DNA from: Phocaeicola barnesiae DSM 18169 = JCM 13652
GTDB lineage: Bacteria > Bacteroidota > Bacteroidia > Bacteroidales > Bacteroidaceae
Assembly (NCBI RefSeq): GCF_000374585.1
Contig: NZ_KB894644.1
Span: 62,001-126,000, forward strand
Reading direction: 5' to 3'
DNA: 64,000 bases
The notes under the pieces were generated by a model. That model had not been told where the DNA came from and made no database searches. It was given only the letters and a program-made list of their open reading frames with translations. The translations under genes and the position numbers were made by a program. The stretch's first letter is position 1; every line of letters begins with the position of its first letter. This document shows, in pieces, positions 1 to 64,000 of this stretch.

Positions 1-397
1 GATAGTCTTTGAACGGCAGGTCAGGGATAATCACGCCATCAATTCCACATGTTTGACAATCCTGACAGAAGCGTTCGAATCCGTATTGCATGATTGGATT
101 CAGGTAACCCATGAACACCAATGGAATCCGGACGTCTTTACGGATATCTTTCAGCTGGCTCATCAGCAGTTTCAGCGTCATACCGTTTCGGAGGGCTTTG
201 GTGGCCGCATCTTGGATGACGGGACCGTCTGCCATCGGGTCACTGAACGGGATTCCGATTTCTATCATATCGATGCCTTTCTTTTCCAGGGTCCGGATAA
301 CATCGGCAGTTCCGTTCAGGACCGGTGTTCCGGCACAAAAATACAAGGAGAGGACAGGTGTTTTCTTTTCGTTGAATAATTGGTTGATACGGTTCAT
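1..397 (-). CDS. trpA: Tryptophan synthase alpha subunit (partial, cut by window edge)
   Basis: The alpha subunit cleaves indole-3-glycerol phosphate and passes indole to TrpB. About 132 N-terminal residues are visible; the rest lies left of the window. The start ATG (395-397) overlaps the trpF stop as ATGA, which fixes the start and suggests translational coupling. The catalytic motif EIGIPFSDPMADG is present. Its E46 and D57 correspond to the family catalytic pair Glu49/Asp60, and FMGYLNP and GVIIPDLP follow as expected. It is the last gene of the operon read from trpB. Identification is certain; only the C-terminus is unseen. Confidence 0.96.
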   Translation of the reverse strand, partial: MNRINQLFNEKKTPVLSLYFCAGTPVLNGTADVIRTLEKKGIDMIEIGIPFSDPMADGPVIQDAATKALRNGMTLKLLMSQLKDIRKDVRIPLVFMGYLNPIMQYGFERFCQDCQTCGIDGVIIPDLPFKDY

Positions 398-1011
398 AGT
401 TGTAGCGTTTTGAATTGTTCGATAAATGTTTTTAGTGCAGCGGTATTCTTGCAGGCAGGTGCTGTTTCGAATTGGCTGTTCAGGTCGATACCTGCCCATG
501 CCGGATGGTGGAAGGAGGCCAGTGCTTCCAGACTGTCTGGTCCGATTCCTCCACTTAACAGGAAAGGAGTCTTTCCCTGATAGTGCTGGAGCAGGTTCCA
601 GTCAAAACTTTTTCCGGATCCTCCGTAGCCAATACAAGGTGTATCGAAGAGGAAATAGTCGCATGTGCCGGTATATGCTGCTGTCTGTTTTAAATCGTTG
701 AGAGAACGGATGGCAAAGGCTTTGACAATTTCTACACCCAGTTGTTTCAGTTTCAGACAGGTTTCCGGTGATTCAGTCCCGTGCAGTTGGACGAGATGCA
801 GTCCGAATTCCTGTATCTTTTCTGTCATGGTCTTGAAATCAGCGTCGACAAATACACCGACACGGCGGGCATGTACAGGCAGGTATTCCGGTCGGTCGGT
901 TACGTTCCGGGCAGAGGGAGCGAAAAAGATGAATCCCATCCAGTCTGTCCCGCAGGCTTCCACTTCACGGATATTGTTGGCATCCCGCATGCCACATACT
1001 TTTATAAGCAT
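394..1011 (-). CDS. trpF: Phosphoribosylanthranilate isomerase
   Basis: This 205-residue single-domain TIM barrel catalyses the Amadori rearrangement of N-(5'-phosphoribosyl)anthranilate to CdRP in Trp synthesis. It begins KVCGMR with catalytic Cys6, and the general acid is Asp123 in YFLFDT. The phosphate-binding stretch GGSGKSFDW is at about 130-138, and SGGI and AGIDLNS lie near the C-terminus. It overlaps the 3' end of trpC by 10 bases and the start of trpA by 4. In many Proteobacteria trpF is fused to trpC; here it is a separate gene, as in other Bacteroidales. Confidence 0.95.
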   Translation of the reverse strand: MLIKVCGMRDANNIREVEACGTDWMGFIFFAPSARNVTDRPEYLPVHARRVGVFVDADFKTMTEKIQEFGLHLVQLHGTESPETCLKLKQLGVEIVKAFAIRSLNDLKQTAAYTGTCDYFLFDTPCIGYGGSGKSFDWNLLQHYQGKTPFLLSGGIGPDSLEALASFHHPAWAGIDLNSQFETAPACKNTAALKTFIEQFKTLQL

Positions 1012-1796
1012 ACTTTCAGTTCATGAATGAAGTGAGACAATGTTTCTCCCGGTCGGGAATTTTTCATGAAAGCTTCTCCCATCAGGAATCCCCGGAATCC
1101 GGCTGTACGGAGACTGATGACTGTTTCCGGTCGGGAGATACCGCTTTCGGACACCAACAGGTAGTTATCCGGAAGTTTTTCTGCCAGGCGGAACGAATTT
1201 TCTACATCGGTATGGAAAGTACCTAGGTTACGGTTGTTGACTCCTACCATATCTATATAGTCATTTACATAAGCCAATTCAGCTTCCGTATGAATTTCCA
1301 ATAGAACTTCCAGCTTCAGTTCATGGGCTGTACGGGCCAGGGACATACATTGTTGAGGTGTCAAGCAGGCAGCAATCAGCAGGATGGCATCCGCACCTAT
1401 CAGCTTTGCCTGATACAACTGATATTCGCTGATGATAAAGTCTTTTCTAAGAATCGGTAGATTCACCAGAGGACGGGCAGTACGGATGTCTTTCAGTGTT
1501 CCGCCGAAGAAAGTTTCATCGGTCAGGATGGAAAGGGCAGAAGCTCCGTTAGTCTCGTAACTGGCAGGGATGATAGCGGCGTCGGCTTCAGCGTTTATCC
1601 AGCCTTTTGAAGGGGATTTCCGTTTGAATTCGGCGATGATTCCGTAGGGTGAAGAAGCCAATGAAGCCTTCATGCTGATACCGTCCGATGGGGTATCCAG
1701 TTGCTGGACAAGATGTGCCATGGGTACGGCCTCTTCCTGTGCTGCCAGTTCTATCCGTTTATGGGCGATGATGGTTTGCAGAATATCTTCTTTCAT
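1002..1796 (-). CDS. trpC: Indole-3-glycerol phosphate synthase
   Basis: This 264-residue TIM barrel closes the indole ring of CdRP with loss of CO2. The signature IIAEFKRKSPSKG (about 53-65) carries the expected catalytic Glu and Lys and the phosphate loop. It is followed by LRKDFI, GADAILLIAA, VGVNNRNL and VSESGI, all in the usual order. The gene lies 24 bases after the trpD stop and runs 10 bases into trpF. Length is normal for the family and nothing looks damaged. Confidence 0.96.
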   Translation of the reverse strand: MKEDILQTIIAHKRIELAAQEEAVPMAHLVQQLDTPSDGISMKASLASSPYGIIAEFKRKSPSKGWINAEADAAIIPASYETNGASALSILTDETFFGGTLKDIRTARPLVNLPILRKDFIISEYQLYQAKLIGADAILLIAACLTPQQCMSLARTAHELKLEVLLEIHTEAELAYVNDYIDMVGVNNRNLGTFHTDVENSFRLAEKLPDNYLLVSESGISRPETVISLRTAGFRGFLMGEAFMKNSRPGETLSHFIHELKVCL

Positions 1797-1820
1797 GGTG
1801 ATTGACTTGTGTAAAGGTGA

Positions 1821-2816
1821 TTAACTGTTCAGTTCAATGAATTTCCGGAAGGTAGCCAGTGCTTTTCCGCTTTCCAAGGTCTCGCGGGCTGTACCGATAC
1901 AAGTTTCGATAGGCATCATCGGATTGATGGCCTGGATGGCAAAAGCGGCATTGATGATCACACAGTCTGTCTGGGCTTGGGTAGCCTGGTTGGTAAGGAC
2001 ATCATCGAATATTCGTGACGCCTCTTCCGGTGTATTTCCGCCGGAAAGAGCTTCCTGCGAGGCTATCTGTAATCCCAGTTTTTCCGGATAGTAGATGGTT
2101 TCGTAGTGGTTGGTCATGACCTTGAATTCATTGGTCAGTGAAATCTCGTCGTAACCGTCCAGGCTGTTGACTACTGCGAATCCGATACCCAGCTTCTGTA
2201 GGGTATTGGTGTAAAGACGCATTTGTTGCAAGTCGGCTACTCCCAACAACTGATAGGCCGGTAAGCAAGGATTCACCAGCGGTCCCAGCAGATTGAAGAT
2301 GGTTCGTATCTGCAAGGCTTTCCGTACCGGAGCGACACTTTTCATGGCCGGATTGAAGAGGGGTGCGTGCATGTAGACCATGTTACACTCTTCCATGGAA
2401 CGAATCAATTTGTCCGGGTCATTCGTGAATTTTACTCCGTGGGCTTCCATAACGTTGCTGGCACCACTGATGGACGTTGCTCCATAATTGCCGTGTTTGG
2501 CTACATGATATCCGGCTCCGGCTACGATGAAGCAGGCACAAGTGGAAATGTTGAACGTGTTTTTGCCGTCTCCTCCTGTTCCTACGATGTCAATCGGCTG
2601 ATAAGCGCTCAGGTCTACTGGCAGGCGGGTGGACAGTAATGCGTCGCGGAAGCCGATGAGTTCATCTACTTTGATACCGCGCATCTGGAATACAGTGAGC
2701 AGGGAGGCTATCTGGATATCGCTGTAGCATCCACGGGTTATATTCTGTAACAAGTTACAGGCTTCTTCTCGGGTCAACTCTTCGTGGTTGAAGAGTCTTT
2801 TCAATATATCTTTCAT
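1821..2816 (-). CDS. trpD: Anthranilate phosphoribosyltransferase
   Basis: TrpD joins anthranilate to PRPP. The PRPP motif GTGGDGKNTFNIST and the anthranilate-side motif KHGNYGATSISGASN are both present, and the length (331 residues) is normal. I chose the ATG at 2816 because family members begin MKDIL-like. An in-frame ATG at 2834 makes an ATGA overlap with the trpG stop and would add MKRQND; it is a serious alternative. The reading frame stays open much further upstream inside trpG, but that stretch has no family resemblance and is not part of the gene. Confidence 0.95.
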   Translation of the reverse strand: MKDILKRLFNHEELTREEACNLLQNITRGCYSDIQIASLLTVFQMRGIKVDELIGFRDALLSTRLPVDLSAYQPIDIVGTGGDGKNTFNISTCACFIVAGAGYHVAKHGNYGATSISGASNVMEAHGVKFTNDPDKLIRSMEECNMVYMHAPLFNPAMKSVAPVRKALQIRTIFNLLGPLVNPCLPAYQLLGVADLQQMRLYTNTLQKLGIGFAVVNSLDGYDEISLTNEFKVMTNHYETIYYPEKLGLQIASQEALSGGNTPEEASRIFDDVLTNQATQAQTDCVIINAAFAIQAINPMMPIETCIGTARETLESGKALATFRKFIELNS

Positions 2817-2830
2817 ATCGTTCTGTCTTT

Positions 2831-3397
2831 TCATACGTGATTCAACCAGTTGCTGATAATCTTTTTTCCGTCGGGAGTTAAGACCGATTCCGGATGGAAC
2901 TGGATACCCTGTACATCGAAGTCCTTGTGCCGAAGTGCCATGATGTAACCTTCCTGGCTGACGGCCGTTATTTCCAGGGCATCGGGAAAGTTTTCCCGGT
3001 CTATTACCCATGAATGGTAACGGCCGACTAGTATTTCTTCGGGAAGCCCTTCGAACAGGTAGTTGGAGGCTGTGATACGGATAGGGCTCTGAATACCGTG
3101 ATAAACTTCGCTCAGATTGGTAAGTTTTCCCCCGAATACTTCTCCAATAGCCTGTTCGCCCAAGCACACTCCAAAGATAGGTTTCTTTCCGGCGTAAGTA
3201 CGGATGACTTCCAGCAATAAGCCGGCTTCTTTAGGAATACCTGGCCCGGGGGAGAGCAGAATCTTGTCGTATGTTTCCAGTTCTTCTATTGGGAAGCTGT
3301 CGTTGCGCAATACGGTGACTTCTGCACCTAGTTCCTTGACCAGGTGACTCAGGTTGTAGGTAAATGAGTCGTAATTATCAATGATGACTATTTTCAT
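2831..3397 (-). CDS. trpG: Anthranilate synthase component II (glutamine amidotransferase)
   Basis: This 188-residue class-I amidotransferase hydrolyses glutamine and channels ammonia to TrpE. The catalytic triad is visible: Cys78 in GVCLGEQAIG, and His168 and Glu170 in IQFHPESVLT. The oxyanion-type motif SPGPGIP is at about 49-55. It sits between trpE and trpD with 14- and 4-base joints. The same family includes PabA, but the position between trpE and trpD marks it as the Trp enzyme; it could also serve folate synthesis. Confidence 0.94.
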   Translation of the reverse strand: MKIVIIDNYDSFTYNLSHLVKELGAEVTVLRNDSFPIEELETYDKILLSPGPGIPKEAGLLLEVIRTYAGKKPIFGVCLGEQAIGEVFGGKLTNLSEVYHGIQSPIRITASNYLFEGLPEEILVGRYHSWVIDRENFPDALEITAVSQEGYIMALRHKDFDVQGIQFHPESVLTPDGKKIISNWLNHV

Positions 3398-3411
3398 GAT
3401 TGTAGCTTTTG

Positions 3412-4812
3412 TTAAAGTTGTTCGGCCAGGGTAATGGCTTTTTTCAGGGCACCCAGCTTGTTGTTGACTTCCTGTAATTCGTTCTCTTCATTGCTTTTGG
3501 CGACGATACCGCCTCCAGCCTGGAACCAAAGTTCATTGTTGCGGCTGACGAATGTACGGATGGTGATGGCTTGGTTTAGCGTACCGTTCAGTCCGATGAA
3601 TCCGATGCAACCCCCGTAAGCGCCCCGGTTGTGAGGCTCATATTCGCTGATGAGCTGCATGGCTCTGACTTTCGGAGCGCCGCTTAATGTTCCGGCAGGG
3701 AACGTGTCGATGAATGTTTTGATGGGGTTGCTTCCGGCATTGAGTTTACCGCTGACACGGCTGACCAAGTGAATCACGTGACTGTAATATTGTGGTTCCT
3801 TGTAGAATTCTACTTTTACGTCGTGGCAGTTGCGGCTTAAATCATTGCGTGCCAGGTCGACGAGCATGACATGTTCCGCATTTTCTTTCGGGTCGGCCAA
3901 CAGGGCGGCCGTCAGCTGGGCATCGGTTTCCTTGTTCCCGCTGCGTCGGGTAGTTCCGGCTATCGGGTCGATGGTGGCTCGCCCGTCTTCTATCTTGCAA
4001 TGGGTTTCGGGTGAGGAACCGAAGATGCGGAAACCACCGAAATCGAAATAGAAAAGATAAGGCGACGGATTGATGCTTCTCAATGCCCGGTAAAGTTTGA
4101 AATCATCTCCCTGGTAGCGCTGGATGAAACGTCGTGAAAGGACAATCTGGAAAACATCCCCCCGCAGGCAATGGGCAATTCCCTTACGGATGTTGGCTTT
4201 ATGTTCCTCGTCGGTCAGCGTGCTGACGGTGGGGCCTACTGCCCGAAAGTCAAAGGTCGTATAGTTCCGGTTACAGATGGCTTTTTCCACTTCGTCGATG
4301 TGGCTGGGTTCGTCGTCACTCTGCATTTCCAGCAAAACCATTTCGTGCTTGAAGTCATGGAAGACAATCAGGTATTTGTACAGGATATACAGCATGTCCG
4401 GTGCGTCATTGATGGTACTGATACTGTCTTTTACGGGAATGTGTTCAAAATAACGTACCGCATTGAAGGTGGTATAACCGTATAGGCCGCAATAGTGGGC
4501 ATATTCGCCTTCTACTTGAAAGCGGGTCAGGAAATCGCTGATGGCCTGGTCTACCCGGTAGTGGTCATCGATGTCTCGGACTTCCTGGGTCCCGTCCGGA
4601 AATTTGGCAGTAGCTTTACCGTGACTGATGGAGATACTGGCTATCGGATTCAGTCCGATGAAGGAACGGTTGTTTTCTACTCCGTGATAATCCGAACTTT
4701 CCATCAGGACACTTTGCGGGAACAGGTCACGTACCTTCAGGTAAGTTGTTACCGGAGTGTGCAAATCACCTAACAGGGTTTTGTAGGCGGTGGTATAGGT
4801 ATATTGTTTCAT
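3412..4812 (-). CDS. trpE: Anthranilate synthase component I
   Basis: TrpE (466 residues) converts chorismate to anthranilate using ammonia from TrpG. The chorismate-binding core shows IAGTTRR, HVMLVDLARND, GTLSGAPKVRAMQL, GGCIGFIG, TIRTF and QAGGGIVAKS in order. Near the N-terminus VLMESSD resembles the LLES Trp-binding motif of feedback-inhibited TrpE, so end-product inhibition is likely (inference). It lies 18 bases downstream of trpB and 14 upstream of trpG. Confidence 0.96.
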   Translation of the reverse strand: MKQYTYTTAYKTLLGDLHTPVTTYLKVRDLFPQSVLMESSDYHGVENNRSFIGLNPIASISISHGKATAKFPDGTQEVRDIDDHYRVDQAISDFLTRFQVEGEYAHYCGLYGYTTFNAVRYFEHIPVKDSISTINDAPDMLYILYKYLIVFHDFKHEMVLLEMQSDDEPSHIDEVEKAICNRNYTTFDFRAVGPTVSTLTDEEHKANIRKGIAHCLRGDVFQIVLSRRFIQRYQGDDFKLYRALRSINPSPYLFYFDFGGFRIFGSSPETHCKIEDGRATIDPIAGTTRRSGNKETDAQLTAALLADPKENAEHVMLVDLARNDLSRNCHDVKVEFYKEPQYYSHVIHLVSRVSGKLNAGSNPIKTFIDTFPAGTLSGAPKVRAMQLISEYEPHNRGAYGGCIGFIGLNGTLNQAITIRTFVSRNNELWFQAGGGIVAKSNEENELQEVNNKLGALKKAITLAEQL

Positions 4813-4830
4813 ATTTTTCTGTTTTGAAGG

Positions 4831-6021
4831 TCAGTCCTGATACGGGTTATGGCTCAGGTAGGTATCGATGTCTTTGTCTCCCCGTCCGGAAACGGTCAGT
4901 ACCACGATATCTGTCGGTCGGAAGGCCACCTTGGGTAATGCTCCCAAAGCATGTGCGGATTCTAAGGCCGGAATGATACCTTCCAGCAGTGTCAGTTCGT
5001 AGGCAGCCCGGATGGCTTCATCGTCGTTGATGGCCAGAACGGTGGCACGGTGTTCGTGGGCCAGGTTGGCATGCATGGGACCGATGCCGGGATAGTCCAG
5101 CCCTGCCGAAATGGAGTAAGGTTCCTGAATCTGTCCGTCTTCGTCCTGCATGACCAGGGTCTTTGAACCATGTATGATGCCCAGTTTCCCGAGGTGGATG
5201 GTAGCGGCCGACAGGTTGGTATCTATTCCCTTACCGCCGGCTTCTGCCAGAATGATTTTCACCCGTTCGTCGTCAATATAATGATAGATGGTTCCGGCGG
5301 CATTGCTTCCGCCACCCACACAAGCCATCAGATAATCCGGATAATCTCGTCCTTCGTGTTCCTGCAGCTGTTTCTTGATTTCTTCGCTGATGACCGATTG
5401 CAGGCGGGCTACCATATCGGGATATGGATGAGGTCCCACTGTGGAACCAATCACGTAATAGGTGTCGGCAGGGTGGCAGCACCAGTCTCGGATGGCTTCG
5501 TTGGTAGCGTCTTTCAGTGTCATGTTCCCTGAAGTGACAGCCACAACCTTGGCTCCTAACATCTTCATCCGTTCCACGTTGACGTGCTGGCGTTCCACAT
5601 CAGTCTTTCCCATGTAGACTACGCATTCCATGTTCATCAAGGCACAGACAGTGGCTGTAGCTACTCCGTGTTGTCCTGCTCCGGTTTCGGCGATGATGCG
5701 TTTTTTCCCCATGCGTTTGGCAAGTAGTACCTGGCCGATGGCATTGTTGATTTTGTGGGCACCGGTGTGGTTCAGGTCTTCCCGTTTCAGGTAAATCTTG
5801 CAGCCGTATTTTTCGGAAAGGCGTTTGGCCAGGTAAAGAGGGGAGGGGCGTCCTACATAGTCGCGTAGCAGTTGGGCGAACTCCTCCTGGAAGTCCTGAC
5901 TTTCCAATACCTTCAGATAGGCTTCTTTCAGTTCGGTGACACATCGGTGAAGGATTTCCGGGATATAGGCTCCTCCGAAATTACCATAATACCCTTCTTC
6001 GTTTACTTGATAAGTTTTCAT
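4831..6021 (-). CDS. trpB: Tryptophan synthase beta subunit
   Basis: TrpB (396 residues, PLP-dependent) condenses indole with serine. The PLP lysine is K90 in HTGAHKIN, and the phosphate-binding loop GGGSNAAG lies in the C-terminal half. It begins [16 protein letters not shown], typical of the TrpB1 type that pairs with TrpA. It is the first structural gene of the operon, although TrpA, its partner, is the last. About 50 bases separate its start from the leader terminator upstream. Confidence 0.97.
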
Positions 6022-6072
6022 ATCGATAGCTGTTTTTTTGATTGTGATTAATTGCTGTTTTCGGAAATGAAC

Positions 6073-6106
6073 AAAAAAAAGGCTGTCGTAAAGTACGACA
6101 GCCTTT
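6073..6106 (-). terminator. trp attenuator terminator
   Basis: A perfect 13-bp stem (6078-6090 with 6094-6106) with a 3-base loop is followed, on the minus strand, by eight T residues. It stands between the Trp-rich leader peptide and trpB, where an attenuator terminator is expected. Confidence 0.9.
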
Positions 6107-6154
6107 CACGGTTATATCTTTTCTATGCAGGTATATACACACGACTGAGTTCCC

Positions 6155-6217
6155 TTACGACTTTTGGAGTTGTAAGAGGCGCCACCAGAAGAATGTATAT
6201 GCCATAGATTGTTTCAT
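6155..6217 (-). CDS. trpL: trp operon leader peptide (tandem Trp codons)
   Basis: A 20-residue reading frame on the minus strand encodes MKQSMAYTFFWWRLLQLQKS and ends in TAA. The two adjacent UGG codons at positions 11-12, in a genome where Trp is rare, are the signature of a ribosome-stalling leader. The codons after WW form the left arm (CTTACAACT) of an imperfect hairpin whose right arm (AGTCGTAAG) contains the stop codon. That is the layout of a 1:2 pause hairpin. The terminator follows about 50 bases later and then trpB. The family context and position make this convincing; translation itself is inferred. Confidence 0.88.
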   Translation of the reverse strand: MKQSMAYTFFWWRLLQLQKS

Positions 6218-6246
6218 TGTTGTTCTATATTTTTCTTGTTTCGTTG

Positions 6247-6277
6247 CAAATGTAACGATAAATTTGATAAGTGCAAG
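6247..6277 (-). promoter_or_regulatory. trp operon promoter
   Basis: On the minus strand a -7 box TACATTTG (6247-6254) matches the Bacteroidales consensus TAnnTTTG. CTTG, 19 bases upstream (6274-6277), is a partial -33 TTTG. It lies about 30 bases before the leader ATG. The strong -7 match and position support it; the -33 is imperfect. Confidence 0.6.
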
Positions 6278-6329
6278 CAATTTGGCCGTTAAAAATAAAA
6301 ATTAACATTTAGAACCGGAAACGGTCTGC

Positions 6330-7460
6330 TTACAGCATACCTTTGCTGGAAGGTACTTCATAGTGATAGACATCTCTCCGCACTGCCATTTTGAGGCTGC
6401 GTGCCAGAGCCTTGAAGATACCTTCTATCTTGTGATGTTCGTTCTGCCCTTCCGCCTTGATGTTCAGATTCATGCGGGCCGAGTCACTCAGCGACTTGAA
6501 GAAGTGCAGGAACATCTCGGTAGGCATGTCGCCAATCTTTTCGCGGTGGAAGTCTGCATCCCAAACCAGCCAGGGACGTCCTCCGAAGTCTAGGGCGACA
6601 GAACAGAGGCAATCATCCATAGGTAGACAGAAACCGTACCGTTCGATACCTCGCTTGTCGCCTAAGGCCTGACGGATACAGTCACCCAGAGCAATGGCGG
6701 TATCTTCGATGGTGTGGTGTTCGTCCACTTGCAGGTCTCCTTTTACCTGGATGGTCAGGTCGATGCCTCCGTGCTTGCCGATTTGTTCCAACATGTGGTC
6801 GAAGAATCCCAGTCCGGTATGGATGTCACAGGTCCCGTTGCCATCCAGGTCCAAACGGATATAGATATCGGTTTCGTTGGTCGTACGCCGCACTTCGGCA
6901 GTCCGCTCTCCGGCAAACAGGAATTCAGCGATACGGTCCCAGTCTGTCGTGGCCAATACGCAGGTCTCTTTCAATTCTTCCGTCAGTGAGGAACGGTCTG
7001 GTTGCAGCAGGATGGCTTTGCAGCCCAAGTTTCTGGCCAGTTCCACATCCGTTGCCCGGTCGCCGATGACGAAACTTCCCGTCAGGTCATATTCCGGGTT
7101 GTTCAGGTAGCGGGTCAACATGCCGGTCCGGGGCTTGCGGGTAGGTGCATTGTCCTCAGGAAAGCTCCGGTCGATGCAGATGTCATCGAAAACGATGCCT
7201 TCATTTTCAAAACTTTTCAGCATCAGGTTATGTACCGGCCAGAAGGTATCTTCCGGAAAGCTGTCGGTTCCCAGTCCGTCCTGGTTGGTGACCATGACAA
7301 ATTCGAAATTCAGCTTCTGGCGGATGAAGTGCAGGTTTCGGAACACTTTCGGATAGAACTCCAGTTTTTCGAAAGCATCCAACTGATAATCGACAGGTGG
7401 CTCGATGACCAGTGTCCCGTCGCGGTCGATGAATAAAACTTTTTTCTTCATGGTGTTCAT
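6330..7460 (-). CDS. hisB: Bifunctional histidinol-phosphatase / imidazoleglycerol-phosphate dehydratase
   Basis: This fused enzyme (376 residues) catalyses two steps of His synthesis. The N-terminal HAD phosphatase carries IDRDGT (nucleophile D12, acid D14) and a later [10 protein letters not shown] motif. From about residue 180 the dehydratase domain shows [23 protein letters not shown] and [16 protein letters not shown], the His-rich metal sites. The ATG at 7460 overlaps the hisC stop by 4 bases; a second ATG three codons in is possible. No strong terminator separates its 3' end from the trp promoter, so read-through toward trp is possible. Confidence 0.95.
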
Positions 7461-8497
7461 CCTTCAAAGTCCTTTAATGCTTCCAGCAGCATATCATTTT
7501 CCGGGCGGGTACCAATGGTGATACGCAGGCAGTCTTTACAGAGCGTCACGTTGGTTCGGTTGCGGACAATGATACCTTTACCGACCAGGTAATTGTATAT
7601 TTTCTTTGCATCGGTCATACGGGTCAGGAAGAAGTTGGCATCCGACGGATAGATGTGTTTGCAGCACGGAAGTTTGCTGAATTCTTTCATCAGGTGTCCC
7701 CGTTCCTCCAGCAGAGATTCTACCCACCGCTGTATCTGATAATATTTCTGCATCATCTGGATGGCTTCCTGCTGGGTAAGCCGGTTCACATTGTATGGAT
7801 ATTTGATTTTGCTCAGCAGGCCGATGATTTCCGGTGAGGCGAATGCCATACCCAAGCGGATGGCGGCGCATCCCCACGCTTTGGAGAAGGTCTGGAGGAC
7901 AATCAGGTTCGGATAACTATCCAGTTTCCGCAGGAAAGAGGGAGCCGAAGAGAAGTCTGAATAGGCTTCGTCCACGATTACGAGTCCCGGAAACTCCTGC
8001 AGCAGCTTTTCGATTTCCGGATGAGAAAGGTTGTTGCCGGTCGGGTTGTTGGGCGAGCAGAGGAAGATCAGTTTGGTGTTATCGTCCGATGCCTTCAACA
8101 AGTCATCGGCCTTGAACTGAAAGTCTGCATCCAGTACGACCTTGCGGTATTCCACATCGTTTACGTCGGCACATACCTGATACATGCCGTAGGTAGGTTC
8201 GATGGCCACTACATTATCGATTCCCGGTCGGCAGAAGGCACGATAAACCAGGTCGATGGCTTCATCGCTTCCGTTACCCAGAAAAATCTGTTCGCTTCTT
8301 ACTTTCTTGATGGGAGCAATCAAATTCTTCAGTTCCCGTTGGAGCGGATCCGGATAACGGTTGTTCGGCTGGTTGTAGGGATTTTCGTTGGCATCCAGGA
8401 AGACGGATGCTTCCGCTCCGTTATATTCGTCGCGGGCCGAAGAGTAGGGTTTCAAGGCCCAGATGTTCGGCCGCGTAAGTTCTTGCAAAGGTTTCAT
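7457..8497 (-). CDS. hisC: Histidinol-phosphate aminotransferase
   Basis: This 346-residue fold-type-I PLP aminotransferase converts imidazole acetol phosphate to histidinol phosphate. The Schiff-base lysine is K206 in TFSKAWG, with CSPNNPTGN and VDEAYSDF upstream and the substrate arginine region [14 protein letters not shown] at the C-terminus. Length is normal. It lies 18 bases after hisD and overlaps hisB by 4. Confidence 0.95.
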
Positions 8498-8515
8498 ATC
8501 AGCAAAGGGTTAAAG

Positions 8516-9793
8516 TTACATTTTCAGACGTACACTTACGGCGTTCTTGTGTGCGTCCAGGTATTCGTTGGCTGCCATGACTTCGATAGCCGGGCCGATG
8601 GTGGCGATACCTTCTTTGGTTATTTCCTGGAATGTGATTTTCCGGATGAAGCTGTCCAGGCTTACACCGCTGTAGGCTTTGGCATAACCGTTGGTCGGCA
8701 GGGTGTGGTTGGTTCCCGAGGCATAATCGCCCGCACTTTCCGGAGAATAGACTCCCAGGAATACCGAGCCGGCATTGACAATCTTCTCAGCCAGTTCGTG
8801 GTAGTTTTTGGTCTCGATAATCAGGTGTTCCGGTGCATAACGGTTCATCATCTCTACAGCCAGTTCCATGTTGTCTATCAGAATCAGTTTGCTGTGTTCC
8901 AGTGAGCGGGCTGCAATCTCCTTGCGGGGTAACTCTTCCAGCTGGCGTTCCACTTCTTCAGTTACGGCACGTATCAAGGTGGCCGAGGTGGTAATCAGCA
9001 TGGACTGGCTGTCTACACCATGCTCTGCCTGTGAAAGCAGGTCGGATGCTACGAAGATAGGATTTGCCGTTTCATCGGCCAGTACGGCTACTTCCGAAGG
9101 ACCTGCCGGCATGTCGATGGCGACATCGTGTAGAGACACTTCCTGTTTGGCAGCCATGACGTATTGGTTACCCGGACCGAATATCTTGTATACTTTGGGT
9201 ACGCTGCTGGTGCCGTAGGCCATGGCGCCGATAGCTTGTACACCTCCGGCTTTGAATACCCGGCTTACACCGGCAATCTTGGCGGCATACAGAATAGCCG
9301 GATGGATTTTTCCTTCACGGTTAGGAGGGGTACAGAGTACAATCTCTTTGCATCCCGCAATCTGAGCCGGAGTAGCAAGCATCAGTACGGTGGAGAAAAG
9401 GGGAGCAGTTCCTCCCGGTACATACAGGCCGACTTTCTCGATGGCTACGGCTTTCTGCCAGCAGGTAACTCCCGGCAGGGTATTCACCGGTTTGCTTTCG
9501 AACTTCTGTGCTTCGTGAAATTTCTTGATGTTGTTGAAAGCCAGCATGATGGCAGCTTTCAGCTCGATGCTGACAGCCTTTTCTGCTTCGGCAAATTCCT
9601 CTTCAGACACGGTCAGGCTATCCAGGTGTACATGGTCGAATTTTTCTTCGTATTCGATGACGGCCTTGTCTCCTTCCGTGCGGACACGTTCCAACACTTC
9701 GAGGACGGTTTCACGCAAGGTTGCGGTATTGAGGGTGGGACGGCGCAGCAGGTCGTTCCATTGAGAACGTTCGGGGTAGGTGATAATGTTCAT
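8516..9793 (-). CDS. hisD: Histidinol dehydrogenase
   Basis: HisD (425 residues, zinc and NAD dependent) oxidises histidinol to histidine in two steps. The signature region runs IDMPAGPSEVAVLADE, ASDLLSQAEHG, APEHLIIE and YASGTNHTLPT, all intact, with the catalytic His residues in these motifs. About 45 bases separate it from the hisG stop. The genes for the remaining steps (hisH, A, F, I) are not in the window. Confidence 0.96.
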   Translation of the reverse strand: MNIITYPERSQWNDLLRRPTLNTATLRETVLEVLERVRTEGDKAVIEYEEKFDHVHLDSLTVSEEEFAEAEKAVSIELKAAIMLAFNNIKKFHEAQKFESKPVNTLPGVTCWQKAVAIEKVGLYVPGGTAPLFSTVLMLATPAQIAGCKEIVLCTPPNREGKIHPAILYAAKIAGVSRVFKAGGVQAIGAMAYGTSSVPKVYKIFGPGNQYVMAAKQEVSLHDVAIDMPAGPSEVAVLADETANPIFVASDLLSQAEHGVDSQSMLITTSATLIRAVTEEVERQLEELPRKEIAARSLEHSKLILIDNMELAVEMMNRYAPEHLIIETKNYHELAEKIVNAGSVFLGVYSPESAGDYASGTNHTLPTNGYAKAYSGVSLDSFIRKITFQEITKEGIATIGPAIEVMAANEYLDAHKNAVSVRLKM

Positions 9794-9838
9794 GGTTGTT
9801 CGGTTTTAAGGGTAAAACATGGATGCGACCGGTGGGTT

Positions 9839-10690
9839 TCAGAGAATCATTTTTTCAATCGGTAATACTAGGATACCTTGAGCACCGATGGCTTTCAGTT
9901 TCCCGATGATTTCCCAAAAACATTTCTGGTCGAGTACGGTGTGGATGCTGCTCCATCCTTCGGTAGCCAGTGGCATGATGGTCGGACTCTTGATACCTGG
10001 CAGGACTTCGATGATATCCTTGATTTTGTCCGTCGGTACGTTCATCAGCACGTATTTCTTGTCTTCTGCGGCTTTTACGGCATTCAGACGGAACAGAAGT
10101 TCCAGCAGCACTTCCTTCTTTTCGGCTGTCATATTCTTGTTGCCGATAAGCAAGGCTTCGCTTTTCATGATGACTTCCACTTCCTTCAGGTTGTTGCTGA
10201 TGAGGGTAGAGCCGGAACTTACGATATCGAAGATGGCATCGGCCAGTCCGATACCCGGAGCAATTTCCACCGAACCGGTGATGACGTGGATGTCTGCCTG
10301 GATACCTTTTTCCTTGAGGAACCGTTTCAGGATACCCGGATAAGAAGTGGCGATCTTACGTCCGTTGAACCATTCCAGTCCGGGATAGTCGATTTCTTTG
10401 TGTATGGCGAGTGACAGCCGGCATTTGCTGAATCCCAAACGGTATACGACTTCTGCGTCTTCGTTCCGTTCTGCAAATTCGTTTTCTCCTACGATTCCCA
10501 GATCGGCTACACCGCTGGCTACACATTGGGGGATATCGTCGTCACGCAGGAACAGTACTTCCACCGGGAAGTTGGACGATTGAGTCAGCAGGGTACGTTT
10601 CGAAGTGGGCAATTTGATGTCGGCTTCAGCAAGCAAGGCCATGGTGTCTTCGAACAGACGGCCTTTGGATTGTACGGCAATTCTAAGCAT
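9839..10690 (-). CDS. hisG: ATP phosphoribosyltransferase (long form)
   Basis: HisG starts His synthesis by joining ATP and PRPP. I take the start at 10690 (MLRIAVQSKGRL), which gives 283 residues. The frame is open to 10756, but that would place the start inside the leader terminator and add unrelated residues. Recognisable parts are SKGRL, VADLGIVGENE, DAIFDIVSSGSTL and a C-terminal portion ending in VLPIEKMIL. At 283 residues it is the long, HisZ-independent form with a C-terminal regulatory domain, so feedback inhibition by His is likely. Confidence 0.95.
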   Translation of the reverse strand: MLRIAVQSKGRLFEDTMALLAEADIKLPTSKRTLLTQSSNFPVEVLFLRDDDIPQCVASGVADLGIVGENEFAERNEDAEVVYRLGFSKCRLSLAIHKEIDYPGLEWFNGRKIATSYPGILKRFLKEKGIQADIHVITGSVEIAPGIGLADAIFDIVSSGSTLISNNLKEVEVIMKSEALLIGNKNMTAEKKEVLLELLFRLNAVKAAEDKKYVLMNVPTDKIKDIIEVLPGIKSPTIMPLATEGWSSIHTVLDQKCFWEIIGKLKAIGAQGILVLPIEKMIL

Positions 10691-10730
10691 AATGGTTATC
10701 GTTTTTAAATTTTTATTGTCTGAATGAATG

Positions 10731-10761
10731 AAAAAAGGCTTACCGTTGTACGGCAAGCCTT
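10731..10761 (-). terminator. his attenuator terminator
   Basis: On the minus strand AAGGCTTGCCG pairs with CGGTAAGCCTT across a TACAA loop (one G-T pair), followed by a T run. It lies between hisL and hisG. A segment just after the leader stop (ACGGTAGGCT) nearly copies the terminator's right arm, so it can pair with the left arm as an antiterminator. Confidence 0.9.
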
Positions 10762-10796
10762 CCTATGGGGTGACCACACGACCATCCAGCCTACCG

Positions 10797-10847
10797 TCAT
10801 TTACGTAGGTAATGATGAGGATGGTGATGTGCAGCTGTGTAAATCAT
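10797..10847 (-). CDS. hisL: his operon leader peptide (five His codons in six)
   Basis: A 16-residue frame on the minus strand encodes MIYTAAHHHPHHYLRK and stops at TGA. Five His codons within six positions are the hallmark of a His-sensing leader. Directly after them CCTAC can pair with GTAGG past the stop, giving the 1:2 hairpin that a ribosome stalled on His codons would break. Terminator and hisG follow. Sequence, order and alternative pairings all agree; expression is inferred. Confidence 0.92.
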   Translation of the reverse strand: MIYTAAHHHPHHYLRK

Positions 10848-10868
10848 ATTCTGTTCTTTATTCTGTGG

Positions 10869-10900
10869 CAAAAATAAAGTGTGTGATTCAGAATTCCAAA
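10869..10900 (-). promoter_or_regulatory. his operon promoter
   Basis: On the minus strand TTTG (10897-10900), 20 bases, then TATTTTTG (10869-10876) is an essentially perfect Bacteroidales -33/-7 pair, about 20 bases before the hisL ATG. Confidence 0.75.
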
Positions 10901-10940
10901 TAAATATCAGATTATTTTTCGTTTTCTGTGCAAATCGTCA

Positions 10941-11240
10941 TCAGAATTCGTAATCTGTGCACGCACGTCCTTCCTTGGCGTCTTTCAGAAGGCCTGCCGC
11001 AGCCAGGTGTGCCGGATGCGTAGCGTATGCTTTCATATCTTCCAGGTTATCAAACTCGCTGTCCAGACAGATGTCCCATTGCTCTGCCGGATTGACATTG
11101 AATCCTACATGGATGTGACGGATGGTGGAAATGGTAGCCGGCAATGCCTCGATGGCAGCCTTGAAGCGGTTCATTACGTCTTGTTTCTCTGTAGCGCTGA
11201 GGCTTTCTTTCAGTTTGAATAAAACAATGTGTTTCAACAT
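10941..11240 (-). CDS. Dabb (stress-responsive alpha/beta barrel) family protein
   Basis: This 99-residue protein begins MLKHIVLFKLKE and contains IRHIHVGFN, AEQWDICLDSEFD and YATHPAHL. These match the small dimeric ferredoxin-like Dabb barrel family, a fold related to antibiotic monooxygenases. The biochemical role in Bacteroidales is unknown. It stands alone, with its own -7 box upstream, on the far side of the his promoter and divergent from udk. Confidence 0.85.
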   Translation of the reverse strand: MLKHIVLFKLKESLSATEKQDVMNRFKAAIEALPATISTIRHIHVGFNVNPAEQWDICLDSEFDNLEDMKAYATHPAHLAAAGLLKDAKEGRACTDYEF

Positions 11241-11264
11241 GGTTGTTTATTTTATGAATTATCG

Positions 11265-11272
11265 TATTTTTG
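11265..11272 (+). promoter_or_regulatory. Candidate udk promoter (-7 TATTTTTG)
   Basis: TATTTTTG matches TAnnTTTG, with TTG 19 bases upstream (11243-11245). It lies about 43 bases before the udk start. Confidence 0.5.
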
Positions 11273-11283
11273 TATGTACGATG

Positions 11284-11291
11284 CAAAAGTA
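11284..11291 (-). promoter_or_regulatory. Candidate Dabb-gene promoter (-7 TACTTTTG)
   Basis: On the minus strand TACTTTTG lies about 44 bases before the Dabb ATG; the -33 element is weak (TTTA). It is a divergent pair with the udk promoter, the two boxes being only about a dozen bases apart. Confidence 0.45.
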
Positions 11292-11314
11292 TAATTAATT
11301 ATTGAATAAACGAT

Positions 11315-11926
11315 ATGATTATCATTGGAATTGCCGGAGGTACAGGCTCCGGAAAGACTACAGTAGTGAAAAGAATCATCGAAAGCCTTTCTGCCGATGA
11401 GGCAGCGGTACTCCCCTTGGATTCTTATTACAAGGACAGTAGCATGGTGCCGGTAGAAGAGCGCCAGAACATTAACTTCGATCATCCGAATGCTTTCGAC
11501 TGGGAATTGTTGTCGAAACACATTGCCATGTTACGGAAAGGGCAGCCTATCGAACAGCCTGTCTATTCGTATCTTACCTGTACCCGTCAGAAGGAGACAG
11601 TACATGTTGAACCCCGGAAAGTGGTCATCATCGAAGGTATCTTGGCTTTGAGTGACCGGAAACTTTGCAAGCAGATGGACTTGCGTATCTTTGTGGATGC
11701 CGACCCCGATGAACGTCTGATTCGGGTGATTCAGCGTGATGTCCTGGAACGCGGACGTACTGCCGAAGCGGTTATGGAGCGTTATGTCAAGGTTTTGAAG
11801 CCGATGCATCTGGAATTTATCGAACCGGCCAAACGGGTGGCCGACCTGATTATCCCTCAGGGAGGACATAACGAAAAGGCCATTGAAATTCTGAAGATGT
11901 ACATCGAAAAAATTGTCGGGCGATGA
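11315..11926 (+). CDS. udk: Uridine kinase
   Basis: This 203-residue P-loop kinase phosphorylates uridine and cytidine in pyrimidine salvage. The Walker A motif GGTGSGKTT lies at residues 8-16. LDSYYKD, NFDHPNAFDWELL and VIIEGILAL follow, typical of the Udk family. The stop overlaps the next gene's start by 4 bases, so the two are probably co-transcribed although their jobs differ. Confidence 0.94.
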   Translation: MIIIGIAGGTGSGKTTVVKRIIESLSADEAAVLPLDSYYKDSSMVPVEERQNINFDHPNAFDWELLSKHIAMLRKGQPIEQPVYSYLTCTRQKETVHVEPRKVVIIEGILALSDRKLCKQMDLRIFVDADPDERLIRVIQRDVLERGRTAEAVMERYVKVLKPMHLEFIEPAKRVADLIIPQGGHNEKAIEILKMYIEKIVGR

Positions 11927-13308
11927 AACTCCGTCATCTCATCTGTTTCTGTCTGTTGCTTTGTGTCGGATTGTTTGCCTGCAAATCAAAGGGGGAACAG
12001 GCGGATGAGGCGGTTGCACACATTGATTTGCCTCAGATACAGGAGCAGGGGAAGTTGGTGGTGCTTACCATCAACAGTTCTACTTCGTACTTCAACTATC
12101 GGGGAGAGCCGATGGGATTCCAATATGAACTTGCCCAGCAGTTTGCCAAATCATTGGGACTGGAACTTGAAGTGAAGACAGCCAAGGATGAGGCGGAGCT
12201 GGTCCGGATGCTGCTGGATGGAGAAGGAGACCTGATTGCCTATAACCTGGCTGTTACGAATCATCGGAAGGACAGTCTGATTTATTGCGGTGAAGAAAAC
12301 ATTACGCATCAGGTTATCGTACAGCGGAAGGGGCGCGGAGCCTTGAAGGATGTGACGGAACTGGTGGGGAAGGAAGTCTACGTGAACCGTGGAAAATACC
12401 GGACCCGCCTGCAGAATCTGGACGAGGAACTGGGAGGTGGTATTCACATCCACGAAATAGATGCAGACAGTGTTTCGGCCGAGGATCTGATTACATGGGT
12501 CGCCGAAGGGAAAATCAATTATACGGTAGCTACCAACGAAGTGGCACGTATCAACCGTACCTATTACCCTAATCTGGACATCAGTCTGGAAATCAGTTTC
12601 GACCAACGTTCTTCGTGGGCGGTGCGGAAGACTTCTCCGCTGTTGGCCAAGGCTGCCGATTCCTGGCATCGGGAGAACATCAATTCGGCGGCTTTCAGGG
12701 CGAGTGCCCAACGTTACTTCGAACTGGAGAAACATACGGTCCATAGTGATTTTCTGTCGCTGAAGGACGGAAAGATTTCACACTTTGACGACCTCTTCCG
12801 GAAATATGCCAAAGAAATCGGCTGGGACTGGCGTCTGTTGGCTTCCCTGGCATATACGGAGTCTAATTTTGATCCGACGGTCGTATCGTGGGCGGGAGCC
12901 AAGGGATTGATGCAGCTGATGCCGGCTACAGCACGTGCTTTAGGAGTACCGGCCGGAAAGGAGCAGGATCCGGAAGAGAGTGTGAAGGCGGCTACCAAAT
13001 ACATTTCTAACCTGAAACAGATTTTCTCGAAGGTTGCGGATGCCGATGAACAGGTGAAGTTCGTATTGGCGGCATACAATGCAGGGGTCGGACATGTGAC
13101 CGATGCCATGGCTTTGGCCGAGAAATACGGACATGACAAGTACCGATGGGAGCATCATGTGGCTCATTACATGTTACTGAAGAGCCATGAGGAATATTAT
13201 CAGGATCCAGTCTGTAAGAACGGGTATTTCCGAGGCATGGAAACCTATAAGTTCGTGAATGAAGTCGTGGATCGGGCCAAGGCTTATCAGGAAAAGGTCC
13301 GGAAATGA
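11923..13308 (+). CDS. MltF-like membrane-bound lytic murein transglycosylase (lipoprotein)
   Basis: This 461-residue protein has a lipoprotein signal ending LFAC (Cys20), so it is anchored by lipid. Residues about 40-265 form a periplasmic solute-binding-protein-like domain (TINSSTSYFNYRGEPMGFQYELA...). Residues about 285-455 form an SLT lysozyme-like domain with catalytic Glu313 in YTESNFDP and the motif GLMQLMPATA. This is the MltF architecture: cleavage of peptidoglycan glycan strands with release of anhydro-muropeptides, regulated by the binding domain. A separate gene symbol is withheld because orthology to E. coli mltF cannot be shown from the sequence alone. Confidence 0.9.
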   Translation: MKLRHLICFCLLLCVGLFACKSKGEQADEAVAHIDLPQIQEQGKLVVLTINSSTSYFNYRGEPMGFQYELAQQFAKSLGLELEVKTAKDEAELVRMLLDGEGDLIAYNLAVTNHRKDSLIYCGEENITHQVIVQRKGRGALKDVTELVGKEVYVNRGKYRTRLQNLDEELGGGIHIHEIDADSVSAEDLITWVAEGKINYTVATNEVARINRTYYPNLDISLEISFDQRSSWAVRKTSPLLAKAADSWHRENINSAAFRASAQRYFELEKHTVHSDFLSLKDGKISHFDDLFRKYAKEIGWDWRLLASLAYTESNFDPTVVSWAGAKGLMQLMPATARALGVPAGKEQDPEESVKAATKYISNLKQIFSKVADADEQVKFVLAAYNAGVGHVTDAMALAEKYGHDKYRWEHHVAHYMLLKSHEEYYQDPVCKNGYFRGMETYKFVNEVVDRAKAYQEKVRK

Positions 13309-13382
13309 ACGGTTTCGTTTCATCGTTTGGGGCAGGCAAAGTCTTTGAATGATGGCTGGAAACTTTTCGTTCCTGATGGCAG

Positions 13383-13438
13383 AAACATACGTTCCCCAGA
13401 TGAAGGAGATAGGTCCTTTGTCCGGGGAACGTATGTTT
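13383..13438. repeat. Long intergenic inverted repeat
   Basis: A perfect 15-bp inverted repeat (13383-13397 with 13424-13438) encloses a smaller AAGGA/TCCTT hairpin. TTTTG follows on the plus strand. It may terminate the udk/mltF transcript. The arm GGAACGTATGTTTTG resembles motifs upstream of pstS and phoH. Confidence 0.6.
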
Positions 13439-13533
13439 TGTGCAGGGAGGATGTGCTTTGTCCGGGTTGGCTTGGCTGAATCTGTGAGTAGCAGGAATTT
13501 GGCTTGTGCCCGTTTGGTAAATGTATGTAGCAT

Positions 13534-13571
13534 AAAAAAAGACTGCTTCACGTTACAGAAAGCAGTCTTTT
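13534..13571. terminator. Intrinsic terminator, probably bidirectional
   Basis: AAAGACTGCTT (13538-13548) pairs perfectly with AAGCAGTCTTT (13560-13570). A seven-base T run follows on the minus strand, just past the Skp-like gene. Confidence 0.8.
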
Positions 13572-13592
13572 CAAGGATGTTATAAAAACAAA

Positions 13593-14201
13593 TTATTTCT
13601 TGGCTGAACTTGGGTTGTAGCGTGCATTCAAGCCTTCTACAATTTCCTGAGTGATGTTATAAGCCGTATCAGCATACAGCAGGTTATCGAAACCGGTATT
13701 GCTGATGATGAGGCTATAGCCTTTTGTCTTGTTGTAGATTTTCAGGAAAGAGTTGATAGAGTCACGCAGCTGCAGGCTGTTCTTCTGGTTCTCAGTCTGC
13801 AAGTCGGCAGCCAGTTTTTCCTGCAACTGCTGCAGGTCACGCTGTTTCTGTGACAGACGCAGGTTTTCCTGTTCAGCACGTTCGCGGGTAGCAAAACCGT
13901 TGTTTTCCAGTTTACGCTGGAATTCTCTCATTTCTCTATCCAGTTCCTTGGCTTTTTCATTCAGTGTAGTACGGATGTTCTCTTCTTTCTGAATCATCAG
14001 TTCGTTCAGGTCGTTCCAGAAACGGTATTTTGTCAGCAGGGAATCGATTTCTACGTATGCAATTTTCATGTTGGTAGAACCGCCGACTGCTGTCGGAGTG
14101 GCTGTTTGAGAAGGGGTACTCTGGTTGTTGCTGCACTGAGCGAACAGCAGAATCATAGCCAGTGCCAAAAATCCATTCAGGATATACTTCATTTTTTTCA
14201 T
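13593..14201 (-). CDS. OmpH/Skp-like periplasmic chaperone, predicted lipoprotein
   Basis: This 202-residue protein has a signal peptide ending in lipobox LLFAQC (Cys23), a Ser/Thr/Pro-rich linker, then KIAYVEIDSLLTKY. That resembles the beta-strand that opens Skp/OmpH proteins. A long charged coiled coil (about 75-150, rich in E, K, R, Q, L) follows, as in the Skp tentacles. Skp escorts outer-membrane proteins through the periplasm. Classical Skp is soluble, so a lipid anchor is a variation common in Bacteroidales OmpH-like proteins. The substrate is unknown. Confidence 0.8.
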   Translation of the reverse strand: MKKMKYILNGFLALAMILLFAQCSNNQSTPSQTATPTAVGGSTNMKIAYVEIDSLLTKYRFWNDLNELMIQKEENIRTTLNEKAKELDREMREFQRKLENNGFATRERAEQENLRLSQKQRDLQQLQEKLAADLQTENQKNSLQLRDSINSFLKIYNKTKGYSLIISNTGFDNLLYADTAYNITQEIVEGLNARYNPSSAKK

Positions 14202-14226
14202 AATAGTTTGAATATCATATTTATAG

Positions 14227-14460
14227 TTAATTATTTTCCTCTTCTGTCAGACTCCTGCGTTCCGGTATGGCGTGTGGATTGGCCACTTGTGCTTCACGGT
14301 CCTGTGACTGTACACAACCGATACCCCGCTGGCGCATCGCTTTGCTTCCGCTTACATGGGTATTCGGGAAGCGTCCGTTTTTCTTGAACAGAATCTTTAC
14401 AGATAATAGTGCTATGCAGATAGCAACTATTAACACTGTTATAAGGAGAGTCTTAAGCAT
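14227..14460 (-). CDS. Small single-span membrane protein, unknown function
   Basis: This 77-residue protein has one N-terminal membrane segment (about 3-22), then KILFKKNGRFPNTHVSGSKAMRQRGIGCVQSQDREAQ and a polar tail. The GRFPNTH...RGIGC pattern looks like that of short membrane proteins I associate with Bacteroidales, so I treat it as a real gene, but no function is known. It shares a promoter region with the Skp-like gene 25 bases downstream and is likely co-transcribed. Confidence 0.65.
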   Translation of the reverse strand: MLKTLLITVLIVAICIALLSVKILFKKNGRFPNTHVSGSKAMRQRGIGCVQSQDREAQVANPHAIPERRSLTEEENN

Positions 14461-14480
14461 TTCTTATTATTTTTGTGGTG

Positions 14481-14488
14481 CAAAGATA
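14481..14488 (-). promoter_or_regulatory. Candidate promoter (-7 TATCTTTG)
   Basis: On the minus strand TATCTTTG lies 20 bases before the small membrane protein start. The -33 element is not clear. Confidence 0.45.
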
Positions 14489-14607
14489 TAGTTTTTGTTC
14501 CTATTCCGCTTTATTTTGAACCGAAAAAAGTGTTTATAAGGAAGTAAGCGAATGTATTTAACGAATTTTTGCAGGTAAAAATCAATCACTAAGAACAACG
14601 AACAATT

Positions 14608-16065
14608 ATGGAAAAGAACGATTTGAAACCGGCTTCGGTTTTTCATTTTTTCGAAGAAGTGTGTCAAGTTCCTCGTCCGTCGAAGAAGGAGGAGAAAATC
14701 AGAGCCTTTCTCATTGGGTTCGCTCAGGAACGTGGTTTGGAGTATAAGACCGACGAGGCAGGGAACCTGCTGATCATGAAACCGGCAACTCCGGGGAAAG
14801 AAAATTTGAAGAAGGTCGTATTGCAGTCGCACATGGATATGGTGTGTGAAAAGAACAAGACAACCGAACATAATTTCGATACAGACCCGATCCGCACCTA
14901 TGTAGACGGGGAGTGGCTGAAAGCTCAGGGGACAACATTGGGGGCCGACAACGGTATCGGTATCGCTACCGAACTGGCCGTACTCGACGCGAAGGATATC
15001 GCACATGGTCCGATAGAATGTCTGTTTACCGTAGACGAAGAAACCGGATTGACCGGTGCCTTCGCTTTGAAGGATGGTTTCATGAGCGGGGATATTCTGA
15101 TCAACCTTGATTCGGAAGATGAAGGTGAACTCTTCATCGGATGTGCCGGTGGAGCTGGTACTACGGCCCAGTTCCCCTGTCCGATGGAAGCGGCTCCGGC
15201 TGGGTACTTCTTCTTCCGGGTAGCCGTGAAAGGATTGACTGGCGGGCATTCAGGTGATGATATCAATAAGGGACGTGCCAATGCCAACAAGGTGTTGAAC
15301 CGTTATCTGGTACAGTTGATGAACCGCTATGACCTGCGTCTGTGCGAGATAGATGGAGGGAATCTGCATAATGCCATTCCGCGTGAAGCGCATGCCGTAT
15401 GTGCCGTACCGATGGAATACAAAGAAGCTGTACGGGTAGACTTGAATGTCTTCCTGGCCGAAGTGGAGAATGAATATGCGGTTACTGAACCGAAACTGAC
15501 GATGGAACTGGAATCGGAAACTCCTTGTGCGGAAGTGATGGAGAAGGAAGCCATGAAACGTTTCCTTTTGTCCATTTATGCAGTCCACAACGGGGTTTAT
15601 GCCATGAGTCAGGATATGCCGGGACTGGTGGAGACATCGTCCAATCTGGCATCTATCAAGATGCGCGACGGGAAGATTATCGTAGGAACCAGTCAGCGCA
15701 GTTCCATCCTTTCTTCACGCAAGGATATGTCGCAGATGATCCGTGCCGCTTTCGAACTGGGTGGAGCGGAAACTACTACCGGCGACGGTTATCCGGGTTG
15801 GAAGCCGAATCCGTCGTCTGAAATATTGGGTGTAGCGGTAGAAAGTTACAAGCGCCTGTTCGGTGTAGAACCGAAAATCAAGGCTATCCATGCCGGATTG
15901 GAATGTGGTCTGTTCCTGGAGAAATACCCGTCGTTGGATATGGTCTCTTTCGGACCGACTTTGCGTGGGGTTCATTCTCCCGACGAACGGATGTTGATTC
16001 CTACCGTCGATAAGTTCTGGCGTCATTTGTTGGATGTATTGGCTTATATTCCGGTAAAGGCATGA
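14608..16065 (+). CDS. pepD: Aminoacyl-histidine dipeptidase (M20 family, PepD-like)
   Basis: This 485-residue di-zinc M20/M28-clan peptidase cleaves Xaa-His dipeptides. The metal ligands are visible in QSHMDMVCEKN (His, Asp), GADNGIGIA (bridging Asp) and VDEETGLTGA (catalytic Glu and ligand Glu). The final His lies in GPTLRGVHSPDE. The lid/dimerisation domain sits in the middle (KGLTGGHSGDDI). Length matches PepD. The stop overlaps the next gene by 4 bases. It is cytosolic, with no signal peptide. Confidence 0.93.
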   Translation: MEKNDLKPASVFHFFEEVCQVPRPSKKEEKIRAFLIGFAQERGLEYKTDEAGNLLIMKPATPGKENLKKVVLQSHMDMVCEKNKTTEHNFDTDPIRTYVDGEWLKAQGTTLGADNGIGIATELAVLDAKDIAHGPIECLFTVDEETGLTGAFALKDGFMSGDILINLDSEDEGELFIGCAGGAGTTAQFPCPMEAAPAGYFFFRVAVKGLTGGHSGDDINKGRANANKVLNRYLVQLMNRYDLRLCEIDGGNLHNAIPREAHAVCAVPMEYKEAVRVDLNVFLAEVENEYAVTEPKLTMELESETPCAEVMEKEAMKRFLLSIYAVHNGVYAMSQDMPGLVETSSNLASIKMRDGKIIVGTSQRSSILSSRKDMSQMIRAAFELGGAETTTGDGYPGWKPNPSSEILGVAVESYKRLFGVEPKIKAIHAGLECGLFLEKYPSLDMVSFGPTLRGVHSPDERMLIPTVDKFWRHLLDVLAYIPVKA

Positions 16066-17087
16066 AAGGTATAAAGTATAGATTCTGGGCGTTTCTTCTG
16101 GCTGCCGGTTGCTCGTTGGCTCCGGCTGTTGCTCAACAGAAATTCCGCGTGATGGAATACAATGTCGAAAATCTGTTCGACTGTGAGCATGATTCGCTGA
16201 AAAACGATTACGAGTTTTTGCCGGATAATCCCAAAGGATGGAGCCTGCCTCGTTTCTACGACAAGTTGAATAAGATAGGCAAGGTGATTCTGGCTGCCGG
16301 TGAGGACCAGGTACCCGACTTGGTCGGCTTGTGTGAAGTGGAGAACGAACACTGTGTCCAGCAGCTGGTGTCCAATTCGCCGTTGCGCGAAGCGGGTTAC
16401 CAATATGCGATGACCGAATCGCCGGATGAGCGGGGAATCGATGTCGTCTTGCTGTATCAGCCGGAAACGTTCCGTCACCTCGGTACACAGACGGTCCGCA
16501 TTCCTTCCGAAAAAATAGACAGAAAACCAACCCGTGATATCCTGCATGTGAGTGGTAAGGTGGTTTCCGGTGATACATTGGATGTTTTTGTCTGCCACAT
16601 GCCTTCGCGTTCGGGAGGTGAAGCGAAGAGTGAGCCTTATCGCCTGTTTACAGCGGAGTATCTGCGGAAAACGGCCGATTCAGTCATGGCTGTCCGTCGT
16701 CGTCCGCATGTCATTATTATGGGCGATTTCAATGATTATCCGACCAACCGTTCCATAGCCGAGGTGCTGGGAGCTGTCAAGCCGGGTAAGAAGGTTCAGA
16801 AGGATAAGCTGTATAACCTGATGGATGGCCGTACGGACGGTACTTACCGTTATCGGGGAGAATGGGGGATACTCGACCAGATGATTGTAAACGGTTTTAT
16901 GCTGAAGGGCAGCAAGAAGATCCGTGCCCGTTATGACAAGGTGGATATCCTGAAATTCCCGTTCCTGATGGAGGAAGACGACCGTTACGGAGGAGATACT
17001 CCTTTTCGTACGTATTGGGGCAAACGTTACCACGGCGGGTATAGTGATCACTTGCCGGTGCTGATGGAACTTGAAATCAAAGAATAG
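16062..17087 (+). CDS. Secreted endonuclease/exonuclease/phosphatase-family hydrolase
   Basis: This 341-residue protein has a signal peptide (about 1-25, ending APAVAQQ). The EEP fold motifs follow: VMEYNVENLFD (metal-binding Asn and Glu side), LCEVEN, CHMPSRSGG, GDFNDYPTN and YSDHLPVLMEL. The family includes DNases, sphingomyelinases and inositol phosphatases that share one active site. The substrate here is unknown. It is coupled to pepD by a 4-base overlap. A hairpin terminator follows at 17249. Confidence 0.88.
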   Translation: MKGIKYRFWAFLLAAGCSLAPAVAQQKFRVMEYNVENLFDCEHDSLKNDYEFLPDNPKGWSLPRFYDKLNKIGKVILAAGEDQVPDLVGLCEVENEHCVQQLVSNSPLREAGYQYAMTESPDERGIDVVLLYQPETFRHLGTQTVRIPSEKIDRKPTRDILHVSGKVVSGDTLDVFVCHMPSRSGGEAKSEPYRLFTAEYLRKTADSVMAVRRRPHVIIMGDFNDYPTNRSIAEVLGAVKPGKKVQKDKLYNLMDGRTDGTYRYRGEWGILDQMIVNGFMLKGSKKIRARYDKVDILKFPFLMEEDDRYGGDTPFRTYWGKRYHGGYSDHLPVLMELEIKE

Positions 17088-17248
17088 CCTGTTAAAGTGT
17101 CATTTCAGACTTCTTTTTGTGTCGTTCTAGACTAGTATACTGTCGACTTTGTGGATGCTTTTGGGATTCCCGTTTGAGAGGGAAATGACAATTCTTTTAC
17201 TTTGGATGTGTAAATGTTACATTTTAGATGTGTGTATTGAAATGTTAG

Positions 17249-17299
17249 GACGGATGAATGAAAACAGATTTGTTTTTTATTCATCCGTCTAGATTTTTT
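17249..17299 (+). terminator. Intrinsic terminator after EEP gene
   Basis: GACGGATGAAT (17249-17259) pairs perfectly with ATTCATCCGTC (17279-17289), followed by TAGATTTTTT. On the other strand it also follows the DUF4132 gene, so it could serve both. Confidence 0.8.
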
Positions 17300-17325
17300 A
17301 TTGACTTAAAAATTATTTTTCAAAT

Positions 17326-20300
17326 CTATTTGATTTGTTGTAGGATACTCGGGTCTTTTATCTTGTCATCCTGTGCAAAGAAGAGTACTTTGGTCAGTAT
17401 CTCCGCTGTCTTGGGGTCTTCGTCCACAAAGGGCAGGAACAGGCGGCCACGGCTTTGTGAATGTACCGGCAAGACGGCAATCTGCGCACCACCTTCCTGA
17501 TGGATTACACCACTACCCAAATGAATGTTGTAGTTGCCTAATTTGCCTGTGATGTGGGCAAAGTTACCCTTTACTGTTACGTTATTCAGGCGGAACAGCG
17601 GCAAAGTGAACTGTAGCAGAGCTGTGCGCATTTCGATAGTGGAGTGGCTGGTTTCGGGGTCAACACCTCCTGCATGAGCTATGCTGACAGCTAGGTCCAC
17701 GTCGCGCATTACTTCCGAAAAGATGATGGGCGGTACTTCGTCAACTTTCATGGCTCGGTAGTCCTTGCGGCTATAGAAGCAGACATACTCCAGCGTGGGT
17801 GCTTCAATATCGGCTGGCGAGAACCAGTCGGCCATAGCATAGATGGTGGCAATAACATTTTCTTTGTAATAGACTTTTTGCAGGCCATCCTCATAGTCTG
17901 CCACCCAGCGGCGTTTCTTCAGTATGGCCACGGTCTTCTGCGGCTGAATTTGGTTGCCGGCATAACGCAGGGATTGAGTCGTTTCTCGTTCCTCTTCGGT
18001 GGGCACGTATAGTTCTCGGAACACTTGCTTGAAAGGTTGGCGGATAGCTTTGTCAAACAGGACTTTCTGGAAGGCATGCCATTGTCCGCTGTTGTACAAG
18101 TCTACAGGGTGGGCAATGCGCAGCAAGTCGTTGCTGGCTAAAGGTGATGAAAGGCTTTCGGCACCGAACAATGTGCTGTCGGCATAAAAGCCTATACGGG
18201 TGTTGTTGCTGTCCGTAAACACTAGTTTTTTGAGTAGGGGCCAGATGACAGGATTCTGCATTAAACGGTGCAGTTCTTGTTCTTCAAAGGTGGTACCGTC
18301 TTCCATGGCTTGTTCCAGCATGAAGCGTGAGCGGGTGTACTGGTCTTTCAGTTGTTTGTGCACCTCTTTCAGTTCTTCTACATACGGGTGTTTCTTCAGC
18401 TTGGCAGGAATGCTGTTTAGGTCTTTGCCTGCTTTACGTTGGTGTATTTCGGACTTGCCTTCGCCATTGATTTCCACCCACAACTCAACGCCTTCCACGT
18501 CGTGTGGCGTGAGGTAGGGCAGCAGACCTTTGATGAGTTCGGTTTCCATGTTCCAGGTCAGGCGGGTCACATCGCCGTAACCTGAGTTGCTTGCTAGGTT
18601 TTGTAGGGCAATGTTCACAGCCGCTTTCTCGCTGGTTTGGCGTTGAGCACCGAATTCTTTGCTTTCTTTCAGAAACTGTTGCAGGTAACAGTAACGTTCC
18701 AGCAGGTCCTTGTCCTTGTTTCGTCCCAAAGGGATTAGGCTATATGCCATCAGCAGGTCTTTGTTACGTTTGGCTATGATTTCTTTTTTTGTGTCGGCTA
18801 CCTTGAACTTGCCGTTTGTTGCATCGGCAAATTTTCTCGCCCGGGTGTGTCCGTTACTAGACGAAATATACTTCGCGGCATCATACACCACTTCAAAGCG
18901 GGTTTTCCCTATGGTCTTGTAGGCTTCCTTGAACCAGTTGATGTCGAAAGCGCCTTCATGTAATTGTTCCGGATCAATGGGGGTATAGCGTGCGATGATG
19001 GCTTTCTCGCGGTCGTCGTAACTCTCGCTGGTATGGGCGCGGAAGTACCAGGCTGTGCTGGTCAGCCCTTTCCAGCCAATCGCTTTTTCTACCAGTTCCA
19101 ACCATTGCGAGGCAAACATGGCGGCGGTCACCAGACGCTCGTCCTTGAGTCCGGCTTCTTTGGCCAGTTTCTTCAGCAGGGCAGGGGTGTCTTGGCGTAG
19201 CGGATGGCAGTTTTTCAGCAGGTAACTGAGTGTATCACGTTTGCTGCTGTCGTTGCGGTTCCAGCCATAGCCGTCGCGCACGAAAGCGTCTTTGCCAAAG
19301 GCTTGCAGGATGCGTATCAATACCTTTACTCCGTAAATGCGTCGCAGGCTGTTGGCTAGATCGGTTACTTCGGTGGCACTGTCGCCGCGATGCAGTTCGA
19401 TTTCCAGAATGCGGTCTACGATACGTTGTGCCACGGGCTTGAAGGCGGAGAAGTCGAAACCTTCTAGGTCGGTGAACTCGTCGCGTTCTCGGGGATTACG
19501 GTAGCCGTTATACATCACCATTGTGATGCCTTCGATGCGGGCGTGCGAAGTGAGTCTTCCCATCATCTCGCGGTACACTTCGCCTTCGGGTATGAGTCCC
19601 AGCATCCAGGCACGGACAAAGTCCATGCTGCGTATGCATGGCTCGGCGCTTTCCAAAGGTGGTGTGTGTTCCATGTAGTTGGCCAGTTGGTAGAGGCGGT
19701 AACGAGTGAGGAAATATCGGGTGAAGAGAGTATCGTTAATGGGTTTACGGGGGGTGTCTAGCCAAAACTGTAGGTAATCGTCCTCGTGAATGGAGATATA
19801 GACAGTACCGTCTCCGTATCGCTGTTCCCCTATTAGCCAAGTGTTTTTCTTCTGTTGGCTGCAGACGATATTTTCCGGTGTAAGGTGGGGTAACAAGCGT
19901 TCCAATAGGGTAGCGGAAATGTGCTGGTACAGGGTATCGTCCCTATATTCGCTTTCCAGTGCCTCAACGATAGAGTTTATCTGTGCGGAGTAGGTCATAT
20001 TCTTGATGCTACGTTGTAGACCACGGTAGGGAATGCCTTCGTACATGAGGTCGAAGAGGGGATAGAAACTGTTGGATTTGTCTTTCTCTTCTTTGTTGTT
20101 GTCTTCGGGAACACCCCGACTTTTCAGCATGAAACACATCATGAGCAGGTGGCTGTAGTTGCATATCTCCTGTTCGTAGAAGGCTGTCCACAGTTCGGGC
20201 AGTCCTAGTCGGTTAAGAGGGGAGCCGTCGTTGCGCCAGCCTTTTCTGACATTGTTACCTACCAGGCATACATTACCGTAGTCATCCTTGAATTCGTCGT

Positions 20301-22383
20301 CTTTGTGCAGGCTGATGTGGTCGTTCAGTTTCTCAAACACTTTCAGTGCTTCGCCTGAAGTGATAAAGGAGAACACCTGTCCGATGTTGACATTCGTGTC
20401 GGGTGGGATGGCGGGAAGTTCGAACGTAAGTGCAGGATTGTACAGTCCGAAGCCGTTGGTCTTGCTATACCGCTGCTCGGTATTGTCTTTGTCTGTAAGG
20501 GCGTCTATCATGATCTGTTCTTTGCCAGAAGGACGGACTATCTGCTGCACTAGTGGCAGCGTTTCGGCATACAAAGCTGCATAGCGTGGCTCGCGCTGTA
20601 ATTTTTGCATGATGTCTAGTCCTGCCAGGCGGCGTTCAGCCACTTTGTCGGTGAGTAGGTGTTGCAAGCTAACCGACAGTGAGTCGTCTGTCTGCTTCAT
20701 CAACACTTTGATGATTCCTACACGCACTTCACTGTACTTTAGGCGGAGCATTTCTTCCAGTGTACGGGTCTGTTCGGGCGTGAGAACCATTTTCTCCAAT
20801 GTGTTGAGAGCAGCATTTCGTGTATCAATGGAGCGGTCGGCGAGCGATTGCAGTACAAATGCTTCCTGTCGTGGCGTGGACGGATGACCGATGACGCGAG
20901 TCAGGAAACTGTCGCGCGAGTAGCTGTCCAGCATACTTGGCACAAGGTCACAGAGGTCGTCCAGCAGGGCAGTGTCGTTCAGCATCCAGGCAATGAGTAT
21001 CATTTTGTCTACTACATGCGATCGGGTCAGGATGCAGTAATCCCATGGGAAGATGAATGGCTCAAAACGTTTTTCTGTAGGCATGGACTGGCTGAGGGCT
21101 TTCAGCCACTTGTATTGTTGCCGGGCTTCTTCAGGACTGGCAAAGTGGTCTTCCCAACGGGGAACGTCCTGTTGGTAGTAATATCGGTTGTAGCTCAGTT
21201 TACTAAGATAAGAGGAAAGCAGGGCGGCCATGACAGATAGGTCGTCGTGCCAGTGTTCTAAGCCAAGGTTGCAGAGCCGTTGTGTTAGTAGGGGCGACTG
21301 GATGTTCCCAAGGTAGTAGAAAAGCGTTTGTGCCTGGTGGCGTTGTCCGTGGGTTATGATGTTGGACACTAGTGTTTCTATTTCATCAGTGTTGTAGAAG
21401 CCATTGCACCACAAGCCCATGTACAGTTCCACGCTATCTATGCTTTGCAGGGCTTTGCGAGCTAGGGCGCGGTCGTTCAGGAAGGTGTACATTTGCAGGA
21501 CTATTTTGTCAAACACCCTGTTCTGTGTATTCATTTCGCCCATGCCTGTCCACACGGCGATGGCACGCTTTACGGAGGCAAAGCGCAGTAGGTTGTTGTT
21601 TATGATAATGGAAAGCATGTACAGATGGTTCTTGGCCGTACCTTCGTCAACGGTCTCCAGAATGGCCTGCCGCAATCCTTCTTGGAGTCGGGCGGCAAGG
21701 AGAAGTTTGCCTTCCAGTTCCAGAAGCTCGCAGTTGCCGCTTCGGGCAATGGCACCCAAGTGACAGCGTTGCAAGCGGTGGCTGTTGTCTTCGCAGGTCA
21801 GGGCCTTGCGGATGGCGTTTATCACTGACTCCGTACCGGCTGCTACATGGGCGGCCATCCATTCGGTACGGTCCATCTGCCAGTTATCCTTGAAAGCTTC
21901 CTGTAGTAGGGGGGTGCTTCCTCCTTCTGCAATTTCTTGGGTGGTGAGCCCTAGGGCGGCGAAACGCAGGAAGCGGGTCAGTACGTCGTCTATGTGGTCG
22001 AGGTGTAGGAAGACATTGGCTGAGCGCTGTGAGCGGCGATAGTATCCGCAGGTATAAGTACACTGTGCCTCCTGTTTCAAGTACTCGTTAAACAGCCGGG
22101 CGTTGACACTGCCAAGAAGGTAAGTTATCAACTTGTTGAGACGGGGACTTTCCATCATCTTCGCTGTGTCGGTGATTCCGTCTTCCTGAAGGATACGGCA
22201 GAAGGCAGGCCTCAGTTTGCCGTCCCGTACCTCCAGGCCGCCCGTGCCGCAGTGGTAGTCCATGAAGTCGGCACAAAGCTGTGCTGTTTCTTTGTCAAGG
22301 TTTTTTCCCATGTAGTCACAAATGCTTTGCAGGTAGCTGTTTGCCAGCTTGTTGAGCTCTTTTTGGGAGAATAGTGTTTTCAT
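17326..22383 (-). CDS. Giant DUF4132-domain protein, unknown function
   Basis: This 1685-residue cytosolic protein has no signal or membrane segments. Residues about 1-700 are helical and repeat-like (HEAT-like alternation such as RNAALNTLEKM...LRLKYSEVRVGIIKVLMKQ). The C-terminal region (about 1480-1660: TVAILKKRRWVADYEDGLQKVYYKENV, FYSRKDYRAMKVDEVPPIIFSEVMRDVDLAVSIA) matches the DUF4132 module found in MolR-like proteins. No catalytic motif is evident to me. Its neighbour, 42 bases upstream and co-oriented, is a 140-residue protein of unknown function. The gene carries about a dozen CTAG tetranucleotides, far above the surrounding density, which hints at acquisition by transfer. Function unknown. 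Confidence 0.85.
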   Translation of the reverse strand: MKTLFSQKELNKLANSYLQSICDYMGKNLDKETAQLCADFMDYHCGTGGLEVRDGKLRPAFCRILQEDGITDTAKMMESPRLNKLITYLLGSVNARLFNEYLKQEAQCTYTCGYYRRSQRSANVFLHLDHIDDVLTRFLRFAALGLTTQEIAEGGSTPLLQEAFKDNWQMDRTEWMAAHVAAGTESVINAIRKALTCEDNSHRLQRCHLGAIARSGNCELLELEGKLLLAARLQEGLRQAILETVDEGTAKNHLYMLSIIINNNLLRFASVKRAIAVWTGMGEMNTQNRVFDKIVLQMYTFLNDRALARKALQSIDSVELYMGLWCNGFYNTDEIETLVSNIITHGQRHQAQTLFYYLGNIQSPLLTQRLCNLGLEHWHDDLSVMAALLSSYLSKLSYNRYYYQQDVPRWEDHFASPEEARQQYKWLKALSQSMPTEKRFEPFIFPWDYCILTRSHVVDKMILIAWMLNDTALLDDLCDLVPSMLDSYSRDSFLTRVIGHPSTPRQEAFVLQSLADRSIDTRNAALNTLEKMVLTPEQTRTLEEMLRLKYSEVRVGIIKVLMKQTDDSLSVSLQHLLTDKVAERRLAGLDIMQKLQREPRYAALYAETLPLVQQIVRPSGKEQIMIDALTDKDNTEQRYSKTNGFGLYNPALTFELPAIPPDTNVNIGQVFSFITSGEALKVFEKLNDHISLHKDDEFKDDYGNVCLVGNNVRKGWRNDGSPLNRLGLPELWTAFYEQEICNYSHLLMMCFMLKSRGVPEDNNKEEKDKSNSFYPLFDLMYEGIPYRGLQRSIKNMTYSAQINSIVEALESEYRDDTLYQHISATLLERLLPHLTPENIVCSQQKKNTWLIGEQRYGDGTVYISIHEDDYLQFWLDTPRKPINDTLFTRYFLTRYRLYQLANYMEHTPPLESAEPCIRSMDFVRAWMLGLIPEGEVYREMMGRLTSHARIEGITMVMYNGYRNPRERDEFTDLEGFDFSAFKPVAQRIVDRILEIELHRGDSATEVTDLANSLRRIYGVKVLIRILQAFGKDAFVRDGYGWNRNDSSKRDTLSYLLKNCHPLRQDTPALLKKLAKEAGLKDERLVTAAMFASQWLELVEKAIGWKGLTSTAWYFRAHTSESYDDREKAIIARYTPIDPEQLHEGAFDINWFKEAYKTIGKTRFEVVYDAAKYISSSNGHTRARKFADATNGKFKVADTKKEIIAKRNKDLLMAYSLIPLGRNKDKDLLERYCYLQQFLKESKEFGAQRQTSEKAAVNIALQNLASNSGYGDVTRLTWNMETELIKGLLPYLTPHDVEGVELWVEINGEGKSEIHQRKAGKDLNSIPAKLKKHPYVEELKEVHKQLKDQYTRSRFMLEQAMEDGTTFEEQELHRLMQNPVIWPLLKKLVFTDSNNTRIGFYADSTLFGAESLSSPLASNDLLRIAHPVDLYNSGQWHAFQKVLFDKAIRQPFKQVFRELYVPTEEERETTQSLRYAGNQIQPQKTVAILKKRRWVADYEDGLQKVYYKENVIATIYAMADWFSPADIEAPTLEYVCFYSRKDYRAMKVDEVPPIIFSEVMRDVDLAVSIAHAGGVDPETSHSTIEMRTALLQFTLPLFRLNNVTVKGNFAHITGKLGNYNIHLGSGVIHQEGGAQIAVLPVHSQSRGRLFLPFVDEDPKTAEILTKVLFFAQDDKIKDPSILQQIK

Positions 22384-22425
22384 GGTTTTGTATGCAGTTT
22401 TTGATGATGTATAAAAATATGTTAC

Positions 22426-22848
22426 TTACCACAGCCTGCCCGAAAGCATGGTTAAACGGACAAACGTCAGCCTGTCTCCTTCTTTTAGTGCGAGGGGACT
22501 GTCGGAAGCTCCGGCTTCTTCATCATTGATAAAAAGGCGGAAAATGCCGTCCTCGTACGATTGCAGAGCGTTTTTTACGGCTGCTTCTGCAGAGGCTTTT
22601 TTCCCGTTGTAGTTTACTCCAAAGCCCACCTTACCAGATTCGGCTCGGTTGTCTAAATCCTCTCGTGTGAGGTATTTCAACAATTCGTTCTCATCAGGAC
22701 GTGCGTTGTACTCTTCTACTTGTCGGCGGACAATAGCGGTAATGAGACTTTGTACATTGTGGGGAATTTCACCTGTCAGCTCCACAGGCATGGGCTCAAT
22801 AGTACATTTACGCTTACTCAGTTGCTTGAGTTGAATAGATAGTTTCAT
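22426..22848 (-). CDS. Small protein paired with DUF4132 gene, possible beta-grasp-like tail
   Basis: This 140-residue protein has no signal. It opens with beta-type KLSIQLKQLSKRKCTIEPMPVEL, has a helical middle (VQSLITAIVRRQVEEYNARPDE, ASAEAAVKNALQSYEDG) and ends IFRLFINDEEAGASDSPLALKEGDRLTFVRLTMLSGRLW. The last part, with a LxEGDRLTFVR pattern, resembles the end of ubiquitin-like/ThiS-MoaD beta-grasp folds. That is only a visual impression. It starts the two-gene module with the DUF4132 protein, and the spacing implies one transcript. Confidence 0.75.
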   Translation of the reverse strand: MKLSIQLKQLSKRKCTIEPMPVELTGEIPHNVQSLITAIVRRQVEEYNARPDENELLKYLTREDLDNRAESGKVGFGVNYNGKKASAEAAVKNALQSYEDGIFRLFINDEEAGASDSPLALKEGDRLTFVRLTMLSGRLW

Positions 22849-22997
22849 AGTAGATTTAATAAATGTTTGAGGGTAAAATTAAGAAAAAGGTGATAAGAGT
22901 TATGCTGTCCCATGAATTTTTTTAATGGCAGTATGTTGTATCTTCGATATTGCTACAAATAATGTCCTTGCCGGAAAATGGATTGTTTATAGGGGAA

Positions 22998-23603
22998 TCA
23001 TACAACAGTTATAAATTGTTCCATAAGTTTTTCAATCAACGGAACATAATACTCCTGTACCTCTTTTGGCGTGGGGGTGTGAGCGCCGGGAAAATGAAAT
23101 ACCTGGGAATAATGCTCCCGGAACAGCGGTTCATAATGGGCCAGGTGGTCGTTTTCGCCAAACAGTCCCCAGATCCGGTTTTGATTGGCGGGTGAACAGG
23201 CATCCCACTGATGAAGCTGGAGTCCGGTAAATTCGTCTATCAAGGCCGGGGTGATAGTGAATTGCTGATTGCCGTCTGCCCGTAGCGATTTATACGTGTG
23301 GGTGCCGATACGTTCGGACAGGAAACGTGTCATTTCAAAATGTGGATTTCCAAGGAGGGCAGGTAGTCCGCAAGCCGAAGCTGCCATCTGTGCCAGAAAG
23401 GAACCGTTGCTGTTTCCTACCAGTACATCCGGCCGTTCCTGTTCGCAGATTCGGTGGATGAATGCGAGGGCTTCTTGAGGATGTAGCGGCAGGTCGGGAG
23501 TCAGTACCTCGGCTTTACCTTCGAAACTTTGTTTCAAGGTGCAGGCCGGAATACATGCGCCTGAAGCGAAGAATCCGTGCAGGAAAAGGATTTTCTTTGT
23601 CAT
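22998..23603 (-). CDS. YqiA/YcfP-type alpha/beta-hydrolase (esterase)
   Basis: This 201-residue hydrolase starts at the ATG at 23603 (MTKKILFLHGFFASG), which fits the family; the frame is open further upstream but without resemblance. The nucleophile elbow GNSNGSFLAQ holds the Ser. Acid and His are likely the Asp of FGENDHLAHYEP and the His of FPGAHTPT. YqiA-type proteins are small serine esterases or putative thioesterases. The natural substrate is unknown. It lies 37 bases from the glutaredoxin-like gene on the same strand. Confidence 0.82.
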   Translation of the reverse strand: MTKKILFLHGFFASGACIPACTLKQSFEGKAEVLTPDLPLHPQEALAFIHRICEQERPDVLVGNSNGSFLAQMAASACGLPALLGNPHFEMTRFLSERIGTHTYKSLRADGNQQFTITPALIDEFTGLQLHQWDACSPANQNRIWGLFGENDHLAHYEPLFREHYSQVFHFPGAHTPTPKEVQEYYVPLIEKLMEQFITVV

Positions 23604-23640
23604 ACGGTGAGGTTTAGGATGAAGAATAAGTCCATTGGTT

Positions 23641-23940
23641 TCAGCAACCGCTTCCATCCAGATTGCAGGTCGCTCCCTCACTGATGGGGCGTGACTGTAG
23701 TCCGGCTTCTTCGGGTGTCAATGTAACGGTACCGTCTTCCAATACGAAACAAGGAATACCGGCTGCTCCGCATCGCTTGGCTTCGTCGAATACCGGGTTA
23801 TTGTCCCTGAGTTTCAGAAAGGCCTTGAGGTTCTTTACATGCAGGCCGATGTCGATGATTTCATAATTGTCGTTTCCTTTTACCTGCTCTTCTACATACG
23901 TGCAGTCGGGGCACGTTTCCATTCCGTATATCTTGATCAT
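23641..23940 (-). CDS. Glutaredoxin-like thiol protein
   Basis: This 99-residue thioredoxin-fold protein starts MIKIYGMETCPDC, with the redox motif CPDC at residues 10-13. The cis-Pro loop appears as AAGIPCFVLEDG. Further Cys occur in KRCG, ATCNLDGSGC and IPC; the C-terminal CxxxxxxC is an extra feature. It probably reduces disulfides or mixed disulfides in the cytosol. I chose the start at 23940; upstream in-frame sequence overlaps the promoter and has no family match. Confidence 0.85.
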   Translation of the reverse strand: MIKIYGMETCPDCTYVEEQVKGNDNYEIIDIGLHVKNLKAFLKLRDNNPVFDEAKRCGAAGIPCFVLEDGTVTLTPEEAGLQSRPISEGATCNLDGSGC

Positions 23941-24036
23941 GATAAAGAGTTTTGATTGCTTTATCAGCGAAGGTAGGAAAAAATCGTTGTATGGACGAGT
24001 TTTCTTTCTTAACTTTGGCAGAAAAAGAAGACTTTC

Positions 24037-24329
24037 ATGCCTATCATCGAAATAACATCTTTGGAATACCCCGGAGTGGAAATGTTCGGAACCTTGACAG
24101 ATGCCCAGTTGCGTAACCGGATAAATGCTGAAAAAGGAATCTTGTGTTATGGCAGATTTGTAATCTGCCATGTATCTCCGTATATCTGCATACTTCCGTA
24201 GCTTATCATACCGCAGATTACAAATCTGCGGTAACGTAGGTCCGTATTCCGATGCACTACGGTGTCGATTCCTTGAATGTGGCAGCCGCTTCGGCGGTGG
24301 CGTTTTGGGAATTGCGATACAGAAAATAA
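24037..24329 (+). pseudogene. Remnant of TrmH/SpoU-family RNA methyltransferase gene, middle lost
   Basis: The plus strand begins MPIIEITSLEYPGVEMFG, then LTDAQLRNRINAEKGIL, which fits the N-terminus of Bacteroidales TrmH-type 2'-O-methyltransferases. After about 37 codons the homology stops at paired palindromes. It resumes, in a different frame, with RIPMHYGVDSLNVAAASAVA from about 24243 to the TAA at 24327-24329. This is the knotted SAM-binding motif 3 at the very C-terminus of the family. Some 180-200 residues are missing. A promoter-like TAACTTTG precedes it at about 24010. The gene cannot make an active enzyme. Confidence 0.8.
24149..24233. repeat. REP-like pair of palindromes in inverse orientation (BIME-like)
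   Basis: Palindrome one pairs ATGGCAGATT (24149-24158) with AATCTGCCAT (24162-24171) over a TGT loop. Palindrome two pairs TACCGCAGATT (24209-24219) with AATCTGCGGTA (24223-24233) over an ACA loop. The two share the core GCAGATT in opposite sense with about 37 bases between, like a bacterial interspersed mosaic element. No RAYT transposase is in the window. Confidence 0.75.
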
Positions 24330-24372
24330 AAAATCCCGGCTTTCCTTCATATTGTTTGGGAAAGACCGGGAT
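24324..24372 (-). terminator. Intrinsic terminator after SNF2 helicase gene
   Basis: On the minus strand ATCCCGGTCTTTCC pairs with GGAAAGCCGGGAT, with one bulge, followed by TTTTTTATTTT. It lies 20 bases past the helicase stop. Confidence 0.8.
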
Positions 24373-24392
24373 GTGCAGTTTTGATACTGAAG

Positions 24393-26912
24393 TTAACTGA
24401 ATAGTTTTCCGATTGCGTTCAGTAGATTAGTCACACTTTCCTTGTCCGGAACCGGAATGCGCAGCGTAGTCTGTCCGGTTTCTTTGTCTTCTTCAATCAG
24501 ACTGTCTACCAGTTCACGGGTAGCCTTGGGCGATTGAAGTGTTTTGGCCAGTCCGCTGAGGAAAGAGACTCCTTGCTGGATGAGCTGTGCCGGAGCGGGC
24601 TTTTCCGATGAAACACAGGTGTCGGATATTCCTCCCATTTCTTCCAGGATTCCTTCATGTAGTTCTTCTTCTGTCTGGGGTTTTTCTTCCAGGGTGGCCT
24701 TTCTTTCTGACTCACTTTCTGTTTTTTCTTCTTCCGCTTCATTGGGAGAGTCGGTGGGTGCGGAGGTCTTTGGTTTTATCTCTTCCTGGTCGCCCGTCAA
24801 GATGACAGTTCCATCCTCTTTGTTCTTTTCTTTCGGCGTTGCGAACGACGAGGCGATGTTTTCCATAATCTTGTCGAGCTTGCTGCCTTCCAAGAAGATG
24901 CTGTCTTCACCGTTATCCAGAATACCTTCGAAAAGCGAAGTCTTGAAATTGAGGGTAGAAAGTATGCGTTCTTCCAATGACGACGGGGCAACTAGGTTGA
25001 TGATCTGTATGTTCCGTTGCTGTCCGATGCGGTAGATGCGGGCGATGCGTTGTTCCAGAATGGCCGGGTTCCACGGCAGGTCGATGTTGATGAGGATGGA
25101 GGCCACCTGCAGGTTCAGTCCGGTACTTCCGGCATCAGTAGAAATGAATACACGGCTTTCAGGCAGCTCGGTGAAATTCTCCATCAGGACTTTCCGTTTT
25201 TCGGAAGGGACACCTCCGTGGAGGTATTCATATCGGATGCCCAGCTTATCCAGTTCGGCAGCGATGAGGCGGGTCATACGTTCCCATTGGCTGAAGATTA
25301 CAACTTTTTCATCACTGCTTTCGAACACATTGTTCAGGATGTTCATCACTTCGTCTACCTTGGTATCGTAGCGGCTTTTCTGGTCCAGAATATAGGTACT
25401 GTCGCACACCATGCGCATCTGGCTCAGAAGCAGTAAAAGGCGTTTCTGGTCTTTCTCGCTCAGAAAGCGTTGGCGGTTCCATTTCATGACCAGTTGGGCA
25501 ACGATACTTTGGCATTCGTCGTGCATGGCTTGTTGCTGTTCCGTCATGGGGACAAACAATATCTTGTCCATCCGTTCGGGGAGTTGCAATGCTACGTCCT
25601 TTTTACGGCGTCGGAGCAGAATATCATGCAGTTGCTCGCCTACGGCATTTAGACCCTTGTAACCGATTGTCTTGCCGGTATCCGATTTGATGATGGTCTG
25701 GTCTACGAACTGGTAATAAGGTCCTAAGGCATACTGGTCTACGAACTGGACAACCGAATACAGTTCCTCCAGTTTGTTTTCCAGGGGAGTACCTGAAAGT
25801 ACGACGGCATACGCAGATTCGATGTGTCGGGCAGCTTTGGCTATCTGGGTGTTCCAGTTCTTGAGCCGTTGTACTTCGTCCATGATGAGCAAATCGGTGG
25901 TGAGTGAACGCATGACCTGGATATCCTTGCAGGCACTGTTGTAGGAAACAATCTTGTAGAATTCCTCCGCCTTGTACAGTTCTTTCCGTTTCAGGTGGTT
26001 GCCTTCTATCACGATGGCATCCGCATCGGTGAACTTTTCGATTTCCTTTTTCCATTGATATTTCAAGGAGGTAGGGCAGAGTATCAGTGCGGAAGAAACC
26101 AGTCCCTGTTTCCGCATCAGTTCGGCGGTTCCGATGGCTTGGATAGTCTTACCGAGACCCATTTCATCGGCTATAATGGATTTGCCTGCCCGGTAAGCGA
26201 AACGGATTCCTTCTTTCTGATAGGGGAATAGACGGGTCTTGAGCAGAGAATCGAAGATGGCATCGGTATTTTCTTCTTCCAGGAACTTTTCCCGGTTACG
26301 TTTGTCCCGTTTTTCGGCGATGAAGTCCCAGGCATCGTTGTACCATCGGAAACTGTTGTTCAGTTGGAAGGCCTTATGAAGAAATTCCGAAATCGTATCG
26401 AGGCTTTCCGGACGCATATCTCCTTCCGGAGTGAAGTAGGGTTGTGCCAGTTGACGGAACTCCTCGGCATTGTCTGTACCGATACGTAGGCAGACTTTCC
26501 GTTCCTTCCGGTAGGAGAGGTAGACCGATGTATAGGATGGTTGTTCCCGATGGATTCTTTTCCGTTTTTCGACTATCCATAGTTTTACGGCTTCCAGGTG
26601 TTTACAGGTTCCTAGCTGGCTGGTCTTGAAATCCATGCACGAGCAATAGTTCCATGGGCTTTCGTGGCCTCGGAACACCACTCGGTATTCATTGTGTGAA
26701 ACCGGATTGGCTACCCGGTAATAACCGGGATATTCTTTCGCGTTCATTTCGCTGATGGCGAAATTCTCTTTCTGGGCGGCTTGCTGCCGCAAAGCAATCT
26801 GCCATTGTTCCAGTGTCAGGTTATCCGGTTTATAGTGGTAAGAAACTTTGGGTGGAGCCTTCTTGGTCTTTTTCGATTTTTGTTTCGGCTTAGATTTTGA
26901 TGTCTTTTCCAT
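24393..26912 (-). CDS. SNF2-family helicase with N-terminal SWIM zinc finger
   Basis: This 839-residue protein has a basic N-terminus and a SWIM finger (C90, C92, C103, H105). The SNF2 motor spans about residues 225-680, with Walker A DEMGLGKT (249-256), motif II DEVQ (345-348), SGTPLENKLEELYSV, and motifs V/VI STDAGSTGLNLQ and QRIARIYRIGQ. A long acidic Glu/Lys-rich linker and a short conserved C-terminal piece follow. SNF2 ATPases translocate on double-stranded DNA and remodel protein-DNA complexes. Bacterial members of this RapA/HepA-like group are mostly uncharacterised. Motif II is DEVQ rather than the common DEAH/DEGH. A role in transcription recycling, repair or defence cannot be told from context. 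Confidence 0.9.
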   Translation of the reverse strand: MEKTSKSKPKQKSKKTKKAPPKVSYHYKPDNLTLEQWQIALRQQAAQKENFAISEMNAKEYPGYYRVANPVSHNEYRVVFRGHESPWNYCSCMDFKTSQLGTCKHLEAVKLWIVEKRKRIHREQPSYTSVYLSYRKERKVCLRIGTDNAEEFRQLAQPYFTPEGDMRPESLDTISEFLHKAFQLNNSFRWYNDAWDFIAEKRDKRNREKFLEEENTDAIFDSLLKTRLFPYQKEGIRFAYRAGKSIIADEMGLGKTIQAIGTAELMRKQGLVSSALILCPTSLKYQWKKEIEKFTDADAIVIEGNHLKRKELYKAEEFYKIVSYNSACKDIQVMRSLTTDLLIMDEVQRLKNWNTQIAKAARHIESAYAVVLSGTPLENKLEELYSVVQFVDQYALGPYYQFVDQTIIKSDTGKTIGYKGLNAVGEQLHDILLRRRKKDVALQLPERMDKILFVPMTEQQQAMHDECQSIVAQLVMKWNRQRFLSEKDQKRLLLLLSQMRMVCDSTYILDQKSRYDTKVDEVMNILNNVFESSDEKVVIFSQWERMTRLIAAELDKLGIRYEYLHGGVPSEKRKVLMENFTELPESRVFISTDAGSTGLNLQVASILINIDLPWNPAILEQRIARIYRIGQQRNIQIINLVAPSSLEERILSTLNFKTSLFEGILDNGEDSIFLEGSKLDKIMENIASSFATPKEKNKEDGTVILTGDQEEIKPKTSAPTDSPNEAEEEKTESESERKATLEEKPQTEEELHEGILEEMGGISDTCVSSEKPAPAQLIQQGVSFLSGLAKTLQSPKATRELVDSLIEEDKETGQTTLRIPVPDKESVTNLLNAIGKLFS

Positions 26913-27190
26913 AGTGCTTGACTTTAGTCCGGTAAAGTAAACGATAATTTTTTGTTTTTCAAAAAACTGTTTGTTTTTATCATTCAGATTTCAGTAATCA
27001 ATGATGAAAAAGGATAGAGATATTCTTAAAGACTTTTAGGAGAATGAATACGTTTTACATTCTTTGCCTTCGAAACATAGGTTTTTAGGATGCGGAACGT
27101 ATATTCTGCGAATGGAAGATATACGTTTTTCGCCTGAAGAATGTAGAAAACATCTCGATGGAAATTACAATTGCAGAAGTTTGTAAGGCT
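26913..27190. other. Gene-free spacer with inverted ATACGTTTT/AACGTATAT motifs
   Basis: The spacer between the helicase start and the next terminator holds no convincing gene. ATACGTTTT occurs at 27048 and 27121, and AACGTATAT at 27096-27104 forms an inverted repeat with ATATACGTT (27119-27127). A 76-codon frame here shows no family features. Confidence 0.5.
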
Positions 27191-27232
27191 AAAAAAAACG
27201 GATGTCTGTTCCGTTTGAAACAAACACCCGTT
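27191..27232 (-). terminator. Intrinsic terminator after M20 dipeptidase gene
   Basis: On the minus strand AACGGGTGTTTG pairs with CAGACATCCGTT (two G-T pairs), followed by a run of seven or more T. It lies about 64 bases past the dipeptidase stop. Confidence 0.8.
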
Positions 27233-27295
27233 CCGGATAAGATGGAAACGCTTCAAGAAGCATCTTCCTGAAATGTTACGGTTTTATATGACCGG

Positions 27296-28654
27296 TCATT
27301 TGCTGAATTCTTTGTGGAACTCTACCACCGCCTCGATACCTTTCCGGAAAATATCCAACCGGAAGTTTTCGTTCGGTGAATGGATGGCATCGCTCTCCAA
27401 GCCGAATCCCATCAGCACGGTCTTAATGCCCAGAATCTGTTCGAAATCGCTGATGATGGGGATGCTTCCTCCGCGGCGTACAGCCAGCGGTTTCTTACCG
27501 AAGGCCTTCTCGAAACCTTTCTCGGCTGCCTGATAGGCCGGCAAGGTAATGGGGCATACGTACCCTTCGCCTCCGTGCATCGGCGTAACTTTTACTTGCA
27601 CGTATTCCGGAGCGATGGCACGGATGTAATCGATGAACAGCTGGGATATCTTTTCGTGCTGTTGGTGGGGAACCAGACGGCACGAAACCTTGGCGTAGGC
27701 TTTCGACGGGAGAACGGTTTTCGAACCCTCTCCGGTGTAACCGCCCCAGATGCCGCAGACATCAAACGATGGACGGCAGCTGTTACGTTCCAGGGTAGAG
27801 TAGCCTTTTTCTCCTTTCAGAGCTTTCACACCGATGGCATCCATGTATTGCTGTTCGTCGAAAGGAATGTGCGCTATCATGTCGCGTTCGGCAGCAGGAA
27901 CTTCTTCTACGTCATCATAGAAATGCGGGATGGTGATGCGTCCGTCGGTATCGATCACCTGTGCCAGCAGGCTACACAAGGTATTGATGGGATTGGCTAC
28001 CGCTCCGCCGAAATGGCCGGAATGAAGGTCGCGGTTCGGACCCGTCACTTCGATTTCCCAGTAGGCCAGTCCTCTCAGACCGGTGGTGAGGGAAGGCAGG
28101 TCGGCACCCAGCATGCTGGTGTCTGAAACCAGGATGACATCGGCCTTCAGCAGCTCCTTGTGCTCTTTCAGAAAAGCGTTCAGACTGGGCGAACCGATTT
28201 CTTCTTCTCCTTCGAAAATGAACTTCACGTTGTGTTTCAACAGGCCCTCACGTACCAGGTACTCGAAGGCTTTGGCCTGAATCATGGCTTGCCCCTTGTC
28301 GTCGTCGGCACCCCGGGCCCAAATACGGCCGTCACGGATTTCCGGTTCGAACGGTTGGCTTTTCCAAAGCTCCAGGGGTTCGGCCGGCATGACATCGTAA
28401 TGAGCATAAACCAGTACAGTGGGGGCTTGCGGGTCTACTTGTTTCTCGGCATAAACCAACGGATTTCCCTGCGAAGGCATAATATAGGCTTCGTCGGCTC
28501 CGGCTTCCAGCAGCAGCTGACGCCAGCGTTCGGCGCAGGCCAGCATGTCTTCCTTGTGTTGTGGAAGGGCACTGATACTGGGAATCCGGATGAGGCTGAA
28601 CAGTTCTTCCAGGAACCGGCCTTCATTTTCCTGTATGTATTGTCTGATTTCCAT
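27296..28654 (-). CDS. M20-family dipeptidase
   Basis: This 452-residue di-zinc peptidase has no signal. Motifs: VLVYAHYDVMP (His and Asp ligands), WARGADDDKGQAM (bridging Asp), FEGEEEIGSP (catalytic Glu and ligand) and, near the C-terminus, GGSIPIISDFE and the final His in AIHSPNENF. The central lid domain has DLHSGHFGGAV. It fits the carnosinase/PepV-like dipeptidases that act on a broad range of dipeptides in the cytosol. It is the last gene after aroC (32 bases away), followed by a terminator. Confidence 0.9.
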   Translation of the reverse strand: MEIRQYIQENEGRFLEELFSLIRIPSISALPQHKEDMLACAERWRQLLLEAGADEAYIMPSQGNPLVYAEKQVDPQAPTVLVYAHYDVMPAEPLELWKSQPFEPEIRDGRIWARGADDDKGQAMIQAKAFEYLVREGLLKHNVKFIFEGEEEIGSPSLNAFLKEHKELLKADVILVSDTSMLGADLPSLTTGLRGLAYWEIEVTGPNRDLHSGHFGGAVANPINTLCSLLAQVIDTDGRITIPHFYDDVEEVPAAERDMIAHIPFDEQQYMDAIGVKALKGEKGYSTLERNSCRPSFDVCGIWGGYTGEGSKTVLPSKAYAKVSCRLVPHQQHEKISQLFIDYIRAIAPEYVQVKVTPMHGGEGYVCPITLPAYQAAEKGFEKAFGKKPLAVRRGGSIPIISDFEQILGIKTVLMGFGLESDAIHSPNENFRLDIFRKGIEAVVEFHKEFSK

Positions 28655-28686
28655 AATCTTGGGCTTGAATGGTTAAGGTTGCGTTT

Positions 28687-29766
28687 TTATAGGTGGCTGG
28701 CTTTGTCCAGCAGGTAATAGTCAAGAATCGTCATGGCAGCCATGGCTTCTACGATGGGGACTGCACGGGGTAATACACAAGGGTCGTGACGGCCTTTGGC
28801 TTTCAGTACCGTATCGTTTCCGTGGATGTCGACGGTAGGCTGTTCCATCAGAATGGTAGCTACCGGTTTGAAGGCCACCTTGAAATAGATGTCCTGGCCG
28901 TTGCTGATTCCACCCTGAATACCACCAGAACGGTTGGTACGGGTCTGGATGGTTCCGTTGTCGTTGTAGAAAATATCATTCTGCTGGCTTCCTTTCAGAT
29001 TCATGCTACCAAAGCCTTGTCCGTATTCGAATCCTTTCACGGCATTGATGCTCAGCATGGCATTACCCAGGGCAGCATGCAGTTTCCCGAATACCGGTTG
29101 TCCCAGTCCGACAGGACAGCCTTTGATGACGCAGGAGATGACACCTCCGATGGTATCGCCTTCGCCTTTGATGTTGAAGATGTACTCTTCCATGACTTTG
29201 GCAAGTTCCATATCCGGACAACGGACCGGATTCTTTTCGATGTTGCCCAAATCGTATTGGGTGTAGTCTTTATCCAGCTGATAGATACCTACCTGCGAAG
29301 TAAAGGCAGTCACGCTGATACCGAGTTGTTTCAAGGCCAGTTTGGCCAGGGCGCCACCCACTACGCGGGCGATGGTCTCACGGGCAGAGGAGCGGCCGCC
29401 TCCCCGATGGTCGCGGAGTCCGTATTTCTGCGTATAGGTGTAATCGGCGTGTGAAGGACGGTAGATATCCTTCATGTTGTCGTAATCTGACGAATGCTGG
29501 TTGGTGTTCCACACCACGAAGCCGATGGGGCAACCGGTGGAAACACCTTCGTAGATGCCGGAAAGAAATTCTACGGCATCGGCTTCCTTGCGGGACGTGG
29601 TGATGGACGACTGTCCCGGCCGACGCCGGTTCAGTTCCTGTTGGATAAAGTCTTCGTCGATGTTGATTCCGGCCGGAAAACCGTCGATGACACCACCGAT
29701 GGCTTTCCCGTGCGATTCACCGAAGCTGGTCAGACGGAAAATGTTTCCGAATGTATTGTTGTACAT
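28687..29766 (-). CDS. aroC: Chorismate synthase
   Basis: AroC (359 residues, reduced FMN) makes chorismate from EPSP, feeding Trp and the other aromatic pathways. The start at 29766 gives [20 protein letters not shown], the family N-terminus. The frame is open upstream but crosses the glycine-rich tail of the next gene. Motifs seen: [45 protein letters not shown], and [10 protein letters not shown] near the end. No other shikimate gene is adjacent; aroE lies far to the right. Confidence 0.96.
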
Positions 29767-29812
29767 AAAGTCTGTTGCTGTTTTGAGATTAAACAATAAG
29801 TGATAGGGTGCG

Positions 29813-30715
29813 TCAGAATTTGCTTCCGGCACCTCCGCCTCCGAAGCTGCCTCCGCCGAAACTACCCCCGCTGAAGCCACCGCCTCCACCGCCGAAACCT
29901 CCGCCTCCCATGAAGATACCTCCACCTCCACGGTCGTTGAAGTCGTTTTCATGTACTTTGCGGATGCGTCTGCGGGTATGTCCGCAGTTGGTACAGCAGT
30001 CTACAATTTCTTCTGTGCGGATGCCGCCTATCCGGGATACGACACGGGTAGACAGTGTCTTCAACGTGTGTTTGTGGCACTTCGGACATTTGATGAGTCT
30101 TCTGTGACGAATCCATAGAAGGAGAGGCACACCGATGAAGCAACCTCCCAAAATCAGGAGGACAACTCCGAGGTTTTCTTCTTCGGAGTCACTGCCTTCG
30201 TTCTGCATGGAACCGTCCAGTTGTCGGCGCACGGCTTCTACACCGGCTACCATCCCTTCATTCCAGTTGTTTTCACGGAAATACGGATTCATATACCGTT
30301 CCTGGATGCGTTTGCAGATGGCGTCGGGCAGACTTCCTTCCAGTCCGTAGCCGGTGGCGAACTGGATGCACCGTTCGCCGGTGACCAACAGAATCACCAG
30401 TCCGTTGTCACGACCTTTCTGGCCGACCCCGTTTTCCTGTCCCAACTGGAAGGCGAAGTCGAAACAGTCGCCTCCTTCAATCTGTTCCACAGCGACCACC
30501 AATGTCTGGATGCCGGTCTGTCTTTCGAGGGCAAAGAGGGTAGTATCCATGACAGCTACCGCTTCGGGCGACAAGATACCGTCCGGATTGCTGACATACC
30601 TTCTGGCATCCTGCAGATGGACCAGCGGAATGTCTTTTACCTGGTATTCCTTTGCCTGCAAGGAAACGGTCAGCAGACAGCCCAGCAGCAGGCAAAGGGA
30701 TAAGATTCGTTTCAT
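29813..30715 (-). CDS. TPM-domain membrane protein with zinc ribbon and Gly-rich tail
   Basis: This 300-residue protein has a signal peptide (about 1-21) and a TPM domain (about 30-165: [46 protein letters not shown]). A membrane segment follows (about 182-202), then a four-cysteine zinc ribbon (CPKC...CTNC). The tail is a Gly/Ser-rich run typical of YgcG-type proteins. The domain faces the periplasm. Its role is unclear; family members have been linked to PSII repair or phosphatase activity elsewhere. It is 6 bases from LemA, a frequent partner. Confidence 0.87.
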
Positions 30716-30721
30716 GGAGCG

Positions 30722-31303
30722 TTAGAATTTTACTTCCGGCGCTTTTTCAGCACCTTCCTGTGCTTCGAAGTACGGACGCTTCTCGAAACCGAACATACCG
30801 GCTACCATCGAAGCCGGGAAGCGGCGGATTTTCGTATTATAAGTACGGGCAGCCTCGTTGAAGTTACGACGTTCTACACTGATGCGGTTTTCTGTACCTT
30901 CCAGCTGAGCCTGCAGCTCTTTGAAGTTTTCGTTGGCTTTCAGATCCGGATAGTTTTCTGTTACGGCCAGCAGACGGCTCAATGCGCTACCCACTTCACC
31001 TTGTGCACGCTGGTAAGCCTGCATCTTCTCCGGAGTCAGGTCGTCGATGCTGATGGTAGTCTGCGTAGCTTTGGCACGGGCGTCAACCACGGCCTGGAAA
31101 GTTTCCTTTTCATGGGCAGCATAGCCTTTCACGGTATTCACCAGGTTCGGAATCAAATCAGAACGGCGTTGATACTGGTTCTCTACGTTACTCCAGGCTG
31201 TTCCTACAGCCTCTTCCTGTGTTACCAGAGAGTTATAAGTTGACACACACCAGATCACCAATACGGCTACAATGGCAAGGATGATAATCCAAGTTTTTTT
31301 CAT
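30722..31303 (-). CDS. LemA family membrane protein
   Basis: This 193-residue protein starts at the ATG at 31303 (MKKTWIIILAIVAVLVIW), which gives an N-terminal membrane anchor. The helical LemA body follows: YNSLVTQEEAVGTAWSNVENQYQRRSDLIPNLVNTVKGYAAHEKETF, then SVERRNFNEAARTYNTKIR and a short tail. The fold is a bundle of long helices, mostly outside the cytoplasm. Function is unknown, but LemA and TPM proteins are often encoded side by side, as here. Confidence 0.92.
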   Translation of the reverse strand: MKKTWIIILAIVAVLVIWCVSTYNSLVTQEEAVGTAWSNVENQYQRRSDLIPNLVNTVKGYAAHEKETFQAVVDARAKATQTTISIDDLTPEKMQAYQRAQGEVGSALSRLLAVTENYPDLKANENFKELQAQLEGTENRISVERRNFNEAARTYNTKIRRFPASMVAGMFGFEKRPYFEAQEGAEKAPEVKF

Positions 31304-31504
31304 ACGTTGTAAATGATTAAAAATGATTAGTTGTTTTATTTTGTTCTTTTTGCTTGACATTTTTGCTTCTTTTCGCAAGAATAAGCTGTTGCCTGACAGT
31401 TTTTTCAGTCGGAAAGGTACAAAGATGCCCGCTGATTGCAAATGTAGAATGAAATGGGGAGTGTGCCAAACTTTTGGGTAGAAATCTTTGGGGAAGGCTT
31501 CGGG

Positions 31505-32203
31505 TCAGCCTATCAGTTTATAGCCGATACCTCTTACGTTGACGATGCGGATACTTTCATCTTTGGCCAGTTTGTGGCGCAGTTTGGTGATGAATACATG
31601 CAGGCTGCGCTGGTTGAAGAAGGAATCGTCTCCCCAAAGGTCGAGCAGGATGTCTTGGGTATTCACTACGCAGTTCCGGTTCTGGCAGAGACGGTGGAGG
31701 ATGGCGGTTTCCCGGTAGGAGAGTTCTTGGGTAATGCCGTTGTACAGGAGCACTTGTCGGCGGACATCCAGTTGATAGTTCCCGATTTCATAGAGGGATT
31801 GCTCCTCCTGAACGGGAGAGGTATACGAACAGGCACGACCTACTAGGGCTTTGATGCGCACAATCAGTTCCTGCATGCCGAAGGGTTTCTTCAGGTAGTC
31901 GTTGGCACCCAACTCGAATCCTTCCACTACATCGTTAACGGCTGAACGGGCTGTCAGGAAAAGAACGGGTGTCCGTTGGTCGGTCTGTCGGATACGTCGT
32001 ACCATCTCGAAGCCGTTCATACGAGGCATCATTACATCGGCCACCAGTACGTCCGGACGGATGTCGAAGAAAAGGCGCAGTCCTTCTTCTCCGTTGGAAG
32101 CCGTATGGATGTTGAAGTCTTGTCCCTCCAGGGTGTCTTTGATGATGAGGGCGAGGTTGGTTTCATCCTCTACCAGTAATACGTTGATTCGTTCCATGGT
32201 CAT
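31505..32203 (-). CDS. OmpR/PhoB-family response regulator
   Basis: This 232-residue regulator has a receiver domain (1-120) with acidic pair ED (12-13), phosphorylation site D56 in VLVADVMMP, Thr in FLTARS and Lys in YLKKPFG. The winged-helix DNA-binding domain (about 135-230) ends FITKLRHKLAKDESIRIVNVRGIGYKL. It should bind DNA when phosphorylated by the kinase encoded just upstream. The start overlaps the kinase stop as ATGA. The target genes are unknown. It is not the RprY protein as I remember it. Confidence 0.92.
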   Translation of the reverse strand: MTMERINVLLVEDETNLALIIKDTLEGQDFNIHTASNGEEGLRLFFDIRPDVLVADVMMPRMNGFEMVRRIRQTDQRTPVLFLTARSAVNDVVEGFELGANDYLKKPFGMQELIVRIKALVGRACSYTSPVQEEQSLYEIGNYQLDVRRQVLLYNGITQELSYRETAILHRLCQNRNCVVNTQDILLDLWGDDSFFNQRSLHVFITKLRHKLAKDESIRIVNVRGIGYKLIG

Positions 32204-33729
32204 GCTTTTTTGAATTGTAGGGTGAACCGGCTGCCTTTTCCCGGTTCGCTGGTCACATGTATTGTGCCTCCGTGCTTTTCAATCATCGTCTTTACATAAA
32301 ACAGGCCCAGTCCATAACCTTTCACTTCGTGCCGGTTTCCTGTAGGTACCCGGTAGAATTTATCAAAGATGTGTGGCAGGCACTCACGGGCGATTCCAAT
32401 ACCGCAGTCGCTGACACAGATTTCGGTGTATGTTTCTTCATTTTCCTGACAGAGCCGGCAGGACACAGCGATGTCTGCGTGTTCAAGGGAATATTTCACA
32501 GCATTATCCAGCAGGTTGCTGAGCATGTTTGTCAGGTGGGTACGGTCGGCTGTGACGGTCAATTCTTCAGGAGTTATCTGCAAGGAAATACGGACCGGTT
32601 TGTCGGCTTTCAGTTTGTGCTGTTCGATGAGGGGAGGCAATATCTCTTTCAGTCGGACTTCTTCCAAGTGAAGCCGGAAGGTTTTACGGCGTTCCATGCT
32701 CATGGACAGAATCTGTTCCACCAGTCCGCTGAGGTGTTGAAGCTGTTCCTGGCAGATACGCAGGTAACGTTCGCGTTTCGTCGGGTTATCGGCCTGGTGA
32801 AAATTGAGCAAGGCATCGGTAGCCGCGTATGCCACGGCAATGGGAGTCTTCAGTTCATGGGTGATGTTGTTGGTGAAATCGCTTTTCATTTCTTCCAGTG
32901 TCTTTTGACGGAGAATGGTACGGATGAGGTACTAGAAAGAGAAGCCCAGAATCAGCAGGATAATCAGTGAGGTGGTTAATATACCCGCCATTTGCCGGAG
33001 GACGATACCGCCTAATGGTTCGGTAGTAAGTCGGTAGATTTCGTGTTTGGAGGCAGAAAACTCATATTGGTAGCTGACGGCATCGGAGGTAGGCACATAG
33101 CCAGATGTCCCGCCTGTAGCCACAGTATCGGTGTACTGCCAGCGGTCGTGGATGTCGTATCCCTCATGGAGGTATTGCAACCGGTAACGGATGGGAATAT
33201 TCATTTCGAGCAGACGGGCATGAAGCAGACTGTCGTACACGGTGAACGAGGGATTCATCAGAATGTCCAGTCCTGAATGTAGTCCACGTTGCAGGTAAAT
33301 GGCCATCCCAGCCATGGTGCTTTGGTTGCGGAGCAGCATATCGAGTCCTTCGCTTGCATGAAGCATGGCGTCGGGTTGTACGGTGTCTGTTTCTATTTTT
33401 CGGAAGGTGTCGTTTTGGGCGGTGAAACCTTGTAAGGTCGTGTCGGAAACCTGATGGAGTACGGTGCTGCTCTGTACGAACTGTTTGCCTTCGTCGTTGA
33501 ATCCGGTGGAAATGGAGACTTCGCCGTGTTCTCTGTTTCTGTGTTGCAGACGTTCGATGCGTACTAGCATCTCGTTGTAGTCGCTGATACGCATGGCTTC
33601 TGTGATGTTTCGTTCCAGGTCGGTACGCATGGTGCGGTAGAGTCCTGTCAGCCAATAAGCCTGATAGCCGAAGATACCTGCCAATGAAAGGATGACAAGC
33701 AGGGCGATGTATTTTGAAGGCAGTTTCAT
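32200..33729 (-). pseudogene. Sensor histidine kinase interrupted by an in-frame amber codon
   Basis: One frame runs from the ATG at 33729 (MKLPSKYIALLVILSLAG, first membrane segment) through a sensor region (about 30-245). It reaches a second membrane segment ending LILGFSF, then a TAG at 32932-32934 (codon 266). Without any frame change it continues YLIRTILRQKTLEEMKSDFT, NNITHELKTP (phospho-His), NLLDNAVKYS (N box), DCGIGI (G1) and GYGLGL (G2) to the stop at 32200-32202. Full length would be 509 residues. The stop splits sensor from catalytic core. Whether this is a true mutation, read-through or a sequencing error cannot be told here. A second start (ATG of MKSDFT, 32889) could make a soluble core. 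Confidence 0.85.
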
Positions 33730-33751
33730 GGTCTGAATTGTTTTTCGGGTA

Positions 33752-33759
33752 CAAAGATA
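33752..33759 (-). promoter_or_regulatory. Candidate promoter for the two-component pair (-7 TATCTTTG)
   Basis: On the minus strand TATCTTTG lies 22 bases before the kinase ATG. Confidence 0.5.
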
Positions 33760-33887
33760 GAATCTTCTTCCGAAGGGGACGGATATGGTAAGACTAAATA
33801 ACACTTCTTGTATGGAACGCTGGCTATTTTGCTTTACACACTCGATTGGATGTATTATCTTTGTCCTCGAATCAGAACCGTTGAATT

Positions 33888-34550
33888 ATGAAACATATCA
33901 TTGATGTAGAGACTTGGAGCCGGCGTGACAATTTCCGTTTTTTTGAAACTTTCGTCAGTTCATGGTATGCCGTGACGACCGAGATAGACTGTACCGAGGC
34001 CCGTGCGGCGGCCAAAGAACGGGGACAGTCCTTTTTCTTGTACTACCTTTATGCTGTGGTGCGTGCGGCTAATGAGGTGGATGAGCTTCGTTACCGGATT
34101 GACAAGCAGAAACAGGTGGTGTTTCACGACCGGGTGGACATTATTACCCCCATTGCCGTTCCGGGTCGTACCTTTTTTACCTTGCGCATCCCTTATCACG
34201 AAGATTTCATCCGTTTCTACGAAGAAGCTCACCGTATGATTACTCATATTCCGTCCGATGGCGACCCGTACGGTGCCGAGAAGACGCTGATGAGTCAGGG
34301 CGACTACGATGTGGTGCATCTGAGTGCCGTTCCCGGTATGTATTTTACATCCATCACCTATACATTGGCCGAAGCGGGTAACGCCTGCAACTACCCGTTG
34401 ATGACCGCCGGAAAGGCCGTTGTTCGTGAAGGGCGTCTGGTGATGCCGTTGTCTATTTATGTGAACCATGCTTTTGTGGATGGCTCTCATCTGTCGGCAT
34501 TCTTCCGGAAGGTCGAGCAGTATTTGAAGGAAATATCTGTAGGAAAGTGA
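33888..34550 (+). CDS. Chloramphenicol acetyltransferase-like protein
   Basis: This 220-residue protein resembles the trimeric type-A CAT. It has the catalytic motif HAFVDG (His194, Asp198) in [15 protein letters not shown], plus FSSWY-like and RYRID elements. The family transfers acetyl from acetyl-CoA to chloramphenicol, but chromosomal CAT-like proteins in gut Bacteroidales are not always resistance enzymes. It is a single-gene unit with its own -7 box (about 33859) and terminator, and no mobile element is seen nearby. Resistance cannot be inferred from sequence alone. Confidence 0.85.
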
Positions 34551-34603
34551 GGTCCTGCTTCTGAAAAAAATTGTCTTTGATAACATTGGATAAGACTTCG
34601 TAA

Positions 34604-34627
34604 GCCTGCGGTAACGCGGGCTTTTTT
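34604..34627 (+). terminator. Intrinsic terminator after CAT-like gene
   Basis: GCCTGCG pairs with CGCGGGC over a GTAA tetraloop (one G-T pair), followed by six T. Confidence 0.85.
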
Positions 34628-34637
34628 CGTAACTGCT

Positions 34638-34645
34638 TACCTTTG
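34638..34645 (+). promoter_or_regulatory. Candidate promoter for outer-membrane protein gene (-7 TACCTTTG)
   Basis: TACCTTTG matches TAnnTTTG, lies just past the preceding terminator and is 70 bases before the ATG. Confidence 0.45.
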
Positions 34646-34715
34646 CGGAGGTATGGGAAAGAACTCGTTTTAGGTTCCTTCCTTTGTAGAACGATATGAA
34701 AGTAAAACAACGAAG

Positions 34716-36851
34716 ATGAAACGACATGCATGGTTATGGATGGGCTGTCTGTTCGGCGCTTTGCCGCTTCCTGCCCAAGAGAATGTGAAAGAAGAACATG
34801 TAGAGACCTTATCGGCCGATAGTCTGATTACGGGAGATGCCCGGATGGATAGCCTGTATCGGAATCTGCCCGAGGTGCTGGTGGTGGGTGAACGTCCTGT
34901 GGTCAAGGCTTCGGCAGGCAAGCTGGAATATGACCTGCCGCGGATGATTCGGGACCGCCCTGTGGATAATGTCTTTGAAGCGTTGAAGGAACTGCCTGGC
35001 GTGGTGGAACAGGACGGAGCGTTGACGCTGGGGATGCAAGGCGTTACCGTGGTATTGGACGGTAAGGTGACGAACATGAGTACCCAACAGCTTTATGCCT
35101 TGTTGAAGTCCTTGCCTGCAGACCGAATCGAGCGCGTGGAGGTGATGTATAATGCACCGGCCCGTTATCAGGTACGCGGAGCGATGATTAATGTTCGTTT
35201 GCGTCACCGTATCGGTGACCCCGGGGTAGTTCAGGGGGAACTTTATGGAAAGTATAACCAGGACCATGAAGCCTCGTTCGAAGAGCGTGCTTCCTTGCTG
35301 TACAACGGGAATAAGTTTTCTACCGACTTCCTGTATGTCCATACGCATGGAGACAGTTTCAATACGACCGATAAGGAAGCCCGCCACTGGCAGCAGGCCG
35401 ACGGTTCGACGCATCTTGTCGACAATTACGAGGAGATGCGCGGGCGAAGCCATACGCATACTTTCCGTTTGGGTACGGATTATCATCTGGCAGAGAATCA
35501 TTCATTGAGTTTCGTTTACAACGGTTCGTATATGACCGGCCACAACACACAGCACACGACGGGAACACAGACAGCCGACAGTCGGACCGACCAGACTTCG
35601 TGGTTGCACAACGGTCGTTTTGACTATCAGACACCTTTCGGATTGAAGGCCGGTGCAGAGTTTACGTGGTACAATGCGCCTGACAAGCAGTGGCTGGACA
35701 GTCGTATGGGGGAACAGTGTCTCGATTTCTATACCGAAGCCGGACAGCGCATCAATGCCTGGAAATTTTACCTTTCACAGGAACATTCGTTGAAGAACGG
35801 TTGGGGATTGAACTACGGAACGGTGTACACCACAAGTATAGACCATTCGTATCAGATGTATTACGGGAATGAAGAGCGAGAAATAGAACGTGAAGAATTA
35901 CCGGATGATGTCCGGTCACGCCGTCGCGAGCAGACACTCAATCTGTATGCCGGATTCAGCAAATCATTCGGGAAAAAACTGATGACCGACTTCTCGTTGG
36001 CTGTGGAGCGTTACAAGACTCCCGTGTGGGACGAGTGGGATGTTTATCCAGTTCTCAACCTCACGTACTTGCCTGCTGACGGACACATCTTTCAGCTCAA
36101 CTTCAGTAGCGACAAAAGCTATCCCGGTTATTGGGCCGTACAGGATGTCGTGTCCTATCTGGGTGGGGGGTATAGTGAGATTCAAGGTAATCCGTTCCTG
36201 AAACCAGAAATTGATTATTCAGCTTCGTTGACTTATATATTGAAATCGAAGTATGTTTTCCGTGCCTGGTTCAACCATACCAAGGACCGTGCCTTGCAGA
36301 CATTGTATCAATCGTCCGATGAACTGTTGGAACTGTACAGGTATCTGAATTTTGACTTTGAGCAGCAGGCGGGTCTTCAGGCTTCCGTTCCTTTCAAGGC
36401 GGGGAGTTGGCTCAACTCGCGGCTTACCCTGATTGGAATGTGGATGCGTCAGAAAGATAGCGATTTTTACGACCTTCCCTTTGACCGACACCGGTTGTTG
36501 GGAATCGCTGTCTTGAACAATACCTTTACCTTGAGTCGCAAACCCGACTTGCGTTTAACCGTAGATGGACGTCTGCAAGGGCGTGCCATCCAGGGAATCT
36601 ACGACATTCCTTCGTGTGGTGACCTGTCGGCTACACTCCGTTATACCTTCCTTGGTGGAAATGCCTTACTCACTGCCTGGTGTAGGGACATCCTCGAAAC
36701 ATCGATGCCCTGCCCGCAGATACGTTACGAGCATCAGTGGGTGACAAACGAGTATTCCAGTTTCCGCAGTGTAGGGCTTTCTTTCGCCTGGAAGTTCGGC
36801 GGTTATAAGGAAAAGAAGCGGGAAGCGGTGGATACCTCACGATTCAAATAA
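34716..36851 (+). CDS. TonB-dependent-receptor-type outer-membrane beta-barrel protein
   Basis: This 711-residue protein has a signal peptide ending LPLPAQE (about 1-20). A plug-like region (about 50-160: GERPVVKASAGKLEYDLPR, NVFEALKELPGVV, VTVVLDGKVTN, RIERVEVMYNAPARYQVRGAMINVRLR) is followed by a long barrel of alternating beta-strands to the C-terminus. It lacks the N-terminal carboxypeptidase-like domain and the SusD neighbour of nutrient-import systems. It therefore resembles the smaller 'outer membrane beta-barrel family' proteins. The substrate is unknown. Confidence 0.85.
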   Translation: MKRHAWLWMGCLFGALPLPAQENVKEEHVETLSADSLITGDARMDSLYRNLPEVLVVGERPVVKASAGKLEYDLPRMIRDRPVDNVFEALKELPGVVEQDGALTLGMQGVTVVLDGKVTNMSTQQLYALLKSLPADRIERVEVMYNAPARYQVRGAMINVRLRHRIGDPGVVQGELYGKYNQDHEASFEERASLLYNGNKFSTDFLYVHTHGDSFNTTDKEARHWQQADGSTHLVDNYEEMRGRSHTHTFRLGTDYHLAENHSLSFVYNGSYMTGHNTQHTTGTQTADSRTDQTSWLHNGRFDYQTPFGLKAGAEFTWYNAPDKQWLDSRMGEQCLDFYTEAGQRINAWKFYLSQEHSLKNGWGLNYGTVYTTSIDHSYQMYYGNEEREIEREELPDDVRSRRREQTLNLYAGFSKSFGKKLMTDFSLAVERYKTPVWDEWDVYPVLNLTYLPADGHIFQLNFSSDKSYPGYWAVQDVVSYLGGGYSEIQGNPFLKPEIDYSASLTYILKSKYVFRAWFNHTKDRALQTLYQSSDELLELYRYLNFDFEQQAGLQASVPFKAGSWLNSRLTLIGMWMRQKDSDFYDLPFDRHRLLGIAVLNNTFTLSRKPDLRLTVDGRLQGRAIQGIYDIPSCGDLSATLRYTFLGGNALLTAWCRDILETSMPCPQIRYEHQWVTNEYSSFRSVGLSFAWKFGGYKEKKREAVDTSRFK

Positions 36852-36898
36852 TCGAGTGTAGTCTTGTAAGAGATTTTTGAGGTATATGGAGAATCTGT

Positions 36899-36940
36899 CC
36901 GGTGAGTAAGGTGTACGGTTTGGAAGACCTTACTTACCGG
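36899..36940. repeat. 14-bp inverted repeat overlapping the end of the ATPase/nuclease gene
   Basis: CCGGTGAGTAAGGT and ACCTTACTTACCGG pair over 14 bp with one mismatch, about 14 bases apart. The right arm includes the last codons of the minus-strand ATPase gene. No T run follows on either side, so termination is uncertain. Confidence 0.55.
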
Positions 36941-38501
36941 TAATTGTTTTCCATTCTCCGATGGTTCCGGTTTCAGAAGAGAAAACGGCGCCTATACGGA
37001 AGAGTTTTCGGAAATCAGTTGCATATTCCCGTGCATAGCCTTTGTCTTCAATTTGTTTTAAGGCTTCATCAGCCGTACCGTCCAGCTTGAATTCGAAGAT
37101 GTAGATATATTGGGGCGTTTCCACGATACAGTCTACTCGCCCCTGGCTCTGTACCTTTTCCACATATGCTGTATAGACACTGATTAGCCGCATAATGAGG
37201 TAGAAAGTATACTGGAAGTAGCGTTCCTTCTCCGTTTCGTTCTCTTTACGGCGCATGGTGTAAGGGATGCTGGCTAGGAATGCGGTAAAGAGTGTGCATA
37301 AAGAGTCCGTTTCTCCAGCCTCCAATGCATCCACTACATCGTCAATCCAGTTGGAAAGTTGCTTCTTGGGTTGCAGGTATGACGCAACCAATGCGGTCAG
37401 AAAGCCGTTCTTGACTTCGTTGTTCGGAAAATCCAGCAGGAATCTGTTCCGTCGCATGTCGTAGTCCTTGATGGTCAGGTAACCGCTCTGGTAAATCATC
37501 GGCAATGGCCGTTCCACATCGGCCTTGTAGTCAATGAACTCTTCCGGTGGGTAATATTTGCCGGTGAGTTCATTCATGTTCTCCTTGAAGTGGGCAAGTA
37601 GGCGAATCAGATAGGTAGGTGTACCTGAACTGAACCAGTAATTCCTTACATCTGTACTGTCCAATGCATTGAGCAGGCTGAACGGATTGTATATGTCGGT
37701 CATCTTTTTGCTGAAATGGTAGCCGTCATATTGGAGTTTCAAACTTTGTCGCATCTCTTCCGGCGTACATTGGTTGGTTGCGGCCATTTCGGCTATTGGT
37801 CCGGCAAAGTAACTGTCCAGTTCTTCCTGTGTAATTCCACAGAGAGTTTCATACCGGGCATCCATACTGATGTCCTTGGGCTGGTTGAATCCGCTGAATA
37901 CACTTACCTGTGAGAACTTGGTGACTCCTGTCAACAATACAAACTGCAGGTGAGCATCTGCTACCTTAAAGGCGGAATAGAAAGCTTTCAGTACGTTCCG
38001 GTGGCGGTCTTCCAATGTACTGTCCATATCCAGCACATCCAGTATCGGTTTGTCATACTCGTCGATAAGTACGACAGCTCTGCGTCCTGTTTGTTTATGG
38101 GCTGCTTCCAGTACATCCCGAAAGCGGAATCCGATTCCTAGGTCTTCATTCGTAGCCAATCCATATTCCTTCTCCCATCTTTCCATATATTCTTTCAAAG
38201 CGCCTTCCAGTTCGCTTGCATTCGTGAAGTTTCCTCCGTTGAAATCCACGTGGAATATGGGATGTACATTCCATTCCTTCTCCAGTTTTTCTATGGCCAG
38301 TCCCTTGAACAGTTCCTTGTGCCCCTGGTAATAGTTCTTTAAAGTGGATACCAGCAGACTCTTTCCGAACCGGCGCGGGCGGCTCAGGAAATAGATTTTA
38401 CCTTCGTGTGTAAGACGATAAACCAGGTCAGTCTTATCGATGTAGATATAGCCGTCTTCGACAATCTGTTCGAAGCTCTGTATTCCGATGGGGTATTTCA
38501 T
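36930..38501 (-). CDS. AAA-ATPase-like / PD-(D/E)XK nuclease-like protein, copy 1
   Basis: This 523-residue protein starts MKYPIGIQSFEQIVEDGYIY. The P-loop-like RPRRFGKSLLVST (about 40-52) lacks a canonical GxxxxGK but has GKS. Walker B is AVVLIDEYDKPIL (about 142-154), and LTGVTKFSQVSVFSGFNQ follows. The C-terminal PD-(D/E)XK-like domain has GRVDCIVETPQYIYIFEFKLDG, with Asp and the E-x-K pair. This AAA-ATPase_like plus PD-DEXK combination is present in many copies in Bacteroidales, with unknown function. A second copy lies at 42001-43563 in the opposite sense. Confidence 0.88.
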   Translation of the reverse strand: MKYPIGIQSFEQIVEDGYIYIDKTDLVYRLTHEGKIYFLSRPRRFGKSLLVSTLKNYYQGHKELFKGLAIEKLEKEWNVHPIFHVDFNGGNFTNASELEGALKEYMERWEKEYGLATNEDLGIGFRFRDVLEAAHKQTGRRAVVLIDEYDKPILDVLDMDSTLEDRHRNVLKAFYSAFKVADAHLQFVLLTGVTKFSQVSVFSGFNQPKDISMDARYETLCGITQEELDSYFAGPIAEMAATNQCTPEEMRQSLKLQYDGYHFSKKMTDIYNPFSLLNALDSTDVRNYWFSSGTPTYLIRLLAHFKENMNELTGKYYPPEEFIDYKADVERPLPMIYQSGYLTIKDYDMRRNRFLLDFPNNEVKNGFLTALVASYLQPKKQLSNWIDDVVDALEAGETDSLCTLFTAFLASIPYTMRRKENETEKERYFQYTFYLIMRLISVYTAYVEKVQSQGRVDCIVETPQYIYIFEFKLDGTADEALKQIEDKGYAREYATDFRKLFRIGAVFSSETGTIGEWKTITGK

Positions 38502-38579
38502 GACACTTCAAGTTTTACTGTTCATAACTTATGCAGGGGATTGTCTGATGGTATGTGAGTGATGTAGACCCTGTATCTG

Positions 38580-38587
38580 CAAAGATA
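38580..38587 (-). promoter_or_regulatory. Candidate promoter for ATPase copy 1 (-7 TATCTTTG)
   Basis: On the minus strand TATCTTTG lies about 80 bases before the ATG. Confidence 0.45.
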
Positions 38588-38674
38588 AGAAATATGTCGG
38601 GAGATTGATGCCAAAACTTTGTTTAATCATCATTCATAGAGCTGAAAAACATTTGATGATTGCTTAATAAACAG

Positions 38675-38718
38675 ATTCACTCGCTGGTGGTAAGATGTAT
38701 TTTTACCAGCGAGTGAAT
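38675..38718. terminator. Hairpin between membrane-protein gene and ATPase copy 1
   Basis: ATTCACTCGCTGGT pairs perfectly with ACCAGCGAGTGAAT (14 bp) across 16 bases. No long T run follows, so it may be a terminator of the minus-strand membrane-protein gene that ends at 38751, or only a structural repeat. Confidence 0.5.
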
Positions 38719-38750
38719 ATTTATAGAAGATTGTTCCAATTTTTGTCCTT

Positions 38751-39437
38751 TTATTTCTTTCGGGCTGCGATGGCCAGTATGACACCTAATACGACTCCCA
38801 ACAAGGCAGCGAACAAGACACGCGATTCACCCGGAAGCAGGAAGGTGATGGTATGGGCAGGATACCAGAAGAAGGGGATGGTCTTCTTGAAGACGAAGTT
38901 CCACTGTACATGCCAGTTCATGTTCTGCATGATGTCTCCCATCGGGATAGGAGTGAACAGCCCTCGGAGTGTACCTCCGGTAGCCAGGATATGCGTATCG
39001 GTTATCTTATGGAAAGTCATGAAGACCGGAGCGAAGATGCTGTTCAGACAGACTGAAATGGCCAGTGCCAGCAGGACTTTGGACAGGCAGACGGGACCGG
39101 CCATGATGCCGGCCGGGTCAGCTACACCCAGGTAAGCGGCAACAGCGGGAACACCTGTAGAGAAAATGATGAAGGCCATGTTGATACCCATACCGAAGAT
39201 ACCCCATACCACAGCCCGGGGAAGCACACCGAAGCCTGTACGGTAATAGTTTCCGGTACTGATGCGGAGTCCCAGCAGTTCCCCCAACGTAGAGAGGATG
39301 GCAAACTTGATAAAGCTCATGATCATGCCATGTTCGGCATTGAATGACTGGTAACCGGCGTAAAGGCTCTCGGATAAAAAGAATGGCGCGAACAATGCCA
39401 CGACAATCAGCATGAAATAGAAATCTGTGCGTTTCAT
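38751..39437 (-). CDS. Multi-pass membrane protein, unknown function
   Basis: This 228-residue protein has five or six predicted membrane segments (about 8-25, 40-56, 68-95, 105-125 and 205-225). Its C-terminal third (WHVQWNFVFKKTIPFFWYPAHTITFLLPGESRVLFAALLGVVL) faintly recalls the Mpv17/PMP22 signature, but I cannot confirm it. It stands alone, with hairpins on both sides. No substrate can be proposed. Confidence 0.8.
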   Translation of the reverse strand: MKRTDFYFMLIVVALFAPFFLSESLYAGYQSFNAEHGMIMSFIKFAILSTLGELLGLRISTGNYYRTGFGVLPRAVVWGIFGMGINMAFIIFSTGVPAVAAYLGVADPAGIMAGPVCLSKVLLALAISVCLNSIFAPVFMTFHKITDTHILATGGTLRGLFTPIPMGDIMQNMNWHVQWNFVFKKTIPFFWYPAHTITFLLPGESRVLFAALLGVVLGVILAIAARKK

Positions 39438-39612
39438 AGACAGGTTGTATTTGTAGTGTTTTTCATGGCGCGCAATGTAGTAATTAAATCGATTGAAACA
39501 AACTGTTTGTCACTGAAAATGCAGTTGTGAGAGAAAAAAGTGTGTTTTTCTATCCGATTCGTAAATTTTAGATGCACTTTTCCGTATAGATTAGGCCTAT
39601 CTGTAGGGGGAT

Positions 39613-39663
39613 AAAAGACAGCCTCCTGTTTCTTCATTTAGATATAATGAAACGGGAGGCTGT
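39613..39663 (-). terminator. Intrinsic terminator after lipoprotein hydrolase gene
   Basis: On the minus strand ACAGCCTCCCGTTTC pairs with GAAACAGGAGGCTGT (one G-T pair), followed by CTTTTATCC. It lies just past the hydrolase stop. Confidence 0.75.
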
Positions 39664-39668
39664 GTCTG

Positions 39669-40757
39669 TTATTTCAGATACTTTCTGAAGAAATCGGTAA
39701 TCTTGTCGAAAGGAATCACATCCGTCCGGTCGTAGAGGTCGGTGTGGTTGGCTCCGGGGATAATCAGCAGTTCTTTGTTATTTCCTTTCAGCTTCTTGAA
39801 CGCGTCTTCGCTGAAGTAGCGTGAGTGAGCTTTCTCGCCGTGGACGATAAGGACAGCCGAACGGATTTCATTGGCATAGGTCAGTAGCGGCATGTTCATG
39901 AACGATAGGGAAGAGGTAGCGTTCCAGGCTCCGTTGGAATTGATGGAACGTACATGAAAACCGCGGGAAGTCTTGTAATAGTTGAAGTAATCCTTGACGA
40001 ATTGCGGCTCGTTTCCTTGCAGGCTGTCGGGTAATCCTCCTTGAGCGGGAGCGATGCTACCGGTTTTGGCATCTTGGGTACGCTGTGCGTTCAGTTGCTT
40101 GCGGAGTTCGTAGCGGGCGTCTGCATCCATGGCGTCGAAATAGCCGTTGGCATTCACCCGGCTCATGTCGTACATGGTTGAAGTGACTGTTGCCTTGATG
40201 CGTGTATCCATGGCTGCGGCATTCAGTCCCATACCGCCGAACCCACAGATACCGAGGATTCCGATGCGTTCACTGTCTACCTGGTCGAGGGTGCTCAGGA
40301 AATCTACGGCAGCACTGAAATCTTCGGTGTTGATGTCCGGTGAGGCAACGTGTCTCGGTTCACCGCTACTTTCTCCGGTGTAGGAGGGGTCGAAAGCCAG
40401 AGTCAGGAATCCTCGTTCTGCCAGGGTCTGGGCATACAGTCCTGATGCCTGTTCCTTGACGGCACCAAAGGGTCCGCTTACAGCGATGGCAGCCAGTTTT
40501 CCGTCGGCTGCGTTTCGGGGAATGTACATATCGGCAGCCAGGGTAAGGCCATAGCGGTTGGTAAAGGTGACTTTCCGGTGGTCTACCTTGTCACTTTGTG
40601 GGAAGATTTTGTCCCATTCATTGGTCAGTTTCATTGTTTCCATGTTTTCGTTAGAAATTATAGGGTTGTTTTCATGGTTTTTATAGCCTGTACAGGCTAT
40701 GAAGTTCAGCGCTGCGGCCAGTGCTGTCAGTCTGAGGGCGATTCTTCGTGTCTGCAT
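39669..40757 (-). CDS. Alpha/beta-hydrolase lipoprotein (X-Pro/dienelactone-hydrolase-like)
   Basis: I take the start at 40757 (MQTRRIALRLTALAAALNFIAC), which yields 362 residues with a lipobox at Cys22, so the protein is a predicted lipoprotein. The hydrolase fold shows AVSGPFGAVKEQASGLYAQTLAERG, FDPSYTGESSGEPR, and a nucleophile elbow GICGFGG with Cys where Ser is common. A possible acid and His lie in LIVHGEKAHSRYF and GANHTDLYDR. A Cys nucleophile suggests a dienelactone-hydrolase-like enzyme. The substrate is unknown. The AraC gene 105 bases upstream may regulate it. Confidence 0.82.
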   Translation of the reverse strand: MQTRRIALRLTALAAALNFIACTGYKNHENNPIISNENMETMKLTNEWDKIFPQSDKVDHRKVTFTNRYGLTLAADMYIPRNAADGKLAAIAVSGPFGAVKEQASGLYAQTLAERGFLTLAFDPSYTGESSGEPRHVASPDINTEDFSAAVDFLSTLDQVDSERIGILGICGFGGMGLNAAAMDTRIKATVTSTMYDMSRVNANGYFDAMDADARYELRKQLNAQRTQDAKTGSIAPAQGGLPDSLQGNEPQFVKDYFNYYKTSRGFHVRSINSNGAWNATSSLSFMNMPLLTYANEIRSAVLIVHGEKAHSRYFSEDAFKKLKGNNKELLIIPGANHTDLYDRTDVIPFDKITDFFRKYLK

Positions 40758-40784
40758 ACGGGTTATCGGTTTGTTTTCTGGTGG

Positions 40785-40792
40785 CAAAGGTA
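40785..40792 (-). promoter_or_regulatory. Candidate promoter for lipoprotein hydrolase (-7 TACCTTTG)
   Basis: On the minus strand TACCTTTG lies about 28 bases before the ATG, just downstream of the AraC gene's terminator. Confidence 0.45.
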
Positions 40793-40796
40793 AACG

Positions 40797-40826
40797 AAAA
40801 GCCCCACAGACGCATTGCTGTGAGGC
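40797..40826 (-). terminator. Intrinsic terminator after AraC gene
   Basis: On the minus strand GCCTCACAG pairs with CTGTGGGGC (one G-T pair), followed by TTTT. Confidence 0.75.
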
Positions 40827-40861
40827 TCAAAGGGTGTTTCTCAGAAGTTCATCGGAATATT

Positions 40862-41710
40862 TTACGATAGGGCGGCTGTGGGAGGAATGCCGTATTGTTT
40901 CTTGAAGGCGGTGGAGAAATGCGACGGATTCTTGAAACCGACTTCCGCATAGACATCCGCCACTTTCCTGCCTCCTTCCTTCATCAGTGAGTAGGCCACT
41001 TCCAGCCGTTTCCGTATCAGCCATTTCTCCGGGGTAAGTTCACTGATTTTCTTGAAATCTCGCTTGAAGGTGGCCAGGCTCCGTCCGGTGTAATGAGCCA
41101 ATTCCTCCATCGTAAACTCATACATGTAGTTCCGGTTCATGAACTCCAGAATATCGATTTTCCACGGTTCGTTGAAATCGAACAATGCTGTGGCGAAGCG
41201 CGGGTCGATGTGCAGCAGAGCCAGCAAACCTTCCTGTAGCTTCAGGTCCATGAAATCGGCCTGTGGTTTGACTTCCGGGTCAAAGTAGGGTGTCATGGAA
41301 GCGAACAGGCTGGTGAGTTCCGCTGTTTTCGGCAGTTTGAGGACTCCCGGCGACCAGTTCGGCACTTGGGTCTGTTGCCTGTATTTATTGGTTTTCGTAT
41401 ACATTTCGCGCAGGAAGCTTCGGGTGAACATCAGAAAGATGCCACAATAGCGTTCACCGTTGCAGGGCCTTTTGTATAAGGTGATACGATGGTCTCGGGG
41501 TATGAAGACGCATTCTCCTTTTCCGACGTGAATTTCCTCCGAACCGTTGTCGAGCACCATTTCGCCGGAGTAGACATAATTCATGGCATACTCGTGTGAA
41601 CGGTGGGTACAACTTTCTGTATCATCGTAGAAGAAGCTGAAAAATACATCGTTGTAGTTGAATATGACTTTCATCGGGTCAGTCTGTCTGTCGGTATGTT
41701 CTTTTCTCAT
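40862..41710 (-). CDS. AraC-family transcriptional regulator
   Basis: This 282-residue regulator has an N-terminal cupin-like sensing domain (about 15-110: SHEYAMNYVYSGEMVLDNGSEEIHVGKGECVFIPRDHRI). The C-terminal double HTH (about 185-280) carries FTMEELAHYTGRSLATFKRDFKKI and KVADVYAEVGFKNPSHFSTAFKKQYGI, the AraC signature. The start at 41710 (MRKEHT) is the likely one; ATG 41674 is an alternative. It sits just upstream of the lipoprotein hydrolase and divergent from ATPase copy 2, either of which it could control. Confidence 0.9.
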   Translation of the reverse strand: MRKEHTDRQTDPMKVIFNYNDVFFSFFYDDTESCTHRSHEYAMNYVYSGEMVLDNGSEEIHVGKGECVFIPRDHRITLYKRPCNGERYCGIFLMFTRSFLREMYTKTNKYRQQTQVPNWSPGVLKLPKTAELTSLFASMTPYFDPEVKPQADFMDLKLQEGLLALLHIDPRFATALFDFNEPWKIDILEFMNRNYMYEFTMEELAHYTGRSLATFKRDFKKISELTPEKWLIRKRLEVAYSLMKEGGRKVADVYAEVGFKNPSHFSTAFKKQYGIPPTAALS

Positions 41711-41830
41711 AGTGATAGTCTGGATAGATTGTTTGTCGATTATTGGGTGGTTCCTTTCACTTCGGCGGCCATCCATATCTGATTATCGTCTTCCTTCAAG
41801 CGGTTTTGGGCCTTACTGACGCTTTTCCAG

Positions 41831-41838
41831 CAAATATA
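41831..41838 (-). promoter_or_regulatory. Candidate AraC-gene promoter (-7 TATATTTG)
   Basis: On the minus strand TATATTTG lies about 120 bases before the AraC start; the long leader makes this tentative. Confidence 0.35.
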
Positions 41839-41924
41839 CGGACAAACCGTAAGTTGACAAATTAAAATCCATTGATTATTTCTAAGAAGACACAGTTTGG
41901 GCTTCCATCTTCCGACATATTTCT

Positions 41925-41932
41925 TAACTTTG
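41925..41932 (+). promoter_or_regulatory. Candidate promoter for ATPase copy 2 (-7 TAACTTTG)
   Basis: TAACTTTG lies 68 bases before the ATG. A TTTG lies about 25 bases upstream, further than usual. Confidence 0.4.
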
Positions 41933-42000
41933 CAGATACAGGAACTTATGTCACAGGGAAAGTTCCTGTACAGATTATGAATCATCCAATTTGAAGTGCC

Positions 42001-43563
42001 ATGAAATACCCCATCGGAATACAGAGCTTTGAACGCATCATCGAAGACGGCTATGTCTACGTTGACAAGACCCACTTGATTTACGACCTTACCCATTCAG
42101 GAAGTATCTATTTTCTGAGCCGTCCGCGCCGGTTCGGAAAGAGTCTGCTGGTATCTACCTTGGAAAACTATTACTTGGGGCATAAGGAACTGTTCAAAGG
42201 ATTGGCCATGGAAAAGCTGGAGAAGGAATGGAATGTACATCCTGTATTCCATGTCGACTTTAACGGAGCGAATTTTACAAAGGAAGGTGTGCTGGAAACG
42301 ATGCTGGAGGATTATGTAAATAAATGGGAAAAGCAATACGGACTGCATACAAACCGGGAACTTGAAACAGGACTTCGTTTCCGTGATGTCCTCAAGTCAG
42401 CCCATGAACAGACGGGCCACAGAGCTGTGGTACTCATCGACGAGTATGACAAGCCGATATTGGATGTGTTGGATATGGACAATGAATTGGAGGACCGTCA
42501 CCGGAACGTACTGAAGGCTTTCTATTCCATATTCAAGGTAGCAGATGCCCATTTACAGTTTGTCTTGCTGACAGGAGTCACCAAGTTTTCGCAGGTAAGC
42601 GTATTCAGTGGATTCAACCAGCCCAAGGATATCAGTATGGATACCCGTTATGAAACGCTCTGCGGAATTACGCAAGAAGAGCTGGATCGTTATTTTGCCG
42701 AACCGATATCGGCCATGGCCATCAAATATCGTTGCTCTACAGAAGAGATGAAATCACTCTTACAGCAGAAATACGACGGATACCATTTCAGCGAATCTCT
42801 GACCGATGTGTACAACCCGTTCAGCCTGCTCAATGCACTGGACAGTCTTCAGATTCGTGATTACTGGTTCAGTTCGGGTACGCCGACTTATTTGATTCGC
42901 CTGCTTGCCCATTTCAAGGAGAACATGAACGAACTGACAGGAAAATATTACCCACCGGAAGAATTCATCGACTACAAGGCCGATGTGGAACGACCATTGC
43001 CGATGATTTACCAGAGCGGTTACCTGACCATCAAGGACTACGATATGGAATTCAATACTTTCCTGCTGGATTTCCCGAACAACGAAGTGAAAAACGGTTT
43101 CTTGACTGTATTAGCTGGTTCGTATCTAAGGCCATCGGAAGAAACGGGAGCATGGATACGTGATGTGATACGCACCCTGAGGGCGGGGGACACTGAAAAA
43201 CTAGGTGCCTTGTTTACTGCTTTCTTGGCCAGTATTCCCTATACCATGCGCCGCAAAGAGAACGAGGCGGAAAAGGAACGTTATTTCCAGTATACCTTCT
43301 ACCTCATCATGCGGCTAATCAGTGTCTATACGGTATATGTAGAAAAAGTACAGAGCCAGGGACGGGTGGACTGCATCGTAGAAACACCCCAATATATCTA
43401 CATCTTCGAATTCAAGCTGGACGGAACTGCCGATGAAGCCCTGCAACAGATTGAGGACAAAGGTTATGCCCGGGAATATGTAGCCGATTCACGGAAACTC
43501 TTCCGGATAGGTGCCGTCTTCTCTTCGGAAACGGGCACTATCGGAGAATGGAAAACAAGATGA
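42001..43563 (+). CDS. AAA-ATPase-like / PD-(D/E)XK nuclease-like protein, copy 2
   Basis: This 520-residue protein is a close paralogue of the 36930-38501 product, in opposite orientation. The same blocks are intact: RPRRFGKSLLVST, VVLIDEYDKPIL, LTGVTKFSQVSVFSGFNQ, and RVDCIVETPQYIYIFEFKLDG at the nuclease end. The middle block starting SSGTPTYLIRLLAHFKENMN is identical for over 50 residues in both, while the underlying DNA differs at synonymous sites. Divergent windows fall near residues 92-115, 235-258 and 365-395. It has its own -7 box and ends at a shared terminator. Function unknown. Confidence 0.88.
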   Translation: MKYPIGIQSFERIIEDGYVYVDKTHLIYDLTHSGSIYFLSRPRRFGKSLLVSTLENYYLGHKELFKGLAMEKLEKEWNVHPVFHVDFNGANFTKEGVLETMLEDYVNKWEKQYGLHTNRELETGLRFRDVLKSAHEQTGHRAVVLIDEYDKPILDVLDMDNELEDRHRNVLKAFYSIFKVADAHLQFVLLTGVTKFSQVSVFSGFNQPKDISMDTRYETLCGITQEELDRYFAEPISAMAIKYRCSTEEMKSLLQQKYDGYHFSESLTDVYNPFSLLNALDSLQIRDYWFSSGTPTYLIRLLAHFKENMNELTGKYYPPEEFIDYKADVERPLPMIYQSGYLTIKDYDMEFNTFLLDFPNNEVKNGFLTVLAGSYLRPSEETGAWIRDVIRTLRAGDTEKLGALFTAFLASIPYTMRRKENEAEKERYFQYTFYLIMRLISVYTVYVEKVQSQGRVDCIVETPQYIYIFEFKLDGTADEALQQIEDKGYAREYVADSRKLFRIGAVFSSETGTIGEWKTR

Positions 43564-43604
43564 CCGTATTGCCCGGAGCTTTATCGTTTCATAGGATTAG
43601 GTAG

Positions 43605-43658
43605 AAAAAAGAGAGGCGAAGCGCTTCCGGAACAGGTTCCGGGAAAGTCGCTTCGCTT
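43605..43658. terminator. Bidirectional two-tier hairpin terminator
   Basis: AGGCGAAGCG (43614-43623) pairs with CGCTTCGCTT (43649-43658), and CCGGAAC with GTTCCGG inside. A six-base T run follows on the minus strand, so it can end phoU, and perhaps the ATPase transcript from the other side. Confidence 0.75.
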
Positions 43659-43705
43659 GGAAACAATCAGAGTCTTCTTTTCGCAAAGAAGAGAGTATGG
43701 TCGGT

Positions 43706-44392
43706 TTATTCAGCGTTTTCGGACGGAATGTTTTTCCGGTGCTTCAACACCTGTGCATCGATGTAGAAGACCGTTTCTTCGGACAGGTTGTTGATATGGT
43801 CGCCGGCGCGTTCCAGCTTGCGGAAGATACCGGCAACTTCCAGACACAGACGGATGGATTCCGGGTGCTCGCTGGCGTATGCCGCCAAGGCATCCAGGGC
43901 GTTCTGGTTAAGCTGGTCGAGGGTCTCGTCTTTGTCGAATACCGATTTGGCCAGTCCGATGTCGTGTTTCTGGAGCGATTCGTACGTCGTGTTCAGCATG
44001 GACAGTACCATGTCGAACATTTCCTGAATCTGAAGTTCGTTGAAGAGTACCTTGTCCTCACTGTTCAATTTGGTGCGGATGACAAAGCGTGCGATACTGT
44101 CCGCATAGTCGCCGATACGTTCCAGGTTGTTGTTGATTTTAAGCATGGCCAGAGCGAAGCGCAGGTCGATGGCCACAGGGTTGTATAGGGCGATGAAATC
44201 TTCGATGTCACTGTCTATCTTCAGTTCGAAGGCGTTGACCCGTTTTTCACGAGCTACCACTTTATCGGCTAGACTTTGGTCCGCGTTCAGTACCGAGCGG
44301 TAAGCGTTTTCCAGTTGCTGGTAGACCAGTGTCCACATGTCGTTGATTTCCGTGCGTATAGTCTGAAGTTCGTTTTCTACAAATTTTACCAT
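43706..44392 (-). CDS. phoU: Phosphate signalling protein PhoU
   Basis: PhoU (228 residues) is an all-helical protein with two PhoU repeats (about 15-100 and 120-210). It links the Pst transporter to the phosphate sensor and restrains uptake and Pho signalling. The start at 44392 (MVKFVENELQTIRTEINDMW) fits the family; an upstream in-frame extension is not family-like. Typical metal-binding stretches are seen as NNLERIGDYADSIA and RKLERAGDHINNL. It is the last gene of the pst operon, 52 bases after pstB. Confidence 0.93.
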   Translation of the reverse strand: MVKFVENELQTIRTEINDMWTLVYQQLENAYRSVLNADQSLADKVVAREKRVNAFELKIDSDIEDFIALYNPVAIDLRFALAMLKINNNLERIGDYADSIARFVIRTKLNSEDKVLFNELQIQEMFDMVLSMLNTTYESLQKHDIGLAKSVFDKDETLDQLNQNALDALAAYASEHPESIRLCLEVAGIFRKLERAGDHINNLSEETVFYIDAQVLKHRKNIPSENAE

Positions 44393-44444
44393 GATGATAT
44401 TCGTTTGATGATTCTGGTGGATAAAGATAAGGATAGTATCGCAA

Positions 44445-45197
44445 TCAGCCGAAACGTCCGGTGATGTAATTCTGGGTCGCTTCCTTGTCGGGATGCGTGA
44501 AGATTTTCTTGGTCGAATCGAATTCAATCATCTCTCCCAGGTAGAAGAAAGCCGTCTTGTGGCTTACGCGGGCCGCCTGCTGCATGCTGTGTGTCACGAT
44601 GATGACCGTGGTCTGGTTGCTCAGTTCGCAGATAAGCTCTTCAATTTTGGCGGTCGAAATCGGGTCGAGGGCCGAAGCCGGTTCGTCCATCAGCAGGACA
44701 GAAGGTTCTACTGCCATGGCGCGGGCGATGCAGAGGCGTTGCTGCTGACCGCCGGAGAGGGCGTAGGCCGATTCTTTCAGCTTGTTCTTCACTTCTTCCC
44801 ACAGGGCGGCACCTTTCAGGGCTGTTTCCACCCGGTGGCTGATGAATTCCTTGTCCTTGATGCCGTTCACCCGCAGGCCGTACGCCACATTTTCAAAAAT
44901 ACTTTTCGGGAACGGATTGGGGCGTTGGAATACCATGCCCACATTCTTTCTCAGCAGGTCTACATCCACCGACTTGTCGTAGATGTTTTTTCCGTCGATG
45001 TTGATTTCTCCGGTAAGCCGGGTACCCGGAATCAGGTCGTTCATGCGGTTGAAGAGACGCAGGAAAGTAGACTTTCCGCATCCTGAGGGGCCGATGAAGG
45101 CAACCACTTCATTCTGGGGAATGTTGATGCTGATGTTCTTCAATGCGTGAAAATTGCCGTAGTAGAAATCTACGTTCTTGGCTTCAATCTTATTCAT
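44445..45197 (-). CDS. pstB: Phosphate ABC transporter ATP-binding protein PstB
   Basis: PstB (250 residues) powers high-affinity phosphate uptake. Walker A is GPSGCGKST (about 36-44), the ABC signature is [14 protein letters not shown], Walker B is [13 protein letters not shown], and the switch His is in [12 protein letters not shown]. It also shows MNDLIPG, typical of PstB. It is 14 bases after pstA in the same transcript. Confidence 0.96.
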
Positions 45198-45210
45198 GGA
45201 TTTGTGAGAA

Positions 45211-46095
45211 TTATTTCTGTTTCAGTTTGTTTTCAAAATATTTGCGGATGCCGTTGGCCAGCAGGTTCATGAAGAGTACGATGAGTATCAGCACGAAAGC
45301 GGTTCCGTAGGCTATCGGCATCTGGGCTTCGATGTCGGTACCGCTGGTAGCCACCACGTAAAGGTGGTAAGGAAGCGCCATGCACTGGTCGAAGATACTT
45401 TCCGGAAGCCGGGGCAGGAAGTAGGCCGCACAGGTGAAGAGGATAGGGGCAGTTTCGCCGGACACTCTTCCCAACGAAAGAATCAGACCGGTAATGATGC
45501 GGGGCATGGCCATGGGAAGCAGCACCTTCCAGATGGTCTGTACCTTGGTGGCTCCCAAAGCCAGACTTCCTTCACGGTACGAATTCGGAATATCCTTGAA
45601 CGCCTCTTCGGTGGTGCGGATGACAATGGGCATGGACAGCAGACCCAAGGTGAACGAACCGGCCAGAATGCTGTCGCCGAAACTGAGGTAGTTGACGAAG
45701 AAAGCCATACCGAACAGACCGAACACGATGGACGGAATACCGGCCAGATTATTGGTCATCATGCGGATGAAACGGACCATTTTGCCTTGCGGGGCGTATT
45801 CGTTCATGTAGATGCCGCTCATCACACCGAGCGGGAAAGAGATGACGGCACTGCCTATCATCAGGTAGAAGGTACCTACGATGGCGGGGAAGATACCGCC
45901 GCTTGTCATACCGTCTTTCGGCGATTCGGTCAGGAATTCCCAGTTGATGACTCCGGCTCCTTTCACGATGATGAAGCCCAGAATGAAGAAGAGCAGCAGG
46001 GCTACGCTGTAGCTGAGCAGGCGGAAGCAGCCGAACATGAGCCGCTGCAAGGTGCGCTTGCGCTGCATATAGGCGGGATTGGTTTCGATAGCCAT
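45211..46095 (-). CDS. pstA: Phosphate ABC transporter permease PstA
   Basis: This 294-residue inner-membrane permease has six predicted membrane segments. The coupling-loop region [24 protein letters not shown] contacts PstB. The motif [38 protein letters not shown] is PstA-like. It lies 4 bases after pstC. Confidence 0.94.
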
Positions 46096-46098
46096 AAC

Positions 46099-47292
46099 TT
46101 ATTTCTTGAATTTGTTGCGGGCAGAGACGAACTCTACACACGAGTTGATGAATAAGGTGATGAAGAAGAGGATGACGCCCAGCAGGAACAGTGACTGATA
46201 GTGGGCACCTCCGGCCGGAGCTTCTCCCAGTTCGGCGGCGATGGTGGCCGGAATGGTACGCAGCGGTTCCAGGATGCTGGTGGGCAGTACGGCGGCATTT
46301 CCGGTAACCATGAGCACGGCCATGGTTTCACCCACGGCACGTCCGATACCCAGTACGACTCCCGAGGTGATACCCGAGATGGAGAACGGAATCACCACTT
46401 TGTAGATGGTCTGCCACTGGGTGGCTCCCAGGGCCAGGCTGGCCTCGCGCATGGAGCGGGGACAACTGCGTAACGCGTCTTCCGCTACGGTGATGATGGT
46501 GGGCAGAGCCATGATGGCCAGTACCAGACTTCCGGCCAGACCGGATTCACCGACAGGCAGGTGGAAGGTCTGTTGCAGGAAAGGTACGATGACAGCCAGA
46601 CCAAAGAAACCGTAGACCACGGAAGGAATCCCGTTCAGCAGCTCGATGATGGGTTTCATGTATTTCCGTACGTTGGGACTCGCTACTTCGGCCAGGTAGA
46701 TGGATACGGCCATTCCGAAAGGAAGGGCTATCAGGATGGCAAAGAAGCTTACCCACAATGTGCCGCCGATGAGGGGCAGAATACCGAATATCGGTGAGGG
46801 AGTAGCGGTAGGGAACCATTCGGTACCCAGCAGGACATCCTTCATGGGAATGGTACGGTCTGCTATCCGGTGGATGCCTTTCTCCTTTTCGATGAGTACT
46901 TCCGGTACGAAGGCTATCATGCCGGGATTGGCCTGAATCTGTTCGGCTATTTTCTGTCCGGCATGTTCGTATTCGGCTCCCAGCTCTTCTTCGGTATAAA
47001 GGTTATCCAGATCTTCCAGACGGAACACTTTGACCGGCTGCTCATTGCCGCCTACCTCTTTCCAGTTGTCGATTTCTTCATCGAACAGTTCTTTTATCTG
47101 ATAAGCGCTCAGTTCCTTCACCGGATTGTCAGGATGGAGGGCGAGTACATAACCCTTGTCCACAATCGGATTACTGAACAGTCCGACGGCTTCCTTGAAC
47201 AGGAAACCGATGATGAGCAGAATGACGATGCTGGTAGTAAAGCCGCTTACCGTAAAGATGCGTGCGGCGATTCTATCAATCCATTTTTTCAT
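46099..47292 (-). CDS. pstC: Phosphate ABC transporter permease PstC with periplasmic PstS-like insert
   Basis: PstC (397 residues) is longer than classical PstC (about 320). After the first membrane segment (about 18-32) comes a periplasmic insert of about 110 residues (45-155), then the usual transmembrane core with SLALGATQWQTIYKVVIPFSISG as coupling loop. Residues 49-90 of the insert (HPDNPVKELSAYQ...NWKEVGG) align with the second lobe of PstS (NPENPVNRLTREQ...NWKEVGG), about 16 identities in 38. The insert may therefore be a degenerate substrate-binding lobe fused into the permease. It is intact and in frame with pstA downstream. Confidence 0.93.
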   Translation of the reverse strand: MKKWIDRIAARIFTVSGFTTSIVILLIIGFLFKEAVGLFSNPIVDKGYVLALHPDNPVKELSAYQIKELFDEEIDNWKEVGGNEQPVKVFRLEDLDNLYTEEELGAEYEHAGQKIAEQIQANPGMIAFVPEVLIEKEKGIHRIADRTIPMKDVLLGTEWFPTATPSPIFGILPLIGGTLWVSFFAILIALPFGMAVSIYLAEVASPNVRKYMKPIIELLNGIPSVVYGFFGLAVIVPFLQQTFHLPVGESGLAGSLVLAIMALPTIITVAEDALRSCPRSMREASLALGATQWQTIYKVVIPFSISGITSGVVLGIGRAVGETMAVLMVTGNAAVLPTSILEPLRTIPATIAAELGEAPAGGAHYQSLFLLGVILFFITLFINSCVEFVSARNKFKK

Positions 47293-47319
47293 ATTCTCTT
47301 GAAACTAGTTGGTTACGGA

Positions 47320-48129
47320 TTAGCGGGGGATGAATCCTAAATCAAGGGTCTTTTCCCGTGCTTGAGGGGTATCAAGGTATTCCAGAAACGGCTGGACGGC
47401 CTTTTCGTTTGCCTTGTCGTAATAATAATAGAGCGGACGCACTACAGGGTATTCTTTCCGGATGGCACTCTCTATCGAGGGAGTGACGAATTTCTTGCCT
47501 CCGTCGTACGAAACGGCTACGGCCTTGACGTAGGGATTGAGGTATGCCAGTCCCACATACCCGATGGCGCCTTTGGTCTGGCGGACCGACTGGATGATGG
47601 CACCGGTGGCCGGCATGGAGAGGATACTGCTCATGTAGTTCTTGTTGTGCAGGACACTTTCCTTGAAGAATTCGTAGGTACCGGATGAGGTTTCGCGGGA
47701 GTAGACCACGATTTTGGCGTCTTCTCCACCCACTTCCTTCCAGTTGGTGATTTTTCCACGGAAAATGCCTTCCAGTTGTTCCCGGGTCAGGCGGTTGACC
47801 GGATTTTCCGGATTGACGATGACTGCCAGGGCATCGTAGGCTACCACGACTTCTTCGGGCTGGTGCTTGGCTTGTTTCATCTTCATCTTCTCGCTGAATT
47901 TGATGCGGCGGGAAGCCATGGCCAGGTCGGTCGTTCCTTCCATCAGGGCAGAGATACCTACGCCGCTTCCTCCACCGGTTACTGTGACGGATGCGGACGG
48001 ATGTTCGTTCATGTACATTTCCGATAATGCCTGTGTGAGGGGAAGAACGGTATCACTTCCTTTGATTCGCTGGGCGTCTGCATAGGTGCATCCTAGCAGG
48101 GCCAGCAGGGGGAGCAAAAGCTTCTTCAT
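47320..48129 (-). CDS. pstS: Phosphate-binding protein PstS
   Basis: PstS (269 residues) is a periplasmic type-II solute-binding protein. A signal peptide (1-20, ending ADAQ) is followed by IKGSDTVLPLTQALSE, VTGGGSGVGISALMEGTTDLAMASR (phosphate-binding loops), NWKEVGGEDAKIVVYSRETSSGTYEFF and KGAIGYVGLAYL. It leads the pst operon. A -7-like TATCTTTA lies about 43 bases upstream, and a four-copy 22-bp repeat lies further up. Confidence 0.95.
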   Translation of the reverse strand: MKKLLLPLLALLGCTYADAQRIKGSDTVLPLTQALSEMYMNEHPSASVTVTGGGSGVGISALMEGTTDLAMASRRIKFSEKMKMKQAKHQPEEVVVAYDALAVIVNPENPVNRLTREQLEGIFRGKITNWKEVGGEDAKIVVYSRETSSGTYEFFKESVLHNKNYMSSILSMPATGAIIQSVRQTKGAIGYVGLAYLNPYVKAVAVSYDGGKKFVTPSIESAIRKEYPVVRPLYYYYDKANEKAVQPFLEYLDTPQAREKTLDLGFIPR

Positions 48130-48243
48130 ACTTCTTTTCTACTGTTTTTTTAATGCTTAGTTTTCGTGGCGTAAAGATACGCTGAGCCGTTTGATAAAAG
48201 CGTTACAAAACTGTTACATCTCTGCGACAATCCGGGTACAAAA
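48130..48243. other. pstS leader and promoter zone
   Basis: Between pstS and the repeat array no gene is seen. On the minus strand TATCTTTA (48172-48179) is a -7-like box for pst. The rest shows no further structure that I can support. Confidence 0.4.
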
Positions 48244-48331
48244 AACGAACGGACATTTTAATCAAAACGAACGGACGTTTTAATCAGAACGAACGGACGT
48301 TTGAAGTGAAACGAACGTTTGTTTTGAAAGT
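48244..48331. repeat. Four 22-bp direct repeats, phased at two helical turns
   Basis: AACGAACGGAC-type units start at 48244, 48266, 48288 and 48310, exactly 22 bases apart. Units 1-2 are followed by RTTTTAATCA, unit 3 by GTTTGAAGTGA, and unit 4 reads AACGAACGTTTGTTTT. It lies between the divergent pstS and tex starts. The even phasing suggests an operator read from one DNA face. It could be Pho-box-like, but no regulator is identified. Confidence 0.8.
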
Positions 48332-48393
48332 ATCAGTATCTACCCGTGATGGTTGCCACCGGAAGGTAGGACAAACCTTTTTTCCCGGCTGAA

Positions 48394-48423
48394 TTTGCGT
48401 AACCGCTTTTTTTGCTACTTTTG
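48394..48423 (+). promoter_or_regulatory. tex promoter
   Basis: TTTG (48394-48397), 18 bases, then TACTTTTG (48416-48423) is a good Bacteroidales -33/-7 pair, 22 bases before the tex ATG. Confidence 0.6.
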
Positions 48424-48445
48424 CAGGACGTAAAACAAACTATTC

Positions 48446-50584
48446 ATGGAAGAATTCAGTCAAATGATAGCAGCTGCCATGAAGCTGCCTGTCCATCGCA
48501 TTGAGAATACCCTCAAGTTATTAATAGGAGGAGCTACGATTCCTTTCATCAGCCGTTACCGCAAAGAAGCTACCGGAGAACTGGATGAAGTGCGGATCGG
48601 CGAAATCCAGTCCCGTTATGAAAAACTGTGTGAATTGTCCAAGCGGAAAGAAACCATTCTTTCCACCATCAGTGAACAGGGAAAACTGACGGAAGCTCTG
48701 AAGCAACGTATTGCCCAGTGTTGGGACAGTACCGAACTGGAAGATATCTACCTCCCCTTTAAACCGAAACGGAAGACCCGTGCTGAAGTGGCCCGACAAA
48801 AAGGGCTCGAACCGTTGGCTGTCCTGTTGATGATGCAGCAGGAGAATCACTTGGAGCAGCGTGTCCGTTCCTTCGTGAAGGGAGAAGTCAAGGATGAGGA
48901 GGATGCCTTGAAAGGGGCGCGTGATATCATAGCCGAGCAAGTGAACGAAGACGAACGGTCCCGTAACCAGGTCCGCAACCAGTTCTCCCGCCAGGCCATC
49001 ATCACCGCCAAGGTTGTCAAGGGAAAGGAATCTGATGAGGCAGCCGCCAAATACCGCGATTATTTCGATTTCAGTGAACCCCTCAAGAAATGTACTTCTC
49101 ACCGTCTGCTGGCTATCCGCCGTGGTGAATCGGAAGGCATTCTGAAAGTCAGCATTACTCCGGAAGACGACGGCCTCTGCACCGAACGGTTGGAGCGGCT
49201 GTATGTACGTGGAAACAATGCCTGTTCCGCTCAGGTGGCCGAAGCTGTGAACGATGCCTACAAGCGGTTGCTGAAACCGGCCATTGAAACCGAGTTTTCG
49301 GCCATGAGCAAGGATAAGGCAGACGAGGAAGCCATTCGGGTATTTGCCGAGAACTTACATCAGCTGTTGTTGGCTCCCCCTTTGGGACAGAAACGTGTGA
49401 TGGGTATCGATCCGGGGTTCCGGACGGGCTGTAAGGTGGTCTGCCTCGATGCCCAGGGGGCCTTGCTTCACAACGAGGCTATTTATCCGCATCCGCCCAA
49501 ATCGGAATACCAGCAGGCAGCCCGGAAGCTGACCAAGCTGGTGGAGCAGTATCAGATTGAGGCCATTGCCATCGGAAACGGTACAGCCAGTCGGGAAACG
49601 GAGCAGTTCGTCACTTCCCAGCGTTACGACCGGAATGTACAGGTATTCGTGGTCAGCGAAGACGGGGCTTCCATTTATTCGGCTTCGAAGACCGCACGCG
49701 AGGAATTCCCCGATTACGATGTGACTGTGCGTGGAGCGGTTTCCATCGGCCGGCGCCTCATGGACCCGCTGGCTGAGCTGGTAAAGATTGATGCCAAATC
49801 CATCGGTGTAGGCCAGTACCAACACGATGTGGACCAGACGAAACTGAAGGCTTCTCTGGACCAGACCGTGGAAAGTTGTGTCAACCTGGTAGGTGTCAAT
49901 GTCAATACGGCCAGCAAGCACTTGTTGACATACGTTTCCGGATTGGGACCGACACTGGCTCAGAACATCGTGGATTACCGTACTGCCAACGGTCCGTTCC
50001 ACTCTCGCAAGGAACTGCTGAAAGTTCCCCGGATGGGAGCCAAGGCTTTCGAACAGTGTGCCGGTTTCTTACGGATTCCCCAGGCGGAAAATCCGTTGGA
50101 CAATTCTGCCGTGCATCCGGAAAGTTATCCGCTGGTCGAGAAGATGGCAAAAGACCTGCATTGTTCGGTAGCCGATCTGATTAAGCAAAAGGAACTTCGT
50201 AACCAGATTCAACTTCAACGCTATGTAACCGAGACGGTGGGGTTGCCTACGCTGACTGATATCCTTCAGGAACTGGACAAGCCAGGCCGGGACCCTCGCC
50301 AGCAGATACAGGTCTTTTCGTTCGATCCGAATATCCGTACGTTGGACGATTTGAAGGAAGGCATGGAGCTGCCGGGCATCGTTACCAACATTACCAATTT
50401 CGGTTGCTTTGTAGACATCGGTATCAAAGAAAACGGGCTGGTACACATCTCGCAACTGGCCGATAAGTTTGTCAGCGATCCGACTACCGTGGTGAGCATT
50501 CATCAGCATGTGCGGGTCAGAGTCCTGGGAGTTGACCATGAGCGGAAGCGGGTACAGCTTACCATGAAGGGACTGAACAAATAA
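48446..50584 (+). CDS. tex: Tex-family RNA-binding transcription accessory protein
   Basis: This 712-residue protein has a helical N-terminal region (about 1-200), a YqgF/RNase H-like domain (about 315-430: RVMGIDPGFRTGCKVV, AIAIGNGTASRETE), helix-hairpin-helix repeats (about 490-560) and a C-terminal S1 RNA-binding domain (about 640-708: GMELPGIVTNITNFGCFVDIGIKENGLVHISQL). Tex binds nucleic acid and affects transcription and stress tolerance in bacteria studied. Length is close to normal. Confidence 0.93.
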   Translation: MEEFSQMIAAAMKLPVHRIENTLKLLIGGATIPFISRYRKEATGELDEVRIGEIQSRYEKLCELSKRKETILSTISEQGKLTEALKQRIAQCWDSTELEDIYLPFKPKRKTRAEVARQKGLEPLAVLLMMQQENHLEQRVRSFVKGEVKDEEDALKGARDIIAEQVNEDERSRNQVRNQFSRQAIITAKVVKGKESDEAAAKYRDYFDFSEPLKKCTSHRLLAIRRGESEGILKVSITPEDDGLCTERLERLYVRGNNACSAQVAEAVNDAYKRLLKPAIETEFSAMSKDKADEEAIRVFAENLHQLLLAPPLGQKRVMGIDPGFRTGCKVVCLDAQGALLHNEAIYPHPPKSEYQQAARKLTKLVEQYQIEAIAIGNGTASRETEQFVTSQRYDRNVQVFVVSEDGASIYSASKTAREEFPDYDVTVRGAVSIGRRLMDPLAELVKIDAKSIGVGQYQHDVDQTKLKASLDQTVESCVNLVGVNVNTASKHLLTYVSGLGPTLAQNIVDYRTANGPFHSRKELLKVPRMGAKAFEQCAGFLRIPQAENPLDNSAVHPESYPLVEKMAKDLHCSVADLIKQKELRNQIQLQRYVTETVGLPTLTDILQELDKPGRDPRQQIQVFSFDPNIRTLDDLKEGMELPGIVTNITNFGCFVDIGIKENGLVHISQLADKFVSDPTTVVSIHQHVRVRVLGVDHERKRVQLTMKGLNK

Positions 50585-50616
50585 TTTGAAGAAAAAACTG
50601 ATATACAGAACGTGAT

Positions 50617-51414
50617 ATGAAAAACGAACAGCAAATATCCGCCTGGTTTGTTTTTAACAGTGGACAGGTCCTGATAGAAAAACAAGCCGACGGTTATCAC
50701 ATACCCTATGGCACGGAGCCGCCTGTTCCGGTGCCAATAGGAAGTACCGTACACCTTTTAGGAGAACTGAACGGGCATCCGGCCAAAGCCTATGCCATCC
50801 ACATGCCGGTATGTGGTAATGAAGACTCACCACGCATGATGAAGGATTTACGTGCTTCGTGGGATATACTTCCTTTGGAGGAATACAAATGGGCAGGGAA
50901 AGCTTCACAGATTCTGAATTGGGACAAGAACAGCCGGTATTGTCCCATGTGCGGGGTACCCACCGTGCAGATTTCACCGATAGCCAAGCAGTGTCCGGAA
51001 TGCCGTCAGGAAATCTATCCGCGCATTTCGCCGGCCATTATTGTTCTCATCCGGAAAGGGGACAGCATTCTGCTGGTACATGCCCGTAATTTCCGGGGAA
51101 CTTTCAAAGGACTTGTAGCCGGATTCCTGGAACCGGGAGAAACATTGGAGGAGTGTGTACACCGCGAGGTGATGGAAGAAACCGGACTGACCATCAAGAA
51201 CCTGAAGTATTTCGGAAGTCAACCCTGGCCTTATCCCAGCGGTATCATGATAGGCTACACCGCGGAATACGAAAGCGGTACCATCAAGTTACAGGACGAA
51301 GAACTGAGTGCAGGCGCTTTCTACAGTCGGGACCACCTGCCGGAAATACCCAAGAAATTGAGTATTGCTCGTAAAATGATTGATGCCTGGTTGGCGGGAG
51401 AACTGCCTGATTAA
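50617..51414 (+). CDS. nudC: NAD(+) diphosphatase / NudC-type Nudix hydrolase
   Basis: This 265-residue hydrolase splits NAD(H) to NMN(H) and AMP, and in E. coli also removes NAD caps from RNA. The zinc ribbon has Cys109, 112, 126 and 129. The Nudix box is GFLEPGETLEECVHREVMEETG, read in two parts (about 169-190). The NudC-specific SQPWPYP motif follows. It lies 32 bases after tex, and a terminator follows. Confidence 0.93.
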   Translation: MKNEQQISAWFVFNSGQVLIEKQADGYHIPYGTEPPVPVPIGSTVHLLGELNGHPAKAYAIHMPVCGNEDSPRMMKDLRASWDILPLEEYKWAGKASQILNWDKNSRYCPMCGVPTVQISPIAKQCPECRQEIYPRISPAIIVLIRKGDSILLVHARNFRGTFKGLVAGFLEPGETLEECVHREVMEETGLTIKNLKYFGSQPWPYPSGIMIGYTAEYESGTIKLQDEELSAGAFYSRDHLPEIPKKLSIARKMIDAWLAGELPD

Positions 51415-51467
51415 AAAAATCCGGCCTCTGTTTCGATATTGTTTTGAAACGGAGGCCGGAATTTTTT
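51414..51467. terminator. Bidirectional intrinsic terminator between nudC and cbpM
   Basis: CCGGCCTCTGTTTC (51421-51434) pairs with GAAACGGAGGCCGG (51446-51459) with one mismatch. T runs lie on both sides. Confidence 0.85.
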
Positions 51468-51499
51468 CTGTCAATAAAAAGTAAAAGTGTCGTGGAAGA

Positions 51500-51790
51500 T
51501 TAATGCCGGTAGAAATGCAGTTCATCTTCCAGCCGATGGACTTGTCTTTGTAAATTCTCCATACGTGTAAGCAGGTGACGGATGGCGTCGATACCTGCAA
51601 CGTTGATGGAAAGGTCGTAATACAGATGAGCATAACGCTCTAGTTCAGCCAATTGGGACGCAGGGAAGCAGTTGGCATTGTTTCTCACTTCAATATCGAT
51701 GAGTCCGTCTTCCCCCAACATCAGGACAAAGTCCGGCTCGATGTTGCAATGGCTGCAAAAATCGTTGAGGATAATTAGTTCGTTCTGCAT
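51500..51790 (-). CDS. cbpM: CbpM-like modulator of CbpA
   Basis: This 96-residue MerR-HTH-like protein (IILNDFCSHCNIEPDFVLMLGEDGLIDIEV, LAELERYAHLYYDLSINVAGIDAIRHLLTRMENLQRQVHRLEDEL) matches CbpM, the small inhibitor of the DnaJ homologue CbpA. A C-terminal coiled coil is clear. It lies 10 bases after cbpA in the same operon. Confidence 0.85.
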   Translation of the reverse strand: MQNELIILNDFCSHCNIEPDFVLMLGEDGLIDIEVRNNANCFPASQLAELERYAHLYYDLSINVAGIDAIRHLLTRMENLQRQVHRLEDELHFYRH

Positions 51791-51800
51791 AATCGTATGT

Positions 51801-52745
51801 TTAGGATGCTGCCTGCAACTGGCGGAAGAGTTCTTTCTGCTTTTCTGTCAGTTGGGTAGGAAGAGTTACCTGATAAGTTATAATCAAATCGCCGAAACTG
51901 CCTTCCTGTTTGTAGACCGGAAAGCCTTTTCCTTTCAGACGGGCCTTGTCGCCGTTCTGTGTACCCGGACGTACTTTCAGTTTTACTTGACCGTCCAAGG
52001 TATTGATGGTGGTTTCTCCACCCAGTACAGCGGTGTACAAGTCAATGTGTATATCGGCATACAAGTCATTGTCTTTCCGCTTGAATTGCGGGTCGTCGGC
52101 AATGACAAAGGTAATGTACAAGTCACCGTTCGGAGCTCCTTCGGCACCTTTACCGCCATGGCCGGCCAGTTTGATGACCTGTCCGTTGGCAACACCGGCC
52201 GGGACTGTTATCCGGAGATTCTCACCATTTATGCTGAAGGTTTGTTTATGGGTAGTGGCTGCTTCACGCAAGGTCAGAGGAAGTTCCGCCTGAATATCCT
52301 GTCCACGGAACGGACTTCTTCCTCTTCGGTTTCCGGTTCCCCGATGTCCGAAAAGTTCTTCGAAGAAATCAGAAAAACCTTCTGCATTTCCGGAGAATCC
52401 TTGTCCGTCACCGAAGTTACCGGTGAAGTGTTCACCGTCGGTAGAATACCAGTAAGTCTGCTGCCCGTTGGCTCCTTGCCGTGCCCGGTAGGCCTGCTGC
52501 TGGGCTTCGAACTCATCGGCATGTTTCCAGTGCTCGCCGTAAGCATCGTACTTCTTTCGTTTCTCCGGGTCACTCAATACCTCGTTGGCCTCGTTCAGCT
52601 GTTGGAATCGTTCCTTGGCCGAAGGGTCGTTCGGATTCAGGTCCGGATGATACTTTCTGGCTAGCTTACGGTATGCTTTCTTGATGTCGTCCTGGGTAGC
52701 GTTCTTGTCTACCCCAAGTACTTTGTAATAGTCTATGTAAGCCAT
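51801..52745 (-). CDS. cbpA: CbpA-like DnaJ co-chaperone
   Basis: This 314-residue protein has an N-terminal J domain (1-70) with the HPD motif in [17 protein letters not shown] Gly/Phe-rich linker follows, then the C-terminal substrate-binding domain (about 120-295) with no zinc-finger cysteines. That places it with CbpA (type B) rather than DnaJ. It stimulates DnaK ATPase and binds clients. The cbpM gene follows directly. Confidence 0.9.
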
Positions 52746-53037
52746 ATTGTCTGTTAGTTTTATTTACCGTTTATAACGCAAAGAATGTACCATCGGTTGG
52801 GTAGAGGACCTCTATTTTGTGTTCTTTTTATACTATTTTATTTTTCGAAATCATTCTTGAAACCCAAACTTCTTGTATCTTTGTCAAAGACCATATCTGC
52901 TTGGCTCTTTTAAATGGTTTGACACGTAAATAAACTAGCAAACTGGCAGATGGAAGGGGAGTATAGGTCTTCCGGCTATAACGGAGACTGTCAGATTGAC
53001 CTGTATCTGTCTTAATATTTTTGTAATATCAAATCTT

Positions 53038-54771
53038 ATGAAAAAAATTTTTTGTCTGCTGGCTATGGCCGGCCTGGTATGTATGCCTACCCATGCGGCG
53101 CCCGGAAAGGAAGTGACCCTGAAACTTCTTGAAACCAGTGATGTACACGGATGCTATTTCCCGTATGACTTCATCAAGCGTAAACCGATGCGGGGAAGTC
53201 TGGCCCGTGTCAGTTCTTTTGTCAAGGAACAGCGTGCAACGTATGGCGACCATCTTATCCTGATGGACAACGGGGATATTCTGCAAGGCCAACCTGTGGC
53301 TTATTATTACAATTTCATTGATACGGCTTCGGTACACGTGAATGCGGCTATGCTGAATTACATGGGGTATGACTTGGCTACCATCGGAAATCATGATGTG
53401 GAGACCGGTCACGATGTGTATGACCGTTGGATTGGCCAGTGTCAGTTCCCGATGTTGGGAGCAAACGTGGTTGATACACGGATAGATGAACCTTATCTGA
53501 AGCCTTATACGGTCATCGAACGGGATGGAGTGAAGGTTGCTGTGTTGGGAATGATTACTCCGGCTATCCCTTCGTGGCTTCCCGAACAGCTTTGGAAGAA
53601 CCTCCGTTTTGAGGATATGGAAGCCTGCGCCCGCAAATGGGTGGAAGTTATCCGGGAGAAAGAACAGCCGGATGTCCTGGTGGGATTGTTCCATGCCGGT
53701 CCCGAAGGGAATATGCTGGATAATACGGTAGAGAACGGTTCGGCCAATGTGGCCAAGAACATCCCGGGATTCGATGTCGTTTTCATGGGGCATGACCACA
53801 CACGCTATTGCGAGAAGATTGTGAATGTGGCCGGAGATTCGGTCCTGCTGATTAATCCCGCCAACATGGCCCGTGCGGTAGCCGATGTAACGGTGAAGGT
53901 AACCAAGAACGACGGAAAACTGGTGGGAAAATCTGTCAGTGGACAACTGACGGATATGGATGCTTATCCGGTGGATGAGGCATTTATGCAGACATTCGAC
54001 AGCCAGTATCAGGCTACCCGTGAATTCGTTTCACGGAAAATAGGCAGTATCGACCGGACCATTACCACCAAAGATGCTTATTTTGGCCCTTCGGCCTTCA
54101 TAGACTTGATTCATCAGTTGCAGCTGGATATTACAGGAGCGGATGTATCGTTCTGTGCGCCGTTGTCATTTGCCGCCGAAATCAAGGAAGGTGATATCTA
54201 TATGAGTGATATGTTCAATCTTTATAAGTATGAGAACATGTTGTATGTGATGAGCCTTTCGGGGCAGGAAATCAAGGACTTTCTGGAAATGTCATACGCC
54301 ATCTGGACCAACCAGATGAAATCGCCTGAAGACCACTTGTTGTTGCTGAATGAGAAGAATAACGGATTCGGTTATTTCAAGAACCCCAGTTTCAATTTCG
54401 ATTCGGCTGCAGGAATCATTTATACGGTGGATGTGACGAAGCCGCAAGGGGAGAAGATAACCATCCAGTCGATGGCCGACGGTACTCCTTTCGACTTGCA
54501 GAAGCGGTATAAGGTGGCTGTCAATTCTTATCGTGGAAACGGCGGTGGTGACCTGTTGACCAAAGGGGCTGGTATACCGAAGGAGGAACTTTCCAAACGT
54601 ATCCTGTCATCCACCGAAAAGGATTTGCGGTACTACCTGATGCAGCGGATAGAAGAAGTGAAGGTGCTGCATCCGCAACCGTTGAACCAATGGAAATTTA
54701 TTCCAGAAGAATGGACGGTTCCGGCAGCAGCACGTGATTACCGCTTCCTGTTCGAGCGCAGCAAAGAGTAA
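53038..54771 (+). CDS. Secreted bifunctional metallophosphatase / 5'-nucleotidase (UshA-like)
   Basis: This 577-residue protein has a signal peptide (1-20, ending THAA). The metallophosphatase domain shows LLETSDVHGCYFPYD, DNGDILQG, ATIGNHDVE and FMGHDHTRY (metal ligands). The C-terminal nucleotidase domain (about 340-540) has VNSYRGNGGGD. Such enzymes release nucleoside and phosphate from nucleotides in the periplasm. I start at 53038 because an upstream in-frame ATG lacks a signal peptide. TATCTTTG lies at 52876, about 155 bases upstream. Confidence 0.92.
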   Translation: MKKIFCLLAMAGLVCMPTHAAPGKEVTLKLLETSDVHGCYFPYDFIKRKPMRGSLARVSSFVKEQRATYGDHLILMDNGDILQGQPVAYYYNFIDTASVHVNAAMLNYMGYDLATIGNHDVETGHDVYDRWIGQCQFPMLGANVVDTRIDEPYLKPYTVIERDGVKVAVLGMITPAIPSWLPEQLWKNLRFEDMEACARKWVEVIREKEQPDVLVGLFHAGPEGNMLDNTVENGSANVAKNIPGFDVVFMGHDHTRYCEKIVNVAGDSVLLINPANMARAVADVTVKVTKNDGKLVGKSVSGQLTDMDAYPVDEAFMQTFDSQYQATREFVSRKIGSIDRTITTKDAYFGPSAFIDLIHQLQLDITGADVSFCAPLSFAAEIKEGDIYMSDMFNLYKYENMLYVMSLSGQEIKDFLEMSYAIWTNQMKSPEDHLLLLNEKNNGFGYFKNPSFNFDSAAGIIYTVDVTKPQGEKITIQSMADGTPFDLQKRYKVAVNSYRGNGGGDLLTKGAGIPKEELSKRILSSTEKDLRYYLMQRIEEVKVLHPQPLNQWKFIPEEWTVPAAARDYRFLFERSKE

Positions 54772-54796
54772 AAATAGAAGAAGGAGCTGGCGATGA

Positions 54797-55744
54797 TTAC
54801 CGAACGTACCGATCTACGAAGGCTTTTACTTTTCGGGTATAAGTTTCTCGTTCATGCAGGTATGAGGTGGCATGGTCGGCTCCTTCCACAATCCAAAGTT
54901 GTTTGGGCTGTGGTTTGGCATTGTAGAGCTGATAGACCATCCAGGTTGGCACGAAGTCGTCCTTGTCGCCGTGGATGAAGAACATGGGTTGGTGGCAGCG
55001 GGCCACTTGTTTCAGGGCAGAGGCTTCTTGGAAGTTCCATCCGTTCTGCAACTGGCAAAGCCAACTGGCGGTGTACAGCAGTGGGAAAGCCGGAAGTCCG
55101 AACTGGCTTTTCAACTCTTTCTTGAACTGATCCCATACGCTGGTATAGCCGCAGTCTTCTACAAAACAGTCGATGTACGGAGGTAGCTGTTCGCCTGATA
55201 CCATCATGGTAGTGGCTGCTCCCATGGAAATGCCATGAACTACCGCTTGCAGGGAGTCTCCGAAAAGGGCAGGTGCAGTATGTATCCATTGGATGACATC
55301 TTTCCGGTCCAGCCATCCCATCTGGAAAGCATCGCCTTCCGTCAGTCCGCTGTAACGGAGGTCGGGCAACAGAATGTTGAAATCCAGGTCCCGGTTGTAT
55401 AAATAACCGATGTGCAGCATTCGGATGGCATTATCTGTATAGCCGTGAACGATGATGGCGGTTTTTCGGGTCGGATGGGAAGCGCGGGCGTAATAGGCGT
55501 GCATCCGGATGCCGTCAGGAGCCGTAATGAAGGTGTCACGCAAGGCATGCTGCTGTTGCAGGCTGTCCAGCCACGGACACAGGTGCGGATAGCGGGACCG
55601 CATGAATTCAAACGAAGTTTCCAGGTTCTTGCCCCGGTTTTCGGGACGTAACGAATAGTCTAGCATGTACAGGCTTCCGCCTATAAGGCTGGCTATCAGT
55701 ATCAGCACGGCAATGCTGATACTGAGGGTCAGTTTCTTTTTCAT
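54797..55744 (-). CDS. Membrane-anchored alpha/beta-hydrolase
   Basis: This 315-residue protein has an N-terminal membrane segment (about 5-28), then an alpha/beta-hydrolase fold. It shows IIVHGYTDNAIRM (oxyanion side), a nucleophile elbow GISMGAAT, the acid in FIHGDKDDFVPTWM and the His in VEGADHATSY. It probably acts outside the cytoplasm, tethered to the membrane. The substrate is unknown. It ends convergently with the nucleotidase, 25 bases away. Confidence 0.86.
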   Translation of the reverse strand: MKKKLTLSISIAVLILIASLIGGSLYMLDYSLRPENRGKNLETSFEFMRSRYPHLCPWLDSLQQQHALRDTFITAPDGIRMHAYYARASHPTRKTAIIVHGYTDNAIRMLHIGYLYNRDLDFNILLPDLRYSGLTEGDAFQMGWLDRKDVIQWIHTAPALFGDSLQAVVHGISMGAATTMMVSGEQLPPYIDCFVEDCGYTSVWDQFKKELKSQFGLPAFPLLYTASWLCQLQNGWNFQEASALKQVARCHQPMFFIHGDKDDFVPTWMVYQLYNAKPQPKQLWIVEGADHATSYLHERETYTRKVKAFVDRYVR

Positions 55745-55776
55745 AAACAGTAAGGAGATATTAGGAATGCAAATAA

Positions 55777-56520
55777 TCAGCGGTTCCAGATGTCCCAGGC
55801 ACCGAAGGCCTGCAGCAGAAGCATTTCCAGACCATTCTTGACAATGGCTCCATGATCGCTTCCTTTTTTCATGAACAGGGTCGTATTCGGGTTATACAGG
55901 AGATCGTACAACAGGTGTTCAGGGGTCAGGCATTCATAAGGGATGCGCGGGGCTTCATCGGCTTTCGGATACATGCCTACCGGTGTACAGTTGACGATGA
56001 CTTTATACTCCTTCATGATTTCCGGTGTCAGGTCATCGTAAGTGATGGTGTTGTCGTTGCTTCGGGAACGTGATACGAACAGAGATTCCAGTCCCAATTG
56101 TTGCAATCCGTAGTGGATGGCTTTCGATGCTCCTCCTGTTCCCAGAATCAGCGCTTTCTTGTGATGAGGCTCCAGTAACGATTCGATGGATTGGGTAAAA
56201 CCTATGACGTCGGAATTGTAACCGACGAGTCGGGTTTTTCCATGGTTGCGTTCGATACGGATGACGTTGACTGCCCCGATAGCAGCAGCTGCTTCATCCA
56301 GTTCGTCCAGGTATGAAATGACTTGTTCTTTGTAAGGGATGGTGACGTTCAGGCCCACCAGGTTCGGGTTGCCTGCAACGATACCGGGTAAATCGGAAAT
56401 GTGGGGGATTTCGAAATTCACGTATTCGGCGTCAATGCCTTCGGAATGGAACTTTTCGTTGAAGTAGTTTTTGGAGAACGAGTGTCCGAGCGGATAACCG
56501 ATTAAGCCATATTTTTTCAT
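55777..56520 (-). CDS. aroE: Shikimate dehydrogenase
   Basis: AroE (247 residues, NADPH) reduces 3-dehydroshikimate. The substrate site shows SFSKNYF and the catalytic Lys in NVTIPYKEQVISYLD. The NADP-binding GTGGASKAIHYGL is at about 128-140. The later VNCTPVGMYP and YDLLYNP complete the family pattern. It lies 17 bases after menG in one minus-strand operon. The aromatic pathway gene aroC lies elsewhere in the window. Confidence 0.95.
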   Translation of the reverse strand: MKKYGLIGYPLGHSFSKNYFNEKFHSEGIDAEYVNFEIPHISDLPGIVAGNPNLVGLNVTIPYKEQVISYLDELDEAAAAIGAVNVIRIERNHGKTRLVGYNSDVIGFTQSIESLLEPHHKKALILGTGGASKAIHYGLQQLGLESLFVSRSRSNDNTITYDDLTPEIMKEYKVIVNCTPVGMYPKADEAPRIPYECLTPEHLLYDLLYNPNTTLFMKKGSDHGAIVKNGLEMLLLQAFGAWDIWNR

Positions 56521-56537
56521 ACCAGTCTTTAGTTTTA

Positions 56538-57278
56538 TTATTTAGTTGCGAAATAAAGTGTACAGATGCCTAGAGTCAGACGTCTGAACTGTACCTGGCT
56601 GAATCCGGCCTTCCGGATGATGCCTTGCATGACTTCACCTTGCGGGAAAGCTTTGATGGATTGGGGCAGGTAGGTGTAGGCACTGCGGTCTTTAGAGAGC
56701 AATTTTCCCAATGTAGGAATGACCATTTTGGAATAAATCGCATAAAGTTGTTTCATGGGGAAGCTTTCCGGTTCGGAAAGTTCCAGAATAACCAGATGTC
56801 CTCCCGGAACCAGTACCCGGTACATTTCTTTCAGCCCCTTGTCCAAGTCTTCAAAATTCCGTATGCCGAATGCTACGGTAATGGCATCGAAGCTATTGTC
56901 GGGAAAGCTCAGGTAGGTGCAGTCTTCTTTGGCAAACGAGACCTGTTTGTCCAGTCCGGCTGCCTTCACTTTTTCGCGTCCTACATTCATCATCCCTTCC
57001 GAGATATCTATACCGATCAGTGCTTGGGGTTGGAGGGTCCGACAGGCTTGGATGGCGAAATCACCAGTTCCGGTAGCTACGTCCATCATGCGTTGCGGAT
57101 GGAACGGTTTCAGGCAATGGATGGCTTTTTTCCGCCAACTTTTGTCGATGCCGAGCGAGAGCAAATGGTTCAGGTTGTCGTAGGAAGGAGCGATGTTGTC
57201 GAACATTTCTTCTACCTGTTTGGCTTTGCTTTCTTCGGTGTTATAGGGCTTGATGTTTTCTTGCGGATAGCGGGTCAT
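56538..57278 (-). CDS. ubiE: Demethylmenaquinone methyltransferase (MenG/UbiE)
   Basis: This 246-residue SAM-dependent methyltransferase makes menaquinone. I take the start at 57278 ([15 protein letters not shown]); a second in-frame ATG at 57308 would fall in the palindrome. Motifs: [13 protein letters not shown] (SAM), [28 protein letters not shown] and the C-terminal [16 protein letters not shown]. Menaquinone is the quinone of Bacteroidales, so this is the MenG role, with ubiE the usual symbol. Confidence 0.93.
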
Positions 57279-57300
57279 AGATTGATGGGAGGTGTTTCCT

Positions 57301-57353
57301 GCAGGCAAAGGTTGAAAGCATCCTTCGAAAGAATGCTTTCAACCTTTGCCTGC
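57301..57353. repeat. 21-bp perfect palindrome between purC and menG/ubiE
   Basis: A 21-bp arm (57301-57321, GCAGGCAAAGGTTGAAAGCAT) is matched exactly by its inverse (57333-57353) over an 11-base loop. No long T run follows on the minus strand. It could act as a terminator or RNA-stabilising hairpin downstream of purC. Confidence 0.6.
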
Positions 57354-57364
57354 TATGTTCAGAA

Positions 57365-58312
57365 TTATTTTGTCAGGTAGTCTGTTACGTTCTTTTCGAT
57401 ACGTTCAGCGATGTGGTCTGTGTCGGCTTTTACGAAAGACTCACCGGTGATGTGTTCGAAGAGTTCGATGTAGCGGTCGCTGATGGAGTTGACGATTTCA
57501 GGAGTCATTTCCGGAACTGTCTGTCCTTCTTTACCCTGGAAACCATTAGCCATCAACCATTCGCGTACAAATTCTTTAGACAACTGTTTCTGAGGTTCTT
57601 CTTTTTCGAAGCGTTCCTGATAACCTTCTGCATAGAAATAACGGCTTGAGTCAGGTGTATGGATTTCGTCCATCAGGTAAATCTGACCGTTGTGCTTACC
57701 GAATTCGTATTTGGTGTCAACCAGAATCAGGCCACGTTCTGCAGCCATCTGAGTACCGCGTTCGAAGAGAGCCAATGTATATTTTTCGAGTGTCGCATAT
57801 TCTTCCGGAGTAGCCAGACCTTTCGCCAGGATTTCTTCTTTCGAGATATCCTCGTCATGCATACCCATTTCAGCTTTCGTCGTCGGAGTGATGATCGGAG
57901 CAGGGAACTTTTCGTTTTCACGCATTCCTTCCGGCAGGCGTACACCACAGATTTCTCGTACACCGCTCTTATAGGCACGCCATGCACTTCCGCACAGGTA
58001 GCCGCGTACAATCATTTCTACGGGGAAACCTTCGCACATGACGCCTACAGTAACCATCGGGTCCGGAGTAGCCAGTTTCCAGTTGGGGCAAATGTCTGTA
58101 GTTGCATCCAGGAACTTGGCAGCAATCTGGTTCAGCATCTGTCCTTTGTAAGGGATTCCTTCAGGAAGTACAACATCGAATGCCGAGATTCGGTCTGTAG
58201 CGACCATGACCAGTTTTTCATCGTTGATGTTGTAAACATCACGTACTTTACCGTGGTACACGCTTTTCTGACCCGGAAAGTGATAGTCTGTTTTTGTTAA
58301 TGCTTTACTCAT
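57365..58312 (-). CDS. purC: Phosphoribosylaminoimidazole-succinocarboxamide synthase
   Basis: PurC (315 residues) joins CAIR and aspartate with ATP in purine synthesis. The N-terminal SAICAR-synthetase motifs are [37 protein letters not shown], and [13 protein letters not shown]. The later [10 protein letters not shown] and [13 protein letters not shown] follow. It is the longer form seen in many bacteria. It lies 12 bases after phoH and carries the palindrome at its 3' side. Confidence 0.95.
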
Positions 58313-58324
58313 TTTCGTTATGTT

Positions 58325-59356
58325 TTAAGAATGAATAGGTTTGTCTTGAGTTTCCGATTGTTCCTTGTCTGTCTTGTTCGTTCGGCGGGTCGCTCTTTTT
58401 TCCGTCTGTTCAGCCTTTTCTTTCTCTTCGTATTTTTCGTAGGCCTCTACGATGCGGGTGACCAGTTTATGGCGGACAATGTCTTTCTTGTTGAGTTCGA
58501 TAAAACTGATGCCTTTGATACCTTTCAGAATCCGCATGGCCTGTATCAGGCCGGATGTCTGCGAGGCAGGAAGGTCTATCTGGGTCATATCGCCTGTGAC
58601 AATCATTTTGGTATTCATACCCATACGGGTAAGGAACATCTTGATCTGTTGTGTAGTGGTATTCTGCGCTTCATCCAGAATGACGACCGCATCGTTCAGC
58701 GTACGTCCGCGCATGAAGGCCAACGGGGCTATCTGGATGATGTTCAGTTCCATGTATTCTTTCAGCTTGGCGGCAGGTATCATGTCCTGAAGTGCATCGT
58801 AAAGCGGCTGCAGGTAAGGATCTATCTTATCTTTCATGTCTCCCGGGAGGAAACCGAGTTTTTCGCCGGCTTCTACAGCCGGACGGCTCAGAATGATTTT
58901 CTTGATTTCTTTGTTCTTCAGAGCCTGTACAGCCAAGGCGATGGCCGTATAGGTCTTTCCGGTTCCTGCCGGACCGATGGCGAAAATCATATCGTTTTTC
59001 CGGAATTCCTGTACCAGTTTCCGTTGGTTCTCACTGCGTGGAAGAATGGGCTTGCCTGTCACACTGAAGACAATGGCTTCCCCCGTAGCTTCGGTGGCCG
59101 GACGGTTCCCTTTGACAATATCAAGTATGGATTCTTCGTTGAGTGAGTTGAACTGTGCACAGTGTTTCTCCAAAGCAATTATAGCATCTTCGAAAGCGCA
59201 CATTTCTTCTTCGTCTCCCATGACCTTGATGACATTTCCTCGCGCCACAATTCTCAGTTTGGGAAACAGAGCTTTGATCATTTGTATATTGGTGTTGTTT
59301 ACACCATAAAAGATGACCGGATCAATATCTTCTAAAACAATATGTTTTTCTATCAT
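58325..59356 (-). CDS. PhoH family protein
   Basis: This 343-residue protein has an N-terminal KH-like region (about 20-90) and the PhoH ATPase core (about 115-320). Walker A is GPAGTGKTYTA and Walker B is VVILDEAQNT. The long C-terminal tail is basic and polar. PhoH proteins are ATP-binding and RNA-related, often called phosphate-starvation-inducible, but their role is unsettled. Upstream sits an AACGAACGTTTGTTTT motif like the last unit of the pst-side repeat, so shared control is a possibility. Confidence 0.92.
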   Translation of the reverse strand: MIEKHIVLEDIDPVIFYGVNNTNIQMIKALFPKLRIVARGNVIKVMGDEEEMCAFEDAIIALEKHCAQFNSLNEESILDIVKGNRPATEATGEAIVFSVTGKPILPRSENQRKLVQEFRKNDMIFAIGPAGTGKTYTAIALAVQALKNKEIKKIILSRPAVEAGEKLGFLPGDMKDKIDPYLQPLYDALQDMIPAAKLKEYMELNIIQIAPLAFMRGRTLNDAVVILDEAQNTTTQQIKMFLTRMGMNTKMIVTGDMTQIDLPASQTSGLIQAMRILKGIKGISFIELNKKDIVRHKLVTRIVEAYEKYEEKEKAEQTEKRATRRTNKTDKEQSETQDKPIHS

Positions 59357-59395
59357 TCAGCTTAGTCGGATACACGATTTTTCTTATATTTTCTG

Positions 59396-59403
59396 CAAAA
59401 ATA
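59396..59403 (-). promoter_or_regulatory. Candidate phoH promoter (-7 TATTTTTG)
   Basis: On the minus strand TATTTTTG lies about 40 bases before the phoH ATG. Confidence 0.45.
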
Positions 59404-59787
59404 ATCATTCCTTTTGATAGTAAGTGTACAGATACGAAAAAAACCGAGGATGGTCTTTCTAAAAAACCGAACTTTTCGTGTAATGTTACGTTGAGAAACC
59501 TGTGGAAAGTCTGTTTCTTTGAAGCGATGGTGAAGAGAACAGAAAGGATGGACCCTGTTTGAGGGGACTGAAAGTCGAACTCGTGTCTGATGGATAACAT
59601 ACGTTCGTTCAGAAAAGAACAAACTCATGTTTGAAGGAAAACGAACGTTTGTTTTCGATGGATGTTTCGAACGTCCGAAAAAAAGTGATTAGACTGTTGC
59701 TTGCATCCGGAAGGAAGTGGTTGTTTCGATTTTCCAGACAAAAGAATTTTAAACCGGAAATATGTTCCTCTTTTTGTCAGAATTTTC
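59404..59787. other. Gene-free spacer with AACGAACG motifs
   Basis: Between phoH and the ECF-like gene there is no convincing gene. ACGTTCGTT (59601-59609), AACGAACGTTTGTTTT (59640-59655) and TTTCGAACGTCCGAAA (starting about 59665) cluster here. The TTTGTCAG at about 59773 precedes the next -7 box. Confidence 0.5.
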
Positions 59788-59795
59788 TATCTTTG
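59788..59795 (+). promoter_or_regulatory. Candidate promoter for ECF-like gene (-7 TATCTTTG)
   Basis: TATCTTTG matches TAnnTTTG and lies 28 bases before the ATG. Confidence 0.5.
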
Positions 59796-59823
59796 CCCAA
59801 AGAATCTTTAAATTGTAAATGAA

Positions 59824-60339
59824 ATGGAATCTTCTGCGAAACTTTATGCTTTGAAGTATACCAATGTGAATACCTATTTGTTCGCATTGTTGTTTATAGT
59901 CGGAAACATTCTGTTGCCGCAAGTGTGCCACTTGGCTTACTTGGGAGGACCTACCTGGCTCCCCATTTATTTCTTTACGCTGATTGGAGCCTATAAGTAT
60001 GGTATGCGCGTAGGACTGCTTACAGCTCTTCTTTCGCCGGTCATCAACAGTTGGCTGTTTGGTATGCCTGCTTTGGCTGTGTTACCGGCTATTCTGGTGA
60101 AGTCTGTCTTGTTGGCTTTGGCGGCTGGTTTTATGGCACAACGTCTTAAACGTGTCACTTTGTGGTCGTTGCTTGCGGTTGTGTTGTCTTATCAGGTGGT
60201 AGGAAGCCTTGTAGAATGGGGGTTGGTACACGACTTTGTGGCAGCCATGCAGGATTTCAGAATCGGAATACCGGGTATGCTGCTTCAGGTATTCGGAGGC
60301 TATGGCCTGTTTAAGTGGATGGCAAAGAAGAATTGGTAA
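59824..60339 (+). CDS. ECF-transporter S-component-like membrane protein
   Basis: This 171-residue protein has about five membrane segments (about 18-38, 45-60, 68-88, 90-110, 150-165). It shows YLGGPTWLPIYFFTLIGAYKYGMRVGLLTALLSPVIN, the pattern of energy-coupling-factor substrate-binding (S) subunits. S components bind a vitamin or metal and work with a separate ATPase/T module, which is not in the window. The substrate cannot be named. No riboswitch is evident upstream. Confidence 0.75.
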   Translation: MESSAKLYALKYTNVNTYLFALLFIVGNILLPQVCHLAYLGGPTWLPIYFFTLIGAYKYGMRVGLLTALLSPVINSWLFGMPALAVLPAILVKSVLLALAAGFMAQRLKRVTLWSLLAVVLSYQVVGSLVEWGLVHDFVAAMQDFRIGIPGMLLQVFGGYGLFKWMAKKNW

Positions 60340-60361
60340 TCAGAGGAGGTTGATGTAGCTT

Positions 60362-60568
60362 ATGAATACTATATTATTGTTTATGGGAGTCGGAATGCAG
60401 GAACTGTTGTTCATCGTACTGATCGTATTGCTTCTGTTCGGTGGCAAGAAGATTCCGGAATTGATGAAAGGCCTAGGGAAAGGGGTGAAAAGTTTCAAGG
60501 ACGGAATGAACGGGATAGAAGAGGAGACGGATTCCAAACCGAAGGAAGATAAAGATCCGACGAAGTGA
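60362..60568 (+). CDS. tatA: Sec-independent translocase TatA/E
   Basis: This 68-residue protein has an N-terminal membrane segment, then [22 protein letters not shown], the TatA amphipathic helix, and an acidic tail. It forms the pore of the twin-arginine export system. The stop overlaps tatC as GTGA. Confidence 0.93.
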
Positions 60569-61386
60569 AGGCAGATAGTGGAAATACACAGCTGACATTC
60601 TGGGACCATTTGGATGAGCTGCGTGGCGTGTTGGTACGTTGCATTATCCTGTTGGTACTCCTCACTTTGGTTGCATTTTGTTTCCGTGAGGAACTTTTCG
60701 GTATTGTTCTGGCACCGAAAAACCCTGATTTCTGTATTTACGGGCTTTTCTGTCGGATAGCAGAATGGATTCAGTTGCCTTCGTTGTGTCCGGATACTTT
60801 TTATGTCCGGCTTATCAATACCGAACTGGCAGGACAATTCCTGACCCACATGAGTGTGGCTTTTTATGCAGGATTGTTGTTGGCTTCTCCTTATATATTA
60901 TACCAGCTTTTCCGCTTTGTCTCTCCGGCATTGTACGAGGATGAGCGGAAGTATTCCCTGCGCGTTGTAGTGTGGGGATATGTATTGTTTATGCTGGGTG
61001 TTTTGTTGAATTATTTCTTGATTTTCCCCTTGACGTTCCGCTTCCTGGCTTTGTATCAGGTGAGTGCGGAGGTAGAGAATACCATTGTCCTGACTTCGTA
61101 CATCGATATGCTGATGATGCTGAGCCTGATGATGGGTATCGTGTTCGAAATACCCATCTTATGCTGGTTGTTCGCCCAATTGGGATTGTTGACGGCTTCG
61201 TTCATGCGTACCTACCGGAAGCATGCCATTGTTGTGGTACTGGTGATTGCGGCTGTCATTACGCCGACTTCGGATGTGTTTACCTTACTGATGGTGGCTT
61301 TCCCTATGGTCTTGCTGTATGAAGCAAGCATTCTGGTCGTTCGTCGGGTGGAGAAGAACAAACTGAAAACTGAAAGACAATCATGA
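60565..61386 (+). CDS. tatC: Sec-independent translocase TatC
   Basis: TatC (273 residues) is the twin-arginine signal receptor, with about six membrane segments and the motif [17 protein letters not shown] at the N-terminus. The [14 protein letters not shown] and [23 protein letters not shown] stretches are typical. It uses a GTG start (60565-60567), coupled to tatA. The stop overlaps the next gene by 4 bases. Confidence 0.94.
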
Positions 61387-63047
61387 TAAGAAAAATGATA
61401 GGGCTGGTGCTGTCTCTGGTCATGGGGACCGGTATACAGGCTCAGCAGGTAGATGAAAATATATTTCGTTCCCCGTTTGATTTCCCGTTGCTGTTGAGTG
61501 CCAACTTCGGGGAACTCCGTCCGAACCATTTTCATAACGGTTTGGACATTAAGACACAGGGAGTGACCGGTAAGCCTATCCGTTGCATTGCCGACGGTTA
61601 TGTTTCCCGGGTAATGGTACTTCACGGAGGATACGGGCAAGCCATTTTTGTGACTCATCCCAATGGATTGACTTCGGTGTATGGACATGTGGTTTCGTTT
61701 GCACCGGAAGTTCAGAAGTATGTCCGGGCGTATCAGTATGAGCATCAGACGTTCACATGCGATTTGAACTTCGAACCCGGTCAGTTCCCGATGAAACAGG
61801 GACAGTTGTTGGCGCTGAGCGGTAACGAGGGGGCTTCTGCCGGTCCTCATCTTCATCTGGAACTTCGGAAGACCGATACGGGAGAATATATTGATCCGAT
61901 GCCGTATTTCAAGTCGATGTTGAAGGATACTAAGGCACCCGTAGCCAGTTTGGTAGGTTTTTATCCGGTACCGGGCGAAGGCGGGGTAGCCGGTTCTGTC
62001 CGGAAGAAACTGGTAGGGGTACAGGCTTTGAAACAGAAAGTGGCTGCTTGGGGTAAAATTTATACCGGTATCAGTGCCCGCGATTACATGGACGGGACTT
62101 CCAATTTTTATGGTGTACATTCTGTGACGTTGTTTGTCGATTCTGTACAGGTGTTCCGAAGTGTGACAGATAAAGTGGCACCCGAAGAAAACCGGATGAT
62201 CAACGGATTTACGGATTACGATGAATTACGGCGGACCAAGCGCCTGATTATGCGTTCGTACATTGCACCCGGAAACCGGTTGCGTATCTTGCAGGCGGAT
62301 ACGGCACGTGGAGTTGTCCTTATAGACGAAGAACGTGATTATCGCTTCCGCTATGTACTGGAAGATAATTTCGGGAATAAGCGTACTTATTCCTTTGTTG
62401 TACAGGGGAAGAAAGAAAATATACCCGCTTATCAGCACAAAGGTAACCGGATGCTGTATTGGAACCGGACAAATGTAATTCAAGCTCCCGGGCTGGAATT
62501 TGTCGTACCTAAATATTATGTGTACGAAGATACCGGGTTGAGTGTATCGGTAGAAGGTGACAGTACAGGTATCGCATTCGATTATGTACTTGATGCCGGC
62601 AATACTCCATTGCAAAGCTATTGTCCGTTGTCGATTGGCATACGTCACTTGCCGGTTGCCGATACTACGAAATATTATGTCGTGCAGAAAGTCGGGCGTT
62701 GGCGTGCACCGGCAGGTGGAACGTTTGAAAACGGATGGATGAAGACCCGTGTTCGTGAGTTTGCTACCTATTCTGTGGCTGTCGATACCATTGCTCCCCG
62801 TATCATACCTGTGGGACAGTCTGGTTGGCGTGCTTCCCGGAATGTCCGGTTTAAAATATCGGATTCCGAAAGCGGCATCGGTACCTACAAGGTTTTTGTC
62901 GATGGTGAATTCGTGTTATTCGGCCTGAAAAAGGGAATACTTGTTATTCAGGATCCGGAAAAAATAAAGAAGGGGGTTCCCCACAAGGTAGAAGTTGTAG
63001 TGACGGACAACTGCAAGAATGAAACCCGTAAATTATTTCATTTTTAA
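61383..63047 (+). CDS. Secreted M23-family metallopeptidase
   Basis: This 554-residue protein has a signal peptide (about 1-20). The LytM/M23 zinc-peptidase domain spans about residues 35-180, with FGELRPNHFHNGLDI (His-x3-Asp ligands) and AGPHLHLEL (HxH). A long beta-rich C-terminal region (about 200-554) with repeats of unknown role follows. M23 enzymes cut peptidoglycan cross-links. The enzyme may remodel the wall or serve as a non-catalytic scaffold. It is coupled to tatC, though its signal is of the usual Sec type. Confidence 0.88.
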   Translation: MIRKMIGLVLSLVMGTGIQAQQVDENIFRSPFDFPLLLSANFGELRPNHFHNGLDIKTQGVTGKPIRCIADGYVSRVMVLHGGYGQAIFVTHPNGLTSVYGHVVSFAPEVQKYVRAYQYEHQTFTCDLNFEPGQFPMKQGQLLALSGNEGASAGPHLHLELRKTDTGEYIDPMPYFKSMLKDTKAPVASLVGFYPVPGEGGVAGSVRKKLVGVQALKQKVAAWGKIYTGISARDYMDGTSNFYGVHSVTLFVDSVQVFRSVTDKVAPEENRMINGFTDYDELRRTKRLIMRSYIAPGNRLRILQADTARGVVLIDEERDYRFRYVLEDNFGNKRTYSFVVQGKKENIPAYQHKGNRMLYWNRTNVIQAPGLEFVVPKYYVYEDTGLSVSVEGDSTGIAFDYVLDAGNTPLQSYCPLSIGIRHLPVADTTKYYVVQKVGRWRAPAGGTFENGWMKTRVREFATYSVAVDTIAPRIIPVGQSGWRASRNVRFKISDSESGIGTYKVFVDGEFVLFGLKKGILVIQDPEKIKKGVPHKVEVVVTDNCKNETRKLFHF

Positions 63048-63061
63048 AAATAAAAGACTAG

Positions 63062-64000
63062 ATGTTTATGATGAAGAGAGTGCTGACAGCCGTTGTCTTG
63101 TTGACGGCTTTTGTGCTGAATGGCTGGACTTGTACCAATCTGATAGTGGGCAAGAAAGCTTCGGCAGACGGTTCTGTGATTGTTTCTTATTCGGCCGATT
63201 CATACGGCCTGTTCGGTTTTCTGTGTCATTATCCGGCTGCCAAACACCCGGATGGAGCCATGCGTTCCATTTATGACTGGGATTCAGGAAAGTACCTGGG
63301 GCAGATAAAGGAAGCAAAAGAAACTTATAATGTCATCGGAAATATGAACGAGTTTCAGGTGACGATCGGTGAAACGACTTTCGGCGGCCGTCCGGAACTG
63401 GTGGATACTACCGGTGTGATGGATTACGGAAGTCTGATTTACGTGGCTTTGCAGCGCTCCCGTTCTGCCAAAGAGGCTATTAAGGTTATGACTGATCTGG
63501 TGAAGGAATACGGATATTACAGTAGCGGGGAGTCTTTCTCAATAGCCGATCCGAATGAAGTATGGATTATGGAAATGATAGGGAAAGGTCCCGGTGTAAA
63601 AGGGGCTGTCTGGGTAGCTGTCCGCATTCCGGACGACTGTATTGCTGCTCATGCTAACCAGAGCCGTATCCATCAGTTCAATCTGAATGATAAGGAGAAT
63701 TGCCTGTATGCGCCGGATGTGATTTCGTTTGCCCGTGAAAAAGGTTATTTCTCTGGAGCGAACAAGGATTTCAGCTTTGCCGATGCATACTGCCCGTTGG
63801 ATTTCAGTGGCCTTCGTTTCTGCGAAGCCCGTGTATGGAGTTATTATAACATGTTCAGTAAAGCTACCGGTCAGGCATACCTTTCTTATATACAGGGAGA
63901 GAGTAAGGAGCCGATGCCGTTGTATGTAAAACCGGATCAGAAAGTGTCTGTCCGTGACATTCAGCGTGCTATGCGCGACCACTATGAAGGAACTGCTCTT
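63062..64000 (+). CDS. C69-family dipeptidase (partial, cut by window edge)
   Basis: About 313 residues are visible from MFMMKRVLTAVVLLTAFVLNGWTCTNLIVGKKASADGS. The signal peptide is followed by a mature protein starting at Cys, the Ntn-hydrolase nucleophile of the C69 dipeptidases (TC-TNLIVGKKAS). Further matches are the ETTFGGR and GEVWIMEMIGKG-type stretches. The C-terminus is beyond the window. Two further ATGs (63068, 63071) are possible starts. Secreted or periplasmic peptide hydrolysis is likely. Confidence 0.88.
   Translation, partial: MFMMKRVLTAVVLLTAFVLNGWTCTNLIVGKKASADGSVIVSYSADSYGLFGFLCHYPAAKHPDGAMRSIYDWDSGKYLGQIKEAKETYNVIGNMNEFQVTIGETTFGGRPELVDTTGVMDYGSLIYVALQRSRSAKEAIKVMTDLVKEYGYYSSGESFSIADPNEVWIMEMIGKGPGVKGAVWVAVRIPDDCIAAHANQSRIHQFNLNDKENCLYAPDVISFAREKGYFSGANKDFSFADAYCPLDFSGLRFCEARVWSYYNMFSKATGQAYLSYIQGESKEPMPLYVKPDQKVSVRDIQRAMRDHYEGTAL

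Follow-up and report, generated by a model that had tools for sequence, protein, structure and literature searches.

A Bacteroid-trp leader of Phocaeicola barnesiae as a probable ribosome-mediated attenuator with a nested two-helix antiterminator

The trp operon in the analysed stretch of Phocaeicola barnesiae DNA (64,000 nucleotides, hereafter the window) is preceded by a leader which we consider, with a probability of roughly 80%, to be a ribosome-mediated transcription attenuator with a nested two-helix antiterminator. Upstream of trpB and further trp genes, the region 6277-6073 of the minus strand encodes a Trp leader peptide (MKQSMAYTFFWWRLLQLQKS) and contains both a 1:2 hairpin and an intrinsic terminator; its features are the following:

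6276-6274 and 6254-6247, minus strand: probable promoter, TTG and TACATTTG, read from the sequence
6217-6155, minus strand: leader peptide ORF, MKQSMAYTFFWWRLLQLQKS and stop, 20 residues, stop codon UAA at 6157-6155
6187-6182, minus strand: tandem Trp codons UGG UGG, putative stall site at low Trp
6122..6208, minus strand: span of the outer 1:2 stem, from the MFE fold and the Rfam alignment
6176-6168, minus strand: segment 1, CUUACAACU, 5' strand of the inner 1:2 hairpin
6161-6153, minus strand: segment 2, GUCGUAAGG, holds the stop codon; its partner is segment 1 or 6093-6085
6147-6143, minus strand: segment 2b, CAGUC, can pair with GGCUG of the terminator left arm
6106-6094, minus strand: terminator left arm, AAAGGCUGUCGUA, of a 13-bp stem
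6093-6091, minus strand: terminator loop, CUU, co-varies with segment 2
6090-6078, minus strand: terminator right arm, UACGACAGCCUUU, of the 13-bp stem
6080-6073, minus strand: U-tract of eight U, overlapped by the last three right-arm bases
6021-4831, minus strand: trpB, first gene of the operon, TIGR00263 over the NCBIfam cut-off

The promoter presumably fits the Bacteroidetes -33/-7 consensus (TTTG / TAnnTTTG) and is listed as a candidate only. Downstream of trpB follow trpE, trpG, trpD, trpC and trpF; like trpB, trpG (TIGR00566) and trpC (NF001377) score over the NCBIfam cut-offs, the best matches of trpE and trpF are the expected families with scores under the cut-offs, and trpD was assigned from the reading of its ORF alone. 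In the MFE fold the strands of the outer 1:2 stem are 6208-6203 with 6200-6193 on the 5' side and 6140-6133 with 6127-6122 on the 3' side. Its part AUAUACAU/GUGUAUAU (6133-6200, minus strand) encloses the entire Trp-codon region and belongs to the Rfam consensus. In the inner hairpin segment 1 pairs with AGUCGUAAG across the stop codon, with one A-C mismatch. The 1:2 fold also pairs CAG of segment 2b with a CUG that overlaps the first Trp codon, so a ribosome stalled there would free segments 2 and 2b together. An earlier note on this DNA had described a trp leader with tandem Trp codons and an attached 13-bp terminator, as well as a 1:2 hairpin overlapping the stop codon, and both descriptions hold, the latter since CUUACAACU:AGUCGUAAG spans the stop UAA. 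The 7-base match GUCGUAA:UUACGAC, in which the note saw the whole visible competition with the right arm, exists as well, but it is not the limit of the pairing, which runs on through the terminator loop and reaches 9 pairs (GUCGUAAGG:CUUUACGAC, one of them G-U).

In an Rfam scan of the whole window the leader matched RF01692, Bacteroid-trp, with 54.2 bits (gathering cut-off 49), and the attenuator element belongs to this already known family. The loop, the right arm and the antiterminator lie outside the RF01692 model because the Rfam alignment ends within the left arm of the terminator. Matches to RF01692 at an E value of 0.001 or better were found in 39 of 61 genomes of the genus (34 over the cut-off), 52 of 201 of the family (34), 38 of 393 of the order (22) and 42 of 395 of the phylum (38), with the window's own genome counted each time and with stricter filters by which weak matches are lost. 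Most of the phylum-level matches fall in one other family of the class (f124), which we tentatively take to be Flavobacteriaceae. At trpB itself, a leader with tandem Trp codons (WW) and a terminator was present at all 55 genus loci examined, the window's own included and six of the 61 genomes left out for a distant or not full-length trpB match. The same combination was present at 77 of the 80 named loci, and at 38 of 69 order loci (the distant locus L283, discussed below, counted), the order set including distant trpB genes that are possibly not the first in their operons. The closest trpB among the 80 named loci kept is from Phocaeicola (90%), and records very near the window are possibly absent from that set. 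The plasmid collection, searched with the leader, gave no match. In one leader (L104, MKTILVNACLWRFLQLQKS) a single Trp codon replaces the tandem pair. The tandem codons, whose absence from relatives had been named in the earlier note as the observation that would speak against its reading, are thus retained across the genus and at nearly all named loci.

From 302 loci 198 distinct leader candidates were obtained, of which 189 were analysed; the nine dropped rows were seven with a terminator score under 31, L283, removed by hand, and a false reverse-strand row of L091. The Trp-codon region and the terminator of the 189 leaders were aligned separately, and for this reason pairing between segment 2 and the terminator is not built into the alignment. 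A second alignment was made with MAFFT from 40 hand-picked sequences. Among the 3,864 column pairs (92 x 42) of the 189 leaders the highest corrected mutual information connects segment 2 with the terminator loop, namely column 57, the first A of the stop UAA in GUCGUAAG, with column 22, a loop base on which the terminator stem places no constraint. The two columns form A-U in 126 leaders, G-C in 38, G-U in 19, G-A in three, A-A in three and A-C in none, which gives Fisher p values, uncorrected for ancestry, of 2e-25 (183 of 189 rows with A or G and C or U) and 1e-12 for representatives (83 of 87). The change from A to G at column 57 turns the leader stop UAA into UGA, and the stop codon lies within segment 2 in 133 of the 189 leaders. 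The pair further out, columns 58-21, is unpaired in 39 of 187, mainly as A-C in leaders with ACC loops.

The same helix stands out when partners are exchanged. In 83 cluster representatives, segment 2 with loop and right arm scored 16.7 in native combination, against 15.0 for swapped partners (z 8; none of 5000 permutations reached the native value) and 9.1 for shuffled segments, and a sliding position profile for loop and right arm peaks at segment 2 (17.5 vs 9.5 shuffled). Pairing of segment 2 with the left arm was also tried on these representatives and was rejected, as it scored 7.5, under its own shuffles at 9.0; the arrangement of the E. coli trp type, in which segment 2 pairs with the left arm only, is therefore not what is found here, segment 2 pairing instead with loop and right arm. 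In the 40-sequence alignment 94.3% of the cells of this helix are paired, with two-sided changes in five of eight pairs; its covariation score was reached by none of 500 shuffles, the count of further pair types by 25 of 500, and in slid registers pairing drops to 19-55%. The 1:2 helix (90.2% of cells paired, two-sided changes in five of eight pairs) and the 3:4 helix (94.2%) pass the same covariation test. The leaders share ancestry; a FastTree phylogeny of trpB for 156 of them (152 scored) requires no fewer than 10 and 9 changes at the two co-varying sites. It offers only four supported independent pairs, of which an average of 3.3-3.5 show the partner changing in the same direction, and a change in the opposite direction never occurs (p 0.125 and 0.25). 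In a plain ungapped search, segment 2 was the site of the best helix to loop and right arm for 158 of the 189 leaders; another place scores higher in 31, many of them Bacteroides-type and several with ACC loops. Eighteen of the 42 phylum matches are new loci in the second family of the class, and all 18 have GUCGUGA:UCACGAC or a close form with loop and right arm; with 6 nt of right arm out, all of them fold with 6.9-7.6 pairs to loop and right arm and 4.4-8.5 inner left-arm pairs. As far as sequence and its comparison among relatives can establish them, the leader and its 1:2, 3:4 and segment 2:loop and right arm helices are established. Together they comprise what is looked for in a ribosome-mediated attenuator, namely a leader ORF with tandem codons, an intrinsic terminator, a protector hairpin and, judged by covariation, an antiterminator that excludes the terminator.

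The second helix of the proposed antiterminator is formed by segment 2b, which occupies a near-constant place directly downstream of segment 2 and has a lineage-specific sequence. It pairs with the left arm as GCAGUGCUC:GAGCCCUGU, with one mismatch, in Bacteroides leaders and as GCAGUCCU:AGGUCUGU in some Parabacteroides leaders. This helix was first spotted by eye and then tested. The register-free swap test on the 83 cluster representatives gave no support for it (z 1.16, 659 of 5000), and its peak in the position profile is small (11.1 vs 9.8), with a peak of similar size near the Trp codons. Folding in context gave 7.4 expected pairs compared with 5.1 for shuffled and 5.9 for swapped sequences, the native sequence exceeding the shuffled in 158 and the swapped in 139 of the 189 leaders. 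Modelling, together with statistics weaker than those for segment 2, thus makes the helix of 2b with the left arm probable. Alternatively, the leader might be an ordinary attenuator of the E. coli type in which 2b with the left arm is the whole antiterminator, and the pairing of segment 2 with loop and right arm an incidental by-product of the resemblance between segment 2 and the left arm. Left-arm use does predominate in E. coli trp, in the his leader of the window and in L283, and in several leaders scanned stepwise the left arm is taken up by 2b while the loop has yet to emerge. However, the strongest co-variation involves the loop, which lies outside the terminator stem, the helix of segment 2 is far better supported than that of 2b, and in the window the latter arises only together with the former. 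We therefore regard the ordinary arrangement as unlikely and retain the nested two-helix antiterminator as the preferred reading.

To model the switch we used equilibrium folds of truncated RNAs with a ribosome footprint placed on the Trp codons or on the stop. When the ribosome occupies the Trp codons and 6 nt of the right arm have emerged, segment 2 forms at least 5 pairs with loop and right arm in 176 of the 189 leaders, 2b at least 4 pairs with the left arm in 183, both helices are present in 174, and the terminator has at least 3 pairs in only five. Without a ribosome the 1:2 helix has at least 5 pairs in 175 of 189 leaders and the helix of segment 2 with loop and right arm reaches as many in eight. 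With the ribosome at the stop codon, modelled for the 129 leaders that share the usual stop position in segment 2, the mean expected pairs are 0.0 for segment 2 with loop and right arm, 0.2 for 2b with the left arm and 4.9 for the terminator. The terminator overtakes the antiterminator at about 10 nt of right arm in the window; for the 129 leaders it is, on average, already ahead at 9 nt (5.5 vs 3.2 pairs). Equilibrium folds of the full-length leader favour the terminator regardless of the ribosome position, and antitermination would therefore have to be kinetic. The suspicion voiced in the earlier note, that the antiterminator is unusual and involves other bases, is supported by these results, the additional bases being those of the terminator loop and, with weaker support, segment 2b (6147-6143). 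The right-arm competition it pointed to proved conserved and co-varying across relatives, both in the 189 leaders and in the 40-sequence alignment, and the comparison it proposed, folding with the ribosome at the Trp codons versus the stop, separates the two states: both helices form in 174 of 189 leaders in the first and nearly vanish in the 129 leaders of the second.

Co-variation by itself does not reveal the sign of the effect, because the loop positions are the only ones whose variation is independent of the terminator stem, and the pairing of segment 2 with the loop could accordingly be a tertiary contact or pseudoknot which stabilises or pauses the terminator. This we consider very improbable, as the pairing runs on through right-arm bases that the terminator needs and cannot coexist with the 1:2 hairpin, which itself co-varies. 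A different sensing route, in which a protein or a tRNA-binding T-box would act as sensor and the WW codons would be incidental, is hardly credible, since scanning the window against Rfam gave RF01692 as the sole match that passed its gathering threshold, and no T-box match, and the WW codons are kept at all 55 genus trpB loci examined and at 77 of the 80 named ones.

The switch we propose would work as follows. When Trp is plentiful the ribosome would reach the stop codon inside segment 2 and cover segments 2 and 2b, after its release the 1:2 hairpin would hold both, and the terminator would form and end transcription before trpB. Under Trp shortage the ribosome would stall at the tandem Trp codons and mask segment 1, which would leave segments 2 and 2b free. 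As the terminator region emerges, 2b would take the left arm and segment 2 would zip onto the loop and the early right arm, so that the nested two-helix antiterminator assembles before the right arm is complete and RNA polymerase passes. In this scheme the ribosome positions, the kinetic control and the response to Trp are inferences.

The pairing of segment 2 with loop and right arm is weak in 13 of the 189 leaders and essentially missing in four of them (L023, L030, L220 and L224). These four are WWW leaders with terminators. L283, which lies outside the 189, is a WW leader (MTYNAYWWRIGNNYRWRP) preceding a distant trpB; in the stalled-ribosome model it folds with a left-arm antiterminator (10.7 pairs vs 2.6), that is, with E. 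coli-like logic. The clamp is thus common in RF01692-type leaders and not universal. We somewhat favour the view that most RF01692-type trp leaders, in Bacteroidales and in the second family of the class, possess a distinct antiterminator which clamps the terminator at its loop and on both arms, the loop being the landing site; L283 and the 31 leaders with the best helix elsewhere lower the odds of this broad reading. In the same reading the choice of stop codon (UAA or UGA) would co-evolve with the loop (CUU or CUC), because the stop usually sits inside the clamp strand.

In the table of Weinberg et al. 2010 (PMC2864571) the Bacteroid-trp row reads y, y, n for RNA, cis-regulatory and switch, and the available portion of that paper mentions no antiterminator for the motif. 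PMC4833913 cites a comparative analysis of attenuation by Lopatovskaya et al. (2010), which may extend to Bacteroidetes. By title and beginning of abstract, no description of an antiterminator of the RF01692 family was recognised in the open-licence literature, where the layout thus appears as a variant without a published description. The pairing of segment 2 with loop and right arm makes RF01692, whose model has no antiterminator, a testable switch, accounts for the conservation of the terminator loop, and places the stop codon and the loop under joint constraint. The layout is worth seeking elsewhere, since searches restricted to the left arm would miss its main helix.

The window itself contains a second leader for comparison, a his leader (MIYTAAHHHPHHYLRK, about 10848-10730, minus strand) with a terminator upstream of hisG, in whose region no Rfam family was found at threshold. 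It resembles the trp leader in its His-rich peptide and terminator, but unlike it has a mainly left-arm antiterminator, with 10.2 expected left-arm pairs versus 0.9-4.2 to loop and right arm in one calculation and about 11 versus 1-5 in another. The contrast with his drawn in the earlier note was therefore well founded, the left arm being the main partner of the upstream segment of his. The E. coli trp attenuator, whose switch is driven by translation of the leader, shares tandem Trp codons (in trpL) and a downstream terminator with the window leader and differs from it in having 0.0 upstream pairs to loop or right arm in a comparable fold; its left-arm numbers vary between two calculations because the terminator arm was defined longer in one of them. 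For the other E. coli attenuators the pairs to loop and right arm are 0.0 in leu and up to 0.8 in his, and reach up to 8.3 in phe, 7.7 in thr and 5.4 in ilv, depending on the stall codon. In pheL (L326) a nested two-helix fold reaches loop and right arm at early Phe codons and fades at later ones, its outer strand being located partly within the final stretch of the leader ORF. Given such pairs in phe, thr and partly ilv, we abandoned the idea that the arrangement is absent from E. coli attenuators. The layout thus has parallels in prediction, these folds extending to loop and right arm for certain stall codons. To the RF01692 family as such the window leader corresponds in its score over the cut-off, its Trp-codon leader, its 1:2 fold and the downstream trp genes. 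What appears distinctive in RF01692-type leaders, judged from comparison of their sequences, is that the conserved and co-varying helix is the one with the loop and right arm.
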